From NCBI GenBank assembly GCA_002898795.1, contig BEIG01000005.1, positions 1 to 55,766 on the forward strand: a DNA stretch of 55,766 nucleotides, written 5' to 3'. Made by a program: the position numbers and the translations under genes. This stretch comes from a bacterium HR30. GTDB lineage: Bacteria; Desulfobacterota; Binatia; HRBIN30. This document shows, one piece after another, positions 1-55,766 of the stretch. Below the pieces are notes generated by a model. It made no database searches. It had not been told where the DNA came from and worked only from the letters and a program-made list of their open reading frames with translations. The stretch's first letter is position 1. Each line of letters opens with the position of its first letter.

Positions 1-51
1 AAGGCGCCACGCGAGCTGGCGAGCAAGCGGGTGCCAATCACGATCCACTAA
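1..51 (+). CDS. C-terminal end of an unidentified upstream gene (partial)
   Basis: Frame 1 is open from the window edge to a TAA at 49-51 and encodes 16 residues (KAPRELASKRVPITIH). This is too short to assign. A gene ending here would sit just upstream of the strong hairpin at 90-114, which fits the 3' end of a transcript. It could equally be chance. Confidence 0.3.
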   Translation, partial: KAPRELASKRVPITIH

Positions 52-89
52 ATGGCAGGGGTTCGGTCGTTCGGCTCTTCGAGAAGATT

Positions 90-114
90 GCGCGCTCGGC
101 TTTGCCGAGCGCGC
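90..114. terminator. Perfect 11-bp stem-loop upstream of groES
   Basis: The arms GCGCGCTCGGC and GCCGAGCGCGC are separated by TTT. There is no T-run on either side, so this is not a textbook intrinsic terminator. It may end the upstream transcript or lie in the groES leader. It does not match the CIRCE (HrcA) operator consensus. Confidence 0.5.
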
Positions 115-235
115 GGCTATGTGAACAACAGAAAGCGAGGCAGTTAGGCGGTTTCAAATTTGCGACTTAAGGCCAACAACACGGGCGGTTCCTTGGCCCC
201 GTGAAAAGCTTCGGAGAACAGCAAAGGAGGAAGGA

Positions 236-2174
<1,939 letters not shown>

Positions 2175-2204
2175 GCCCGTAGAAGGCCGGGGTTAGAACT
2201 TGGC

Positions 2205-2232
2205 AGGGCGTGCCTTAGGGCACGCCCTTTTT
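2205..2232 (+). terminator. Rho-independent terminator of groESL
   Basis: The 10-bp arms AGGGCGTGCC and GGCACGCCCT are separated by a 4-nt loop and followed by a run of T. It begins 30 bp after the groEL stop codon. Confidence 0.9.
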
Positions 2233-2401
2233 GTTGCTGCATCGACTCGGGTCGGACCACACACCGGCGCTCCGTTCGAAGCCCGCCAAGTGAAACCAGC
2301 TCGAGCAGTCGCTTGTGTGGCGAAGCAAGGAGCAAGACCGCTCGAAGGCTTTCCCCAAGTGGACGAAGGCAGAGGCTCTCTTTCTGTGGCTGGTCCCACG
2401 G

Positions 2402-3250
2402 TTACTCGCGCCGCCTCAGTAACCAGGCGCAGGTCAGTAAGAGTCCTTGTAGGGCCACCGCGACCTGACCCGGGGGCAGATCGTAATAGTTCGCGAGCAC
2501 AAACGCGCACAGCGTTGTGGCCAACGCAATCACGGGCGCGGCCCAAAACATTGCACGCACTTCACGAACGACATTCTTCGCGATGAGCGCGGGCAAGATG
2601 AGGGAACCGAAGGTAAACAGAAGCCCAGAAACCCGGATAGACAAGCCGATCGCGAAGGCCGCCCAAAGGGACAGCACAGTGTTGCACGGTCGCACGGCTA
2701 AACCGACAGCGCCCGCCATGTCGGCGTCCATTACAAGTAGGGTGATGGCCTCGTGCCAACGCGCGGCAGCAACGACCGCGAGGAGAAGTAAGAAGCCGAA
2801 AGTCACGACGTCAGTTGCGCTGGCACCAATAATGGTGCTCGAGAGCAGACGGTGAACCTCTTCCAGGCCGTGTGGGCTTCGGGAAAGCACGAGCACAGCA
2901 ACACTGGCTGCCGTGGCATAAACCCACCCAGTGATCGCTTCTGGGCTCTCTCGGCCTAAGCCCCAAGGGCGCGAAGTGAGGAACGCGGCCATCGCTCCGA
3001 AGGAAATGCTCCACAAGGACAGCCATAACTCGCTCCGAAAAGTCGAGGCGGGCTCGTGCGGCAGCGCGCTCGCGAGCCACATCCCCAACGCTACGCCCAG
3101 TAGAGAGGCTTGGGAAACGGCCAGGCCGAGAAAGATTTGGTCCCTGGCGACGACCACAACCCCTACGAGGGAAAGCAAGGCGGCCAGGAACCAGCCCGTG
3201 ATGTACGTGTTATGAAAGAGGCTCCAGGACGCAAGGAAGGACTCGATCAA
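2402..3250 (-). CDS. ABC-3 family metal ABC transporter permease (ZnuB/MntB-like)
   Basis: This is the inner-membrane channel subunit of a Zn/Mn-type uptake transporter. The 282-aa protein is hydrophobic throughout, with about eight membrane segments and the SQASLLGVALGMWLA region typical of the ABC-3 family. It starts with TTG at 3250, preceded by AGGAGG, and the TTGA overlaps the stop of the ATPase gene, so translation is coupled. It is the last gene of the metal uptake operon. Sequence alone does not separate zinc from manganese. Confidence 0.92.
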   Translation of the reverse strand: MIESFLASWSLFHNTYITGWFLAALLSLVGVVVVARDQIFLGLAVSQASLLGVALGMWLASALPHEPASTFRSELWLSLWSISFGAMAAFLTSRPWGLGRESPEAITGWVYATAASVAVLVLSRSPHGLEEVHRLLSSTIIGASATDVVTFGFLLLLAVVAAARWHEAITLLVMDADMAGAVGLAVRPCNTVLSLWAAFAIGLSIRVSGLLFTFGSLILPALIAKNVVREVRAMFWAAPVIALATTLCAFVLANYYDLPPGQVAVALQGLLLTCAWLLRRRE

Positions 3251-4002
3251 GGGTGTCCTCCTAAACTAGCTCCCCCATACCCGGTGGTCGCCGTTGGACC
3301 GAAAGCGTGTTGCAGCCGTTCTCGCGTGAGGATGGCTTCAATAGGGCCCGCTTCGACTGTCGCTCCGTCAAAAAACGCGGCGTGCGTTCCGTACCGCAAA
3401 GCGAGTCCGATGTCGTGGGTCACCACAACGATTGTTCGCCCCTCGCTTTGATGAAGCCTGCGCAAGGTTTCGAACAAGGCATGTTCTGCCTGCGGGTCCA
3501 GACCCGTCGTGGGTTCGTCGAGGAGCAACAAATGGGGCTCGCGGATGAGCGCACGGGCAATCAGGCATCGCTGTCGTTGCCCCCCGGAGAGCGCCCAGTA
3601 ACTGCGTTGCTCTAAGCCGGCGAGCCCCACCGTGTCCAAGGCCCATCCGAGTCTCCGCACACGCTCCGCGCGGCTAACGCGAAGGCCCACCAACCCTAGC
3701 GTGACGAACTCACGCACAGTTGTCGGCAAGCTTGGATTTAAGTCGCATCTTTGCGGCACGAAGCCTGTTCGCGTAAAAAGCGGACCATTCGGATACGTAT
3801 CGATCCGGCCCGCAATAAGGGGTAACAAGCCAAGCAGTGCACGAACGAGAGTGGTCTTGCCGGCACCGTTTCCGCCCAGGAAGAACCAAAACTCACCTCG
3901 GTGAATAGTAAGGTTTACCTCCCGGAGTACAGCGTCCCCATGGTAGCCGACGCTGACACCCACCGCACTCAGTAGCGGAGGAGAAGAAAGATCCGCGCCC
4001 AC
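3247..4002 (-). CDS. Metal ABC transporter ATP-binding protein (ZnuC/MntA-like)
   Basis: This ATPase powers metal import through the adjacent permease. The 251-aa protein has a complete set of motifs: Walker A GGNGAGKTT, signature LSGGQRQR, Walker B LLLLDEPTTGLD and the switch histidine in VVVTHD. The GTG start at 4002 lies 3 nt after the stop of the substrate-binding protein, with GGAGGG inside the end of that gene as ribosome binding site. The permease gene overlaps its 3' end by 4 bp. Confidence 0.95.
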   Translation of the reverse strand: MGADLSSPPLLSAVGVSVGYHGDAVLREVNLTIHRGEFWFFLGGNGAGKTTLVRALLGLLPLIAGRIDTYPNGPLFTRTGFVPQRCDLNPSLPTTVREFVTLGLVGLRVSRAERVRRLGWALDTVGLAGLEQRSYWALSGGQRQRCLIARALIREPHLLLLDEPTTGLDPQAEHALFETLRRLHQSEGRTIVVVTHDIGLALRYGTHAAFFDGATVEAGPIEAILTRERLQHAFGPTATTGYGGASLGGHP

Positions 4003-4005
4003 GCC

Positions 4006-5133
4006 TCACATCCCTCCACGCGGCGAAGATTGCACTTGTTGGACGGCCCGACTCAGCGCGGTGACGTTGTAAGAGATCATGTCTATGTAGTCGTCGGTTC
4101 CAGGGCGGCTGCCCGTGGAATGGGCTAGCGGGACAATCGTCGCGTTGGTCGCTTGGCTCAGAAAGCGCGCGTGGCGCGGATCGTAGTAAGGTGAGGATAA
4201 AATCAAGGACACACTTTGTGCTTGCATCGCCGTGACCAACGTTTGCAAGTGAGCGGTCGTTGGAGGAATTCCCGGCTTCGGCTCCATGTGGCCTATGACT
4301 TCGATGCCAAACCGACGGGCAAAGTAGGTCCAGAGATTGTGGTCGTCCACAACTTTAATTGGGGCATACGGCAATAAGCTTCCCCACCAACCGCCGAGGC
4401 GGGCTAGATCGCCTTGCGACTGGAGGAAAGTAATCAACTGCCCGCGATTTTGCAGTACCGCCAGCTTGCCGACATCGTAGCGGGTCGATAGCTCTTGGCC
4501 TGCTAGCAGGGTGTACACCGTTCGCCGAAAGCCGTCGGCGCGCTCTTGGAACCATTCGCGTTTGGAAGGCCGTAGTGCGCTGAAGGTTTCCGCAAGGCGG
4601 TCCGCGATGTGAATGCCATTGATCGGATCGAGCCAGTAGTGCGGGTTGCCATAGGGGTGCACGTCACCCATGGAACGGTCGACCGGACCGCTCGGCACCT
4701 CCAGTTTTTCGATTCCGATAGAGCAGTCTACATAGCCGGCTTGGCCGGGGAGAATCTTACTGTTTCGCGCGTTGCGCAGGAGAAGCGGGAGGTATCCGAT
4801 TTCGAGCTCCATGCCGGCTACCACGACGACGTCCGCGGCCGCTAACAGCTTGACGAAACTTGGCTTGGCTTCGACAAAGTGTGGGTCCTCGGTTCCCTTC
4901 GTCAAAGATGAAACCTCCACAGCCTCTCCACCCACGTGTCGGGCTATGCTGGCGAAGTCTGTGAGGGTGGTGACAATTTTAAGCGGCTCCTCCGCGCGCG
5001 AAGGCAGTGCAGCCGCGCCGACGAGGAAAACGAGTGTCAGCAACGTGGCTAGGTTCAAGGCTGTGCGCGACAGCAACGGAGAGTTCCTTCGTAATGTGTG
5101 TTGTCCTTTTTGTGCGGTTCCTACCGAGTTCAT
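4006..5133 (-). CDS. Periplasmic metal-binding protein of the ZnuA/TroA family
   Basis: This is the substrate-binding subunit of the Zn/Mn ABC importer. I chose the ATG at 5133 (375 aa) because GGAGG precedes it and it gives a signal peptide (TALNLATLLTLVFLVGAAAL, then an SRA cleavage region). The mature protein starts with KIVTTLTDFASIARHVGG, typical of the family. Candidate metal-ligand histidines sit in EDPHFVEAKPS, GNPHYWLDP and IEVIGHMEPKPG. The long His-rich loop of classic ZnuA is absent, so manganese or mixed specificity is possible. The open frame extends upstream to 5397, but that part overlaps the barrel gene and is unlikely to be translated. Confidence 0.92.
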   Translation of the reverse strand: MNSVGTAQKGQHTLRRNSPLLSRTALNLATLLTLVFLVGAAALPSRAEEPLKIVTTLTDFASIARHVGGEAVEVSSLTKGTEDPHFVEAKPSFVKLLAAADVVVVAGMELEIGYLPLLLRNARNSKILPGQAGYVDCSIGIEKLEVPSGPVDRSMGDVHPYGNPHYWLDPINGIHIADRLAETFSALRPSKREWFQERADGFRRTVYTLLAGQELSTRYDVGKLAVLQNRGQLITFLQSQGDLARLGGWWGSLLPYAPIKVVDDHNLWTYFARRFGIEVIGHMEPKPGIPPTTAHLQTLVTAMQAQSVSLILSSPYYDPRHARFLSQATNATIVPLAHSTGSRPGTDDYIDMISYNVTALSRAVQQVQSSPRGGM

Positions 5134-5147
5134 CACATCCTCCGGTT

Positions 5148-6692
5148 TCAGTACTTGTGTGCGGGATGGCGGCCGTAAAGAATCTCCGCACTCAACCACA
5201 CGGTGTGAACACTCGGTTCGGCGAGGAACTGAGCACGGTCGTAGTTGTACTGGAGGCGGAGTCGTGAGTACTCGGTCGGATGCCAAACAAGAAGGGGGGA
5301 AACCCGCCAACGATCGCTGCGGAATGGATCTTGCGGACGACCGCCAATGCTCTGGCCTTTCCCACCAGCAAATTCCAAACGAACCCCACCTGCCCATCCA
5401 TAGCGAAAGCCGTAGAGTGCCTGCGTGTAAAAGCCGACGTCGCGTAAAATGGCTCCAGGGATGGGCTCGGAGGGGAGGATCTCTTCGTCATCTGGAGGCT
5501 CGCCCGCGTGTCGAGGGAATCTTCCAGCCGTGTCCGCAAGGTCAGTAGGTGGCAGGTAGTACGCTGCAGTGTAGTCTCGCTTGTGTACTTCCGTTTGCCA
5601 GAGGAAAAAGGGCCAGCCCCGGAAATTGTTTTGCGGGCGCCAGCGAAGTTTGAAATCGGCGCCGTAAATCAAGGTCCGACCATCGCTGCCGGTGGAGTTC
5701 GGACCATGTAAGGCGTTGGTACCGACCAAAAGTCCGGTCTCAGAAGTGAGGTTCCAAAAATTTTCCCAGCGTACAAGGTACAGAAGATCGGTAGGAGAAC
5801 GAGTTGTGGAACGGGTTGCCGGTCTTCCTCCCACGGCCTGGGAACTTAAGAAGCTTGCGGTGAACTCGTCTTGATTTGCGTTCTGCGCACCGAAATGGAT
5901 CTCCGAAAACCAAGGCAGCGGCGTAAGCCACCCGAGCCGCACCCCGGGTGAACGGAGACCCTCGGTGCCCAAAAGTCGCGACAACACCACCGCCTGATCG
6001 ACCCAGTTCCAGGCGTGAGGATGTAGAGGGTTGAGCAGGCCGTATTCCGTTAACATGAGGCCTGCTTCGACCTGCAGGCCATACGGCAGACTCGAGGTGG
6101 TCAGAAATGCCTCTTCGAGCTCGGCCCCGTGGCCGGAAAACAATACGTGCGCTTCCCCCACAAAGTAGGGATCGACTGCGCCAACTAAAGAAAGTTCGGC
6201 TTGTTGCAGCGTGAAGCCACGACGAACGGGGTCGTGTGCACCAGCCTGCAGCCGTCCGTTCAAGTCGTTGTCGGTAGCGGTTGACCAGCCCGCGGCCACA
6301 AGGGCGTCGAGGGACAGGTCCAACAGCCGCAACGGCACACCCGCCACGGTGCCGCCCCAAACGGGTACCGAGGGTGGTTGGTCTTTGGTGGTGGGTGGTG
6401 CTGTGGTTTCGATGGCACGATCGAGTGCTTGCTCGGGTGTAGTAGCTCCGGGCGTTGCCGTCCCTTCCCGTAGGCGGCGTAGTTCCTGTTCCAGCGCATC
6501 CAAACGCTTCTCTTGCTCTTCCTTGGCGCGTCGTAGTTGCTCGATTTCGTGCTGCAGGGCATCCACAAGCCGATCTCTGGCTTCCTCACACCGGACACGG
6601 CTTGGCCAACCGATCGAGCAACAAGCAAGAACAAGGTATCCGATAAGCTTGAACGCGAACCATAAGCGAAAGCATTGCAAAGCATCTCGCAT
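5148..6692 (-). CDS. Outer-membrane beta-barrel protein with coiled-coil N-terminus, in the metal operon
   Basis: This is probably an outer-membrane pore or receptor feeding the metal ABC importer. The ATG at 6692 (514 aa) has GAGGAGG upstream. A signal peptide (FKLIGYLVLACCSIG) is followed by a coiled coil around residues 38-78 (EIEQLRRAKEEQEKRLDALE). A Pro/Thr linker then leads into a long domain of alternating aromatic and polar strands, ending in Tyr as many barrels do. No TonB box or plug domain is evident, so it looks porin-like rather than a TonB receptor. It lies 14 bp upstream of the substrate-binding gene. The substrate is inferred only from the operon. Confidence 0.75.
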   Translation of the reverse strand: MRDALQCFRLWFAFKLIGYLVLACCSIGWPSRVRCEEARDRLVDALQHEIEQLRRAKEEQEKRLDALEQELRRLREGTATPGATTPEQALDRAIETTAPPTTKDQPPSVPVWGGTVAGVPLRLLDLSLDALVAAGWSTATDNDLNGRLQAGAHDPVRRGFTLQQAELSLVGAVDPYFVGEAHVLFSGHGAELEEAFLTTSSLPYGLQVEAGLMLTEYGLLNPLHPHAWNWVDQAVVLSRLLGTEGLRSPGVRLGWLTPLPWFSEIHFGAQNANQDEFTASFLSSQAVGGRPATRSTTRSPTDLLYLVRWENFWNLTSETGLLVGTNALHGPNSTGSDGRTLIYGADFKLRWRPQNNFRGWPFFLWQTEVHKRDYTAAYYLPPTDLADTAGRFPRHAGEPPDDEEILPSEPIPGAILRDVGFYTQALYGFRYGWAGGVRLEFAGGKGQSIGGRPQDPFRSDRWRVSPLLVWHPTEYSRLRLQYNYDRAQFLAEPSVHTVWLSAEILYGRHPAHKY

Positions 6693-6773
6693 GCACTCCT
6701 CCTCTGGCGAATGGTCATTAGGCGCTCCGCGCCTGACGCGGAGCAAGCCCACCCGGATAGCGGGCTGCTTCAC

Positions 6774-7181
6774 TCACGCAGAAGCAGTTCGCCGAGGCGG
6801 TGCGCGTGACGAAGGGCCACGACCAAGTTCAGACCGAGGTCCGCTACAGTCACCCAGGTCGGCCAAGATGCATCCGTGAGCCGGAATGCTCAAAGTGCTC
6901 GGAGCAATGCTTTGGCCAGTTTGAAGTTCCTGGGCCGCCCGACAAACGGCGCAGCCGAGCGAATCATGGTGAACGGTGCTGTTGTGGGGAGCGGCACTGC
7001 AGACGCCAGTGGATTCTTGGTCTGGCGTGTAAGCGGCTTCACAAGAGGACCCAAAATGCCCGAAGGAATGACTGGAGAGCGTCGACGCCTGGAAAGCGAT
7101 CAGGCTCGCAAATAAGAGTCCGGCAGCCTTGCGCACGCTGATCCCGCTTCGGGTTCGTTTCGGCTGCGCCAGCGTCGACAT
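6774..7181 (-). CDS. Small secreted Cys/His protein (DUF2946-like), first gene of the metal operon
   Basis: This 135-aa protein of unknown function has an N-terminal hydrophobic stretch (AGLLFASLIAFQAS) consistent with export. It also has a His/Cys patch, HHDSLGCAVCRAAQ, resembling the C-x2-C region of DUF2946-type proteins often found beside metal transporters. It precedes the outer-membrane gene by 81 bp on the same strand. A role in metal binding or sensing in the periplasm is inference. No good ribosome binding site is visible at the ATG, so an internal GTG at 7133 is possible. Confidence 0.55.
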   Translation of the reverse strand: MSTLAQPKRTRSGISVRKAAGLLFASLIAFQASTLSSHSFGHFGSSCEAAYTPDQESTGVCSAAPHNSTVHHDSLGCAVCRAAQELQTGQSIAPSTLSIPAHGCILADLGDCSGPRSELGRGPSSRAPPRRTASA

Positions 7182-7198
7182 GGCCGACGACGCTTAGC

Positions 7199-7225
7199 GC
7201 GGGCTGGATCCGCAAGCAAGCCCGC
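7199..7225. promoter_or_regulatory. 7-bp inverted repeat in the leader of the metal operon
   Basis: GCGGGCT and AGCCCGC are separated by 13 nt, just upstream of the small Cys/His gene. It could be a leader hairpin or operator. It does not resemble the AT-rich Zur or Fur consensus, so no regulator is assigned. Confidence 0.25.
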
Positions 7226-7316
7226 GGTTCAGGACAAAGTCTCATTCCCCAATGCCACGTAGCAGTGCGTGGCGATTAGCTCGCGTTCCCCGGCCACCTT
7301 GGCTCCGCTGGTAGCG

Positions 7317-7748
7317 CTACCGCTCCTCAGGCGTTCCCTGTGGCATGGTAGAGCCATGGGAGAACGGGATGGAAACGGTTCGTAGTGCATCAATTTCGGC
7401 AAGCAGCCTTCCCCCGACCTCGTTCGGGCGAAGAACGCCGTTGACCAGATGATCCAGACCGACCTCCCGTAACCTCTCTGGCTTGTCCGTCACGACGAGC
7501 AACCCTACGGGTTCCGATTCGCTGTTCCGCAATGACGCTAGGGTGCCCTGCAGCTCTTGAATATCGCCTTTTTGCCAAAGCCTTGCGTCCATCAAGACAA
7601 CCGAACTCCTGCCGACGCCGAGCGCGGACCCGTTAGCGACTGCTCCCCGCGTGTACAGTGTTGGAGGCTCTCCCCGAGAGTCGAGCAGAACCTGGCACAC
7701 GATACGGGCATTGACGTTGTCGTCCACCACCAACAACACTCGTTCCAT
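7317..7748 (-). CDS. Stand-alone receiver-like (CheY-fold) protein, degenerate
   Basis: This 143-aa protein resembles a single response-regulator receiver domain without an output domain. The acidic pair is present (VVDDN, D9/D10) and D54 in VVLMDARLW occupies the phosphorylation position. The lysine usually found in the KP motif is replaced by arginine (GVLRPNE), so phospho-signalling may be altered. The ATG at 7748 has GGAGG upstream. It is divergent from the DUF3365 gene. No histidine kinase is adjacent; the nearest one is at 11.4 kb. Confidence 0.6.
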   Translation of the reverse strand: MERVLLVVDDNVNARIVCQVLLDSRGEPPTLYTRGAVANGSALGVGRSSVVLMDARLWQKGDIQELQGTLASLRNSESEPVGLLVVTDKPERLREVGLDHLVNGVLRPNEVGGRLLAEIDALRTVSIPFSHGSTMPQGTPEER

Positions 7749-7907
7749 GGGAACCTCCAAAAAGTTGGCGGAATGAGACGATGCTCCTTCGTACGACTTC
7801 AAAAAAAATTTGTCCTTGGCGAGAGAACAGCCAAGCTGTGGGAAGGCTTTGCCTAGTTACGGGTACGCGCTAGGGCATGTCTTGAAGAACGGCAGTGGAG
7901 GAAGCCA

Positions 7908-8489
7908 GTGAAAGGGAACAGGTGGCTGCGATCGACAGTGGGGCTTTTCGTGTTGGCGTTGCTGTGGGAAATTCCCGGTGCCTATGGGGATGAAGCAGTG
8001 CAAACTTCGCCTGCCGTGCGCCGGGCAGAGCAGGCCATGGAGGCTTTGCAACAGCGATTACAAGCCCGCTTGCGAACGGCCCTTGAAGAAAAAGGCCCGG
8101 CTGGTGCGGTCAGTGTTTGCCGTATGGAAGCGAAGGAGCTGGCGCGCGCCGTTTCGAACGAGGCTGGTTTCGAATTAGGACGCACCAGCCACAAATTGCG
8201 CAATCCGGCAAACGCTCCCCGGGCGTGGGTAATACCGTATTTGGAACGCGCTGCGGGCCAATCAGCTTCGTCTGTCCGTCAGGTGGTTGTAGACCTAGGC
8301 GATCGCATCGGGGTATTGCGGCCAATTGCTACTGCAGGGCCGTGTCTCATCTGCCACGGTGCTCCTGAAAGCTTTGATCCTGCTCTGCGGGATGAGCTGG
8401 CGAAGTTGTATCCAGCGGACCGTGCCACGGGGTTTCGTGAAGGCGAATTTCGGGGCTTTTTCTGGGCGGAAGTGCCAAAGCCCAAATGA
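7908..8489 (+). CDS. Exported DUF3365 (Tll0287-like) heme-motif protein
   Basis: This 193-aa protein has an N-terminal signal peptide (STVGLFVLALLWEIPGAYG) and one c-type heme motif, CLICH, near residues 146-150. This matches DUF3365 proteins, a PAS/heme-sensor-like periplasmic family. The GTG start at 7908 is preceded by GGAGG. Its stop overlaps the start of the CorC-like gene by 4 bp (ATGA), so the two are probably co-translated. Heme attachment is expected from the motif. A redox-sensing or electron-transfer role is inferred. Confidence 0.8.
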   Translation: MKGNRWLRSTVGLFVLALLWEIPGAYGDEAVQTSPAVRRAEQAMEALQQRLQARLRTALEEKGPAGAVSVCRMEAKELARAVSNEAGFELGRTSHKLRNPANAPRAWVIPYLERAAGQSASSVRQVVVDLGDRIGVLRPIATAGPCLICHGAPESFDPALRDELAKLYPADRATGFREGEFRGFFWAEVPKPK

Positions 8490-9673
8490 GCGTGAGGGAT
8501 GGATCCAACTATGGAGACGGAGAGGCGCACCAGCACAATTTTGATTGCCTCGTTGTGAGGTCTTCCGTGGGGCACGATGAAGGCGGCCGGGAAACACTTG
8601 CTCCAAACGGAGCAAAACACGGCCTCGACCGATTTTACTGGCACGTGGGTGCGGCTGCGACCATGGGATTTCTGTGCGGCGTGCTCGCCGTGGCCGTCAC
8701 TGTAGCCCTCCAACGATGGATGGGGCAATGGGTGTTGAGCTTGTTGCTCGGGTTGCTGTTCTTGTTTCTGATCCCTCCATTTGCTGCGCGTCTCTTGGCG
8801 CTGCTTGCCGGCAGGGAGCGCCAGGCCCAAGGCTCCGCGCTGGCGGCGCTCGGTCGCTGGTGGATGGGAGCACTTCCCCGCTTGTTTCCGCTGCTGCCGC
8901 AAGACGAAGGCGAGCAGCATTCTCGGCGCGGGCGTTCGGTGGTCGAGGCTAGGTTTCCAAGTGCCGCACAGCGCTTAGGGCAACGCGTGGTGCGGGAAGT
9001 AATGGTACCTCGGCCCGACGTCGTTGGCGTGAGTGCGGAAACCCCTGTCTCCGAGGCCGCACAAAAGATGCTGGAGCACGGGGTCTCTCGGGCGCCAGTG
9101 TTCGCGGGGGACTTAGATGCCACGGAAGGTGTGGTGCACGTCAAAGACATTCTCGCAGCGCTGATGCGGGGCGAGGGCACCCGGCCTGTAAAAAGCATTG
9201 CTCGGCCGGCGCACTTTGTGCCGGAAACGAAACCGCTCGCAGAGCTGCTTCGCGAGATGCAAGAGGCCGGCTTCCACCTGGCGGTCGTAAGCGACGAGTA
9301 TGGCTCGGTTACCGGAGTGGTCAGTTTGGAAGACGTCATCGAGGAACTCGTTGGGCAGATCGCGGATGAATTTGACCACGAAGTTCCTGAGGTGCTTCCT
9401 TTGCCGGATGGTTCCTACCGTGTCCAAGCGAGTCTGCCGATTGTCGACCTCAACGAGCTGCTGGGGGTCGAGCTGCCGCACGCGAGCTGGAACACTGTTG
9501 GTGGTCTGGTGTTCGGACTAACAGGACGCATCCCCGAGGAAGGCACTACGGTGGAACTGGAAGGTGTACGCTTCGTGGTGGAACGGGTTCAAGGGAGAAG
9601 GATCGTTACGGTGCTCGTGCAGCCCCAGGCAAGCACAAAGTCCGAAAACGCCACAAGCGATGAGTTGCGTTAG
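8486..9673 (+). CDS. HlyC/CorC-family CBS-domain membrane protein
   Basis: This 395-aa protein has two membrane helices (about residues 56-75 and 83-107). A CBS pair at about 175-290 carries the family signatures REVMVPRPDVV and DEYGSVTGVVSLEDVIEE. A C-terminal CorC_HlyC domain follows at about 305-380. Family members act in Mg/Co efflux or magnesium homeostasis. The N-terminus lacks a full DUF21 domain, so it is not a classical CNNM transporter. The start overlaps the DUF3365 gene (ATGA). The first 50 residues are weakly conserved in character, and a later start is possible. Confidence 0.85.
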   Translation: MSVRDGSNYGDGEAHQHNFDCLVVRSSVGHDEGGRETLAPNGAKHGLDRFYWHVGAAATMGFLCGVLAVAVTVALQRWMGQWVLSLLLGLLFLFLIPPFAARLLALLAGRERQAQGSALAALGRWWMGALPRLFPLLPQDEGEQHSRRGRSVVEARFPSAAQRLGQRVVREVMVPRPDVVGVSAETPVSEAAQKMLEHGVSRAPVFAGDLDATEGVVHVKDILAALMRGEGTRPVKSIARPAHFVPETKPLAELLREMQEAGFHLAVVSDEYGSVTGVVSLEDVIEELVGQIADEFDHEVPEVLPLPDGSYRVQASLPIVDLNELLGVELPHASWNTVGGLVFGLTGRIPEEGTTVELEGVRFVVERVQGRRIVTVLVQPQASTKSENATSDELR

Positions 9674-10227
9674 TCTTTGGTGCCGTTTGCCGGTTTAGCC
9701 TGTGCGGCCTGCAAGATTTGGAGCACCCGTTTGGGACCTGCAGGCTGGTATCCCACAAACACGGCACGCACGATTCCTCCCATGACCACGAAGGTTGCCG
9801 GCATCCCGGGTGCACCGAGGCGTTGGAACTGGCGGCCTTCCGGATCGAAGCGGATAACGGCGTCGCCGAGATTGGGAATCCGCTGGCGGAGAAATGCCTT
9901 CGCTGTGTTGGGATCGCGGTCGATGTTCCAGAGGATGAAGTTGGGGCGTTGGGAACTTGGCAGCCCTTTCACAGCTTCCCACAGTCCAGGGAGTGCTTCG
10001 TGGCAGGGAGGACACCACGTTGCCCAAACGAGCACGATGTTGTCCCCGGTGCTTTTCAGGTCTAAAGCGACCGCATTTCCTTCCGCGTCTTCAAGAAGAA
10101 CGTTCGGAAAAGGCTTCCCCTGCTGGATTTCCACCGTCGGGAGGAGGGTGCAAGATAAAGTCCAGCTCCATGCGAGCAACGTCGCCACTAAGTGCCGCAA
10201 GCGGGATCCAGCTTTCAGAATCGCCAC
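9670..10227 (-). CDS. TlpA/ResA-like thioredoxin-fold protein
   Basis: This 185-aa exported thiol-disulfide oxidoreductase has the redox motif WCPPC in VLVWATWCPPCHEALPG. The N-terminal hydrophobic segment (ATLLAWSWTLSCTLL) resembles a signal anchor or lipoprotein signal. The cis-proline region GAPGMPATFVV is typical of the fold. The GTG start at 10227 overlaps the 3' end of the upstream outer-membrane gene by 13 bp, so the two are coupled. It converges on the CorC-like gene with a 4-bp overlap. Likely roles are disulfide reduction or cytochrome/outer-membrane protein maturation. Confidence 0.88.
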   Translation of the reverse strand: MAILKAGSRLRHLVATLLAWSWTLSCTLLPTVEIQQGKPFPNVLLEDAEGNAVALDLKSTGDNIVLVWATWCPPCHEALPGLWEAVKGLPSSQRPNFILWNIDRDPNTAKAFLRQRIPNLGDAVIRFDPEGRQFQRLGAPGMPATFVVMGGIVRAVFVGYQPAGPKRVLQILQAAQAKPANGTKD

Positions 10228-11243
10228 ACCAAACCCCCGCGCACTCTCAAGTCGGGCACAATTTGGACCGACGTCGTGTTTTGTAAAATGGGAACCTCTA
10301 CGGCTACGTCAGCACTGAGATTGGTCCTCCAAGTCCAGTGCGTCGCTGGGCCAACGTACACGAAGGTTGCTCCGGTGTCTCCCACGCGCTCACCCCGGAG
10401 GGTGTCCGTTCCTTTGGTGTGGAGAGTAAAAAGGGATTGCAGGCCCAGGGTGGACCTGTGGGCGGTCCACAAGAACAAACCAGGTCCCCCGGAGAAGATG
10501 GTCTCGTCTGCAAACGTGTAGTCGTAGGAACCTTCCGTGCGCAGGAAATACTGAAGGAGCAAGGTGCCGTAAAGGCGGCGGTACGTACCGAGCCACTGGC
10601 CACCGAAGATAAGGTCCGTCGACCCAGAGCCGAGCACGACGTCGTGCCCGTGAATGCCACTTTGCGCCGTTTCCAGCCCATGCCGGGGCCAGAAAGGGGC
10701 AGCACGAAAAATGGGCGGGACCTCGGGATGCGAGGGTTCCTCGTGATCAGCAAGTTCCTCCCGAAGCCGACGGGGGCTCCCTGTGGGGAACTCGATGCCA
10801 AGGGAAACGGAAAGCCTTTGTATGCTGGCCTCCCACGTGCTGTGCAGCAAAGTGGCAAACACGTGCAAAGAGACATCGCCGAGGCCACTTTCCTGGTCGC
10901 GCTCGCGCCCAGCGGGGGAGAGCCGGCGGAAATTTCGATGGATCACTGGGACGTTGAGCTGCAAAAGGATTTGAGGGCTCCAGGCGTAGCCGAAAAGGAG
11001 CTGCGTGATCGAGCTCTCTAGCCGTTCGCCCGCCGGGTTGGCGATCTTGCGTCCGTCTTGTTGCAGCGTTGCGAAGCGTGTGAACTGCTCTGCCACACCG
11101 AGCCGCAACCCGACGCGGCTTTCCTGCAGTTCGGTGGCGGTATAGATCGCACAGATGTCGCAGCCGCGGGCGGAGGGGGGAGCGGCAGCAACCACGAGCG
11201 GAACTAACGCGGCAGCGAGGCGTATCCATCGAACCGTTCTCAT
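10215..11243 (-). CDS. Outer-membrane protein with N-terminal CDIC motif
   Basis: This 342-aa protein of unknown function starts at the ATG at 11243 (AGGAGC upstream) with a signal peptide (LAAALVPLVVAAAPPSARG). CDICAIYTATEL follows immediately, and the rest is strand-rich, ending in VWRF, a barrel-type terminal Phe. A C-x2-C pair at the mature N-terminus, together with an overlapping TlpA gene, suggests the thioredoxin acts on this pair or that it binds metal or heme. It is divergent from regB, so the 119-bp gap at 11244-11362 probably holds promoters for both. Confidence 0.65.
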   Translation of the reverse strand: MRTVRWIRLAAALVPLVVAAAPPSARGCDICAIYTATELQESRVGLRLGVAEQFTRFATLQQDGRKIANPAGERLESSITQLLFGYAWSPQILLQLNVPVIHRNFRRLSPAGRERDQESGLGDVSLHVFATLLHSTWEASIQRLSVSLGIEFPTGSPRRLREELADHEEPSHPEVPPIFRAAPFWPRHGLETAQSGIHGHDVVLGSGSTDLIFGGQWLGTYRRLYGTLLLQYFLRTEGSYDYTFADETIFSGGPGLFLWTAHRSTLGLQSLFTLHTKGTDTLRGERVGDTGATFVYVGPATHWTWRTNLSADVAVEVPILQNTTSVQIVPDLRVRGGLVWRF

Positions 11244-11362
11244 GTAGGTGCTCCTGTGCGGCCGAACCATAGCCAGGGTCCGCCCGCGGTCGATGCGGCG
11301 AATTGTCGCTCCATGGAAAAGGGGCTGTCGGGCAAAGTGTTTCTTGCCATAATTCGGGGTGC

Positions 11363-12694
11363 ATGCAGGGGAACGCAATCGCACACGCTTTGGAGCAGCC
11401 GGAAAACATTCAACTCCTTTGGTTAGTGCGGTTGCGTTGGCTTGCTTTGGCCGGGCAACTTCTTGTGGTTGTTGGTGTAAAGGGTTTGCTGGCAGTGCCG
11501 CTGCCGTGGATCGGCCTTACGGTGGTTTTTGGGGTTGAGGCAGGGAGCAACCTGCTTTGTGCATGGTTTGCCAGACGCCAAACGGTGACCGAAACGTGGC
11601 TGGTGGGAATCCTTGCCTTGGACGTTCTTCTCTTGACCGCACTGCTCCATATGACGGGAGGACCGGTGAATCCCTTTAGCTTTTTGTACCTCGTGCATAT
11701 CGCTTTGGCTGCGGTCACCTTGCGACCAGCGGCTGCTTGGGGAATGGCCGGTTTGGGCTTAGTTGCCTTTGGTCTTCTCTTCGTGCTTCCCCCATGGTTC
11801 CATTTTGCTGCACCGGTTCCGGGCGGGCACTCCGATCATCTCTGGTTGCACGTGCAAGGGATGTATGTCGCGTTTGGGGTTAGCGCCGTGTTCATCGTGT
11901 ACTTCGTGCAGCGAGTGCGGCAATCGCTGGCAGAGAGAGAGCGGGAACTTGCAGCGGCGCGCGATTTGGCCGCCCGGCAATCGAAGTTTGCAGCACTGGC
12001 GACGATGGCCGCAGGTGCTGCGCACGAATTAGGTACGCCATTGTCCACTATTGCGGTGGCTGCCACGGAGTTGGAGAAAACTCTAATCACTGCGCCAAAT
12101 GAGGTTGCCGCGGACATCCGCCTGATTCGCGAACAGGTCCGGCGTTGCCAGAGTATTCTCCAACAAATGGCGGCAGGGGCTGGGCAGGATGTGGGCGAGG
12201 GAATCGAAACTGTGTCCCTGGCGGATTTGGCTTCGCAGCTCGAGCGGGAATTGCCAGGTAGAGACTCGCGCGTGACGGTGGAGGTGCGCGCGGAAGACGG
12301 AAGAAAATCCGTCCGAATCGCTCGGCAAGCCGTCTGCCGGGCTGTGGGCAATTTGGTGCGAAACGCTGTGCAAGCTTCGGCTGCAGGTTCGGCGGTGCAA
12401 GTGGGCCTTGCCCTGGTCAATGGTTCATTGGAGGTGCTGGTTCGGGATCGTGGAACGGGCATGACGCCGGAAGTCTTGGCGCACGCTGGAGAGCCGTTTT
12501 TCACCACGAAGGACCCAGGGGAGGGGATTGGCTTAGGCCTATTTCTGACGCGCACGATCGTGGAACAAATGGGTGGTAGTTTGGAGATCCACTCCACGTT
12601 TGGCGTTGGCACGACTGCGCGCATAACCCTTCCGGTGAGTGATGCGACAAAAAACCGCCTTGCGAACAGCGGTGGAACTGCGAAGGAAGGTTGA
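11363..12694 (+). CDS. regB: RegB/PrrB-type redox sensor histidine kinase
   Basis: This membrane kinase (443 aa from the ATG at 11363) has about six transmembrane helices (residues 17-183). The RegB quinone-site motif GGPVNPF is at 99-105. The H-box GAAHELGTPLSTIA contains phospho-acceptor H221. C262 in REQVRRCQSIL corresponds to the redox-active cysteine of RegB. The ATPase part has DRGTGM and GIGLGLFL. In the known family, quinone and cysteine state control kinase activity and so aerobic/anaerobic energy genes. It is followed 12 bp later by its regulator. A TTG at 11303 would add 20 residues and is less likely. Confidence 0.9.
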   Translation: MQGNAIAHALEQPENIQLLWLVRLRWLALAGQLLVVVGVKGLLAVPLPWIGLTVVFGVEAGSNLLCAWFARRQTVTETWLVGILALDVLLLTALLHMTGGPVNPFSFLYLVHIALAAVTLRPAAAWGMAGLGLVAFGLLFVLPPWFHFAAPVPGGHSDHLWLHVQGMYVAFGVSAVFIVYFVQRVRQSLAERERELAAARDLAARQSKFAALATMAAGAAHELGTPLSTIAVAATELEKTLITAPNEVAADIRLIREQVRRCQSILQQMAAGAGQDVGEGIETVSLADLASQLERELPGRDSRVTVEVRAEDGRKSVRIARQAVCRAVGNLVRNAVQASAAGSAVQVGLALVNGSLEVLVRDRGTGMTPEVLAHAGEPFFTTKDPGEGIGLGLFLTRTIVEQMGGSLEIHSTFGVGTTARITLPVSDATKNRLANSGGTAKEG

Positions 12695-12706
12695 CGCAGA
12701 GAAAGG

Positions 12707-13276
12707 GTGAGAGCGACCGTGAATGCGCTGGAATCTCATCATGATCGTACGGTGTTGCTGATCGTGGACGATGACGAGATTTTTCGAGAGCGCTTAGCTC
12801 GGGCCTTTCGACAGCGGGGCTATGAGGTCGTGACTGCTGGAAATTACGAGGAAGCGCTCACGTTGGCGCAAACGGAGTTGCCGGACATGGCCGTGGTGGA
12901 TTTAAAAATGCCCGGCCGCTCTGGCTTGGAGCTTACGCGGGAGCTGCACACGTTGGATCCGACGATGCGGATTCTTGTGCTGACCGGTTACGGTAGCATC
13001 GCCACCGCAATCGAAGCCATGCGGCTCGGTGCAGCGTATTACGTCAGTAAACCAGCGGATGCCGATGATATTCTAGCGGCATTCGCCCGCGCGGAGGCGC
13101 CCCCATTGGAACCTGGACCAGAGTACACCGCACCGTCCCTTGCTCGTGCCGAGTGGGAACACATCAACCGGGTGCTCACAGACTGCGGAGGCAATGTTTC
13201 CGAGGCCGCACGTCGGCTTGGGATCCATCGTCGCTCGTTACAGCGAAAGCTCCGGAAGTACCCACCGCGGCAGTGA
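12707..13276 (+). CDS. regA: RegA/PrrA/ActR-type response regulator
   Basis: This partner of RegB has 189 aa. The receiver domain at residues 15-130 has the acidic triplet VDDDE, phospho-acceptor D65 in MAVVDLKMPG and the KP motif in YYVSKPAD. A Fis-type helix-turn-helix at about 145-185 (GGNVSEAARRLGIHRRSLQR) is close to the highly conserved RegA DNA-binding helix. Start choice is uncertain: the GTG at 12707 is used here, and a GTG at 12719 has equal support. It ends 30 bp from the convergent diiron gene. Its targets probably include electron-transport genes; the divergent outer-membrane/TlpA pair is a candidate. Confidence 0.9.
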   Translation: MRATVNALESHHDRTVLLIVDDDEIFRERLARAFRQRGYEVVTAGNYEEALTLAQTELPDMAVVDLKMPGRSGLELTRELHTLDPTMRILVLTGYGSIATAIEAMRLGAAYYVSKPADADDILAAFARAEAPPLEPGPEYTAPSLARAEWEHINRVLTDCGGNVSEAARRLGIHRRSLQRKLRKYPPRQ

Positions 13277-13306
13277 AGGAGCGCATCCCCGGCTCCCGGC
13301 AGCAAC

Positions 13307-14284
13307 TCAGGGAAGCGCCTGTTCCAGTAATCCGGTTTGCTTCCAAAGCCAGAGGGTCGTTGGGCTAAGTAGTTCCAATTGCTCGCAAAGTTCTCGAATT
13401 TTCCGCACCGAAGCGGCAAGCCTCCGCCTCTGTTGCTCGCTGTTGTGGTACGCTTCGCGAATGGTTTCCCTGGGGATTTGGTACAACGCAACCAACTCCC
13501 GCGAAGGTTGCAACATCAGCCGTGCCATCTGACTCAAAAGCAGCGGGAGCCGGAGGGCTAGGAGCCTGCGCCGATTGCGTGGGAGCCGCGGCACATTGCG
13601 CCGTAAAAACTCGCGCGCAAAGCAGACGTGGCGCGCTTCTTCGGTCACGTGGATCTGCATGATCCGACGCAACAAAGGATGAACAGGGTACGAACCTTGG
13701 AGCAACCCCCGCTGCACGTAGTCGATGGGCTCCTCTCCGCCGAGGACAAAAAAGAAAAACAATTCGGGGAACCGGTAGGAAAGACGCACCACATGACGCG
13801 ATCCGATCAGTAGGAGCGCCGGCATACCGCGAACTGTCAGCCCCGTGCGCCGGATGAATTCGTGGAACATGAGCGAGTGCTGAGACTCCTCGATCACCTC
13901 GTGATACACGTAGCGAAATTCCGGTGCTTCTAAGGGAAGCCTCAGAGCAAATTCCAGCAGCCCTCGCTCGAGAACGTTCTCGAACTCGATGCCGATTTTC
14001 ATCAGCGTGGCATAATGATGGAGGCCAATTCGGGCCTGGATCTCCTTCGGTTGCGTACGGTACCAGGTGGTGCTGGCAAGGGGTTCAAGCGGAGTCAGCA
14101 CCCAGCGAGGGTCACATGGGTCGACCTGGTAGTCTGGATTCTCCCAAGGGATGTCACGAAAGGCATCGTAATGTTTGGTAACGGACTGCTCCGACAACTG
14201 CTCGAGCCGCCTCTGGTACGGTATGCCCGGGGCACGGTCACTCGAGCTCGTCTCATTCCCTCGCACAGTCTGGCCGTGGAACAT
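13307..14284 (-). CDS. AurF-like diiron oxygenase
   Basis: This 325-aa helical protein carries the ligand set of AurF-type (p-aminobenzoate N-oxygenase) diiron enzymes: Glu102/106 in EFENVLERG, the ExxH of IEESQH (E133, H136), E184 in GGEEPIDY, and H212/E216/H219 in HVTEEARH. The family oxidises amines or carbons with O2; the substrate here is unknown. The ATG at 14284 has GAGAG upstream. It lies 130 bp downstream of the OprB-like porin on the same strand, at the end of the branched acyl-CoA gene set, so a catabolic hydroxylase is possible. Confidence 0.8.
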   Translation of the reverse strand: MFHGQTVRGNETSSSDRAPGIPYQRRLEQLSEQSVTKHYDAFRDIPWENPDYQVDPCDPRWVLTPLEPLASTTWYRTQPKEIQARIGLHHYATLMKIGIEFENVLERGLLEFALRLPLEAPEFRYVYHEVIEESQHSLMFHEFIRRTGLTVRGMPALLLIGSRHVVRLSYRFPELFFFFVLGGEEPIDYVQRGLLQGSYPVHPLLRRIMQIHVTEEARHVCFAREFLRRNVPRLPRNRRRLLALRLPLLLSQMARLMLQPSRELVALYQIPRETIREAYHNSEQQRRRLAASVRKIRELCEQLELLSPTTLWLWKQTGLLEQALP

Positions 14285-14414
14285 CTTCGTCTCTCAAGTC
14301 GGAAGCGACGATCAACGCAACGCGTCATACAGGAGGCGCCACAAACCGTCAAGCATGCCGGTAAGTTTTACGGGACCATTCCCGTTTCAGGGTGGGGTGA
14401 GACGGTGGAGTCCT

Positions 14415-15845
14415 CTAGAGGGTCGCGTGAACCCGAGTGGACCACACTTGTACCGGTCCCCGCGCGGAGTTGTACCCTGGGTTCCAGAAGTACTGGAAGT
14501 CCAAGGTGAGTTCCATCATGGGGAGAAGGGGCACTGCGTAAAACACCTCGATGACCGTCTCCGGTGCGTAGTCCAGTCTCCCATCGCCAAGAAAAAAACC
14601 TAGTCCCCCTTGCTCCAGGTATCGACGGTGGCCCGAGGAGAGCCAATGCCGCGCGATGGCAACACCGACGCGGTCTACATTGCGCGTCCACCAACGGCCC
14701 GATGCCACGATCCCTCCGGCCATGCTCCGATCGGCCTCGGTGAAGGCGTAGGTTTCGGTTTTGCCGTCAGCCCAAAAGGCTCGGAAAAAACTACCCATGC
14801 TGCCCGGCCAGTCCTGTTCTACCGCAATCCCAATGCCGAACTTTTCTTGCGCGCGGTAGCGAACCGCGTCGAGCGAAGGGGTGCCACCGGTTACCGATGC
14901 GCGGCTCAACGCATCCTGGTAGCGGGCCATTCGAGCCCGATTCCGCATCCCGAGCAAACGAACGGTGCCAGCAAGCTTGGCCGCAAGATAGCGCCGTTCG
15001 ATTTCGATTTGATCGCCAAAGTGCCTGAGGATCTGGGCGTCGAGGGGAAGCTGATTGGGCCTCTCTGGCTGAGCGAAGCGTCCAAAACGCAGGGCCCATG
15101 CATCCCAGTAAAGTTCCGCCACCCCACCCCACGAGTAGCCTCTAGCGTCGGCAGCGTAGTCATACGCTGCGTAAGTCATGAAGGCCCAGTTGAGAAAGTT
15201 CGTACGCGGGTCGTGGGCAAAGCGGTTGTTGTCGAAAAGGTCGAGGACGGCCAAGTTGCCCACCGTAAGTACCACCCGACGCGCGGCCGTCCTCAACGCA
15301 AGTGGATTTTCGCCTTCCTCTTCCCGCTCAGTGGCTTCGGAGAGGAGCCAGAGCTGTTGGAGGAAAAGTCGGGCGCGGTACGCGGTCAGACTTGGCCCAG
15401 CCGTTCGAGAGATTTCTCCGTTCGTGAAGCCGCCCAAACCCGTAAGCCGCGATAAGGGTACCCCCTGCGCGCCCTCCAGATTGCAATACAAACCGGCCCC
15501 CGGCCATGGGCGCAGGCCAAACAGGAGAGTCGTCGTCCAGGAGTAACTTTTCTCGAAACGTGGGGACAAACTATTCGTGCCGGAATACCGAGCGTGAAAT
15601 CCGGGTTTGGCTTGGAATACGTACGTCGACTGAACATGAAACTGAAAGCTTTGCTCCTCGGTCTCGGCAACACACGACAACGCTGCCCCCAAGCAGAAAA
15701 GCAGCGGGAGCACTGTGGAGGCACAAAGCCGCAGCTTCTCGAGTGGCGTCCCAAGCCGCGTCGCTGCCCTTTTAGGGCAAGAACTTGGCGGGGAAAACCG
15801 CCTTTGCGTCGATCTTTGGGGGCGGCCCCTAGCAGAGGCTGACAC
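14415..15845 (-). CDS. OprB-like porin
   Basis: This is probably an outer-membrane pore for sugars or other small solutes. A signal peptide (LCASTVLPLLFCLGAALS) is followed by FQFHVQSTYVFQAKPGF and the OprB-family core with VLTVGNLAVLDLFDNN, LNWAFMTYAAYDYAAD and RYQDALSRA. The start is unclear: the nearest usable codon upstream of the charged n-region is GTG at 15845 (476 aa), without a good ribosome binding site. A GTG at 15713 would cut into the signal peptide. The gene follows the enoyl-CoA hydratase by 35 bp, an unusual partner for a carbohydrate porin. Confidence 0.75.
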   Translation of the reverse strand: MSASARGRPQRSTQRRFSPPSSCPKRAATRLGTPLEKLRLCASTVLPLLFCLGAALSCVAETEEQSFQFHVQSTYVFQAKPGFHARYSGTNSLSPRFEKSYSWTTTLLFGLRPWPGAGLYCNLEGAQGVPLSRLTGLGGFTNGEISRTAGPSLTAYRARLFLQQLWLLSEATEREEEGENPLALRTAARRVVLTVGNLAVLDLFDNNRFAHDPRTNFLNWAFMTYAAYDYAADARGYSWGGVAELYWDAWALRFGRFAQPERPNQLPLDAQILRHFGDQIEIERRYLAAKLAGTVRLLGMRNRARMARYQDALSRASVTGGTPSLDAVRYRAQEKFGIGIAVEQDWPGSMGSFFRAFWADGKTETYAFTEADRSMAGGIVASGRWWTRNVDRVGVAIARHWLSSGHRRYLEQGGLGFFLGDGRLDYAPETVIEVFYAVPLLPMMELTLDFQYFWNPGYNSARGPVQVWSTRVHATL

Positions 15846-15880
15846 GCGATCTTGGCGGAACCGCGCCCGACGAGGAAAAC

Positions 15881-16636
15881 TCAAAGGGCCCAGCTCGGTT
15901 TGCGCTTCTCCTGGAAGGCACGCATGCCCTCCAACGCTTCCGCCGACGAGAAGAGTTCGCCAATCAGGTGGCTTGTGTAGCGGAAAGCCTCGTCCATGCT
16001 CATAGAGGGAACGCGGCGCACGAGTTCCTTGGCGTGTCGCAACGCTTGCGGTCCTGCCAAGCGGAGCTCTGCAAGAACGTTGGCGATGGCCGTGTCGAGT
16101 TCCGCGCGCGGGCAGACACGGTGAAGCAGCCCAATTTCGCGTGCACGTTCTGCGGAGAAGCGTTCCGCCGTCAAAAAGAGCCACATGGCGTTTTGGATCC
16201 CGATCTTGGGGATCACGACGACGGAAATCATGGCGGGAACGACCCCCACGCGGACTTCGCTAAAGGCAAACTGCGCCTCTGCAGCACCGATCGTCAAGTC
16301 GCAAGCTGCAATCAGGCCCAAGCCTCCGCCAAACGCGGATCCCGACACACAGCCAAGAATGGGCTTGGGGCAGTTCCACATCGTGCGCAACAACACGGCA
16401 AACGGCTGTTCCCCCGGCTGAGCAGGAACGCCCCCGCTCTTGAGATCCGCGCCAGCACAAAAGGTGTCCCCAACGCCCCGTAGCACGATGACCCGCGCCG
16501 CTGCATCTTCCTGAGCCTGCCGAAAACGGGCCAGTAGCTCCTGCACCATTTCGTCGTTCAGTGCATTCCGGCGCTCCGGGCGGTCGAGGGTAATTTCCGC
16601 TACTCCGTTGCTGACCTGATACCTGACACCGCTCAT
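15881..16636 (-). CDS. Enoyl-CoA hydratase (methylglutaconyl-CoA hydratase-like)
   Basis: This crotonase-fold protein has 251 aa. The oxyanion-hole blocks FCAGADLKSGG and GSAFGGGLGLIAACD are present. One catalytic Glu is in the FSEVRVGVVP segment. The second crotonase Glu position appears to be Trp (MWLFLTAERFSA), a pattern I associate with LiuC-type hydratases. The ATG at 16636 has GGAGG upstream. It directly follows the biotin carboxylase gene, so hydration of 3-methylglutaconyl-CoA (leucine degradation) or its isohexenyl analogue (Atu pathway) is the likely reaction. Confidence 0.82.
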   Translation of the reverse strand: MSGVRYQVSNGVAEITLDRPERRNALNDEMVQELLARFRQAQEDAAARVIVLRGVGDTFCAGADLKSGGVPAQPGEQPFAVLLRTMWNCPKPILGCVSGSAFGGGLGLIAACDLTIGAAEAQFAFSEVRVGVVPAMISVVVIPKIGIQNAMWLFLTAERFSAERAREIGLLHRVCPRAELDTAIANVLAELRLAGPQALRHAKELVRRVPSMSMDEAFRYTSHLIGELFSSAEALEGMRAFQEKRKPSWAL

Positions 16637-16654
16637 CTTCTCGCCCTCCGGGGT

Positions 16655-18652
16655 TTATTTCGTGGCGACAACCTCGGCCTCTGCTGGTTCGACCACGACC
16701 AAGACCGTACCGGCTTCCACTTGTTGGCCGGGTTCGACGAGGACTTCCCGAACACACCCGGCGTGAGGGGCGACGACTTCATGCTCCATTTTCATAGCTT
16801 CGAGAATCACCAAGACCTCTCCGCGGTCCACACTTTGGCCGGGCTCCACGCGCACAGAGACGATTCGTCCGGGCATCGGAGCCGTGCAGCCGCCACGTAC
16901 GGCTTCGAACTCCGGGGTTGGAAAGCGTGGCAATTCCTCCAAGGCCGAGTGGCCCAACACGCTGTCTACGTAGCGTGTCGCTCCAGCAGCTTGGAGCACA
17001 TAGCGACGCCGGATGCCGTCGATCTCCAGCGCAATTCCGCCTTCATCTGCGGACAAAATTCGTCCGTGGTGGGACTCTCCGTTCACGGACGCTTCGAACT
17101 GACCTCCCTTGAGCACCCGGTACTCCACCCGGCACACGTGGTCTTCGCATCGGTACTCCACCCATTGGCGTTGGCTTGGGTTGTTCCGCCAGCCTGAGGG
17201 AATGGAAGCAAGCACACGGGCCTCGTGACGGCGTCTTGCTTGATCCCACAGTGCTGCTGCCAGTGCGTGGATCGTGGCTATGGGCGTGTGGTCTGGCGGC
17301 AGCAAAAGCTCCGGATGATGGGAGAGAAAGTGCGTATCGAAATCTCCGGTCTGAAACTGTTCGTGCTGCAAAACCCGGAGGAGAAATTCCCGGTTGCAGG
17401 CAACACCGTGAACCCGCAGCTCTTCGAGCGCCCGAGTCAGGCGCCGGATCGCTTCGGCACGAGTGGAACCTCGGGCGATGATTTTTGCGAGCATCGGGTC
17501 GTAGTAGATGGTGACAGCCGAACCAGTTTCGATGCCGCTTTCGTATCGAACTCCAGGTATGGCTGGCGGTTCCCAGCAGGTAATGGTGCCAGTGGAAGGC
17601 AGAAAATCGTGCCACGGGTCTTCCGCGTACAGTCGAGCCTCGATTGCGTGACCTCGTAGTACCAGATCCTCTTGGGCAAACGGCAACGGCGCCCCTTGCG
17701 CGATTTCCAGTTGCAAGCGTACGAGATCGAGCCCTGTCACTTCTTCGGTAACCGGATGCTCCACCTGCAAGCGAGTGTTCATCTCGAGGAAGTAAAATGC
17801 TCCCCGAGGGTCGACAACGAACTCCACGGTGCCCGCATTGACGTAACCGATGGCCTTCGCCAGGGCGACTGCAGCGGCCCCCATGCGCTCGCGTAGAAGG
17901 TCGTCGACAAACGGTGACGGCGCTTCCTCGAAGATCTTTTGATAACGGCGTTGGATCGAGCACTCGCGCTCGAACACGTGCACCACGTTGCCGTGCTCAT
18001 CGGCCAACACCTGAATTTCGATATGACGCGGCTTTTCGATGTACCGTTCTACAAGCAACGTGGGATCGCCGAAGGCACTTTGCGCTTCCCGTGCCGCCGC
18101 CGCTAACGCAGCGCTTAGCTCTTCCGGCCGCTCCACGCGGCGCATCCCCTTTCCTCCGCCGCCGGCTGAAGCCTTCACCAGAACCGGAAAACCGATCTCT
18201 CGCGCTTTCTGGAGGATCGCTTCTTCGCTCAAACCTGCGGTGGGGAATCCGGGAATTACCGGGACCCCGACTTGGACGGCAATCTGCTTTGCTTCGATCT
18301 TCGTGCCCATGGCACGGATCGCGGCGGGGGGAGGGCCGACGAAGACGATGCCAGCCTCGCGACAAGCTTGGGCGAAATCGGCGTTTTCGGCGAGAAAACC
18401 GTAACCCGGGTGGATCGCGTCAGCACCCGTGCGGTGCGCTGCTGCAATGATGCTTTCGATGGCTAAAAAGCCTTGGCCGGTGACCGGTGCCCCTAAGGCT
18501 ACAGCTTCGTCCGCTTCCCGCACGAAGGGCGCTTCTCGATCCGGGTCTGCATACAGGGCAACGGTCTTCAATCCAAGCTGGCGACAGGCACGAAAGATCC
18601 GCCGTGCGATTTCTCCCCGATTGGCAACGAGAACCTTGTGAAAACGGGCCAC
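16655..18652 (-). CDS. Biotin-dependent acyl-CoA carboxylase alpha subunit (methylcrotonyl-CoA carboxylase-like)
   Basis: This 665-aa protein combines biotin carboxylase and biotin carrier. The N-terminal VLVANRGEIARRI, the ATP-grasp loop KASAGGGGKGMR and EMNTRLQVEHPVTE mark the carboxylase. EAMKMEHEV near the C-terminus carries the biotinyl lysine K621. I chose the GTG at 18652 because GGAGG lies 6 nt upstream; a GTG at 18670 would overlap the carboxyltransferase stop. Length and order match MCC, PCC or geranyl-CoA carboxylase alpha chains. The neighbouring hydratase and dehydrogenase favour MCC or GCC. Confidence 0.93.
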   Translation of the reverse strand: MARFHKVLVANRGEIARRIFRACRQLGLKTVALYADPDREAPFVREADEAVALGAPVTGQGFLAIESIIAAAHRTGADAIHPGYGFLAENADFAQACREAGIVFVGPPPAAIRAMGTKIEAKQIAVQVGVPVIPGFPTAGLSEEAILQKAREIGFPVLVKASAGGGGKGMRRVERPEELSAALAAAAREAQSAFGDPTLLVERYIEKPRHIEIQVLADEHGNVVHVFERECSIQRRYQKIFEEAPSPFVDDLLRERMGAAAVALAKAIGYVNAGTVEFVVDPRGAFYFLEMNTRLQVEHPVTEEVTGLDLVRLQLEIAQGAPLPFAQEDLVLRGHAIEARLYAEDPWHDFLPSTGTITCWEPPAIPGVRYESGIETGSAVTIYYDPMLAKIIARGSTRAEAIRRLTRALEELRVHGVACNREFLLRVLQHEQFQTGDFDTHFLSHHPELLLPPDHTPIATIHALAAALWDQARRRHEARVLASIPSGWRNNPSQRQWVEYRCEDHVCRVEYRVLKGGQFEASVNGESHHGRILSADEGGIALEIDGIRRRYVLQAAGATRYVDSVLGHSALEELPRFPTPEFEAVRGGCTAPMPGRIVSVRVEPGQSVDRGEVLVILEAMKMEHEVVAPHAGCVREVLVEPGQQVEAGTVLVVVEPAEAEVVATK

Positions 18653-18666
18653 CCGCAACCTCCCTC

Positions 18667-20262
18667 TCACATACGGAAGACTCCGAACGAGTCGGTACCT
18701 TTGACCACGTTGTTAAATGCTGCGCTGATGACAATGCCCAAGACCGTTCGCGTTTCGCGAGGATCGATAATTCCATCGTCCCAAAGGCGCGCCGTGGCGT
18801 AAAATGCATTCGATTCTTGCTCGATTTGCTGCACGACCATTTGGCGGATCATACGGTCTTGTTCTTCGTCGAACACTTGGCCGGCGCGTTCTGCCGCTTG
18901 ACGCCGGACAATGGACATCACTCCGGCCAGTTGCTCGGGCCCCATAACCGCGATTCTGTGGTTCGGCCAGGTGAACAAAAACCGGGGATCGTAAGCGCGG
19001 CCACACATGCCGTAATTGCCCGCGCCATAAGAGCTTCCGATCATCACCGTGAACATCGGCACCGTGGAGTTGGCAACCGCGTTGATCATCTTGGCGCCGT
19101 CCTTGATGATGCCCCCTTGTTCGTACTGCACTCCCACCATGTAGCCTGTGATGTTCTGGAGGAACAAAATGGGCACGTCGATCTTGTTGCAAAGCTGAAT
19201 GAACTGCGCCGCTTTCTGTGAGGAGTCGGAAAACAAAATTCCATTGTTTGCCACGATTCCGAGGGGGTACCCGTGGAGATGGGCCCAACCGGTGACCAGT
19301 GTGGTTCCGTAGTTCGCCTTGAACTCTTCGAAGTAAGATCCGTCGACAATGCGGGCGATGACTTCGCGCACCTCGAACGGTTTGCGCAAGTCCGCCGACG
19401 GAATACCGAGCAGTTCATCCGGATCGTACCGCGGTTCTTCCACGGGCCGCATGCGGGCCTGCCCGAGCTTACGCCAGTTCAAGTGGCCGACGATTTCCCG
19501 AGCGATCCGAATCGCGTCGAACTCGTTTTCCGCCAAGTAGTCGGAAACACCGGAGACTCGGCTATGCATCTCGGCTCCTCCGAGGCTTTCTTCATCCGCA
19601 TCCTCGTTCGTGGCCATTTTCACCAACGGTGGGCCTCCCAAGAAGACCTTGGCCTGTCCTTTGACCATGACCACGTAATCCGACATGCCGGGCACGTAGG
19701 CACCACCCGCGGTGGAACTGCCGAAGACAAGGCAAATCGTGGGCACGCGTTCGGCTGACCTGCGCGTAATTTCGCGAAATGTTTTTCCTCCGGGCACAAA
19801 GATTTTGGACTGAACCGGTAAGTCGGCACCCGCAGATTCGGTCAAATGAATTAGAGGCAGCCGGTTCTTGGCGGAGATTTCTAGAGCCCGCAAACTTTTT
19901 TCCAGGCCATAGGGGTTGATGGCGCCCCCCTTCACGGTGGGGTCGTTGGCCACGATGACACACTCGACTCCTTTGACCACGCCCAGGCCCGTCACCACTC
20001 CCGCGCCAACCGTGTACTCCGTGCCCCAGGCCGCGAGAGGCGAGAGCTCCAGGAACGGCGCATCGGGGTCGAGAAGGAGCTCGATCCGTTCTCGCGGTAG
20101 CAGCTTGCCTCTTTGGCGGTGTCGCTCGACATACTTTTGTCCGCCGCCCGCTCGTGCCAGAGCCAGTTGCTCTTGCAGGTAACGCACCTGCTCTAGCATG
20201 GCCGCGTAGTTTGCCCGAAAAGTTTCAGACTTCGGATCGACGCGAGTGGGTAAAACTGGCAT
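18667..20262 (-). CDS. Acyl-CoA carboxylase beta subunit (carboxyltransferase, methylcrotonyl/geranyl-CoA type)
   Basis: This 531-aa carboxyltransferase moves the carboxyl group from biotin to the branched acyl-CoA. The N- and C-terminal crotonase-like halves are complete. Diagnostic segments are [15 protein letters not shown] with [16 protein letters not shown], and [13 protein letters not shown] with [11 protein letters not shown]. These are more like MCC/GCC beta than propionyl-CoA carboxylase beta. It starts 10 bp after the dehydrogenase stop and runs directly into the alpha subunit gene. Confidence 0.93.
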
Positions 20263-20272
20263 GGCCCGTGGA

Positions 20273-21430
20273 CTAAATTTGTAAAAGTTTTGCCACGATT
20301 TGCTTCATCACTTCGTCAGCTCCGCCACCGATGGTGAGCAAGCGCGAGTCGACAAATGCGCGCGCGGCTGGGTTTTCCCAGCAGTAGCCCGCGCCCCCGA
20401 ACAGTTGCACGCAAGTTGTGGCCACATACTGGAGCATGTTCGAATTAAAGACCTTCGCCATGGAAATGTCCTTGGTGGCATCGACGCCGCGCATCATCAA
20501 GCGAATGCAGCGATAGGCAAGTTCCTGGGCCGCCGTGATCTGAATGAGCATATCCACGAATTTGTGCTGGTTGACCTGATGCTTCGATAGTGGCTTTCCG
20601 AAAACGATCCGCTGTTGACAGTGCTGCAAAGTCTGTTCCCACAGTTGCCGCGCTTGTACCGGCGCCATGACCACCGGAACCATGCGCTCGTCTTGAAACT
20701 GCATCATTTGCTGCTGAAACCCGCGCTGCGGATCGCCGATGGTGTTGGTAACGGGCACACGCACATCGTCGAAGAACAGAAGACCGGTGTCGGACCCGAT
20801 ATTGCCGATTTTGTCCAGCAGTTTGTAACTGAACCCAGGGGTGTCGGTGGGCACAATAATTTGCGTGAAGCCGTTGTAGCCCGCATCCGGGTCCGTCACT
20901 GCGAGTAAGCACAACCAATCGGCCGTGGCCGCATTGGTGATGTACATTTTCGAGCCGTTGATCACCCAGTAGTCGCCGTCACGCACGGCGCGGGTCTGGA
21001 TCCGTGCCACGTCCGACCCAGCCCCCGGTTCGGTCACCGCGATGGCCGCAACCATCTCCCCACGGATGGCCGGTACCAAATACTTTTGCTTGAGTTCCTC
21101 ACTGCCAAAGCGGTGGAGGGCGGGTGTGGCCATGTCGGTTTGGACGGAGATGCCCATGGCAACGCCGGCATTGTCGCAAAGGGCAATCTCCTCGAGAAAG
21201 ATCGCTTGATAAGAATAATCTAACCCGAGGCCACCGTATTTGGGATCGTAGCGGATGCCGAGAAAACCCAACTCGCCCATCTTTCGATACAGAGACTTGT
21301 CGATTCGTCCCATCTTGTCGAACTCGCGGGCACGCGGAACCAGCTCGGTCTGCACGAAGCGACGCACTGTTTCCCGAAAGGCGCGGTGCTCGGGACTGCC
21401 GTAAATATCTTCCCCTGGTTCGTACGTCAC
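20273..21430 (-). CDS. Acyl-CoA dehydrogenase (isovaleryl/citronellyl-CoA type)
   Basis: This FAD flavoprotein has 385 aa and is the first gene of the branched acyl-CoA operon. The FAD-binding motif [14 protein letters not shown] and the C-terminal [17 protein letters not shown] are typical. The usual C-terminal catalytic Glu is replaced ([10 protein letters not shown]). A Glu at residue 248 (FQDERMVPV) aligns with the helix-G base of isovaleryl-CoA dehydrogenase, which supports a branched or beta-substituted substrate. The GTG start at 21430 is preceded by GGAGGAG. Confidence 0.9.
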
Positions 21431-21557
21431 GGCTCAGCTCCTCCGTGGCTCGGTCTTCTAACTAAGTGCAGAGCATTGGGAAACACGGGTCATGCCTCCC
21501 ACCATTGACTTTGGCGGCGGAAGGGAGAAAGCGCCCGGATGAAGGAGGCGTGAACTC

Positions 21558-22859
21558 ATGGGGTGGGACTTTTGCACCGATCCAGAATTCCAAGAGAAGC
21601 TCGACTGGATGGATGCGTTCGTTAGCGAGCGGGTGGAGCCCTTGGATGTGGCTTTCCCTGACCCTGCCGCGCCCTACGACCGACGCGATCCCACGCTCCG
21701 GGCTATAACTCAGCCACTCAAGGAGGAAGTGAAGCGGCGCGGACTGTGGGCTTGTCACCTCGGACCGGAACTTGGGGGACCAGGATACGGGCAGGTGAAG
21801 CTAGCGTTGATGAACGAGATCTTAGGCCGCTCTCAGTGGGCGCCAACGATTTTTGGATGTCAGGCACCCGACTCCGGCAATGCGGAAATTCTCGCGGCTT
21901 ACGGTACTCCCGAGCAGAAGCAACGCTACCTCGAGCCGTTATTGGCCGGTGACATCGTGTCCTGTTTTGCGATGACCGAGCCGCAAGGTGGAAGCGACCC
22001 GGGCGGTTTTCGTTGTCGCGCTTTCCCCGACGGCGATCACTGGGTCATCGAAGGCGAGAAGTATTTTGCTTCCCATGCTGACCTTGCCGCTTTCCTGATC
22101 GTCATGGCGGTTACCAACCCAGAGGTACCTGTGCACCGCGGTGCCTCGATGTTCCTGGTACCGGCGGAAACTCCTGGCTTGAAAATTATCCGCCGTGCCG
22201 GCCTTGGCGTCGAACCTCTGGGAAGTGGCCACCACTGCCACTTGCGTTTCGAAAATTGCCGCATTCCCCGAGATCACTTGCTTGGCCGCGAAGGCGAAGG
22301 CTTTGCGATTGCCCAAACGCGCCTCGGTGGCGGCCGAATTCACCACGCGATGCGCACCGTGGCTATGGCCAAAAAGGCCTTACAGATGATGTGCGAGCGC
22401 GCCTTGAGTCGTACCGTTCAAGGCGAGCCCCTAGCCAACAAGCAGCTCGTGCAGCAAATGATTGCCGACTCGTTCGTGCAACTGGAACAGTTTCGCTTAC
22501 TTGTCCTTTACACTGCTTGGCACATCGACCAAGGTCATCGCGAGCAAGCGCGCCTGTACATCGCTGCGAGCAAAATCCAGATGGCGGAAGTGCTTCACGA
22601 CGTGGTTCGTCGGGCCATTCAACTGCACGGGGCACTGGGGTGCTCGAACGAAACCCCTTTGATGCGCTGGTGGCTTGCCGCGCCGGTGATGGGCATTGCG
22701 GATGGCCCGACAGAGGTCCACAAAGTGACCGTGGCGCGGCAACTATTGAAGCGGCACAAGGGTTATACCGGCCCTTGGCCTCCGGAGTTCCTGCCGTTGC
22801 AAGTCGAAGCGGCCTACAGTCTTTTGGGGATCGATCCGGCGAAGCCTCGGGAAAATTGA
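21558..22859 (+). CDS. Acyl-CoA dehydrogenase (ACAD10/11-like subfamily)
   Basis: This FAD flavoprotein of 433 aa diverges from the branched acyl-CoA operon. FAD-binding blocks are CFAMTEPQGGSDP and the C-terminal MGIADGPTEVHKVTVAR. In that last motif the usual catalytic Glu is Asp within an ADGPxEVH pattern, as in ACAD10/11-type enzymes. AAGGAGG precedes the ATG at 21558. The substrate is unknown. The 127-bp gap to the divergent dehydrogenase is a likely shared promoter region. Confidence 0.9.
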   Translation: MGWDFCTDPEFQEKLDWMDAFVSERVEPLDVAFPDPAAPYDRRDPTLRAITQPLKEEVKRRGLWACHLGPELGGPGYGQVKLALMNEILGRSQWAPTIFGCQAPDSGNAEILAAYGTPEQKQRYLEPLLAGDIVSCFAMTEPQGGSDPGGFRCRAFPDGDHWVIEGEKYFASHADLAAFLIVMAVTNPEVPVHRGASMFLVPAETPGLKIIRRAGLGVEPLGSGHHCHLRFENCRIPRDHLLGREGEGFAIAQTRLGGGRIHHAMRTVAMAKKALQMMCERALSRTVQGEPLANKQLVQQMIADSFVQLEQFRLLVLYTAWHIDQGHREQARLYIAASKIQMAEVLHDVVRRAIQLHGALGCSNETPLMRWWLAAPVMGIADGPTEVHKVTVARQLLKRHKGYTGPWPPEFLPLQVEAAYSLLGIDPAKPREN

Positions 22860-23156
22860 GCTCCAACTTTCTCCTTGATGTGCAGGCCGAAAGGAAGGTG
22901 CGCTTAACCATCTGTGCGCCCCAGAAGCAGCTCGCAGAGCACGGAACGTGCTTTGCCCAGCAGAGGGAGTGACGGTCGAGTCCGAAGTCCTGTGCCCTCG
23001 GCGAGATGAGCCGACGCCTACGGGTCGGCGGGTTTACATCCGGGTCTCCACAAGGGAGTGCGGTGCCTTGACGGTCGAGCCGCATGCTGACGGGCGAAAA
23101 CCAGCGGCGGTGGCTGCCGGCGCTCCATCCCGGAGCTCGCCCGGCTTTCGCAGCTC

Positions 23157-24494
23157 TCAGCCCCCGAGCAACCGCGACGCCAACCCGACCAGCGCGGCGC
23201 CCGCGATGACGGGTAGCACGCCGAGTCGCAGGCGGAACAACGCGATCGCGCACGCAGTGGCGATCGCCGCCGCTCGTGTATCGAACGGTCCTCCGTGCCC
23301 CTGCGGCCACAACGCGTGGGCGGCGAAAAACAGGGCGAGATTGAGAATCACGCCGACCACCGCGGCGGTGATCGCCGTCAATGGGGCCATCCACCGCTGG
23401 TTGCCATAGGTGGACTCTACCAGAGGTGCACCGGCAAAAATGAACACGAACGAAGGCAAAAAGGTGAAGACCGTGGCCACGACCGCCCCGGCCACCCCCG
23501 CCGCGAACCGTGCGTTACCGAACAGCTCGTGTGTGAAGCCAGCGACGAAGCCGACGAAGGAGACAATCATAATTAGGGGTCCGGGCGTGGTTTCGCCGAG
23601 TGCCAGGCCCGCTGCCATCTGCGGAGCGGTCACCCAGCCGTAGTGCTCCACCGCGCCTTGATACACGTAAGGAAGTACCGCGTACGCGCCGCCAAAAGTT
23701 ACAAGCGCCGCCTTGGTGAAAAACCAGCCCATTTGCGTCAACGTGCCATTCCAGCCAAATTCCAAGAGCAGCAACCCGAGTAAGCCCGACCAAAGCACGA
23801 GGCCAATGATCGTCACCTGTGCCAGCCGCCTGTGGGTGAGGCTAGTGTGGGGCGCGCGCGGTGTGGTGTCGTCAACCAGCGCGGGCGAGCGCACGCTCGC
23901 ATGCAACGAGTGGCTGCTGCCAATGGCAAAGCGCGCCGGCATGAGGCGACCCCCGATCGTCCCCACGACAGCGGCCGCCGCGACGATTGCTGGAAACGGT
24001 GCGTTGAATACGAAGATTGCCACAAACGCTGCGGCCGCGATCCCCCATAACCAGGCGTTTTTCAGTGCGCGGCTGCCGATGCGGTGTGCCGCGTGCAACA
24101 CGATTGCGACCACGGCAGGCTGGATGCCGTAGAAGATGCCAGCCACCACCGGCGCGTCGCCGAACGCGACATACACCCACGACAGTGCGATCAAAAGAAA
24201 AAGCGAGGGCAGCACGAACAGGCTGCCGGCGACAATGCCGCCCCAGGTCCCATGCATGAGCCACCCGACATAAGTTGCCAACTGCTGTGCCTGTGGCCCT
24301 GGCAGCAGCATACAGTAGTTGAGCGCGTGTAGGAACCGGCGCTCGGAGATCCAGCGTCGGCGCTCCACCAGCTCGTGGAACATGATCGCGATCTGACCCG
24401 CCGGGCCGCCGAAGCTGATGAAACCGAGCTTCAGCCAGAACTTCAGAGCCGTAGTAAAGGGTACTGACCGAACCGGCGGAGCGTCTTCGCTCAT
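23157..24494 (-). CDS. chrA: Chromate transporter family protein, two-domain ChrA type
   Basis: This inner-membrane protein (445 aa from the ATG at 24494) belongs to the CHR family of chromate/sulfate antiporters. Two homologous halves are visible, each opening with a Phe-Gly-Gly motif: GFISFGGPAGQIAIMFHE near residue 25 and KAALVTFGGAYAVLPYV in the middle. LPGPQAQQLATYVGW in the first half is paralleled by ETTPGPLIMIVSFVG in the second. The start is weakly supported by its ribosome binding site. It stands alone; no chrB regulator is nearby. Confidence 0.92.
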   Translation of the reverse strand: MSEDAPPVRSVPFTTALKFWLKLGFISFGGPAGQIAIMFHELVERRRWISERRFLHALNYCMLLPGPQAQQLATYVGWLMHGTWGGIVAGSLFVLPSLFLLIALSWVYVAFGDAPVVAGIFYGIQPAVVAIVLHAAHRIGSRALKNAWLWGIAAAAFVAIFVFNAPFPAIVAAAAVVGTIGGRLMPARFAIGSSHSLHASVRSPALVDDTTPRAPHTSLTHRRLAQVTIIGLVLWSGLLGLLLLEFGWNGTLTQMGWFFTKAALVTFGGAYAVLPYVYQGAVEHYGWVTAPQMAAGLALGETTPGPLIMIVSFVGFVAGFTHELFGNARFAAGVAGAVVATVFTFLPSFVFIFAGAPLVESTYGNQRWMAPLTAITAAVVGVILNLALFFAAHALWPQGHGGPFDTRAAAIATACAIALFRLRLGVLPVIAGAALVGLASRLLGG

Positions 24495-24684
24495 GCAAGG
24501 GCCTCGCTTACGGTGCTGAACCGTAGCGGCGGGTCTCCCACCCCGCGAGACACACCTTAGCGCGAGCCATCCTCGGTGCGAACGGTTCGGTGCCACCCGT
24601 CGTGGCTGGTGGGCTGCGCTCCGCGACTGCGCAGTGCTCCCTGGGACGCATGGGCATCCTGCCCGGCTGCACGCCGGCAACGGC

Positions 24685-24888
24685 TGCCTGGCCAAGAAGA
24701 TAAAACGGGCCTCGGTCCGGGCCCGTAAGCAGAACAACGTGAGCCGCAATTGCGGGAGTGACGTCTCGGCCGTCGCGGTGTGGAATTCGGGTGCACCGGT
24801 CGAAAGCCGTTAGCTGCCACTCAACCGAGTCTTCGGACCACAACGCCGTTACCTTCCCCTTGGGCGTATCGAAGGTGAGACTGTAGCC
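24685..24888 (-). pseudogene. Orphan C-terminal fragment of a glycoside-hydrolase lipoprotein
   Basis: About 68 codons match the C-terminus of the glycoside hydrolase at 31293-32648. Shared blocks include FDTPKGKVTALWSE (versus FDTPRGQVTALWSE), RDGRDVTPAIAA and LTGPDRGPFYLLGQA. Roughly 60% of residues agree by eye. The catalytic part is absent upstream, where the frame continues into unrelated low-quality sequence, so this is a decayed duplicate. It lies just upstream of chrA on the same strand. Confidence 0.75.
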
Positions 24889-25924
24889 GCCGGCGACGCT
24901 GGCCGTCAGATCCGTCGTAACCGGTGGTCCACCAGCGGTTGGCCGGGGGTCCACCAGCGGGTGGATGGACAAGCAGAAAAACGCGCGCCCCTGCACCCGG
25001 CGCCGAACAGGAAACGGCCAGATGCCGAATGAAACGCTGACCAGCAGGCGCAACGAAATCCGATGCCGAAGTAGGAATCGGACGTCGGGTGGAGGCCACG
25101 GACCCTCAGTGGCTCTTGCGCGCGCTTGGCAAAAACTGTCGAAGACATTCCCCTTTACTGGAAAGGCCTTGGGTTCACTGCCATCGAAGGTCACCTCATG
25201 TCGCTGACCGATTCAAGCTTTAAGCCTGCCTGCGATACGCTTATTGCCGGAGCCCCGAACCGTTTGATAGCTCGGGTGTGTTATCGGCCGCGTGGTGTCG
25301 GAGAGGCTGGATCTGGGAAAGCCGCTGGGGCAGGCCTGACTCGTGGAGCCGCTAGGACACGGCCGGCCTGCCGTAGGGCACTAGGTGCACCATTGTGTCG
25401 TTTGGGGCATCTCGGGCCTCAGCGCGCTTACGGCGTTCTTTGCTGTCAATGCATACGCGTCGGGGCCTGGGTCCTCTACCTAGTCTCGGTGTTCCATGCG
25501 GAGCGCGGTCGAGTTTGCAGTCGAAAAATCGTGCTGGCGCGCGCGCTGCTGGCGCTCGTACGCAGCGCCATAACCGCAGTGGCGGCTTCCACGTGGACGG
25601 TCGGGGAGGCGCCTCGATCCAATCGGGCTAAGCTCAGCGGCCACATTGCGATGTGGCGCAGGCCGGGCCGGTCAGGCGACCCTGGCAGGTACTCGTTCCG
25701 CAGGTAAAAGGCCTGTGCCAGAACATTTCATTTGCTGAGTTACCCGGTTGCCTGACCCAGCCTGGGGTATGACCGATCGCGTGCTTCCTTCGGTCAGGGC
25801 AGTGGGAGCGAACACGCCTGTGCTAAACCCGTCGGGGACCCTTCGACAGCGAGCCGACCCTCGAGGGGCTGGTTCTAACGGGGTTGGCAGCCGGACGGTT
25901 CCTCGACGGGTGAGGAGTGGTTCC
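24889..25924. other. Gene-poor stretch of about 1 kb
   Basis: Open frames here (for example 25126-25707 plus) have no recognisable motifs and no convincing start sites. I see no tRNA or transposase. Together with the hydrolase fragment next to it, the segment looks like decayed sequence between chrA and the EF-hand gene. Confidence 0.5.
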
Positions 25925-26953
25925 TCACGGCGTCCCGCTGCCACAGCCCTCCAGGGCGTTGCCGACGGCCACCACGAGCTCGTCCACGGTAACTTCCCCG
26001 TCCTCGGACCGGTCGACGGCCCGGCACTCGCGCGTGCCGAGAATGTCCAAGGCGATGTTCACGCCGCGGACCAGTTCCTCCACGGTGACCCTCTCATCCC
26101 CGTCGCAGTCGCCCACGCACGTGGTCGGCGCGGGGCAACCCGCCGGGACAGCGGACAGGGAAGGGCTCATGGCGCAGATGGCGTCCAGGGCCGTCTCGGC
26201 AATTGCGGCGTAGCGGCTGGAAGGAAACGCGTTCGCGAGTTGGCGCAGCTTGCCGATGGCGGCGTCGTCGACGGGAAAGGCCCGCGCTTCGGAACTCATC
26301 AGATGGGCGAGGCCGTTGGCGCGGATGAAACCCCACGCCTCGGCATCGGCCCCCGTGGGCTCGCGCACTCTCACCGTCACGGTGTTGGACGTAAGCTGCC
26401 GCTGATAAAAGTCGTACAGAAGCACGGCTTGGATCGCGTACATGCCTGGAGCGGGAAATGCGGGTTGGTCCCGCACGACATCGAAGGCGATGACAGCGCG
26501 GCCTTCGATGTCGCCGCCACCGGGAATCGTCACCGGCTCCGCCACGAGCTTCTTCATCCGCGCGTTCTGCATGACTTTGGAAACATACGCCGCCCACGGG
26601 CCGCCGTCCTTGGAAATCGCGATGCGGACCCGGTCCATCTCGTACGACGGATAGAAGTCACCCTCGACGTCCTGATTCGTCTTGTTCTCGACGCGCAAGC
26701 GGATGCCGACGGGCTCGCCGACCAGGATCGTCTCCGCGTCGGCGGACAGCACCAGTGCGAGATCGCCCGGGGAGACGGCTGCGGCTTGAAGCGAGTGCAG
26801 CGCCACGCAGAGCGCGGCAGCGATGGCCCCAAGGCGCATCTGCCGCCAACTCCGTTGGGCGCGTCCGGGCCCGCCGTGAGATTCCGTGTGCCGCGTGACC
26901 GGCGCTAAAGGGGGAGGACGAAGGTCGCGACTGATTTCCGGACAACGTTTCAT
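25925..26953 (-). CDS. Secreted protein with C-terminal dockerin-like EF-hand pair
   Basis: This 342-aa protein has an export signal (IAAALCVALHSLQAAA), an Ig-like strand-rich domain (LVGEPVGIRLRVENKTNQD), and a C-terminal pair of EF-hand loops at about residues 277-340. The loops are CVGDCDGDERVTVEEL and VDRSEDGEVTVDEL, bracketed by cysteines, as in dockerin type I-like modules. These normally bind calcium. The ATG at 26953 has TAGGAG upstream and lies 10 bp after the stop of the large repeat protein. An ATG at 26839 would start at the signal peptide itself and is a fair alternative. No cohesin partner is seen. Confidence 0.7.
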   Translation of the reverse strand: MKRCPEISRDLRPPPLAPVTRHTESHGGPGRAQRSWRQMRLGAIAAALCVALHSLQAAAVSPGDLALVLSADAETILVGEPVGIRLRVENKTNQDVEGDFYPSYEMDRVRIAISKDGGPWAAYVSKVMQNARMKKLVAEPVTIPGGGDIEGRAVIAFDVVRDQPAFPAPGMYAIQAVLLYDFYQRQLTSNTVTVRVREPTGADAEAWGFIRANGLAHLMSSEARAFPVDDAAIGKLRQLANAFPSSRYAAIAETALDAICAMSPSLSAVPAGCPAPTTCVGDCDGDERVTVEELVRGVNIALDILGTRECRAVDRSEDGEVTVDELVVAVGNALEGCGSGTP

Positions 26954-26963
26954 AGCCGTTCTC

Positions 26964-29900
26964 CTACAGCGTACCGCCTCCAGGCCGCCGCGTGCTACGG
27001 ATGCGGTTCTCACTTGCGTTGCTGAATCGGCGGGGGATGGCGACTCGGGTCGGCCAGCCGCGGTCCATGATGGCTCCATCAGGATGATCGGCGCTCAGTT
27101 GATGACCCACCTCGTGTACCGCCGTCGCCCGCTCGATCGCCGGGCGGCTCGCGCCGTTCGCCACCGCCCGCGGGTGCCGGGCAATGTCGGTGATGGTTTC
27201 CTGATACAGGATGGAGCCGTCCAACAAGGTCACGCCCAACACCGCCCGCGCATCCCTCACCGGATCCGGAGTGCCGGGATCCCAGTCGCCATCCGGCTCA
27301 CCCTGGAAGGCCGACTGGATGTAGCTGACCCAGAAATCGTTCGTTCCGGTGGCATTTTTGCCGTTACCAATCTGGCCGGGGACCTCGGCATCCAGGGTGT
27401 TCACGTCGAGCGCGATGTTGTTCTCGTCATTCCTGGAATTACCGCCACCGTCGTAAATCGGCCGGATGTAAGCTGGAGCGAACAGGTTGTCGCCTGCGGC
27501 ATCGCTGTCCTGCATCCAGCCCGTGTCGGGCACGCGCGGCAGAATCGAGTCATCATCGTCGTCGTGCAGTCGAAAGCGTGCCGGCAAGCGGCCCGCAGGC
27601 GTGCCGCAGACGCTGACGAAATTCGGCGGTGCGCCCTGGGAGTTGGCCAGCACGGGGAGGTTGAGGAATCCACCGGCTCCCTCGACGAAGATCGAGCCAT
27701 TGATGTACTGGTTGGCCTGGTCGAGCCGCTGGTCGATCGTGAGCTCTGTCACCTTGAGGCCCGGAGCGCAAACGGCTCCGGTGACGCGTACGGCCGTGAC
27801 CCGCCCGGTCACCGTGTTCTCGTTTGGCGTGTTCCACCAGTTCAACGAGCTGAACGCCCGCATCGAGTCGCGCTCGACATGCAGCCGCCGCCACACGGTG
27901 AGCACGGGTGTGACGCGCTTGCCGGAGTCCGGGATTTCCTTTTCGTTGTTTCGGTCCACGATCTTCTCCTGGTCCCTCTGATCTCGGTTGCGGAAATCGA
28001 GGACGAAGTCGCGGTCGCACGCGGCGGCGATGCGGAAGTTGTCGCCTGGCTGCTTGGTCACTTGGAACTCTGTTGTTTTCTCCTTGCTGCCGGCAGGGAA
28101 CGTGAGCCTGGCGATGTCGTCCGCATCCTGGCCAGTGATCAGGCCGGACGCCTTGCCACCAACCCTGCCCCGGTTGTCCTCGTCCGCAGTGTAGCCGATG
28201 CTCGTGTTGGGGTAAGTGCCGGACGACCCATCGTCGTTCGGGTCGACGTGCGGATCGTGCGCGGCCGGATCGTCGATGTCGAAAGCGCGCAGGAACACGT
28301 CAAGGTTCTCGACCGGTTCGACGGTGAGCTTGACGCTGAGAGTGACCCTATCGCGCGCCGCCTCGGTTGTGGACCGCGCATCGGGGAATACTCGCCGCGC
28401 GCCAGCCCAGCCCGGTACGTGCGGATCGGCGTCGAGCGCGTTGTCGTTGTTGAGGCTATTCCTCTGGCCAATCCATGCCATCTGTGCGAACTGGATGACG
28501 GTCAACGCCACGCGATCGGGCACACCCTCGAAATTCACCGGCGACAGCTCGAACACCACATCGCGTTGCTGCGCGCTGCCCTCGATGCCCTCGATCCAGA
28601 ACTCCCGCGGTAGATCGGCGACGCTGTACACCGCGGGCAGGACCACAAGCACGCGCTTGGTCGGCGTGGCCCACACCTTCACCTTGTTGGCACCCCGGAT
28701 GATCTTCAGCTCGACGTGGCCAGCGAGCGAGCCTACCGGCCGGCGCGCGACCATTCTCACAAGGTCGTCTTCACCGGCAACTTCGGGCTCGTCGATGTCG
28801 AAGTCGACGCTCTTGTCGTCGTTGTCGGCGTTGACACAGTTCATGCTTCCAATGTTTTCCTCGTCGTCCGGGTTGCCGCCCTCGTCGTCGCGCATCTCGG
28901 TGCCGTCGAGGCGGAAGATGTCGAGGTCGAGCCGAATGGGTGCTGGCGTGGGGGTGCGCGTCCTTGTGGATGTCGCCGTGCGGGTGGCTGTCGGCGTCGG
29001 CGTTGCGCTCGGGGTGTTCGTGGCCGTACCGGTTTCCGTTGCAGTCTGCGTGGGAGTGCCCGTCGCGGTCAGCGTTGGCGTGCCCGTGGCCGTGTTCGTT
29101 GTCGTCGGGGTCTGCGTGGCGGTGGGTGTGGGCGTCGGTCGTTCGACGCAGCGGCCGGTCGAGCGATCGCAGTTCCAGCCGGGGAAGAATACACCACCCT
29201 GTTCCCGACATTCCGCACCCGTGACGGGCGCGAAGCACTCCGCTCCACCGGTTTCACAGCAGCCTAGCTCTGGAGTTGCTGTCGGCGTGTGTGTGGGCGT
29301 CACGGTGCCGGTAGCCGTTGCAGTAGCGGTTGCCGTCGCTGTGGCGCTTCGTGTGGGGGTTGCCAACGGGACGCACCGCCCCGTCCCCACGTCGCACTCG
29401 GCGCCGGGAACGAACGTGCCCCCCAATTCTTCGCAGAGGCCACGGGAGGCGGGGGAGGCGCACGATGCTACCCCGTGCTGACAGCAGCCGAATTCCACGA
29501 TTGGGGTCGGCGTAGGGGTCCGCGTGCTCGTACGGGTGGGCGTGCCGGTGGAGGTTCTAGTCGCCGTCCGCGTCCGCGTGTGCGTCGCCGTGCTGGTCCG
29601 AGTCGCCGTTGCGGTGCGCGTGGCTGTGTGCGTACGAACTACGGTTTGCGTGGGCGTGATCGTAGGCGATGGCGTCCTTGGCTGCGCACACTGTCCGGTT
29701 TCAAGGTCGCACTCCAGACCAGCAAAGAACGTCCCCCCAAGCTCTGCGCAGACCCCCGAGTCAACGGGAGAGGCACAGGACCCTGCGCCAAACTGACAAC
29801 ACCCGAGCCGGCTAAAAGGTGTGGGCGTTGGCGTCGGCGTGCTCGATGGCGTGCGGGTCGGTGTGGTGGTTGGCCTCTGGGTCGGAAGCACGGTCCACGT

Positions 29901-30359
29901 GGGCGTTGGCGTATTGGTCGGGCGCGGCATCTGTACCGTGACGGTCAGCCGAGCGGAGGCCACGAACTCTCCTGCGGTGGCTAGGAAATCGATCTGGAAC
30001 GTCCGTCCGACATCGCGGTCGGTTGCCGTGTAGGCGAGAGTCATGGACACCGGGGAAACGCCAGCTACCGGGTTGGAAGGGGTAATCAGCGCGCTGGGCG
30101 GAAGCGTGCCCACGGCGGAAAGCACAATGATCTGCGGGGGAACCACCTCGGCCCTGATGTCGTCCGTGACCATCTGACCTGGCCTGACGGTGCACGAAAT
30201 CGTCGTGTCGAGCCGGGTGCACAGCGCATCCCCCGAGGACGTTACTTGCTGCGATACGGTTAACCGAAGCAGAACCAACTCACCGTCTGCCCCCTGCGGC
30301 CGCATGCACAGAAGAATCAGGTATGCGCCCGTGCAGAAGGGCCTCCGTCGGCGTAGCAT
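26964..30359 (-). CDS. Large secreted protein with three 6-Cys repeats, PT-rich linkers and a metzincin-like zinc motif
   Basis: This 1131-aa protein begins with a hydrophobic N-terminus and a region of about 145 aa. Three 39-residue Cys repeats follow at residues 186-224, 291-329 and 366-404, each of the form GCC-x6-C-x8-C-x12-C-x6-C with a conserved Gly-Gly. Thr/Pro-rich linkers separate them (146-181, 227-287, 332-363, 408-473). An Asp-rich globular region of about 600 aa comes next. Near the C-terminus HEVGHQLSADH (1082-1092) plus GAIMDRG (1095-1101) form a zinc-protease-like site with a Met-turn; Ser replaces the usual metzincin Gly. The ATG at 30359 has GGAG upstream. It heads a two-gene unit with the EF-hand protein. 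Protease activity is inferred from the motif alone. Confidence 0.75.
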   Translation of the reverse strand: MLRRRRPFCTGAYLILLCMRPQGADGELVLLRLTVSQQVTSSGDALCTRLDTTISCTVRPGQMVTDDIRAEVVPPQIIVLSAVGTLPPSALITPSNPVAGVSPVSMTLAYTATDRDVGRTFQIDFLATAGEFVASARLTVTVQMPRPTNTPTPTWTVLPTQRPTTTPTRTPSSTPTPTPTPFSRLGCCQFGAGSCASPVDSGVCAELGGTFFAGLECDLETGQCAQPRTPSPTITPTQTVVRTHTATRTATATRTSTATHTRTRTATRTSTGTPTRTSTRTPTPTPIVEFGCCQHGVASCASPASRGLCEELGGTFVPGAECDVGTGRCVPLATPTRSATATATATATATGTVTPTHTPTATPELGCCETGGAECFAPVTGAECREQGGVFFPGWNCDRSTGRCVERPTPTPTATQTPTTTNTATGTPTLTATGTPTQTATETGTATNTPSATPTPTATRTATSTRTRTPTPAPIRLDLDIFRLDGTEMRDDEGGNPDDEENIGSMNCVNADNDDKSVDFDIDEPEVAGEDDLVRMVARRPVGSLAGHVELKIIRGANKVKVWATPTKRVLVVLPAVYSVADLPREFWIEGIEGSAQQRDVVFELSPVNFEGVPDRVALTVIQFAQMAWIGQRNSLNNDNALDADPHVPGWAGARRVFPDARSTTEAARDRVTLSVKLTVEPVENLDVFLRAFDIDDPAAHDPHVDPNDDGSSGTYPNTSIGYTADEDNRGRVGGKASGLITGQDADDIARLTFPAGSKEKTTEFQVTKQPGDNFRIAAACDRDFVLDFRNRDQRDQEKIVDRNNEKEIPDSGKRVTPVLTVWRRLHVERDSMRAFSSLNWWNTPNENTVTGRVTAVRVTGAVCAPGLKVTELTIDQRLDQANQYINGSIFVEGAGGFLNLPVLANSQGAPPNFVSVCGTPAGRLPARFRLHDDDDDSILPRVPDTGWMQDSDAAGDNLFAPAYIRPIYDGGGNSRNDENNIALDVNTLDAEVPGQIGNGKNATGTNDFWVSYIQSAFQGEPDGDWDPGTPDPVRDARAVLGVTLLDGSILYQETITDIARHPRAVANGASRPAIERATAVHEVGHQLSADHPDGAIMDRGWPTRVAIPRRFSNASENRIRSTRRPGGGTL
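28941..29924 (-). repeat. Threonine/proline-rich low-complexity repeats coding linkers
   Basis: Four tracts (28941-29138, 29271-29366, 29499-29681, 29817-29924) encode runs of PT, AT and RT dipeptides. They alternate with the three 117-bp Cys-repeat units at 29148-29264, 29373-29489 and 29688-29804. The DNA is imperfectly repetitive and could recombine or slip. Confidence 0.85.
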
Positions 30360-31292
30360 CGCCGTCTCCAGGTAGATGGGTTCGCGCTATCATTGCTCGC
30401 CGCTACATGTCAAGGTTGCTCGAGGTTGCTCGAGCGATGGGTCTGCGGGAAGCCATGCTACCCAAACGAGCCAAAGAGGCCGCCTGAAGTGCCCTTCCGC
30501 TCGCGTCCAGATCTCACCAGGGTCCGGGGTTCCTACTCGGGTCGATTGCGCCCTTGTGACAGTTTCTTCAGTTCGAGCTGTAAGCCGAAGGCACCCGCGA
30601 AGCGGCGGCTGCCCAAGCCCGCCATGCCTAGCTTGTTGCGTACGGCGCCCTAGAGGTTCGAGGCGGCCTCGACCACCTGGGCTTGCGGTAGCGGCGTATT
30701 TGCACGCTCGGGCGGAGCCGGGATGAGTGAGTGCAGAACGCCCGCGTGGTTGAACACATGCACGCCGTGCCCACAGCGGGCGCCAAGGGTAGCACAGGCG
30801 TGAACAATCTCAGGGACTCCCGAGATCGACACGGCGAAGCCGGGACGGGCCGTACCGGTCTGCCAGTTCAAGGTCGCACGCGGCGCATAGAGTTGACCTT
30901 CGCTCCAGTGTGCACCGCGCTGCGAGCAGCTCTGCCGCGCCCCAGGTATCGGACCCGACTTGCTCCACTGTGCTTGTCACTGGACCGTGGTCTATCCAAG
31001 GCCCTGCGGGCGCGTGGGCGACGTGGTGCCGTCGCCGCGTTAGTGTCTGGGGAATATTCGGGACAAGTGTGTTTGTACGACGGCAACCCTGGATAACCAG
31101 TGCATCCCGCAGCGAGCCCTCGCCCCCTTTCTCACCCCGAGTTTGCACCCAAAATTGGGATCGTGAACATCCAAAGTTGTTCCATCGTCCCAAGTCGTCC
31201 CATACGGATGGCTCTAAGGTTGCGGTACCGGAGAACCGAAGCCAGAACTCGAGGAAAACCTGGGACCGTACCGCCGGCATGAAACGCCCTGT
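30360..31292. other. Gene-poor stretch of about 0.9 kb
   Basis: No convincing gene is visible. A plus-strand frame ending with TGA at 30480-30482 reads like a genuine C-terminus (ARAMGLREAMLPKRAKEAA), but it has no body upstream because that lies inside the repeat gene's start. It may be a gene remnant. Other frames here lack motifs. Confidence 0.45.
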
Positions 31293-32648
31293 TCAACGCG
31301 ACCGAGCGAGTTGTCCAGAGAGTTCCTGGGCTCGAACGACCGCTTTTCCGAGGAGGTAAAACGGCCCTCGGTCTGGCCCTGTAAAGAGCGAGCTGCCGGC
31401 AGCAACCGCAGGTGTGACCTCTCGACCATCCCGATCAAAGATTCGTGAGTTTCTCCCCAAAAGTGTCAGGCGCCATTCTGTCGGGCTTTCCGACCAGAGT
31501 GCCGTTACTTGTCCTCGAGGCGTATCGAAAACCAAACCGTGGGTGCCAGGACCATAAGGCGCCCTTTGCGACAAAGTCCCCTCCCCAGCAAGCTCGCTCA
31601 GCGTACGCAAAGCGAAATACGCCGGTTTGGGGCTTAGGTTGCCCGTTAGCAAACCCCAGTGGTGCTCGATATTTCCGGGCGAAGCGTTTGTTTCATCTCG
31701 ATCCTTGAACCAGACACTGAGCGGTAATCCAAGGGAAAAATTGGTTAGGATCATTCGCGCGACGTACGTCGCTTGCTGGTCCTGGGAAACTGCGGGGAGA
31801 AAGTTGAAACCCGTAGCTGGCGCATGGGGGTCGTAGCTGCTGTAGCCCCATTCGCCACTAATGACAGGTTTCTCGGGTCCGTGTTGACGTATGAGTGCCC
31901 GAACGGCGGCAACGTCGGCCGACACAGATTCCGGTGGCCCTTCACGGTAAAAATGCACCGTAACGCCATCGATGAGTGGAAGAACCCCGGCCGTGAACAC
32001 ACCCTCTAGGAACTGGAGATGCGGTATCGCACCCAACAGTGTGAAAGCCGCCGGGATTCCGGCCAGCACGGCACCGGCGAAAATGGTCGCCGAGGGATCG
32101 GCTGCCCGTACTACTGGAACTGTGGTCGCCACCAGCTGGGCATAAGCAGAAGGGTCAGGACCACGGCCTCGCCCGCTCCAAAAGAATGGCGAGTTCGGTT
32201 CGTTCCAGACTTCCCAGAGCACTCCTCGTCCTCTGTACCGTGTAGCGGCAGCACGAGCAAAATTTGCAAAGGCAGTCCGACCGGTGTCGTCCACGACGGC
32301 TCGACTCGGGCCGTAAAGGCGGTTCCCGTAGTCGAGGATAAACATGAGGCGTAGACCTTCCGCACTTGCTGCTTCGACTAGCTCGTCGCTGCCGGAGAAG
32401 TCGTAAACCCCAGGTTCCTTTTCCACGACTTCCCAATCGAGGTCGTTGCGCAACGTACGCACCCCGGCAGCACGAAGCAGCGCCAAAGCTTGGCGATCGA
32501 CCTGGCCGCGCGTGCCATAGTGGGTATTCACCCCAATGGTTTCTCCGAGAGTGAGCTTGCGATTGCCAGAAGGCTCCCCGTCATCTCCACAGGCGCTTAA
32601 GATGGCCGAGGTCACGGTCAGGACGAGGGAAAGGCGAACCAGCCGCAT
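31293..32648 (-). CDS. Lipoprotein glycoside hydrolase (clan GH-A, GH5/GH39-like)
   Basis: This protein has 451 aa from the ATG at 32648. A lipoprotein signal ends in LSAC with lipidation at Cys20. A TIM-barrel domain follows with the acid/base motif WEVWNEPN (E150) and the nucleophile region PVISGEWGYSS (E266), plus VHFYREGPP. These are clan GH-A features. A small strand-rich C-terminal domain at about 368-440 includes FDTPRGQVTALWSE and FTGPDRGPFYLLGKA; this part is duplicated as a fragment at 24685-24888. The start has a weak ribosome binding site. The substrate is unknown. Confidence 0.85.
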   Translation of the reverse strand: MRLVRLSLVLTVTSAILSACGDDGEPSGNRKLTLGETIGVNTHYGTRGQVDRQALALLRAAGVRTLRNDLDWEVVEKEPGVYDFSGSDELVEAASAEGLRLMFILDYGNRLYGPSRAVVDDTGRTAFANFARAAATRYRGRGVLWEVWNEPNSPFFWSGRGRGPDPSAYAQLVATTVPVVRAADPSATIFAGAVLAGIPAAFTLLGAIPHLQFLEGVFTAGVLPLIDGVTVHFYREGPPESVSADVAAVRALIRQHGPEKPVISGEWGYSSYDPHAPATGFNFLPAVSQDQQATYVARMILTNFSLGLPLSVWFKDRDETNASPGNIEHHWGLLTGNLSPKPAYFALRTLSELAGEGTLSQRAPYGPGTHGLVFDTPRGQVTALWSESPTEWRLTLLGRNSRIFDRDGREVTPAVAAGSSLFTGPDRGPFYLLGKAVVRAQELSGQLARSR

Positions 32649-32915
32649 AGCCAGAGTGAGCCACAGGCCCACGACAACGCGCAAGAGTAACCGGGTCGGA
32701 AAGCGGGAAGCCCATCTCGGTTGAAGAAGCTCTACGGTGGCCCTCGAGGGCTGAGGTCGCCACCACACTCGCGGCTTACTCCGGCGCGAAGTGAGACGGA
32801 CAGGGGCATGACGCACCAAAGACGACTCGCGCGATCATCGTTGGTTCACTCCGTGGGGGAGCGAGGAGCGCTTTCGAGGTGCGCTTCGGAGTGATACTCG
32901 AAAGGGCGCTCTGCC

Positions 32916-33815
32916 ATGTTCATCGGGATCGATTTGGGAGGAACCAAAATCGAAGGAGTCGTGCTCGACGACGCTTACCGCGTTTGCTTTCGCGAGCGGC
33001 GACCGACCAGACGGCACGAAGGCTACGACCGAATTGTTGAAGGCGTGGCGGAGATGTTTGCCGTGTGTTGCCAGGCTGCTGGGGGTCGCCCACCGGTGGT
33101 TGGAATTGGCACGCCTGGTTCCGTATCGCTGAGCGACGGGACAATGAAAAACTGTAACACCACGTGCCTGAATGGGCGGCCACTCCAGCGCGACTTGGAA
33201 CAAGCGCTGGGTACGAAAGTCGTTCTGGAAAACGATGCAAACTTATTCGCCTGGGCGGAAGCGCGCTTGGGTGCTGCCACGGGGTACGAAGTGGTGTTTG
33301 GCGTCATTTTGGGAACTGGCGTCGGCGGGGGCATCGTCTGGCAGGGGAAAATTTGGCCGGGTGCGCACCGCCTTGCCGGTGAGTGGGGGCACCATCGGAT
33401 CGTAGAGCAAGGGCCCCCTTGTTATTGCGGCGACTACGGCTGTGTGGAAACGCTGATCGCCGGGCCAGCCGTGGAAGCCTACGCGGAAAAGGAAAGAGGA
33501 TTTTACGCTCCGCTTGCCGAGGTAGTTCGAGCCGCGCGCCAGGGCGAGGCTGGGGCGCGACGGGTCATCGACCACTTTTTGGAATGCTTTGGGCGTGCGC
33601 TAGCGAACGTGATCAACATTGTCGATCCGAGTTGTGTCGTGCTGGGCGGAGGCGTGTCGAACATCGATGAGCTGTACACTCATGGCCGGGATGCAGTGGC
33701 GCGGCATGTATTTGGCGGAGAATTTTCCGCTCCGATTCTGCGCCATCAGCTTGGAGATTCGGCGGGTGTGATCGGTGCGGCCTTGCTTGCAGCAGAATCC
33801 GAGCACCGGGCATGA
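32916..33815 (+). CDS. ROK-family sugar kinase
   Basis: This cytosolic kinase of 299 aa phosphorylates a hexose such as fructose, glucose or N-acetylglucosamine. The ATP motif FIGIDLGGTKIEG opens the protein. ENDANLFAWAEA holds the catalytic Asp, and GTGVGGGIV follows. The zinc-binding ROK signature GEWGHH with CYCGDYGCVET is intact. Its stop overlaps the next gene's ATG by 4 bp (ATGA), so it is coupled to the glycosyltransferase. Exact sugar preference cannot be read from the sequence. Confidence 0.92.
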   Translation: MFIGIDLGGTKIEGVVLDDAYRVCFRERRPTRRHEGYDRIVEGVAEMFAVCCQAAGGRPPVVGIGTPGSVSLSDGTMKNCNTTCLNGRPLQRDLEQALGTKVVLENDANLFAWAEARLGAATGYEVVFGVILGTGVGGGIVWQGKIWPGAHRLAGEWGHHRIVEQGPPCYCGDYGCVETLIAGPAVEAYAEKERGFYAPLAEVVRAARQGEAGARRVIDHFLECFGRALANVINIVDPSCVVLGGGVSNIDELYTHGRDAVARHVFGGEFSAPILRHQLGDSAGVIGAALLAAESEHRA

Positions 33816-35161
33816 CTGAGCCAGGACAGGCGAGCACTGTGCGGGTTGGGGAGAGGGCAGAGGGCACGGTTCGCCGTTGGTGTGCCCTGTGGGCTGACTC
33901 GCCCCTTGCCCATTGGTGGCTTCGCCGAGCCATTGGGGTGTACGTCGTTGCGGTGTTCGCGATCCGAATTCACCACGAAGGAGACTTTGCTGGCTACCTG
34001 CGCGTCGGGGAGCTCGTGCTTCAGGGGCAGGACCCGTATCGTGCTGCCGGTGCACTGAACACGTGGCCACCGTTCTTTAGCGTGTTGTGCGTGCCGCTTG
34101 CGATCCTGGCGATGCCAAGTCCGTACGTCGCGCGCGGAGTTTGGTTCGTTTTGAACTTTGCGGCACTGTGGTGGATCCTCAGCCTCATCGCCAAACTGGT
34201 TTACGGGCGGCGCCTCACTTGGCGTTCGCCGCAAGGCTTGCTGCTGACCAGCCCCTTCGTGCTTCTGCCCGCTTTGTTCAGCGAGCGGTACGTGAGCAGC
34301 AATTTTGACCATGTGCAAATCAACTTGATCTTGTTCGCGCTGGTTTTGGCCGGCTTGAAAGCTCAGATGGAAGGCAACGAAGCCAGGGGCGGAGCATTGG
34401 TGGCGTTTGCTGCCGCAATAAAATTGCTGCCTCTGACCTTCCTCTTGTATTTCCTGTGGCGCCGGCGGTGGCGCGCGCTTCTAAGCTCGGCTGCGATTTT
34501 TGTGGGGTTGTCTCTCAGCCCGGCGTTGCTTTGGGGCTGGCCTCGGTATTGGGACTATTTTGCCGCGTGGCGGGAGCGGGTGTCGGCCGGTTGGGGGGTG
34601 GGACGGCTGAATCAATCCGTGTGGGCGATGTGGGACCGCTGGCTGGGCCATGGTATGATCCCAATGCTCACGCCTGGAGCACACGACATCCCATCTTCAG
34701 GTTCGCCATGGGTTCCGGTTGCCGTGGGAGTCACCCTTGCGACCTTGGTCGGTTGCTTCTGGGCTCGTAGCCGCAAGGGCGGGGGCGATCCCGCACAGCA
34801 ACTTTGTGAGTGGAGTTTTGTCTTCTTGGCAACGGCCCTGTTCTCGCCCGTGACTTGGAAAGCGTACTTGGCGGTGGTGCTCCTACCGAACACGCTGCTG
34901 TTCGCAACCTGGTGGCAAGCAACGCGGAACGCCCCATCCCACCGGGCGGCGCTCCTGGGCTTGGCTGCTAGCGTGACCACCAATCTTCTCTCGCCCGGCT
35001 TGCTCGGACGCAACTTGGCCGCGCGCCTGGAGATGGCATGCGTGCCCACCATCTTGGGGCTCACGCTGTTGGCCGCACTCGTGTGGGTGTACCCGTACTT
35101 GTCGTTCGCGACTTTTCGGGCCGAAGGTGCGCGCGCTGGGCGGACACCATCGCTGACCTAA
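33812..35161 (+). CDS. GT87-like polytopic glycosyltransferase (DUF2029)
   Basis: This 449-aa inner-membrane protein has roughly ten hydrophobic helices. The first loop carries an acidic motif (HHEGDFAGYLR) and LQGQDPYRAAG, typical of GT-C enzymes of the GT87/DUF2029 group, which use polyprenyl-phosphate sugars. LNQSVWAMWDRWLG in the middle loop fits the same family. It is translationally coupled to the ROK kinase, suggesting both serve envelope glycan synthesis. It ends 12 bp from the convergent PEBP gene. Confidence 0.8.
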   Translation: MTEPGQASTVRVGERAEGTVRRWCALWADSPLAHWWLRRAIGVYVVAVFAIRIHHEGDFAGYLRVGELVLQGQDPYRAAGALNTWPPFFSVLCVPLAILAMPSPYVARGVWFVLNFAALWWILSLIAKLVYGRRLTWRSPQGLLLTSPFVLLPALFSERYVSSNFDHVQINLILFALVLAGLKAQMEGNEARGGALVAFAAAIKLLPLTFLLYFLWRRRWRALLSSAAIFVGLSLSPALLWGWPRYWDYFAAWRERVSAGWGVGRLNQSVWAMWDRWLGHGMIPMLTPGAHDIPSSGSPWVPVAVGVTLATLVGCFWARSRKGGGDPAQQLCEWSFVFLATALFSPVTWKAYLAVVLLPNTLLFATWWQATRNAPSHRAALLGLAASVTTNLLSPGLLGRNLAARLEMACVPTILGLTLLAALVWVYPYLSFATFRAEGARAGRTPSLT

Positions 35162-35173
35162 ACGAAGCCGTTG

Positions 35174-35653
35174 CTAGCGGCGCGCCTTCTGGTACGTGCC
35201 TATAAGCTCTGCCTGTTCGAGCACGTGCCCTTTCATGGCATTTTCAAGCTGGGCCTTGGTGGGCGTGCCGAGATCCGGCAAAACACGGTCCAAGGCATAC
35301 AGCTTGAAAAAGTAGCGATGGCGCCCGATTGGCGGACACGGCCCGCCATAACCCGTGCGTTTCCAGTCATTCAGCCCTTCCTTGGTGCCCGCCGGCAGCG
35401 CTTGGGACTTCACCCCTTCAGGCAAACCGCTGCTATCGGGAGGCAGGTTATAGAGCACCCAGTGTACCCAAGTCATGCGAGGGGCGGCAGGGTCTGGGGC
35501 ATCCGGGTCGTCCATGATGAGCACCAAACTCTTTGCGCCTTGGGGGACGCCAGACCAATGAAGGGGTGGGGAGATGTCGTCTCCATCGCACGTGTACTTT
35601 GATGGGATCGCACCCCGATGAGTGAAAGCAGACGACTCGATCGTCAATGCCAT
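35174..35653 (-). CDS. YbhB/YbcL-type PEBP-family protein
   Basis: This 159-aa protein belongs to the phosphatidylethanolamine-binding/Raf-kinase-inhibitor-like family. Motifs are YTCDGDDISPPLHWSG, LIMDDPDAPDP with MTWVHWVLYN, and the C-terminal GRHRYFFKLYALD. The ATG at 35653 is preceded by GAGGAGGG, so I treat it as cytosolic. An upstream in-frame start at 35764 would add a hydrophobic leader and make it exported. The function of bacterial members is poorly known. Confidence 0.9.
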   Translation of the reverse strand: MALTIESSAFTHRGAIPSKYTCDGDDISPPLHWSGVPQGAKSLVLIMDDPDAPDPAAPRMTWVHWVLYNLPPDSSGLPEGVKSQALPAGTKEGLNDWKRTGYGGPCPPIGRHRYFFKLYALDRVLPDLGTPTKAQLENAMKGHVLEQAELIGTYQKARR

Positions 35654-35857
35654 GACCAGCCCTCCTCTGCCAGAAAAGTTCCCAACAAGACCGAGAAGAA
35701 CGACGGCGCTGTGAATGATCAGTCTTTGAGGTCGTAGCCCATGCGCAAAACTAGTCTTCCACACAGTTCCTCAGCCTCGACGACGCCGGAGCATACACCG
35801 GAAACCTCTCGCGGAGAAGATGCGACAGCGCTTTGGCCGAGCAGCGGGGTCGATTCC

Positions 35858-37231
35858 TCACGCTGTGCCCAACACGTGCCCAAGAGCCTCTTCCACCGTG
35901 GGGAAGTGGAAACGAAACCCGCTTTGAAGTAGGCGGGTCGGGCGCACCCTTGTACTCGACAAGATCAGTTCTTCGCCCATCTCCCCGAGAATCCAGCGCA
36001 CGGCGGATGCGGGAAATGGGAGAAGCGCGGGTCGGCCAAGTGCCTGGGCTAGGGCTTGGGCAAAAGTCGCGTTCGTGACCGGATGGGGTGACACAGCGTT
36101 GACCGGGCCACGGAGATCGTCCTTGACAGCACAAAACAAAATGACCGCTGCAAGGTCGTCGGGGGTGATCCAGCTCAGATACTGACGGCCTGTGCCCGTG
36201 CGCCCACCCAGCCCAAGCCAAAACGGCCACAACAGCCGGCGAAGGGCCCCTCCTCTTGGACTCAACACGACGCCGATCCTCAATCGAACCACACGAATGC
36301 CCGCTTCTTCGGGGGGACGACTTGCAGCTTCCCATTCGCGGCACACAGAGGCGAGAAAACCCTCGCCAGCCGAGCTGTCCTCGTCGAGAAGCTCATCTCC
36401 CCGGTTTCCGTAGAAGCCGATGGCAGAGGCAACGATGAACGCCTTCGGTAGCACTTTCCATTGGGCGACACGTTCCGCCAGTTTAGCTGTAGTCATGACA
36501 CGGCTCGCTCGGATCTCGGCCTTGCGATCCGCCGTCCACCGCCGCTCGCCTACGTTCGCTCCTGCCAGGTGAACCACAACATCGATTGGTTGCTCAGGAT
36601 CCAACTTGATTTCCCCTGTAGAAGGTGTCCACAGAACTTCGCCCGTAGCGTTTGTCTCCCGTCGGGTCGCACGAATCACCCGGTGACCGCCAGCACTCAG
36701 GAAGGCGCATAGGGTGGAACCCACCAGCCCCGTTGCCCCAGTAACGAGGAAGCGTAGAGGGGTGGTGGATAGCTCCTGATGGCGGACAAGGTCATGGGCG
36801 AGCACGCGGTGACGGTATCGAAACATCCGCGCCATTTCGCGACGCAGGAAAAGTCGATCTACCGCGTCGTCCAACACCGCGGGTCGCACGAACGCACGGT
36901 ACCGCACTTCGTCCTCCATGCGAAACTCTCGACTTCCGAGGGGCACGAAGCGATGGACGTGCTCCCAAAAGGCCATGGGGCCGGCAACCAACCGATCCCG
37001 GAATTCCACACCGGGTTTGCCCCCGTAGTGTTCCGCTCGCCACCTTACGTGGAAAGGTCCGATGCGGAACCTGAAGTCGACTTCGCCAGCTTCGATCGTT
37101 CCCTGTCGGCGCTCTACATCTACCTGAGTCCACGGCGGTGTGAGCCGTTCGAATGCGCCCTCTCGGGTGTGCCAATCATAGGCAAACGAAGCGTTTACGG
37201 GAATGACGGACTGAAACCGAAATTCGTGCAT
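35858..37231 (-). CDS. SRPBCC domain fused to TIGR01777-family NAD(P)-binding epimerase
   Basis: This two-domain protein has 457 aa. Residues 1-150 form an SRPBCC (START-like) domain (SFAYDWHTREGAFERLTPPW). From about 160 a short-chain epimerase domain begins with the Rossmann motif FLVTGATGLVGSTL, followed by HLAGANVGERRW and SAIGFYGNRGDE, typical of the YfcH/TIGR01777 group. The fusion is known in other bacteria. The ATG at 37231 lacks a strong ribosome binding site. The substrate is unknown. Confidence 0.88.
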   Translation of the reverse strand: MHEFRFQSVIPVNASFAYDWHTREGAFERLTPPWTQVDVERRQGTIEAGEVDFRFRIGPFHVRWRAEHYGGKPGVEFRDRLVAGPMAFWEHVHRFVPLGSREFRMEDEVRYRAFVRPAVLDDAVDRLFLRREMARMFRYRHRVLAHDLVRHQELSTTPLRFLVTGATGLVGSTLCAFLSAGGHRVIRATRRETNATGEVLWTPSTGEIKLDPEQPIDVVVHLAGANVGERRWTADRKAEIRASRVMTTAKLAERVAQWKVLPKAFIVASAIGFYGNRGDELLDEDSSAGEGFLASVCREWEAASRPPEEAGIRVVRLRIGVVLSPRGGALRRLLWPFWLGLGGRTGTGRQYLSWITPDDLAAVILFCAVKDDLRGPVNAVSPHPVTNATFAQALAQALGRPALLPFPASAVRWILGEMGEELILSSTRVRPTRLLQSGFRFHFPTVEEALGHVLGTA

Positions 37232-37488
37232 GACCCAGAAGATGGGATGCACGCGAACCCGGAACAAGCCCCTCGGATGTAGGCCGCCCACAGCTTGGGT
37301 TCACACGGGCACCTGGGAAAACCCACGATCGCTGGGTTGTTGCGAATCGGTCGGGAGTGCGAAGGTGGGGCTGCTCAGGTGGTGCGTGCGCCCCGTGAGG
37401 CAGCACAGCCGGCCGGCAAAGGCTACGGTCAGGGTTCGCAGCTAGAAGGGTCGCTCTGGCAAATGCCGGTCGGCAGTTGTTTTTGTCT

Positions 37489-38679
37489 TCAGTCGGCGGC
37501 TCGCTCCGGGTGCTGTTGTCGGTACACCGGGCAGTCGAGAAGGCGGTCGCGAAAGGGGCAGAACAGACGAATCACCTCGTCGTGGCATCCGTACCCGTAG
37601 GGAAAAGCGCGCGCGTAAGCGGAGCGGACAACGCTGCGTAGCTCCCGCTCAGGCAAGGGTGCCGTCAGCTTTCGGTTCCACGCGACAAGAATGTCGTTTG
37701 TTTGGGCCTGCGGGTACCCCGCGCGGCGGAGTGCGGAAGCCAGGCGGATGGCGACGTTGTTGCGAATACCCGGCGGAATATCGCTTTCCAGCATGTGCTG
37801 GCGGGCTGCACAGAGAGCTGCGGTTAAGTCCTGCGGAGGCTGCGGGAGCCGGTACGGATGAGGCCGGCCGCGGCGTGCAGCGCGGCGGGCGCGAGAGAAC
37901 GCGGCGCGAGCTGTGTCGTTCGCTTCAACGTGCTCCAACGGTAGCAAGCCCTGACATAGGGTCCGCGGGTCCGGACGGGGCGAGCGCGCGAGAGCGCGGA
38001 TTTCGTCCGGCGAGAAGGAAAAAAGCTCCTGCGCGGAAAGTGGTATTTTGTACAAGCCGCTCTGCCGATGGCGGGAGTTCGTAAGCCGCAGGAGGCGCAC
38101 CTTGTCCCCGATGGCCTGATCGAAGCGTGCCAAACCTTCGCTTACACCGAGGGAACGCCACACCTGAAGCCTGAGGAGAGAAAAGATCCGGTGCAAGTCG
38201 GTCGCTGGTGCCACTCGGCCGAAGATGCGGGTGTCCAAGAGTATATGAAACCCCTTGTGGCCGCTGAAGTAAGCGTAGATCGCGGAATCTGGAACATGCC
38301 AGCGCTGCTGTAAGAAGGCATAGGTTTGCCGCGCCAGTGCCAAGGCCGCCAACAGACCTGCAGCGGTTGGCTCCGCATCGATGTCGAACGGCAGGAACGG
38401 GGCCCAAATCCGCCCATCGAAGCCGGCGATGGACGGCCGACCATTGACCCGGTGCTCCGCAAGGTAGAGGAAAACTTCCTCGGAGAAAAAGAAAATCGTC
38501 GCAAAACAGTCGTCGGGGCCAAACCGCGCCACAAACTCCTCCACGCGTTCGACGGGGTAGATGTGGTTGCGAAACCCTGGTGCGGCTGCGGCTGCACAGT
38601 CCACGAAGCGGTAGCGCCGTTTCGTCACCAACCGCGAAGCGGACGTGAAAGGGGGCTGCAGGGTGGAATCGCTTTCCAT
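37489..38679 (-). CDS. Stand-alone archaeo-eukaryotic-type primase (AEP) with PriCT-like C-terminus
   Basis: This 396-aa protein has the three AEP catalytic motifs. PFDIDAE supplies D99 and D101, SGHKGFHILL is at 139-148, and RLTNSRHRQSGLYKIPL is at 198-214. The C-terminal helical part (PPGIRNNVAIRLASALRRAG, then WNRKLTAPLPERELRSVVRSAY) resembles the PriCT module. It ends in three cysteines spaced C-x8-C-x8-C (365, 374, 383), possibly binding zinc or an Fe-S cluster. No helicase domain or phage/plasmid gene is adjacent. A role in DNA priming, repair or damage tolerance is inferred. The ATG at 38679 has AGAGGGG upstream. Confidence 0.78.
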   Translation of the reverse strand: MESDSTLQPPFTSASRLVTKRRYRFVDCAAAAAPGFRNHIYPVERVEEFVARFGPDDCFATIFFFSEEVFLYLAEHRVNGRPSIAGFDGRIWAPFLPFDIDAEPTAAGLLAALALARQTYAFLQQRWHVPDSAIYAYFSGHKGFHILLDTRIFGRVAPATDLHRIFSLLRLQVWRSLGVSEGLARFDQAIGDKVRLLRLTNSRHRQSGLYKIPLSAQELFSFSPDEIRALARSPRPDPRTLCQGLLPLEHVEANDTARAAFSRARRAARRGRPHPYRLPQPPQDLTAALCAARQHMLESDIPPGIRNNVAIRLASALRRAGYPQAQTNDILVAWNRKLTAPLPERELRSVVRSAYARAFPYGYGCHDEVIRLFCPFRDRLLDCPVYRQQHPERAAD

Positions 38680-38779
38680 GACGTGACCCCTCTACCCTTG
38701 CGCAAACAGGGGCAGCATGGCAACGCGTTGAATCCCGTGAGACCGTGACCTTCGCATCGCAAAGGAAAGGAGGACGTAG

Positions 38780-39637
38780 ATGCCCATCGATGTGCAAAAG
38801 GCTTTGGGTGCTCAGTTACCGTCGACAACCGGTTCGTGGAACCCGGACCAAGTGATTTTGTATCACCTAGGAATCGGTGCCGGGTTGACCAAGCCGACCG
38901 ACCGGAAAGAGCTCGAGTACACGTACGAACGTTACCTGAAGGTGTTGCCCAGCTTTGCGGTGATCCCCGTGTTTGGAGCGCTTGGCGGAATGAACAATAT
39001 CCCGGGAATCAACATCAACCTGGCGATGGTGCTCCACGGAGAGCAAGAAATCGAGCTGCAGCGTCCCTTGCCCGTAGCCGCAGAAATCGAAAACACGGCG
39101 CGGGTGGCGGGAATTTACGATAAGGGAAAGGCAGCGTTAATCGTGCTCGAAGTGAGCACAAAGGAAAAGGGCGGCGCCCCGTTGTTTACCAATCGGTTCA
39201 CGATCTTTGCCCGAGGGGAAGGTGGCTTTGGTGGCGACCCTGGCCCAAAAGCGCAACATGAAATGCCGGCTCGCCCAGCGGACGCGGTGGTGGAGTCGCC
39301 CACCATGCCCCACCAGGCCCTTCTCTATCGCCTTTCGGGGGACAAAAACCCCCTGCACTGTGACCCTGAGTTTGCAAAGCTTGCGGGTTTCGAAAAGCCC
39401 ATCCTCCACGGGCTCTGCTCCTTTGGCATCGTGTGCAAGGCTGTCGTCGATACCATGCTGGACGGAGGGGTTGATCGCGTGGCGTCGTACGCAGCACGCT
39501 TTTCGGGCGTGGTGTACCCGGGAGAAACCATCGTCACCTCCATGTGGAAGGAAGACGGCAAGATCGTTATCTCCGCAAAAACCAAAGAGCGTGACACCCC
39601 GGTGATCAGCAATTCGGCCATCCGCCTCCGCGAGTAG
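38780..39637 (+). CDS. MaoC-like (R)-specific enoyl-CoA hydratase, double hotdog
   Basis: This 285-aa protein resembles the hydratase-2 part of eukaryotic peroxisomal multifunctional enzyme 2. The N-terminal hotdog half (residues 1-150) is catalytically silent in the family. The second half has D188, N190 and H193 in GDKNPLHCDPEFAK, then FEKPILHGLCSFG. It hydrates trans-2-enoyl-CoA to the (R)-3-hydroxy form. AGGAGG precedes the ATG. It stands alone, followed by a strong hairpin. Confidence 0.93.
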   Translation: MPIDVQKALGAQLPSTTGSWNPDQVILYHLGIGAGLTKPTDRKELEYTYERYLKVLPSFAVIPVFGALGGMNNIPGININLAMVLHGEQEIELQRPLPVAAEIENTARVAGIYDKGKAALIVLEVSTKEKGGAPLFTNRFTIFARGEGGFGGDPGPKAQHEMPARPADAVVESPTMPHQALLYRLSGDKNPLHCDPEFAKLAGFEKPILHGLCSFGIVCKAVVDTMLDGGVDRVASYAARFSGVVYPGETIVTSMWKEDGKIVISAKTKERDTPVISNSAIRLRE

Positions 39638-39645
39638 TCGGTGCC

Positions 39646-39672
39646 CTCGGGGCCGCTGGTGGCGGCCCCGAG
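39646..39672 (+). terminator. Strong GC hairpin after the MaoC gene
   Basis: The perfect 11-bp arms CTCGGGGCCGC and GCGGCCCCGAG are separated by 5 nt, starting 9 bp after the stop. No T-run follows, so it may stabilise the 3' end or act with Rho. Confidence 0.6.
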
Positions 39673-39737
39673 CTCCTACGCAAGTAGCCCCCGAAGGAAT
39701 CAAACCTCTTCTTCGCGGTGGGAGCGGGACCTGCCGC

Positions 39738-41888
39738 CTAGCCTGGTAGGTACCAAATCGGGGAAGTCCAGGCGCGTTCTTGGATCGTTCGCGGTAGCGT
39801 TGGGTCTGTGCACGCTGGTGGCCGCTGATCTGGGGGCAACTGGTTGCAGGCGTACACGTGCCAACGACAAGAGGGGTTTTCGAGTACCCGCACGTAGTAG
39901 AAGGCCGGAGCCTCCGGGTTGAAATCCGGGTCATGCCATACGGTACAGAGGCGGGTAAAGCCCGGGCCCGTCGGCGTGCATGTTTGCAAGTCGACCGTGG
40001 CCCCGTTGTCCCCACTACCGGCAACGTCGTAAATCCGAAGTTGGGCGTTTCCGCCTTCGACCCAGCCTTTGACTACCTGAATGCGCTGCAGCAGCGTACC
40101 CGGATGTTCCGGCGTGCCGGGATCGTACTCAGCAGCAATGGCGAAGGCGGGCACGCCGGGAGCTCCGGCTCCTTCCGCGAGGGTGCCGCCCATTGGTACA
40201 CCGTGCGCATAGCCGAGTTCGATGCGGTCGGCCCTGTCGCACCAGTTCGGTGGGAGATCCCAGCCAGCGAAGAAGCGTACCACGATACGTGGTCCGCTGG
40301 TGGCAAACGTTTCCTTGCGTTTCAAGCTGGCAAAGATGGACTCCCGCGTGTTTTCCTCCGCCCAGACGGCAGCGAGTCCACCCGGATTGAAGAGGACCGG
40401 CGTGTCTCCAAGCTCGTCGAATCCCATCAACCCTTCCGGCGTGGATTCGGCCGAGCCACGGTGGCCTTGGAACTCGTACTCCGCAACCCTCCCAGGCGTA
40501 CCGTTATGGGTGTCAGTGCTAGCAATGAAACCAAAGGAAAAAGGGTTGACGCCAAGCCGAGCGTATTCGAGCAAGCCCATACCCAGAACATTGCGCACGT
40601 AGTCCCGCCGAGAGATACAACCACGCCCAGCAGCCCCGAGCTGTCCCATGCCCTCGCCGCAGTCTTCCAATGCACCGCGACGCCGTGGCTCGAAGTCGCA
40701 CGCTTCGTCGGGAACACCGAGAACGCTCGATAATCCGCCAAAACACTCGCTCGAGCCCTTGTGCTGAAAGATTTCCACGAGGGGTTCTAGGCGAGCCCGT
40801 AGGGAGGCTTGCTCGCGTTGTTGCTCGATGGAGGATGCTCCCGGATACTCTACGGTAAACATGCGGCCGGTGCTTTCGTTGGAGTTGTGGGGAATCGCAA
40901 TTACGTCGCACCCAGCGATATTCTGCTTGCACACCCGCTCTAGCTCGCGCCACAACCCCTGAGGCGTACTTTGCTCGAACACGCTGACCGGCGGCGGTAC
41001 ACGATCATTTGCGAACACGACGTTACGGTGCAGCGTGCTGCCGGCCAAAGCGTTCGTATACTCGTACGCGATAAACGTGGTAAATTGGCAGGGTTCGTAC
41101 GCCTGCGCCGCGGCACCACGGATGCGTTCCCAAACATCACCGGCAACCTGCAGACAACGTTGCCAATCGGTACCGCACACTTCGGAGGCGCGCTGGGGCC
41201 GACGTACGGAAAGTCGCGCGCCAAAGTCCAATTGAGATTCAGCAAAACCGCGACGAAAGTTCCGGCAGGTGAGGGTGTCGTAAGCGGGCGAGCCGGGAGT
41301 AGAGCAGAGAGAAACCTCCCCGAGGAACTCCGAGTGATCGGTAACCGCCGCGAAATGCAGGGCGCGATCGATGCGTGCTAGGCGAGTACCGTTGCCCGCA
41401 GCGTCCAGAGGCGGAAGGGCAATCGGGGTTCCGCGAGCGAATCGGTAAGCATCCGCGGGGCTGGTGCGTACGTCCCACGTATATGCATCGAACGAGTTAG
41501 CCGTATGCACGTGGAGGTCGCCGAAAAATACTTGTCTTTCACGACGATAGTTTCCGCATTGCCGGGTGGGCTCGGTTGCCGTGGGTGTTGGCTGCAAGGC
41601 GGTCGGCGTGGGTGAGGGAGAACAGCCACGGAGGAGAGAGTCGACTGCTGCCACCACCTCGTCAACGGTGATTCTGCCGTCTCCGTCGCGGTCCCCTGCG
41701 GAACAGAGAGCAACAGCTTGGCGCCCCAGAGCGACGTTCACCATGCGAACGATTTCATTGACCGACACGCTACCCGAGCTGTCGCAGTCTCCCACACAAC
41801 TCCCCCATGATGGCACAGCCCCGCAGGCAACAAACGCCACGCCGACAATTTGCACCACCACCCGCCACGGCCGAACGTAGACTCGCAT
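39738..41888 (-). CDS. DUF3604 protein with N-terminal dockerin-like EF-hand pair
   Basis: This secreted protein has 716 aa from the ATG at 41888 (AAAGGAG upstream). After a signal peptide, two EF-hand loops at residues 31-89 (CVGDCDSSGSVSVNE and DRDGDGRITVDE) and a PT linker (90-108) lead into a DUF3604 domain. That domain opens with VFFGDLHVHTANSFDAY (GDLHVHT, 123-129) and TDHSEF, the metal-binding His pattern of PHP-type phosphoesterases. The substrate is unknown. The EF-hand module matches the one in the 25925-26953 product. It follows the HupE gene by 53 bp on the same strand. Confidence 0.85.
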   Translation of the reverse strand: MRVYVRPWRVVVQIVGVAFVACGAVPSWGSCVGDCDSSGSVSVNEIVRMVNVALGRQAVALCSAGDRDGDGRITVDEVVAAVDSLLRGCSPSPTPTALQPTPTATEPTRQCGNYRRERQVFFGDLHVHTANSFDAYTWDVRTSPADAYRFARGTPIALPPLDAAGNGTRLARIDRALHFAAVTDHSEFLGEVSLCSTPGSPAYDTLTCRNFRRGFAESQLDFGARLSVRRPQRASEVCGTDWQRCLQVAGDVWERIRGAAAQAYEPCQFTTFIAYEYTNALAGSTLHRNVVFANDRVPPPVSVFEQSTPQGLWRELERVCKQNIAGCDVIAIPHNSNESTGRMFTVEYPGASSIEQQREQASLRARLEPLVEIFQHKGSSECFGGLSSVLGVPDEACDFEPRRRGALEDCGEGMGQLGAAGRGCISRRDYVRNVLGMGLLEYARLGVNPFSFGFIASTDTHNGTPGRVAEYEFQGHRGSAESTPEGLMGFDELGDTPVLFNPGGLAAVWAEENTRESIFASLKRKETFATSGPRIVVRFFAGWDLPPNWCDRADRIELGYAHGVPMGGTLAEGAGAPGVPAFAIAAEYDPGTPEHPGTLLQRIQVVKGWVEGGNAQLRIYDVAGSGDNGATVDLQTCTPTGPGFTRLCTVWHDPDFNPEAPAFYYVRVLENPSCRWHVYACNQLPPDQRPPACTDPTLPRTIQERAWTSPIWYLPG

Positions 41889-41941
41889 CCTCTCTCCTTT
41901 GGTTCTCGTCGAGTACTGTGGCATCTCCGTCGAAATCAAGC

Positions 41942-42973
41942 CTAGGGTGCGATGGGCTCGACCAGAGCCAAGGCGCGCTCCAGGGTAATCCAAGCTCCGG
42001 CAATTCCAAGAAAGCCACCTCCAGCCCGCTTCCAAGAGTGGGGCGACGTTGAGGAGCGCTGGACCAGGAACCCGAGCAGACTGAAAGCCAACACCCACAG
42101 GAGTTGCCCCAGCTCTACCCCTGAGTTGAAGAAGGCGACCGCAGCGAGGGAGTGCAACCCGAGATCCTGGAAAACTCCCGCAAAGCCCACGCCGTGAAGC
42201 AGGCCAAAGGGGAATCCAAAGAACGTGGTCCCCGTTGGGGAAGACGAACCTGCTTGGCGCCAAAGCTCGCGACCCACAAAGACAATGCTAGCCCCAATCG
42301 CGACCTCGACGATCTTTTGCTCGAAACGGAACCAATTGGCGGCGGCGACCACGAGCGCCAACCCGTGGCCGAGGGTGAACATGGTCACGGTGACCAGCAC
42401 GTCTTTCTTCCGGCGCAGCAACCAAACAAGGCCAGCGAGAAAAAGGAGATGGTCGATCCCCAGAACTACATGTTTCATGCCAAGACTGAGGTACGTATGG
42501 GCGACGGTGGTGAGAGGTAGCAAGTCGGCACGCCGGAGGTGGAAGCGACCAGTCCGAGGGTCAGTGCTTCCGGAAATCTCTTGACCATCAAGGTACCGCA
42601 CGCGAACCCACACGTTCCCTGTCGCTTCCGTGGTACTCGAAACGCGGAGGGTTGTTTCCACCATCGCAAGCTCGGCACAGGTGAAACGCGCTAACGGCGT
42701 GGCGTGTACCATGGATGGGGCGCAGTCGTCCGGTAACTGCACGACTAGCGCGAGCGGCAAAGCTCCCGAAGGCTTCCAGGCGATCGCTTCCCAACGAGCC
42801 GGGTCGCGTTGACGAAGCTCGAGGATGGTTGGCTCGAGAGGATGCGCTGAGAGAGTACCCGCGACACTGAGCGAAAAAAGAAGAGCGAAAAAGGCCAGGG
42901 CTCCGTAGCGTCTCAGCTCTCCAGTCGTGTGGTATTTCGCGTGGGCGGACGAACGCCGCAGGCACCGAGACAT
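41942..42973 (-). CDS. HupE/UreJ-2 family membrane protein
   Basis: This 343-aa protein has a signal-like N-terminus (ALAFFALLFSLSVAGTLSA), an extracytoplasmic strand-rich domain to about residue 165, and then six or so membrane helices. Family motifs are MKHVVLGIDHLLFLAGL, FTLGHGLAL and FGLLHGVGFAGVF, with histidines typical of the HupE/UreJ nickel/cobalt permease group. AAAGG precedes the ATG at 42973. It is co-directional with DUF3604, a pairing I recall from other Proteobacteria. Its transport substrate is not established. Confidence 0.85.
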   Translation of the reverse strand: MSRCLRRSSAHAKYHTTGELRRYGALAFFALLFSLSVAGTLSAHPLEPTILELRQRDPARWEAIAWKPSGALPLALVVQLPDDCAPSMVHATPLARFTCAELAMVETTLRVSSTTEATGNVWVRVRYLDGQEISGSTDPRTGRFHLRRADLLPLTTVAHTYLSLGMKHVVLGIDHLLFLAGLVWLLRRKKDVLVTVTMFTLGHGLALVVAAANWFRFEQKIVEVAIGASIVFVGRELWRQAGSSSPTGTTFFGFPFGLLHGVGFAGVFQDLGLHSLAAVAFFNSGVELGQLLWVLAFSLLGFLVQRSSTSPHSWKRAGGGFLGIAGAWITLERALALVEPIAP

Positions 42974-43100
42974 GGGAGCCTTTTGTTCCATGGGGTTTCG
43001 TCAAGCAAGCCTCCACAAGCGACGGATCGAAGCCCATTGGTTTGACTTGTGCGCTGGTTGCATGCGATAGGGAACCACAACAGCGGCTCTGGAGTCGATT

Positions 43101-44390
43101 GTGGTGTGGCTGGTGTTGGGTCGGTACAAAGCGTTGAGGCCGAGCCTGTTGGTTTTCCTCCTCGGCACTTGGCTGCCCGTGACAAGGAGCGCTGCGCAGG
43201 TGTTCCCTATCGAGGAGCAACTTTTGGCGGCGCAGCGATACGCGGTGGGAGCAGAGCGGGCGGCGCGACTTTCGGAGCGGGCCGCGCAGAAAATTGCCGA
43301 CGCGGTGCGCGCGGAGCGACGCACGGTTTGGCTCGAGCGTACTGCGGAAGAACTACGCGCCCGAGGTGGGCGGGAATACTTGGCGGCGCGGCGGGGGGCA
43401 GAACTGGCGCGGCGGGAGCGGACCGCAGTGGTGACCGAAGCGCGCGCACTAACGCGCGCGGCGGTCGAGACGTTCGATCGACTTCTGGAAACGCCTGCCG
43501 CCCTCGAACGCGCGGCACGGGGAGTCCCCGAGGAGCTGCTGAGCCTCTCGGAGCGCGTGGCGGAAACGGCCGCGCGGCTGCGTGCAGCCGCAGTCGCGGG
43601 GCGCGATGCCCTTCTCGATCTGCAAGCGGTTCATACCCGTTTGGAGCTTTCGCGGGCGCAACTAACGGAAGCGAGGGCTCGGCGGTACGAGGAATCGTTG
43701 GTCCGAAAGCAAGCTACACTGATCGACAGCCTCGATCGCCTCGTCCAAGCGGGCGAGGCTCTTACCCTGGCAGCAGAAGATTTAGAGCGGGCTACGAAAG
43801 TCCCGCAGCTACGCGAGCGGTTGGAGCCATCGCGGCCTCCAGCGCGGCGCTGGGGCGGTGGCCTTGGTTTCGCTTTCAACGTGGATATTGGCGGGAAAGA
43901 GCGGGTGGACACAGCACGAATTGTCGAGGACGCGAAAAGTGGTGGTCAGGTTGTCCGTGTCGACCGTGCCCCTACGAATATCCCGCGCGCATTGGCGGAA
44001 GTGCATTACCTGTTCCCCATCAACCCGAGTGCCAAATTGGTCAAAGGCGACCCGCACAAGGGGACTCGTTCCGACTCGGTTCGGCAGAACGAGGAGCCGG
44101 TGCGAGCACGCTTTCCTGGGGACTTGGCCGTGGGGCCATTTCTCGGGGTGCAGTTCGGTGATGACTTTGTCGATGCCGTGGGCGCAGGCCTGATGTTGGG
44201 TTGGCGAGTGGACGCGCTGTTTCCGCGAGACCAGTTGCAACTGGGCGTGGGGTACTTCGCGGATCCGAACACGCGAGTGTTGGGTGACGGCTTTGCTGCA
44301 AACCATCCACCCCCGGCGGGGGAAACGCAGGTTCGATACAAGGAAGTGACGAAATCTGGCGTGATGGTGCTGATTACCTACGGCTTCTAA
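43101..44390 (+). CDS. Unknown exported coiled-coil protein with barrel-like C-terminus
   Basis: I do not recognise the family. The 429-aa product begins with a signal peptide (SLLVFLLGTWLPVTRSAAQ). A long Ala/Arg/Glu-rich coiled coil spans about 36-245, then a Pro-Arg linker (RLEPSRPPARR). A strand-rich domain follows (WGGGLGFAFNVDIGG, VGPFLGVQFGDDFVD, LQLGVGYFADPN), ending in MVLITYGF, a terminal Phe as in outer-membrane barrels. A coiled-coil stalk anchored by a small barrel is plausible. The GTG at 43101 has GGAG upstream. It is divergent from hupE and convergent with the isomerase gene. Confidence 0.6.
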   Translation: MVWLVLGRYKALRPSLLVFLLGTWLPVTRSAAQVFPIEEQLLAAQRYAVGAERAARLSERAAQKIADAVRAERRTVWLERTAEELRARGGREYLAARRGAELARRERTAVVTEARALTRAAVETFDRLLETPAALERAARGVPEELLSLSERVAETAARLRAAAVAGRDALLDLQAVHTRLELSRAQLTEARARRYEESLVRKQATLIDSLDRLVQAGEALTLAAEDLERATKVPQLRERLEPSRPPARRWGGGLGFAFNVDIGGKERVDTARIVEDAKSGGQVVRVDRAPTNIPRALAEVHYLFPINPSAKLVKGDPHKGTRSDSVRQNEEPVRARFPGDLAVGPFLGVQFGDDFVDAVGAGLMLGWRVDALFPRDQLQLGVGYFADPNTRVLGDGFAANHPPPAGETQVRYKEVTKSGVMVLITYGF

Positions 44391-44434
44391 AGCTCGATGC
44401 AGCTCGAAGTCGAGCCAGCACGCTAGCCGCAATT

Positions 44435-45328
44435 TTAGGGTACACCGAAAGAGCTGCTGGCCGAGGCCTCCTCGCTGTCTGTCACTGTGGGCTCCACGAC
44501 CACGCGGTACCGTTGCCGCAACTTACGGAGCCCCTCTACACGAGCACGAGAGCGCTCGTCATCGAGCCAATCTTGCTCCACCCGGCTGCGCACCGCGTCG
44601 AACGAAGGCAGCTCCGGAGGGCGCCATTCCTCGAGGCGAACCAAGTGCCAGCCAAAGGCGGACGGAATGGGCTCGCTCCAAGTTCCTTGGGGCAGCTTGC
44701 GTAAGGCGGCAAGAAAAGCAGGGCCAAACGTCGCCTCCACTTCGGCAGTGGTGCGCTCCGTCCACCGAAGCCCACGAAGAAAAGGGGCAGAAACAGTCTC
44801 CGGCGGTTCCCCCGCTTCCAACCGGCGCCGGAGTTCCTCGAGTGTTGGCGTTGGCGATGCCACATTCGATGAAGTGGCATGCTCGTTGTTTTCACGGGGT
44901 TGGAAAACGTGTTGAAAGCTCACCCGTTCCGGAAGTCGGTATCGTTCCGGCTGCAACTCAAAGTAGTCTTTGAGCTGCTGCTCGGTCGGTGGCGGGCCGC
45001 TCGCGCTGGCCTCCAAGAGAAAAGTCATTTTTTGCACGACCCGGCGGCGCACAATGGGGTCGCCCCGGTCGAGCCCGAGCCGTAGACCCTCACGCCACAG
45101 CAACTCTTGGTCGAGAAAGTCAGCGAGCAGGGCCTCGCGCTCGGATGCAGTCGGGGTTCTGCCCCACTGTGCCACAAAGCTTCGCTCCAGCGCGCCGATT
45201 TCGTCGGGACCAATGGTGATGGTGTGAGTCTTTGGCACCACGGCGTGCCACAGTGCGAGCAGACTCGCCGCGACGACGAAAAACCAAAAACTTGGCTCGC
45301 GTAACACCAAGCGAGCGAGACGGCGCAT
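44435..45328 (-). CDS. Parvulin-type peptidyl-prolyl isomerase (PpiC/SurA-like), membrane anchored
   Basis: This 297-aa protein has an N-terminal membrane anchor (SFWFFVVAASLLALWHAV). A helical chaperone-like region follows (LLADFLDQELLWREGLRLGL), then a parvulin domain with RVSFQHVFQP and the C-terminal SAFGWHLVRLEEW. It probably assists folding of exported proteins in the periplasm. The start is the ATG at 45328, 6 nt after the AidB-like stop, so the two genes are cotranscribed. A GTG one codon earlier is equally possible. Confidence 0.85.
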   Translation of the reverse strand: MRRLARLVLREPSFWFFVVAASLLALWHAVVPKTHTITIGPDEIGALERSFVAQWGRTPTASEREALLADFLDQELLWREGLRLGLDRGDPIVRRRVVQKMTFLLEASASGPPPTEQQLKDYFELQPERYRLPERVSFQHVFQPRENNEHATSSNVASPTPTLEELRRRLEAGEPPETVSAPFLRGLRWTERTTAEVEATFGPAFLAALRKLPQGTWSEPIPSAFGWHLVRLEEWRPPELPSFDAVRSRVEQDWLDDERSRARVEGLRKLRQRYRVVVEPTVTDSEEASASSSFGVP

Positions 45329-45334
45329 CACCAG

Positions 45335-46990
45335 TCAAGCCGGTAGATTCCGCTCGATAATCGACTGGACACGGATGCCTCGGGGTAAGGTGCCAAAAGC
45401 GCGTCCACCATCCCCTTCCAGACGCGAACGGCAAAACGCTTGTGCAACCTCGGGCACGCTGTGACGCAACAAGAGCGAAGATTGTAAAACCACTGCCATC
45501 CGTTCCACGAGCCGCCGAGCGCGGAACTCGCTGTCGTCGAGCTGGTTCAGTTCCTCTTCGACTTCTCGAATTGCACGATCGAGGGCGGGCTCGCCTTGTG
45601 CCAGGCCGACTTCTTGGAAGAACGCGGGTACGGTTTCTGGCTCCTTTCTGATGGCGCGCAACACATCCAAGCAAATCACATTGCCCGAGCCTTCCCAAAT
45701 GCCGTTGAGGGGCGCTTCGCGGTACAGGCGCGGCATGACGCTTTCCTCCACGTAACCGGCACCGCCAAGGCACTCGAGAGCTTCCGCAACCATCATCGGC
45801 GTGCGTTTGCAGACCCAATATTTCACCACGGCGGTTGCCAGTCGGGCAAAGGCACGTTCTTCCGGATTGCGGTGGGCCATGTCGTAAGCACGGGCTAAAC
45901 GCATCATTGCCACAGTGGCTGCCTCGCTTTCTAAGCAAAGATCCGCCAGCACGTTTTGCATGAGCGGTTGTTCCACAAGGCGCTTGCCGAACGCAGAGCG
46001 ATGACGACAATGGTGGATCGCTTGCACGAGCGCTTGGCGCATGATGGCCGCTGAGCCGATCACGCAGTCGAGCCGCGTATGGTTCACCATTTCGATAATG
46101 GTGCGCACGCCACGGCCCTCTTCGCCGACCATGCGGCCCCAGGCTCGATCCAATTCGATCTCGCTCGATGCGTTAGACCGATTACCCAATTTGTCCTTGA
46201 GGCGCTGAATCAAAATGGTATTCCGCACGCCGTCTGGGCGCCAACGCGGAACGAAGAAGCAAGAGAGCCCTTTGTCCGTGTAAGCCAGCATGAGGAAGGC
46301 ATCGCTCATTGGGGCGGAGCAAAACCATTTGTGACCCGTGATCCAATAAGCCGCGCCGGGCCCCCCCGAATCTACCGGCTCGGCACGGGTCGTGTTGGCG
46401 CGGACGTCCGAACCGCCTTGCTTTTCTGTCATTGCCATGCCGCAAATCACCCCGCGCTTTTGATTCGGTGGCAGGGATCGCGGGTCGTATTCCGTGGAAA
46501 CGATCCGCGGTTCCCACTCTGCCGCAATCTCCGGCTGGTGTCGTATGGCCGGAACGATCGAGTACGTCATCGAAATCGGGCAACCATGACCGGCTTCCAC
46601 TTGTGACTCCAAGAAGAATTTCGCGGCGCGAGCGACATGGGCGCCCGGTTGTTGTCGTCGCCACGGCAGAGCGTGGAGTTCATGAGCGACCGCGAGCGCC
46701 ATGAGCTGGTGGTACGCAGGGTGGTACTCCACCTCGTCGATCCGGTTGCCGTAGCGATCGTAGTTGCGCAAAACCGGAGGATGAGTGTTTGCTTGCACGC
46801 CCCAAAGGAGAGGTTCTCCAGTGAGAACCCGAGAAAGTTCGGCGATGCTTTCGCGAGCCCAAGCAGCACCCTCGCGAACCAACGCTTCCTCTAAAATCCG
46901 ATCGGTGCTGAACAGATCGTGGCCCTCGAATGGTGGAGGCTGGTTGAGAACGTCGTGTGTCTTGTGCGCCAGAGTGATGACGTTTTTCAT
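45335..46990 (-). CDS. AidB-like acyl-CoA dehydrogenase family protein
   Basis: This 551-aa FAD protein of the AidB subfamily is longer than ordinary acyl-CoA dehydrogenases. Diagnostic features are VEYHPAYHQLMALAV, CPISMTYSIVPA, MAMTEKQGGSDVRANTT and the C-terminal LNGIWEGSGNVICLDVLR. E. coli AidB binds DNA and is induced by alkylation; others act on acyl-CoAs. The ATG at 46990 has AAAGGAG upstream. The downstream partner is the parvulin isomerase, an odd pairing. Confidence 0.9.
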   Translation of the reverse strand: MKNVITLAHKTHDVLNQPPPFEGHDLFSTDRILEEALVREGAAWARESIAELSRVLTGEPLLWGVQANTHPPVLRNYDRYGNRIDEVEYHPAYHQLMALAVAHELHALPWRRQQPGAHVARAAKFFLESQVEAGHGCPISMTYSIVPAIRHQPEIAAEWEPRIVSTEYDPRSLPPNQKRGVICGMAMTEKQGGSDVRANTTRAEPVDSGGPGAAYWITGHKWFCSAPMSDAFLMLAYTDKGLSCFFVPRWRPDGVRNTILIQRLKDKLGNRSNASSEIELDRAWGRMVGEEGRGVRTIIEMVNHTRLDCVIGSAAIMRQALVQAIHHCRHRSAFGKRLVEQPLMQNVLADLCLESEAATVAMMRLARAYDMAHRNPEERAFARLATAVVKYWVCKRTPMMVAEALECLGGAGYVEESVMPRLYREAPLNGIWEGSGNVICLDVLRAIRKEPETVPAFFQEVGLAQGEPALDRAIREVEEELNQLDDSEFRARRLVERMAVVLQSSLLLRHSVPEVAQAFCRSRLEGDGGRAFGTLPRGIRVQSIIERNLPA

Positions 46991-47167
46991 TCCAAGCTCC
47001 TTTCGCACCCACCGAACCCACGGTTGCACACAGCCGCTTGAGCGGTGGGTTACGGCCAGCTTTGGCTGGCGTTGGCCCCTCGTTCAAGAGGTGTGCTGCG
47101 TTCAGTTGCTACATAGCTTAAAAGTTCGGTAAGGACCAAGTGGGCTTTTTGATGGAAGGAGCGGGAG

Positions 47168-47557
47168 ATGGATGCAAATCTGGTCACGCGGTTTTTGGTT
47201 ACTGCGTTTTTCGCGGTGACGTTTTTGCAATCGGGCCTGGATAAGGTGATCGATCGCGAGAGCAATCTGCAATATCTCTCGGAGCATTTCCAGAGCACAC
47301 CTTTGAGTCCGTGGGTGCCGCAGCTTCTCACCGCGATCACCGTGCTGGAACTCATTGCCGGGGGGCTTTGCGGCTTGGGTTTGCTCTTGCTCGATTTTCG
47401 GCAACCGGGAATGCGGGTGGCGGGCTGGGGGGTCGGAATGTCCGGCATTGCGCTGCTTTGCTTGTTGTTTGGACAACGCCTGGCAAAGGATTATGCGGGG
47501 GCGGCAGTGGTTGCTGCGTATTTCGCCGTGGTGCTCCTAGGTTTGCGAGCATTCTGA
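47168..47557 (+). CDS. DoxX-like four-helix membrane protein
   Basis: This 129-aa protein has four hydrophobic helices and the DoxX-type opening LVTAFFAVTFLQSGLDKVID. The family function is loosely defined, with links to thiosulfate:quinone oxidation or oxidative stress. AAGGAG precedes the ATG. The flavin reductase gene follows 10 bp later, so the two form a small operon, possibly for quinone or flavin redox chemistry. Confidence 0.82.
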   Translation: MDANLVTRFLVTAFFAVTFLQSGLDKVIDRESNLQYLSEHFQSTPLSPWVPQLLTAITVLELIAGGLCGLGLLLLDFRQPGMRVAGWGVGMSGIALLCLLFGQRLAKDYAGAAVVAAYFAVVLLGLRAF

Positions 47558-47567
47558 GGGAAGTCCG

Positions 47568-48041
47568 ATGGCAGTGACTAAAGAACAATTTCGGCGCTGG
47601 CTCGCAAGCTTCGCAGCCGGCGTGACCGTGGTAACGACTCGTTCCGCAGACGGGCGTCCGTACGGCCTCACAGCCACAGCGTTCACGTCAGTTTCGCTCG
47701 AGCCGCCCTTGGTGCTCGTATGCGTGGATAAAAAGTCCGAAAGCCACCCTCACTTTTTGGCGTCTCGCGTTTTCGCCGTGAACTTCCTCGCTGAAGGGCA
47801 AGAGCACTACGCACGCCGCTTTGCTGTTTCCGGAGGAGAAAAGTTCCGAGACATTCCCTTTGCTTTTGGAGTGGGTGGGGCGCCGTTGTTGCAAGAACGT
47901 CTCGGATTTGTCGAGTGCCGGGCCGAAGAAATCGTCGAGGCAGGCGATCATACGATTCTGATTGGGCGCGTGGTCGCGGGAGACGCAGCAGAAGAGAAAA
48001 GACCTCTCCTGTACTTTCGCGGGGCCTATTACGGAATTTGA
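47568..48041 (+). CDS. Flavin reductase-like FMN-binding protein
   Basis: This 157-aa protein of the HpaC/flavin-reductase domain family has FAAGVTVVTTR near the N-terminus and LTATAFTSVSLEPPLVLVCV. It also has HPHFLASRVFAVNFLAE and the C-terminal LLYFRGAYYG. Such enzymes reduce FMN or FAD with NAD(P)H, often to feed a two-component monooxygenase; none is adjacent. It is in an operon with the DoxX gene. Confidence 0.9.
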   Translation: MAVTKEQFRRWLASFAAGVTVVTTRSADGRPYGLTATAFTSVSLEPPLVLVCVDKKSESHPHFLASRVFAVNFLAEGQEHYARRFAVSGGEKFRDIPFAFGVGGAPLLQERLGFVECRAEEIVEAGDHTILIGRVVAGDAAEEKRPLLYFRGAYYGI

Positions 48042-48304
48042 GTGCGTAGTCGAAAGGTGTTGCCGCGGCTGGCTGTGGAATCCCTGCAGGGGCAGAAACG
48101 TGTCGCGAAGAAGCATTTCTCCAAACTGGCAGCTTCGTTGAAGGTGTCATCATCGAAAACCATCATCCCCAGTTAGTGCGGGCGGCGCCGAGCAAATGTG
48201 CCGTAGACCGTCCGAGGCTGTTCAGCCCAGGCTATATCTAACTTGTACCCGGGCGGACACGAGACCGATCCGAACCAGAAGGGAATGAGGCACTGAAGCA
48301 GAGG

Positions 48305-49699
48305 TTACGCACTGCCAGACCGGGCCTGCTTCCCTGATTGTGCCAGCCTACGCCGTTCCATTTGCAGCGCGCGCTCGACACAAGCGCGAAACTCTCGGTG
48401 CCAGTTTGTCACCGTGCCCGCTTGCTTCAGATAGGCGTCGAGCCCCATGAGCGCGCGGACCAAAAACACGCGATGGCCTGGGTCCTTAAAAATACGGTGT
48501 TCAATGGCAATTTTTGCGATCTCGATGCCCCGCTCCACGGTGTTGTAATCGCGCGGGTGATAGGGCCGGTCCACCAGTAAAGGTTCGAAGATAATCTTCA
48601 TGATTTGCACCATTGGTTCAGGGTTTTGATCTGGATCCAGAAAGTCCAGGGTGAGAAAGCAGCGGTGCATGGTGGCAGTGTCGTCCCGCAGCAGGGCGTC
48701 GGCCAATTCCAAATAGGCCTTGCGAATGGATTCCGGAAAGACGCGGATAGAGCCGAAGTCGAGAATGGCGAGCTTTGGATGAAAGGTAACCAAGTAGTTG
48801 CCAGGGTTCGGATCAGTGTGCAGCGTTCCGTACTCGAAGATTTGTCGCCAAACGACACGAAAGTACTTCTTGGCAACCCAGTCCTTCAATTCCTGATCGA
48901 CGCCTGGCGCGAGCACACTGGCCAAAGGGTATCCCTCCACATACTCCATGGTGAGCACACGTCGTGACGTGAGCTCGGGATAAACTTTCGGGATGATCAC
49001 CTCGGGGTCGTCGGCGAACATCTCCCGAAAGCGTTCGATGTTGCTCGCTTCGTGGAGATAGTCGAGTTCCTCGTAAAGCCGATCCTGGAGTTCGCGGTAG
49101 ACGTCGGAAGGATCGACGCGCTGGCGCATAACGTCGCGCGCAATGAGGGTGAAAACGTTGAGCAGGGCCTTGATGTTCTGGAGGTCTTGTTTGACCGTAT
49201 CTTCGACCCCTGGATACTGGACCTTGACGACAACTTCTTCGCCGGATTTGAGCCGCGCCCGATGCACTTGCCCGAGCGAAGCGGCAGCGAAGGCATCGGG
49301 GTCGAACCAGGCGTAAAGTTGTTCCGGCGGCTTGCCCAGCTCGCGCCGGATTTGCTCCCGGATGAGCTCGTAGTCCATCGGTGGCACTTGCGATTGCACC
49401 GAAGACAATACGCTCAACACCTCGGCGGGAAGGATGTCATCGCGCATCGACAGCATTTGCACGAGCTTGGTAAAGGCCCCGCGCAGCTCTTGCGAGCGCT
49501 CGACGATGCGCATGGCGTTTTTGATGTGTGTCTCCAGCAGGGCCTTTTCCCGCTCCCCGGCCGACTGAAAGGGCGCGCGAATTGCGTTCCAGAGATAGCT
49601 GGTACCGACCGAGGTCGCGAGCTCGCCAACCTTCAGCACCCGCCGCGCGCGGCCGCTGGTGATTTTCGTGCTTTTCTTTTTCGGCTCGTTGCCACCCAT
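48305..49699 (-). CDS. ABC1/UbiB-family atypical kinase
   Basis: This 464-aa protein of the ABC1/ADCK/UbiB family has the Ala-rich loop AAASLGQVHRA (138-148), lysine K159 in VVVKVQYPG, the catalytic loop HTDPNPGNYL and the metal motif ILDFGSIR. The normally invariant KxGQ motif reads KLVQ (78-81), with Val replacing Gly. Members support ubiquinone or other isoprenoid-lipid metabolism. It stands alone between two gene-poor gaps. Confidence 0.9.
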   Translation of the reverse strand: MGGNEPKKKSTKITSGRARRVLKVGELATSVGTSYLWNAIRAPFQSAGEREKALLETHIKNAMRIVERSQELRGAFTKLVQMLSMRDDILPAEVLSVLSSVQSQVPPMDYELIREQIRRELGKPPEQLYAWFDPDAFAAASLGQVHRARLKSGEEVVVKVQYPGVEDTVKQDLQNIKALLNVFTLIARDVMRQRVDPSDVYRELQDRLYEELDYLHEASNIERFREMFADDPEVIIPKVYPELTSRRVLTMEYVEGYPLASVLAPGVDQELKDWVAKKYFRVVWRQIFEYGTLHTDPNPGNYLVTFHPKLAILDFGSIRVFPESIRKAYLELADALLRDDTATMHRCFLTLDFLDPDQNPEPMVQIMKIIFEPLLVDRPYHPRDYNTVERGIEIAKIAIEHRIFKDPGHRVFLVRALMGLDAYLKQAGTVTNWHREFRACVERALQMERRRLAQSGKQARSGSA

Positions 49700-50521
49700 G
49701 GGAACTCAGCTTTGCAAACAACGCTGCAGGCGGAAAGACCACAGTGACGTCGCTCGGGGCTTTTCTTGCGAGATGGGCGGCACGTACTCCCCGGTGGCGA
49801 ACCACGACGCAGCTCAAAATGTCTGTGGGGACGCCTCAATGCGGCGCGAGGTGCGACCCTAATGGATGGGAGCAGCAGCGAAAAATCCTGCCTGGCAGGC
49901 CCCCAAGGTGCAGCGCGGCCCCAGCCGGGAGTGTCGCGGTAAAACGGCGATGGCATCGGTAGTTCTGTTCGGAACTCCGGCCGTTACCCTGAAGGAGAGC
50001 ACAAACCAAGTTGCGCAAAGGTGCAGGGTGCTAGCGGCAGGTTCCCGTGGCCCGAGCCATGGAAACCACGGGTGGTTGGTGACTTGCGCCACCAAGACGG
50101 TCTTCCACGAACCCAAACTTTCCGTCAGCGTCAACGGGTGACGGTCGCTGTGCCCCCCGAGCCGGCAGTGCAGCGGCACTACTGGACACAGGCTATTCGC
50201 CCGTTGCCTTCCGCACCTGTGGTCGGTAACGGTTGGAGCGCGACGAAACGCGCTAGGCGGTCTCGGCCAAGTGCGCGGCTTTCCCAACCCGTTCCGGGGT
50301 GCACCCAGCCGGAAAAAGAGGCTCAGCGACTCTGCGAGACTTCGGCACTGGTGGCTTCCCCGACGGAGGCGGCCTGCCAATCGGGCGGTCTCATGGACCA
50401 ACACGTGTGGTGGCAGGAGGGGCAGTTGGCGCGCCAGTGCGGAAGTGAGGGTTGACCTCCTGGGGCAGAGCCCCTAGGCTGCGGCCCGCACTGTCAAGCC
50501 TGCTGGGAAGAGGAGAAGTCG
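49700..50521. other. Gene-poor stretch of about 0.8 kb
   Basis: Open frames on both strands (for example 49859-50404 minus and 50021-50455 plus) lack motifs or convincing starts. No tRNA, repeat or transposase is seen. The right end must hold the promoter of the DsbA-like gene. Confidence 0.5.
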
Positions 50522-51523
50522 ATGAAGACCTTCTGGCTGTTTGCATGCGCGCTGGCGCTAATGATCCCGCGATCGAGCCCTGGTGCGGACGAGGTCGTGG
50601 CGACCGTGGGCGAGCGCAAGATCACTCGCGCCGAGTTGGAAAAGCACGTCAAGCCGAAACTGGTTCAACTGGAGAACCAGCGCTTCCAGGTGCTGCAAGA
50701 AGGTCTCGAGGAACTCGTCGCCGACGAGCTGTACCGGCGGGAAGCGACGGCGCGGGGTATCTCCGTGGAGCAGTTGGTGAAACAGGAGATCGAGAGCAAA
50801 GTGACCGATCCCACGCAGGAAGAAATCCAAAAGTTGTATGACGACAACAAGGAAGACTTAGAAGGCCAGTCCCTTGAGGAGCTTCGGCCGCAGTTGATTC
50901 AGTATTTGAAACAGCAGAGGCTGGGAGAGCGGCACCAGCAATTTCTCGGCGAGCTGCGGAAAAAGTACAAAGCGACGGTGGCCTTGAAGCCTCCTGTGGT
51001 GGAGGTGGGTGACGGAGGGAGGCCAGCACGGGGGCCGGCATCAGCGCCGGTGACCATCATTGCTTTCTCGGATTACGAATGCCCCTTTTGCAAGCGAGCT
51101 TCGGCAACGATTGCCCAGGTGCTGCGCCACTATGGGGATAAAGTTCGGTTTGTCCACCGCGACTTTCCGCTGAGTTTTCACCAACACGCCCGGCTTGCTG
51201 CTGAAGCAGCGGCCTGCGCACAGGCTCAAGGCAAGTTTTGGGAGTACCATGACCGCTTGTGGACCGCGGACGACTTATCGGAATCGGGGCTCAAGAAAGT
51301 TGCGAAGGACACGGGGTTAGACGAAGCGAAGTTTACGGAGTGCCTCGCAAAGAAGCCGCACTCTGCGGCGATCGATCGTGACATCGAAGAGGGCACGGCT
51401 GCGGGGGTGAGCGGAACACCCGCGTTTTTTGTCAACGGGCGGATGCTTTCGGGAGCCCAACCCTTCGAGGCTTTTAAGCAGCTTATCGATGATGAGTTGA
51501 AGCGCGGGGAAAAGAAAAGCTGA
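50522..51523 (+). CDS. Exported SurA-like/DsbA-type thiol protein
   Basis: This 333-aa protein joins a helical SurA/PpiC-like N-terminal region (about residues 22-150) to a DsbA-type thioredoxin domain. The latter has active site CPFC (187-190) in FSDYECPFCKR and a cis-Pro in GVSGTPAFFVNG. A signal peptide is present (LFACALALMIPRSSPG). It is likely a periplasmic disulfide oxidase or isomerase with a built-in substrate-binding arm. AGGAGAAG precedes the ATG. The LolA-like gene follows 49 bp later. Confidence 0.9.
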   Translation: MKTFWLFACALALMIPRSSPGADEVVATVGERKITRAELEKHVKPKLVQLENQRFQVLQEGLEELVADELYRREATARGISVEQLVKQEIESKVTDPTQEEIQKLYDDNKEDLEGQSLEELRPQLIQYLKQQRLGERHQQFLGELRKKYKATVALKPPVVEVGDGGRPARGPASAPVTIIAFSDYECPFCKRASATIAQVLRHYGDKVRFVHRDFPLSFHQHARLAAEAAACAQAQGKFWEYHDRLWTADDLSESGLKKVAKDTGLDEAKFTECLAKKPHSAAIDRDIEEGTAAGVSGTPAFFVNGRMLSGAQPFEAFKQLIDDELKRGEKKS

Positions 51524-51572
51524 GCCCGCACGGCGCCAAGGGGTCGATTGGCTGTAACGGAGGAGGAGAGTG

Positions 51573-52340
51573 ATGAAGCTTAGGGCGGGCGTTGTGCTCT
51601 TCATCTTGCTCGCGAAGGCAGCGGCCTGGGCCGCCTCCGCAGAAGAGTCGCTGTACCGACGGGCGGTAGCCAACGTCATAGGGGCACGCTTCGAGGCTTC
51701 GGGAACGCTAGAAGTTGCCCAGGGAAAGCAGGTGAAGGTTGTCCTGCGCCACGTCGTTTCCGATGGTCGGCGGACCTGGATCGAGGCAATCCAACCTGCG
51801 GAACTGCGCGGCCAGCGGTGGCTCATTGTGGATCGCGACGGAGGGCCGGACAAGATTTGGCATTTCGACCCCAAGACGCGAAAGGTCGCGGAACTCCCCG
51901 AGGAGCAGTGGAGGCAGCCGTGGTTGGGCAGTAACCTCGTGTTGGCGGATCTTCTACTCCCCGACGCGGACGGATACACGTTCGAGCTGGGAGGAGAGGA
52001 GAACGTCGGTGGCGAGACGTTCACTGTGATCCGTCTCGCCCCCAAGCAAAAGGAGAAGGACCGTTACGGAGTGCGCGTGTACTCGATCGACCCGCGCACT
52101 CCTCGTTTGGCTCGCGGTTTGTTTTTCGACCAACAAGGCAGAGCCGTGGCGCGGTGGGTGGTGGAGCGCACCGAACAGCGCGGCAGTGAGTGGTTTCCGG
52201 CGCAGCAAAGGTTTATCGACCTCGCAACCCAGAAGAGTTCCGTTTTCACCCTAGTGGATTTCAAGTACGGGGCGCCAACGGGCACGCAGGAATTCGAGCC
52301 CTCGGGTTTGAGCGCAAGCCCGACGCCAAGGAAGCAGTGA
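51573..52340 (+). CDS. LolA-like outer-membrane lipoprotein-sorting protein
   Basis: This 255-aa exported protein has a signal peptide (AGVVLFILLAKAAAWAA) and the LolA-like fold of the 'outer membrane lipoprotein-sorting' family. Visible blocks are ERW-like GQRWLIVDRDG, KIWHFDPKTRKV, SNLVLADLLLPDAD and DPRTPRLARGLFFDQQG. It may carry lipids or lipoproteins across the periplasm. GGAGGAGGAG precedes the ATG at 51573; a GTG one codon earlier is possible. It is convergent with the LapAB gene. Confidence 0.85.
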   Translation: MKLRAGVVLFILLAKAAAWAASAEESLYRRAVANVIGARFEASGTLEVAQGKQVKVVLRHVVSDGRRTWIEAIQPAELRGQRWLIVDRDGGPDKIWHFDPKTRKVAELPEEQWRQPWLGSNLVLADLLLPDADGYTFELGGEENVGGETFTVIRLAPKQKEKDRYGVRVYSIDPRTPRLARGLFFDQQGRAVARWVVERTEQRGSEWFPAQQRFIDLATQKSSVFTLVDFKYGAPTGTQEFEPSGLSASPTPRKQ

Positions 52341-52360
52341 ATAGCTCTTTGGTGGGCCGT

Positions 52361-53644
52361 CTAACTTGCGCCAATTTCGATGCGAGCGCGGAACGTGTCC
52401 CACCCGTGGCATTTGGGGCAAACGCCGATCCAGTCTGCGGACAAGTGCTCGCACTTTTGGCAGCGGTAAAGCGGTAGCTCGCGGCAAGCGCGGGCGAATG
52501 CCTGGAGGGATTGCTCCACCTGCCCGCGCAAGCGGTGGACTTCTGCCCAAAGACGATCAAAGTCGGGGATGACCGAGGCCGGAGTTTGTACGGCCTCGAG
52601 CTCACGGGCTGCCTGTTCCGCATTGCGATCGGCAAGAAATGTTTCTGCCATCCATACGTGCACGGCATCCGCGTGGACCGTGTCGCGCAACTTGGAAAGG
52701 AGGCTCCGCAGTCGTTCGCGGTGTTTGGGCTCGGTGGCGATACGGAGCAATCGATCGACAAACACACTGCGAGCGTGCTGCCGAAGGCCACGTTCCCACG
52801 CCGCCGAAGCATCGGCAACGCGGTGCGCGGCGGCGAGTTCGTCACCCAACGCAACGTACACCGGAGCCGGCACGCGCCGCGCCGAGGCCAAGTTTTCCAG
52901 CGCTCGCAGTCGCTCCTGCGGATCGCTGAGATGAACGGCCGTCTGATACCGAAGACAGAACAACGTCTCTTGTTCCTTTTGGGCAACTTCCGGATCGGGC
53001 AGTAACGGAATCAGCGCCTCTTGCACTTGTGCCGCTGCACCCCAGCGCTCGCCATCGATGTAAGCATCGCGCAAGGCCCGTAGCGCCTGTGGCGCTCGCG
53101 GGTAGAGCGCGCGCAAACGCTCGAGAACTTCGATGCGGGCTCCTACCTCGCCGAGTTCTCGGTGCAGATCGGCCAAGGCCAGCAAGACTTCGGGGTGGGT
53201 GTGGTACTGAGTCGCAGCGTCAAAAAGAACCCCCCGTGCGCGATGGAGCTCACCGGTGGCTTTGAAGGATGCAGCCAGCAAGAGGGCTGCGTAAGGGTCG
53301 TCCGGCCTCCGCTGCCACACCTTGTGCAGCAATGCGCGGGCACGAGCAATTTCGCCACTCCACAGCAGTTTGCTGCCGCTTTCCTCCCACTCGTCCACCC
53401 GCGAGGCGCGCCGTTCGCGGCGTCCACTGCGCCAGGTAGTCCAGGCGCGAAGGCCGGCTTGCACACTGCCGACGACAAAGGCCACGAGAACCCCAGCGAC
53501 GAACGCTCCGCCTACCAGCGCGCCAGTGTTCCAACGCATGGCCAGGTCGGGAGCTAGGTGGAAGGTGGTCGTTTCGTTGTTCAGGAAGACGAGGTACAGA
53601 ACCAAGGCTACCAACAGTAAGCTGACAACAACCGCGCGCCTCAC
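52361..53644 (-). CDS. LapA-LapB fusion protein (envelope LPS regulator-like, TPR with rubredoxin-type zinc domain)
   Basis: This 427-aa protein opens with two membrane helices in LapA/DUF1049 style (VSLLLVALVLYLVFLNN, then GALVGGAFVAGVLVAFVVG). It continues as a TPR array (about 90-385) and ends in a rubredoxin-like zinc module, YRCQKCEHLSADWIGVCPKC (C395, C398, C409, C412), as in LapB/YciM. In E. coli, LapA and LapB are separate neighbouring proteins that control LpxC turnover and LPS assembly. Here they are one chain. The GTG start at 53644 has AGGAG upstream and lies 12 bp after rsfS. Confidence 0.85.
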   Translation of the reverse strand: MRRAVVVSLLLVALVLYLVFLNNETTTFHLAPDLAMRWNTGALVGGAFVAGVLVAFVVGSVQAGLRAWTTWRSGRRERRASRVDEWEESGSKLLWSGEIARARALLHKVWQRRPDDPYAALLLAASFKATGELHRARGVLFDAATQYHTHPEVLLALADLHRELGEVGARIEVLERLRALYPRAPQALRALRDAYIDGERWGAAAQVQEALIPLLPDPEVAQKEQETLFCLRYQTAVHLSDPQERLRALENLASARRVPAPVYVALGDELAAAHRVADASAAWERGLRQHARSVFVDRLLRIATEPKHRERLRSLLSKLRDTVHADAVHVWMAETFLADRNAEQAARELEAVQTPASVIPDFDRLWAEVHRLRGQVEQSLQAFARACRELPLYRCQKCEHLSADWIGVCPKCHGWDTFRARIEIGAS

Positions 53645-53656
53645 CGTACCGTCTCC

Positions 53657-54052
53657 TCATCTCTCGCTGCTGGCTGCCTGTCGGGCCTGACTTTCGTAAG
53701 GCTCCGGCAGGCGAACTCGCGGTGCCTTGGCCCACAGCCGTTCGAGGTCGTAAAATTCCCGTACGGGTTCGAAAAAGATGTGCACCACCACGTCGCCGAA
53801 GTCCTCCACGACCCAGTGCCCGTGCCGGTAGCCTTCGATGGCAAGGGGCTTTTGTCCGGCACGATGCATCGCCTCTTCGATCGCTTGGGAGATGGCTTGA
53901 ACCTGCGTATCGGAGCGGCCACTGCAGAGCAGAAAATAGTCGGCCAGTGAGGTCAGTTCGCTCACGTCGAGCAGCACCAAATCGTAAGCTTTCTTCTCCA
54001 GGGCAGCTTTGACGCAGACAAGAGCAGCTTCGCGTGCTGACATCTTTTTCAC
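53657..54052 (-). CDS. rsfS: Ribosomal silencing factor RsfS
   Basis: This 131-aa protein binds uL14 and blocks joining of ribosomal subunits under starvation. Family motifs are LVLLDVSELTSLADYFLLCSG and GHWVVEDFGDVVVHIF. The GTG at 54052 overlaps the nadD stop as GTGA; an ATG three codons later (54043) is an alternative start. The nadD-rsfS order is common in bacteria. Confidence 0.95.
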   Translation of the reverse strand: MKKMSAREAALVCVKAALEKKAYDLVLLDVSELTSLADYFLLCSGRSDTQVQAISQAIEEAMHRAGQKPLAIEGYRHGHWVVEDFGDVVVHIFFEPVREFYDLERLWAKAPRVRLPEPYESQARQAASSER

Positions 54053-54747
54053 GATGCGCCAGACCTCCGTCGATAGATTTGGTGCCGATCGATGTATCGT
54101 CCCACGGAAGCTGGGACGAGGTAGCGGATCGAATGCCCGTGCTGCAATTTGCGGCGGATTGCCGTCGCCGATACGTCAAAGCCCGTGACGGGTTGAAAAA
54201 TCACCCTGTGTCCAGATCGGTGAATCAGCTCCAAGCCGTTGGCCGCATACCAGAAGGCCCGACGAGTGACAACCGGCAACAGCCGCGGGAGTGGAACCAC
54301 TGGGGTGCCAGGGCGCGACACAACCACGAAATGGGCGAGTTCGAACAAGCTTTCGAACTCTTTCCAAGTGTGAATCTCGGAAAACGCGTCGGTACCGAGA
54401 ATGAAGTAGAGTTGCCACCGAGGAAAGCGTTGACGTAGTTCCCTCAAAGTATCGATCGAGTACGAACGCCCTCCACGGCGAAGCTCGATGTCCGAAGCGC
54501 GGAAAAACGGATTGCCAGCAACGGCCAGTCGCACCATTTCAAGTCGTTGTTGCGGTGTCGCCAGTTGGTGCCCCCGTTTATGTGGAGGCAGAGCGGCAGG
54601 GATGAACAGGATGCGGTCGAGACCTTGCGCCTCCCGAACTTCTTCCGCTGCCCGCAGGTGCCCCATGTGGATGGGATTGAAGCTTCCGCCGAATAGCCCC
54701 ACCCGCAACGTCTGGTCACCACCCTTGCACTCGCCTGCCCGTTTCAC
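54049..54747 (-). CDS. nadD: Nicotinate-nucleotide adenylyltransferase NadD
   Basis: This 232-aa enzyme converts nicotinate mononucleotide and ATP to deamido-NAD. The nucleotidyltransferase motifs GLFGGSFNPIHMGHL (HxGH) and the C-terminal DVSATAIRRKL are present, plus FILGTDAFSEI. The GTG start at 54747 overlaps the proA stop (GTGA), mirroring the nadD-rsfS junction. The first 13 residues are dispensable-looking, so a TTG at 54708 is possible. Confidence 0.95.
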   Translation of the reverse strand: MKRAGECKGGDQTLRVGLFGGSFNPIHMGHLRAAEEVREAQGLDRILFIPAALPPHKRGHQLATPQQRLEMVRLAVAGNPFFRASDIELRRGGRSYSIDTLRELRQRFPRWQLYFILGTDAFSEIHTWKEFESLFELAHFVVVSRPGTPVVPLPRLLPVVTRRAFWYAANGLELIHRSGHRVIFQPVTGFDVSATAIRRKLQHGHSIRYLVPASVGRYIDRHQIYRRRSGAS

Positions 54748-55766
54748 GTGCGAATTTGCCCGTTGCCGGAGATCACGTACTTGTAGGTCGTTAACTCCTT
54801 CAAACCCATGGGCCCCCGCGCGTGTAACCGGTTAGTCGAGATGCCCACCTCGGCCCCAAAGCCGAATTCGTAGCCATCGGTAAAGCGGGTAGAAGCGTTC
54901 ACATACACCGCAGCCGAGTCCACCTCGCGCTGAAATCTGCGGGCGTGCTCGTAGTGGTCGGTGACGATAGCGTCGGAGTGACCAGTCCCGTACGTATTGA
55001 TGAACGCAATGGCTTCGTCGAGCGATGACACGACTTTCACGGACAAAATGAGATCAAGGTACTCCGTTCGCCAATCCTCTTCTGTCGCAGCACGCACGTG
55101 AGGCACGATGCTCCGAGTGCGCTCGCAGCCCCGAATTTCTACGTTTGCCGCTTCTAGACGACGGATCATCGCGGGTAAAAAGTTTGCGGCCACGCGTTCG
55201 TGTACCAACATGGTCTCCATCGCGTTGCACACGCCTGGGCGCTGCACCTTTGCATTGAAACAGATCTCCTCTGCCATCTGGAGATTGGCAAACTCGTCGA
55301 CATAGGTGTGACAAACCCCAGCGTAATGCTGAATCACGGGGATCCGAGACATCTCGGTAATGGCACGGATCAGGCTTTCCCCGCCTCTGGGGACGATCAC
55401 ATCCACGTACTCGGTTTGCTGCAATAATGCGTGTACCGCTTCCCGTTCCGTAGTCGGAAGCAACTGTACGGCGTCCGCGGGCAAACCTTGTGTTTCTAAA
55501 ACGCGTGCAAAGATTCGGGCGAGTTCGCGATTGGTGTTCCAGGCCTCGCTTCCCCCTTTCAAAATCACCGCGTTACCCGACTTGAGGCAAAGCGAGCCGG
55601 CATCCACAGTGACTCCGGGGCGCGATTCGTAAATAATCCCCACCACCCCGATCGGAATGCGCACTTGCGCGATCTCTAACCCATTCGGCCGGCGCCAACA
55701 GGCTATGGTTTCGCCAACTGGATCGGGCAGGGTAGAGACTACTTCCACACCGCGAGCGAGCGCTTC
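54744..55766 (-). CDS. proA: Gamma-glutamyl phosphate reductase ProA (5' end beyond window)
   Basis: This enzyme performs the second step of proline synthesis, NADPH reduction of glutamyl-5-phosphate. The frame is open to the window edge, giving 340 codons of the roughly 415 expected, so the N-terminus is missing. Typical blocks are IPIGVVGIIYESRPGVTVDAG, SLCLKSGNAVILKGG, the catalytic Cys in RPGVCNAMET, and ARGPMGLKELTTYKYV. It is the visible start of the proA-nadD-rsfS-lapAB operon. Confidence 0.97.
   Translation of the reverse strand, partial: EALARGVEVVSTLPDPVGETIACWRRPNGLEIAQVRIPIGVVGIIYESRPGVTVDAGSLCLKSGNAVILKGGSEAWNTNRELARIFARVLETQGLPADAVQLLPTTEREAVHALLQQTEYVDVIVPRGGESLIRAITEMSRIPVIQHYAGVCHTYVDEFANLQMAEEICFNAKVQRPGVCNAMETMLVHERVAANFLPAMIRRLEAANVEIRGCERTRSIVPHVRAATEEDWRTEYLDLILSVKVVSSLDEAIAFINTYGTGHSDAIVTDHYEHARRFQREVDSAAVYVNASTRFTDGYEFGFGAEVGISTNRLHARGPMGLKELTTYKYVISGNGQIRT

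Follow-up and report, generated by a model that had tools for sequence, protein, structure and literature searches.

Metzincins share the zinc-binding signature H-E-x-x-H-x-x-G/N-x-x-H/D and include the pappalysin cytophagalysin, whose exported multi-Ig architecture resembles that of the protein A described here (PMC11674741). In Listeria, adjacent genes code for an exported metzincin, Mtz, and an exported putative controller, Tim, a TIMP-like lipoprotein that is cleaved by its paired peptidase (PMC8235301). The Ig-like protein IPI (BsuPI, PF12690) inhibits subtilisins and is reported to be ineffective on metallopeptidases (PMC3901451). Its inhibitor role has been questioned, and both IPI and RbmA have been read as protein-protein interaction domains. 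The propeptide of the aspzincin AsaP1 reportedly inhibits in cis.

Here we describe a gene pair on the minus strand of the window, the whole 55,766-nt stretch of contig BEIG01000005.1 (bacterium HR30). Protein A (26964..30359) is an ORF of 1131 residues, with strand and length as given in the original prediction, which was made from the sequence alone; family comparison marks it as a putative exported multidomain metzincin-like protein. It consists of a putative signal peptide read by eye (residues ~1-24, 30288..30359), three six-Cys repeats on Thr/Pro-rich linkers and a 657-residue C-terminal part. The repeats (residues 186-224, 291-329 and 366-404; 29688..29804, 29373..29489 and 29148..29264, all on the minus strand like every feature below) are 39 residues each and all fit the single pattern GCC-x6-C-x8-C-x12-C-x6-C, which bears out the shared cysteine spacing noted earlier; the Thr/Pro-rich linkers between them are likewise confirmed. 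The search for this repeat across genomes that the original prediction had suggested gave few matches: among 145 genomes of the class, the repeat occurs outside the window only in the G007 homologue and at one further place each in G000, G083 and G001. The idea that the repeats are part of the peptidase family was dropped on these grounds; they are a local attachment.

The C-terminal end of A (residues 945-1131, 26967..27527) is assigned as a metzincin-like catalytic domain by profile and AlphaFold2 model. The zinc motif HEVGHQLSADH (residues 1082-1092, 27084..27116) begins 50 residues from the C-terminus, the motif itself counted, as had been predicted; it lies ~680 residues after the last repeat, rather than the 'about 600' stated before, and is followed by a Met-turn-like GAIMD (residues 1095-1099, 27063..27077). 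As judged from the sequence, the motif would supply the HExxH, the catalytic Glu and the third His/Asp ligand position of the clan; all three His, the Glu and the Met are retained. At motif position 8, the window protein has Ser instead of the Gly/Asn that 26 of 35 family members possess, and because of this we term it metzincin-like and do not file it as a metzincin. The replacement of Gly by Ser was thus correctly noticed for the window protein, but Ser is a minor variant in the family (Gly 21/35, Asn 5/35, Ser 2/35). Ser also occupies this position in some ADAMTS proteases.

Conservation across the family argues for a genuine site. The motif count covers 35 members, without L046, L048 and a broken G007 copy. 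All but one of them (34/35) retain HExxH, the exception being L049, which lacks the second His; such conservation rules out a chance occurrence, and the original prediction had staked the site on the presence of the motif in close homologues. The eleventh motif residue is His in 25/35 and Asp in 5/35 (30/35 together), and HExxH with His as the eleventh residue is found in 24 of the 34 members other than the window protein. Neither residue is present in L040, L042, L052, L053 and L056, of which L040, L053 and L056 form one clade. A Met occurs somewhere in the 49 residues after the motif in 31/35 members by a loose count.

The AlphaFold2 model of the C-terminal part of A (pLDDT 87.1, pTM 0.86) has a backing helix (model positions 516-529), an active-site helix (598-613) that stops just ahead of the Ser, a region of short turns (618-624), one of which contains GAIMD, and a C-terminal helix (640-648). 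The mean pLDDT is 93 for positions 601-610 and 90 for 611-620. The helices follow the metzincin order of backing, active-site and C-terminal helix, so the structure prediction proposed as a check fits the clan in helix and turn order. Comparison of the catalytic-domain profile with solved structures gave ADAM17 as the best match (E 5.6e-4, weak but specific), followed by ADAM33, archaemetzincin and ADAMTS-5. The metzincin-like site is thus supported by motif conservation, predicted topology and the ADAM17 match. Pfam Reprolysin_3 matches 16 of 34 members at E <=0.1 (best 4.1e-6), and the window protein at E 0.053 with 14.5 bits, under the cut-off of 22.4; an NCBIfam search with the window protein gave zero matches. 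Assignment to a named Pfam or NCBIfam peptidase family was ruled out, as no model reaches its cut-off. Altogether, A has in common with metzincins (ADAM/ADAMTS, pappalysins, archaemetzincin) the HExxHxxXxxH motif, a later Met and the three-helix order, but differs from them in the Ser, in the lack of a family match at cut-off, in the placement of its catalytic domain as the last part of the chain, after a PAD-middle-like domain, and in having a conserved separate partner gene and no recognised prosegment.

The first domain of the 657-residue part (residues ~476-624, 28488..28934) is predicted from the model to share its fold with the middle, calcium-binding domain of protein-arginine deiminases (PADs), a resemblance that is new. 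Fold search with the A model gave PAD2 as the best match (Z 12.8, 147 aligned residues, rmsd 3.0), and the match to 4n2l is confined to model positions 2-150 (Z 12.5, 140 aligned, rmsd 3.0). The top 39 rows (Z 12.8-8.6) are all PADs or cytoplasmic-lattice entries, which contain PADI6, and the first non-PAD row follows at Z 7.9; the list is taken up by this domain, and the absence of metzincins from it is uninformative on the catalytic domain. PADs head the Foldseek list as well (E 7.6e-9), with whole-model TM-scores of just 0.11-0.17 in the rows shown. The domain shares with PAD_M (PF08527; PMC8826395) a predicted Ig-like fold and an alignable acidic NxDxD...D loop, but it precedes a zincin instead of a pentein catalytic domain, and its sequence score is below cut-off. 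In A the loop reads NxDND...D (28761..28832, candidate calcium-site region), and a weak match of the first-domain profile (E 0.83) pairs its N/D positions with PAD4 residues 153 onwards; PAD calcium sites 3-5 are reported at residues ~155-180. PAD_M is absent from the 17 Pfam families matched at E <=0.1 by 34 A members, and it exceeds its cut-off in 0/145 and 0/18 genomes. Two further conserved domains were delimited in a 29-row alignment: a second beta domain (FDxDDP ... TMQPGDNF; 27924..28412), whose one match among PDB sequences, the siderophore receptor Fiu (E 0.036), was taken as chance, and a third beta-rich domain (LTVWRRLHVERDSM ... DDDDD; 27528..27923), for which a profile search against PDB sequences gave zero matches.

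The A family, defined by the 657-residue part, is apparently undescribed and scattered over many bacterial phyla. We found 34 named loci in a patchy distribution by scans for two conserved peptides, and they are therefore a sample of the family; by accession, L045/L051 and L053/L056 each share one genome. The family is present in 3/148 genomes of the window's class. A first scan of genome contigs with the single window sequence gave 17 candidates and 0 confirmed, and searches of phage, plasmid and viral sequences at their set limits gave no relatives. Neither the A family nor a PAD middle domain within a peptidase was found among the literature matches listed, which scarcely cover subscription journals.

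Protein B (25925..26953) is encoded directly downstream of A, and its nearest ATG (26951-26953) lies 10 bp from the A stop, as predicted; a second possible start, the ATG at 26839, immediately precedes a signal-peptide-like stretch. B consists of an Ig-like domain (26357..26773, by fold search), a helical TPR-like segment (26171..26353, by model and profile) and two C-terminal EF-hand/dockerin-like loops (25940..26101, by Pfam and a low-confidence model). The loops account for its earlier description as an EF-hand protein, but the EF-hand_1 match (E 0.0028) is under its cut-off and the loops are a local add-on; the EF-hand was dropped as a conserved part in favour of the Ig-like and helical domains. 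B follows A directly in 21/33 assessable loci (L048, whose ORF runs off the contig, was left out), and a detectable B is absent in the other 12. A possible B start lies -4 to +81 bp from A in 19/20 measured loci (without L053), and A and B distances are correlated over 22 pairs (Mantel r 0.50, p 1e-4). B is a conserved partner gene of A, and this linkage across phyla, together with the correlated divergence, supports the secreted pair envisaged originally. B is kept in all five loci whose A lacks His or Asp as the eleventh residue, and so need not serve catalysis.

Structural similarity search revealed that the Ig-like domain of B resembles IPI (3isy; Z 10.3, 111 aligned residues, rmsd 3.3) and, in a tie, RbmA (Z 10.3), followed by the AsaP1 prodomain (Z 9.8) and Spo0M (Z 9.0). 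Ig folds are common, and the best 50 Foldseek matches for B include GH3 glucosidases, Spo0M, arrestins, antibodies and others, but not IPI. PF12690 matches 1/22 B members (E 0.14), which is not the window B. Among PDB sequences, the whole-B profile picks up CpoB (E 7e-8) and BamD over their TPR parts and the arrestin C-domain over its first portion; IPI is not among the 60 of 85 matches listed. Unlike the AsaP1 prodomain, which is part of an aspzincin chain and works in cis, B stands alone as a protein and carries a helical tail; by its description it is also set apart from the TIMP-like lipoprotein Tim, despite the similar gene arrangement.

Across the 145 genomes of the class, with up to 17 candidates scored in each, 8/8 listed places at which the B profile covers the Ig-like domain lie next to or are fused with a zinc-peptidase motif. 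The domain stands C-terminal to a metzincin-type motif in four fusions, whose Pfam peptidase matches are under cut-off or absent, and it also precedes the catalytic domain of an aspzincin (M35). A further scan for B was followed up at seven places on further contigs (L084-L087, L092-L094), and its places G532:C266, G532:C368, G543:C296, G542:C196, G542:C206, G542:C280, G528:C77, G530:C42 and G535:C115 were left out. Of the seven, four pair with A and one shows a fusion with a metzincin-type motif; no zinc-peptidase motif was found near L086 and L094.

The A-B gene pair, its conservation, the domain resemblance and the fusions were computed directly, and from them we tentatively propose, at just short of an even chance, that A works as a metzincin-like peptidase at the cell surface and that B is its partner, acting in trans in the manner of a prodomain. 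A would be an exported, calcium-stabilised zinc endopeptidase projecting from the cell on the Thr/Pro stalk with its disulfide-rich modules, with the PAD-middle-like and following beta domains as a scaffold for the catalytic domain; we infer its zinc binding, calcium binding and proteolysis. Exported B would bind A via an Ig-like domain of the kind found in-chain with zinc peptidases elsewhere, and may act in trans like a prodomain, keeping A inactive and/or aiding its folding until export or calcium binding. Several observations sit poorly with this: the Ser in the window motif, the retention of B by five members without the His/Asp ligand and its absence in 12/33 loci, the reported ineffectiveness of IPI on metallopeptidases and its questioned role, the tie of IPI with RbmA within a common fold, the C-terminal position of the B domain in four fusions, unlike a classical prodomain, and the L086 and L094 copies.

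That C-terminal position is where an accessory domain would sit, and it is possible, if doubtful, that A is an active peptidase for which B is an exosite or anchoring subunit, or a substrate, and not an inhibitor or chaperone. The cleavage of Tim by its paired metzincin would fit a substrate, and the interaction-domain view of IPI and RbmA an accessory role, but the N-terminal placement before the M35 domain and the reported inhibition by the AsaP1 propeptide argue the other way. A non-enzymatic role of A, as surface adhesin or structural protein with a relic zincin fold, is unlikely: the multiple Ig-like domains, the stalk, the Cys modules, the Ser at the turn position, the five members without the eleventh ligand (three in one clade) and the lost His of L049 would suit a pseudo-peptidase scaffold, but the window protein retains its three His, Glu and Met, and most other members (24/34) have the complete HExxH and His. 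Least probable, in our estimate, is that the pair forms one unit within a larger system for extracellular modification in which A processes transglutaminase, toroid/dockerin proteins or their targets where present. A carries a fused Transglut_core domain in L050 and in each of the two copies from G017, and in L032 the domain is encoded just upstream, and a third gene with SQHop_cyclase matches follows B twice in G017, with a blastp relative downstream in L032; against this, a scan of ten ORFs flanking the pair in the window recognised no such gene, and among the L027-L060 loci blastp with the proteins of G017 gave matches in L032 and L050 alone.

Returning to B as a prodomain-like partner, we infer its binding to A and its role as inhibitor or chaperone. 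A wider form of this proposal, which we regard as doubtful, is a widespread split zymogen, in which calcium gates a metzincin-like peptidase that carries a PAD-type middle domain and whose inhibitory or chaperone prodomain is encoded by a separate, co-inherited gene downstream, and the Ig domain has been swapped between metzincin-type and aspzincin peptidases in N-terminal, C-terminal and trans positions. With the present analysis, a family whose window member has no Pfam or NCBIfam model at cut-off gains a testable function and a conserved partner gene. The presence of a domain of the PAD middle type outside deiminases bears on the origin of PAD domains, and the recurrence of one Ig-like domain suggests a single type of controller for two clans of zinc peptidases.

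Protein A, the product of an ORF of 1131 residues at 26964-30359 on the minus strand of the window, lies where the original prediction had placed it. As that prediction held, it possesses three cysteine repeats of exactly equal spacing, and its C-terminus harbors HEVGHQLSADH followed by GAIMD. The nearest ATG of the neighboring gene B lies 10 bp past the stop codon of A, as also proposed, and a second candidate start is the ATG at 26839, directly 5' of a signal-peptide-like stretch; the main statements are all borne out, with one small correction of distance, the zinc motif lying about 680 residues after the last repeat instead of about 600. Pfam gave a sole match for the protein, to Reprolysin_3 under the cut-off (E 0.053), and NCBIfam gave none. 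A phmmer match to the PDB chain AaBgIC (E 1.4e-7) falls within the Thr/Pro linker (residues 407-473) and was read as composition. When 34 relatives were scanned singly, 16 matched Reprolysin_3 (best E 4.1e-6) and 16 matched Reprolysin_5 (best E 5.8e-5), both at E up to 0.1, and the catalytic profile placed ADAM17 on top among PDB sequences (E 5.6e-4).

HExxH is kept in 34 of the 35 members whose C-terminus is intact (32 loci, the further members P0003 and P0004, and the window). Position 8 of the motif is Gly in 21, Asn in five, Arg, Ala and Ser in two each, and Asp, Thr and Lys in one each, and position 11 is His in 25, Asp in five, Gly in three, Met in one and Lys in one. By a loose count, 31 of the 35 have any Met within the next 49 residues. 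The family consensus fits the metzincin signature H-E-x-x-H-x-x-G/N-x-x-H/D as given in PMC11674741; the Ser at position 8 in the window departs from it, and A is therefore called metzincin-like. The five members devoid of His or Asp at position 11 fall into two clades, one of L042 and L052, which have an Asp one residue further, and the other of L040, L053 and L056. The latter has lost the third zinc ligand and retained gene B, and its members are probably pseudo-peptidases.

The AlphaFold2 model of A residues 475-1131, built from 32 alignment rows, has a pLDDT of 87.1 and a pTM of 0.86. DSSP assigned a backing helix (516-529) followed by strands, and an active-site helix (598-613) that contains both motif histidines and stops immediately ahead of the Ser. 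Short turns come next (618-624), and the C-terminal helix spans 640-648. Residues 2-150 of the model resemble the middle domain of protein-arginine deiminases (PADs), with a Z-score of 12.8 and an RMSD of 3.0 over 147 aligned residues of PAD2 at 17% identity; the first non-PAD row has a Z-score of 7.9. Foldseek also ranked PADs first (E 7.6e-9), with an integrin at rank 5; its whole-model TM-scores are low (0.16 in the top row) because a single domain is common to both. A 20-row profile of this domain weakly matched PAD4 in 12 of 13 rows of PDB sequences (best E 0.83), pairing N-x-D-N-D of A with PAD4 from residue 153 on. PMC8826395 puts PAD calcium sites 3-5 at about 155-180 and describes divergent PAD_M in PADs from bacteria and fungi. 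The Pfam PAD_M model exceeded its cut-off in none of the 145 and none of the 18 genomes searched. The modeled resemblance is thus good in fold and weak in sequence, and we infer that the domain would bind calcium.

The core profile hit three of 148 genomes of the class, namely the window's own, G007 and G017 (two copies), and the identical three among 395 genomes sampled from the phylum. The G007 homolog (L018/L013, G007:C2 about 464600-469400) is 61% identical over residues 27-615 of the query region and interrupted by frameshifts, of which one falls at the zinc motif, representing either a decayed gene or an assembly error. A single-protein query of 98 genomes added G039, matching query residues 24-142 only, which is the PAD-middle-like domain without peptidase. 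This domain (L015, G039:C7 95417-95782; 32% identity to that of the window, E 1.7e-8) sits in a protein of 820 residues without a peptidase part, and is therefore mobile among exported proteins. Scanning genome contigs with a four-row alignment yielded, from 52 candidate stretches, 34 loci whose titles name Acidobacteriota, Desulfobacterales, Planctomycetota/Phycisphaerae, Alphaproteobacteria, Armatimonadetes, Verrucomicrobia, Lentisphaerae, Kiritimatiellae, Bacteroidota, Elusimicrobia, Omnitrophota, Fraserbacteria, Methylococcaceae and others; iterated profiles span up to the full region. Phage, plasmid and viral collections gave no relatives. In a FastTree phylogeny of 34 rows, rooted at the midpoint, A of the window groups with a Fraserbacteria sequence (support 0.90), and both G017 copies sit beside Desulfobacterales, apart from it. 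This placement and the patchy distribution suggest horizontal transfer or deep paralogy.

In two proteins and ten stretches surveyed, the domains N-terminal to the core include transglutaminase, TPR, TIG, Big, SdrD_B and other surface-type domains, and some relatives have none; the stalk with cysteine repeats seen in the window is therefore one attachment among many. The six-cysteine repeat also occurs in other proteins, at L073 (G000:C116), L070 (G001:C11) and L068 (G083:C87), the last with one copy, which immediately follows a signal-peptide-like stretch. A cassette of transglutaminase, A, B and an exported protein with SQHop_cyclase-type repeats is found twice in G017 and in L032 (L019 3575-11469, L020 4200-11994, L032 2946-15207); the exported protein carries Dockerin_1 in the G017 copies, and the transglutaminase is a separate upstream gene in L032. 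In the window, a GH5-cellulase-like gene upstream (31293-32819, minus strand) and a chromate transporter gene downstream (23157-24749, minus strand) have no evident link to the A-B pair.

A profile of gene B locates it immediately 3' of A in 21 of 33 assessable loci, and B likewise follows A in G007, in the two copies of G017 and in the window. The candidate start of B lies -4 to +81 bp from the A stop in 19 of 20 measured loci (L053 left out), the exception being L046 (370 bp), whose A frame stops early; most of these B genes have signal-peptide-like N-termini by eye. The 12 loci without B include a seven-member clade (L030, L031, L034-L037, L039). Across 22 pairs, the pairwise distances of A are correlated with those of B (Mantel r 0.50, p 1e-4, null maximum 0.40), indicating that the two move and diverge together. 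In three relatives without detectable B, other ORFs with signal-like starts come next (L049 9682-10161, L054 9181-10434, L058 5890-7398), and by eye some of them look Ig- or PKD-like; these are possibly diverged or replaced partners.

The B model (pLDDT 80.8, pTM 0.71) combines an Ig-like domain with a helical tail resembling the TPRs of CpoB/BamD. The best VIA matches of the Ig-like domain are IPI (BsuPI) of B. subtilis and RbmA (Z 10.3 each), followed by AsaP1, a zinc endopeptidase matched in its N-terminal part (Z 9.8), and by Spo0M (Z 9.0). Foldseek's own ranking put GH3 glucosidases first, with IPI absent among the best 50, and membership of B in BsuPI is not supported by sequence. Of the 21 places listed as B-profile matches across 145 genomes of the class, 13 involve the helical part only. 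Four of the remaining eight lie beside A (window, G007 with its broken A, and G017 twice), and three have the B domain and a metzincin-type motif on the same polypeptide: L088 (HEMGHSFNLAH), L089 (HELGHCFNLWH) and L091 (HEMGHCFNLAH). The eighth, L090, is an exported B-like protein whose gene overlaps at its 3' end the start of the next (both within L090 6840-9277), which encodes a B-like N-terminal domain and Aspzincin_M35 (E 2.7e-43). Another genome provides a fourth metzincin-type fusion, L092. These six B places score 11.5-49.1 bits, compared to at most 1.5 for 300 shuffles. The A profile likewise recognizes the catalytic stretch of L089 (E 3.4e-7). Pfam peptidase matches are under the cut-off in L088 and L089 and absent in L091 and L092, so the assignment of L088, L091 and L092 as putative peptidases rests on the motif; alike by eye, these three may represent one event.

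Altogether, we judge A to be an exported peptidase whose prodomain-like partner, acting in trans, is B, which would serve as inhibitor and/or chaperone. The paper on the AsaP1 structure names intramolecular propeptide inhibition in its title. The inhibitor reading is weakened, since PMC3901451 reports IPI as ineffective on metallopeptidases and its structure's authors doubt its role. That B is instead a substrate of A is a live alternative by analogy with Listeria Mtz-Tim, in which, according to PMC8235301, the exported metzincin cleaves its TIMP-like partner. The same Listeria example demonstrates that pairs of an exported metzincin and a partner exist.
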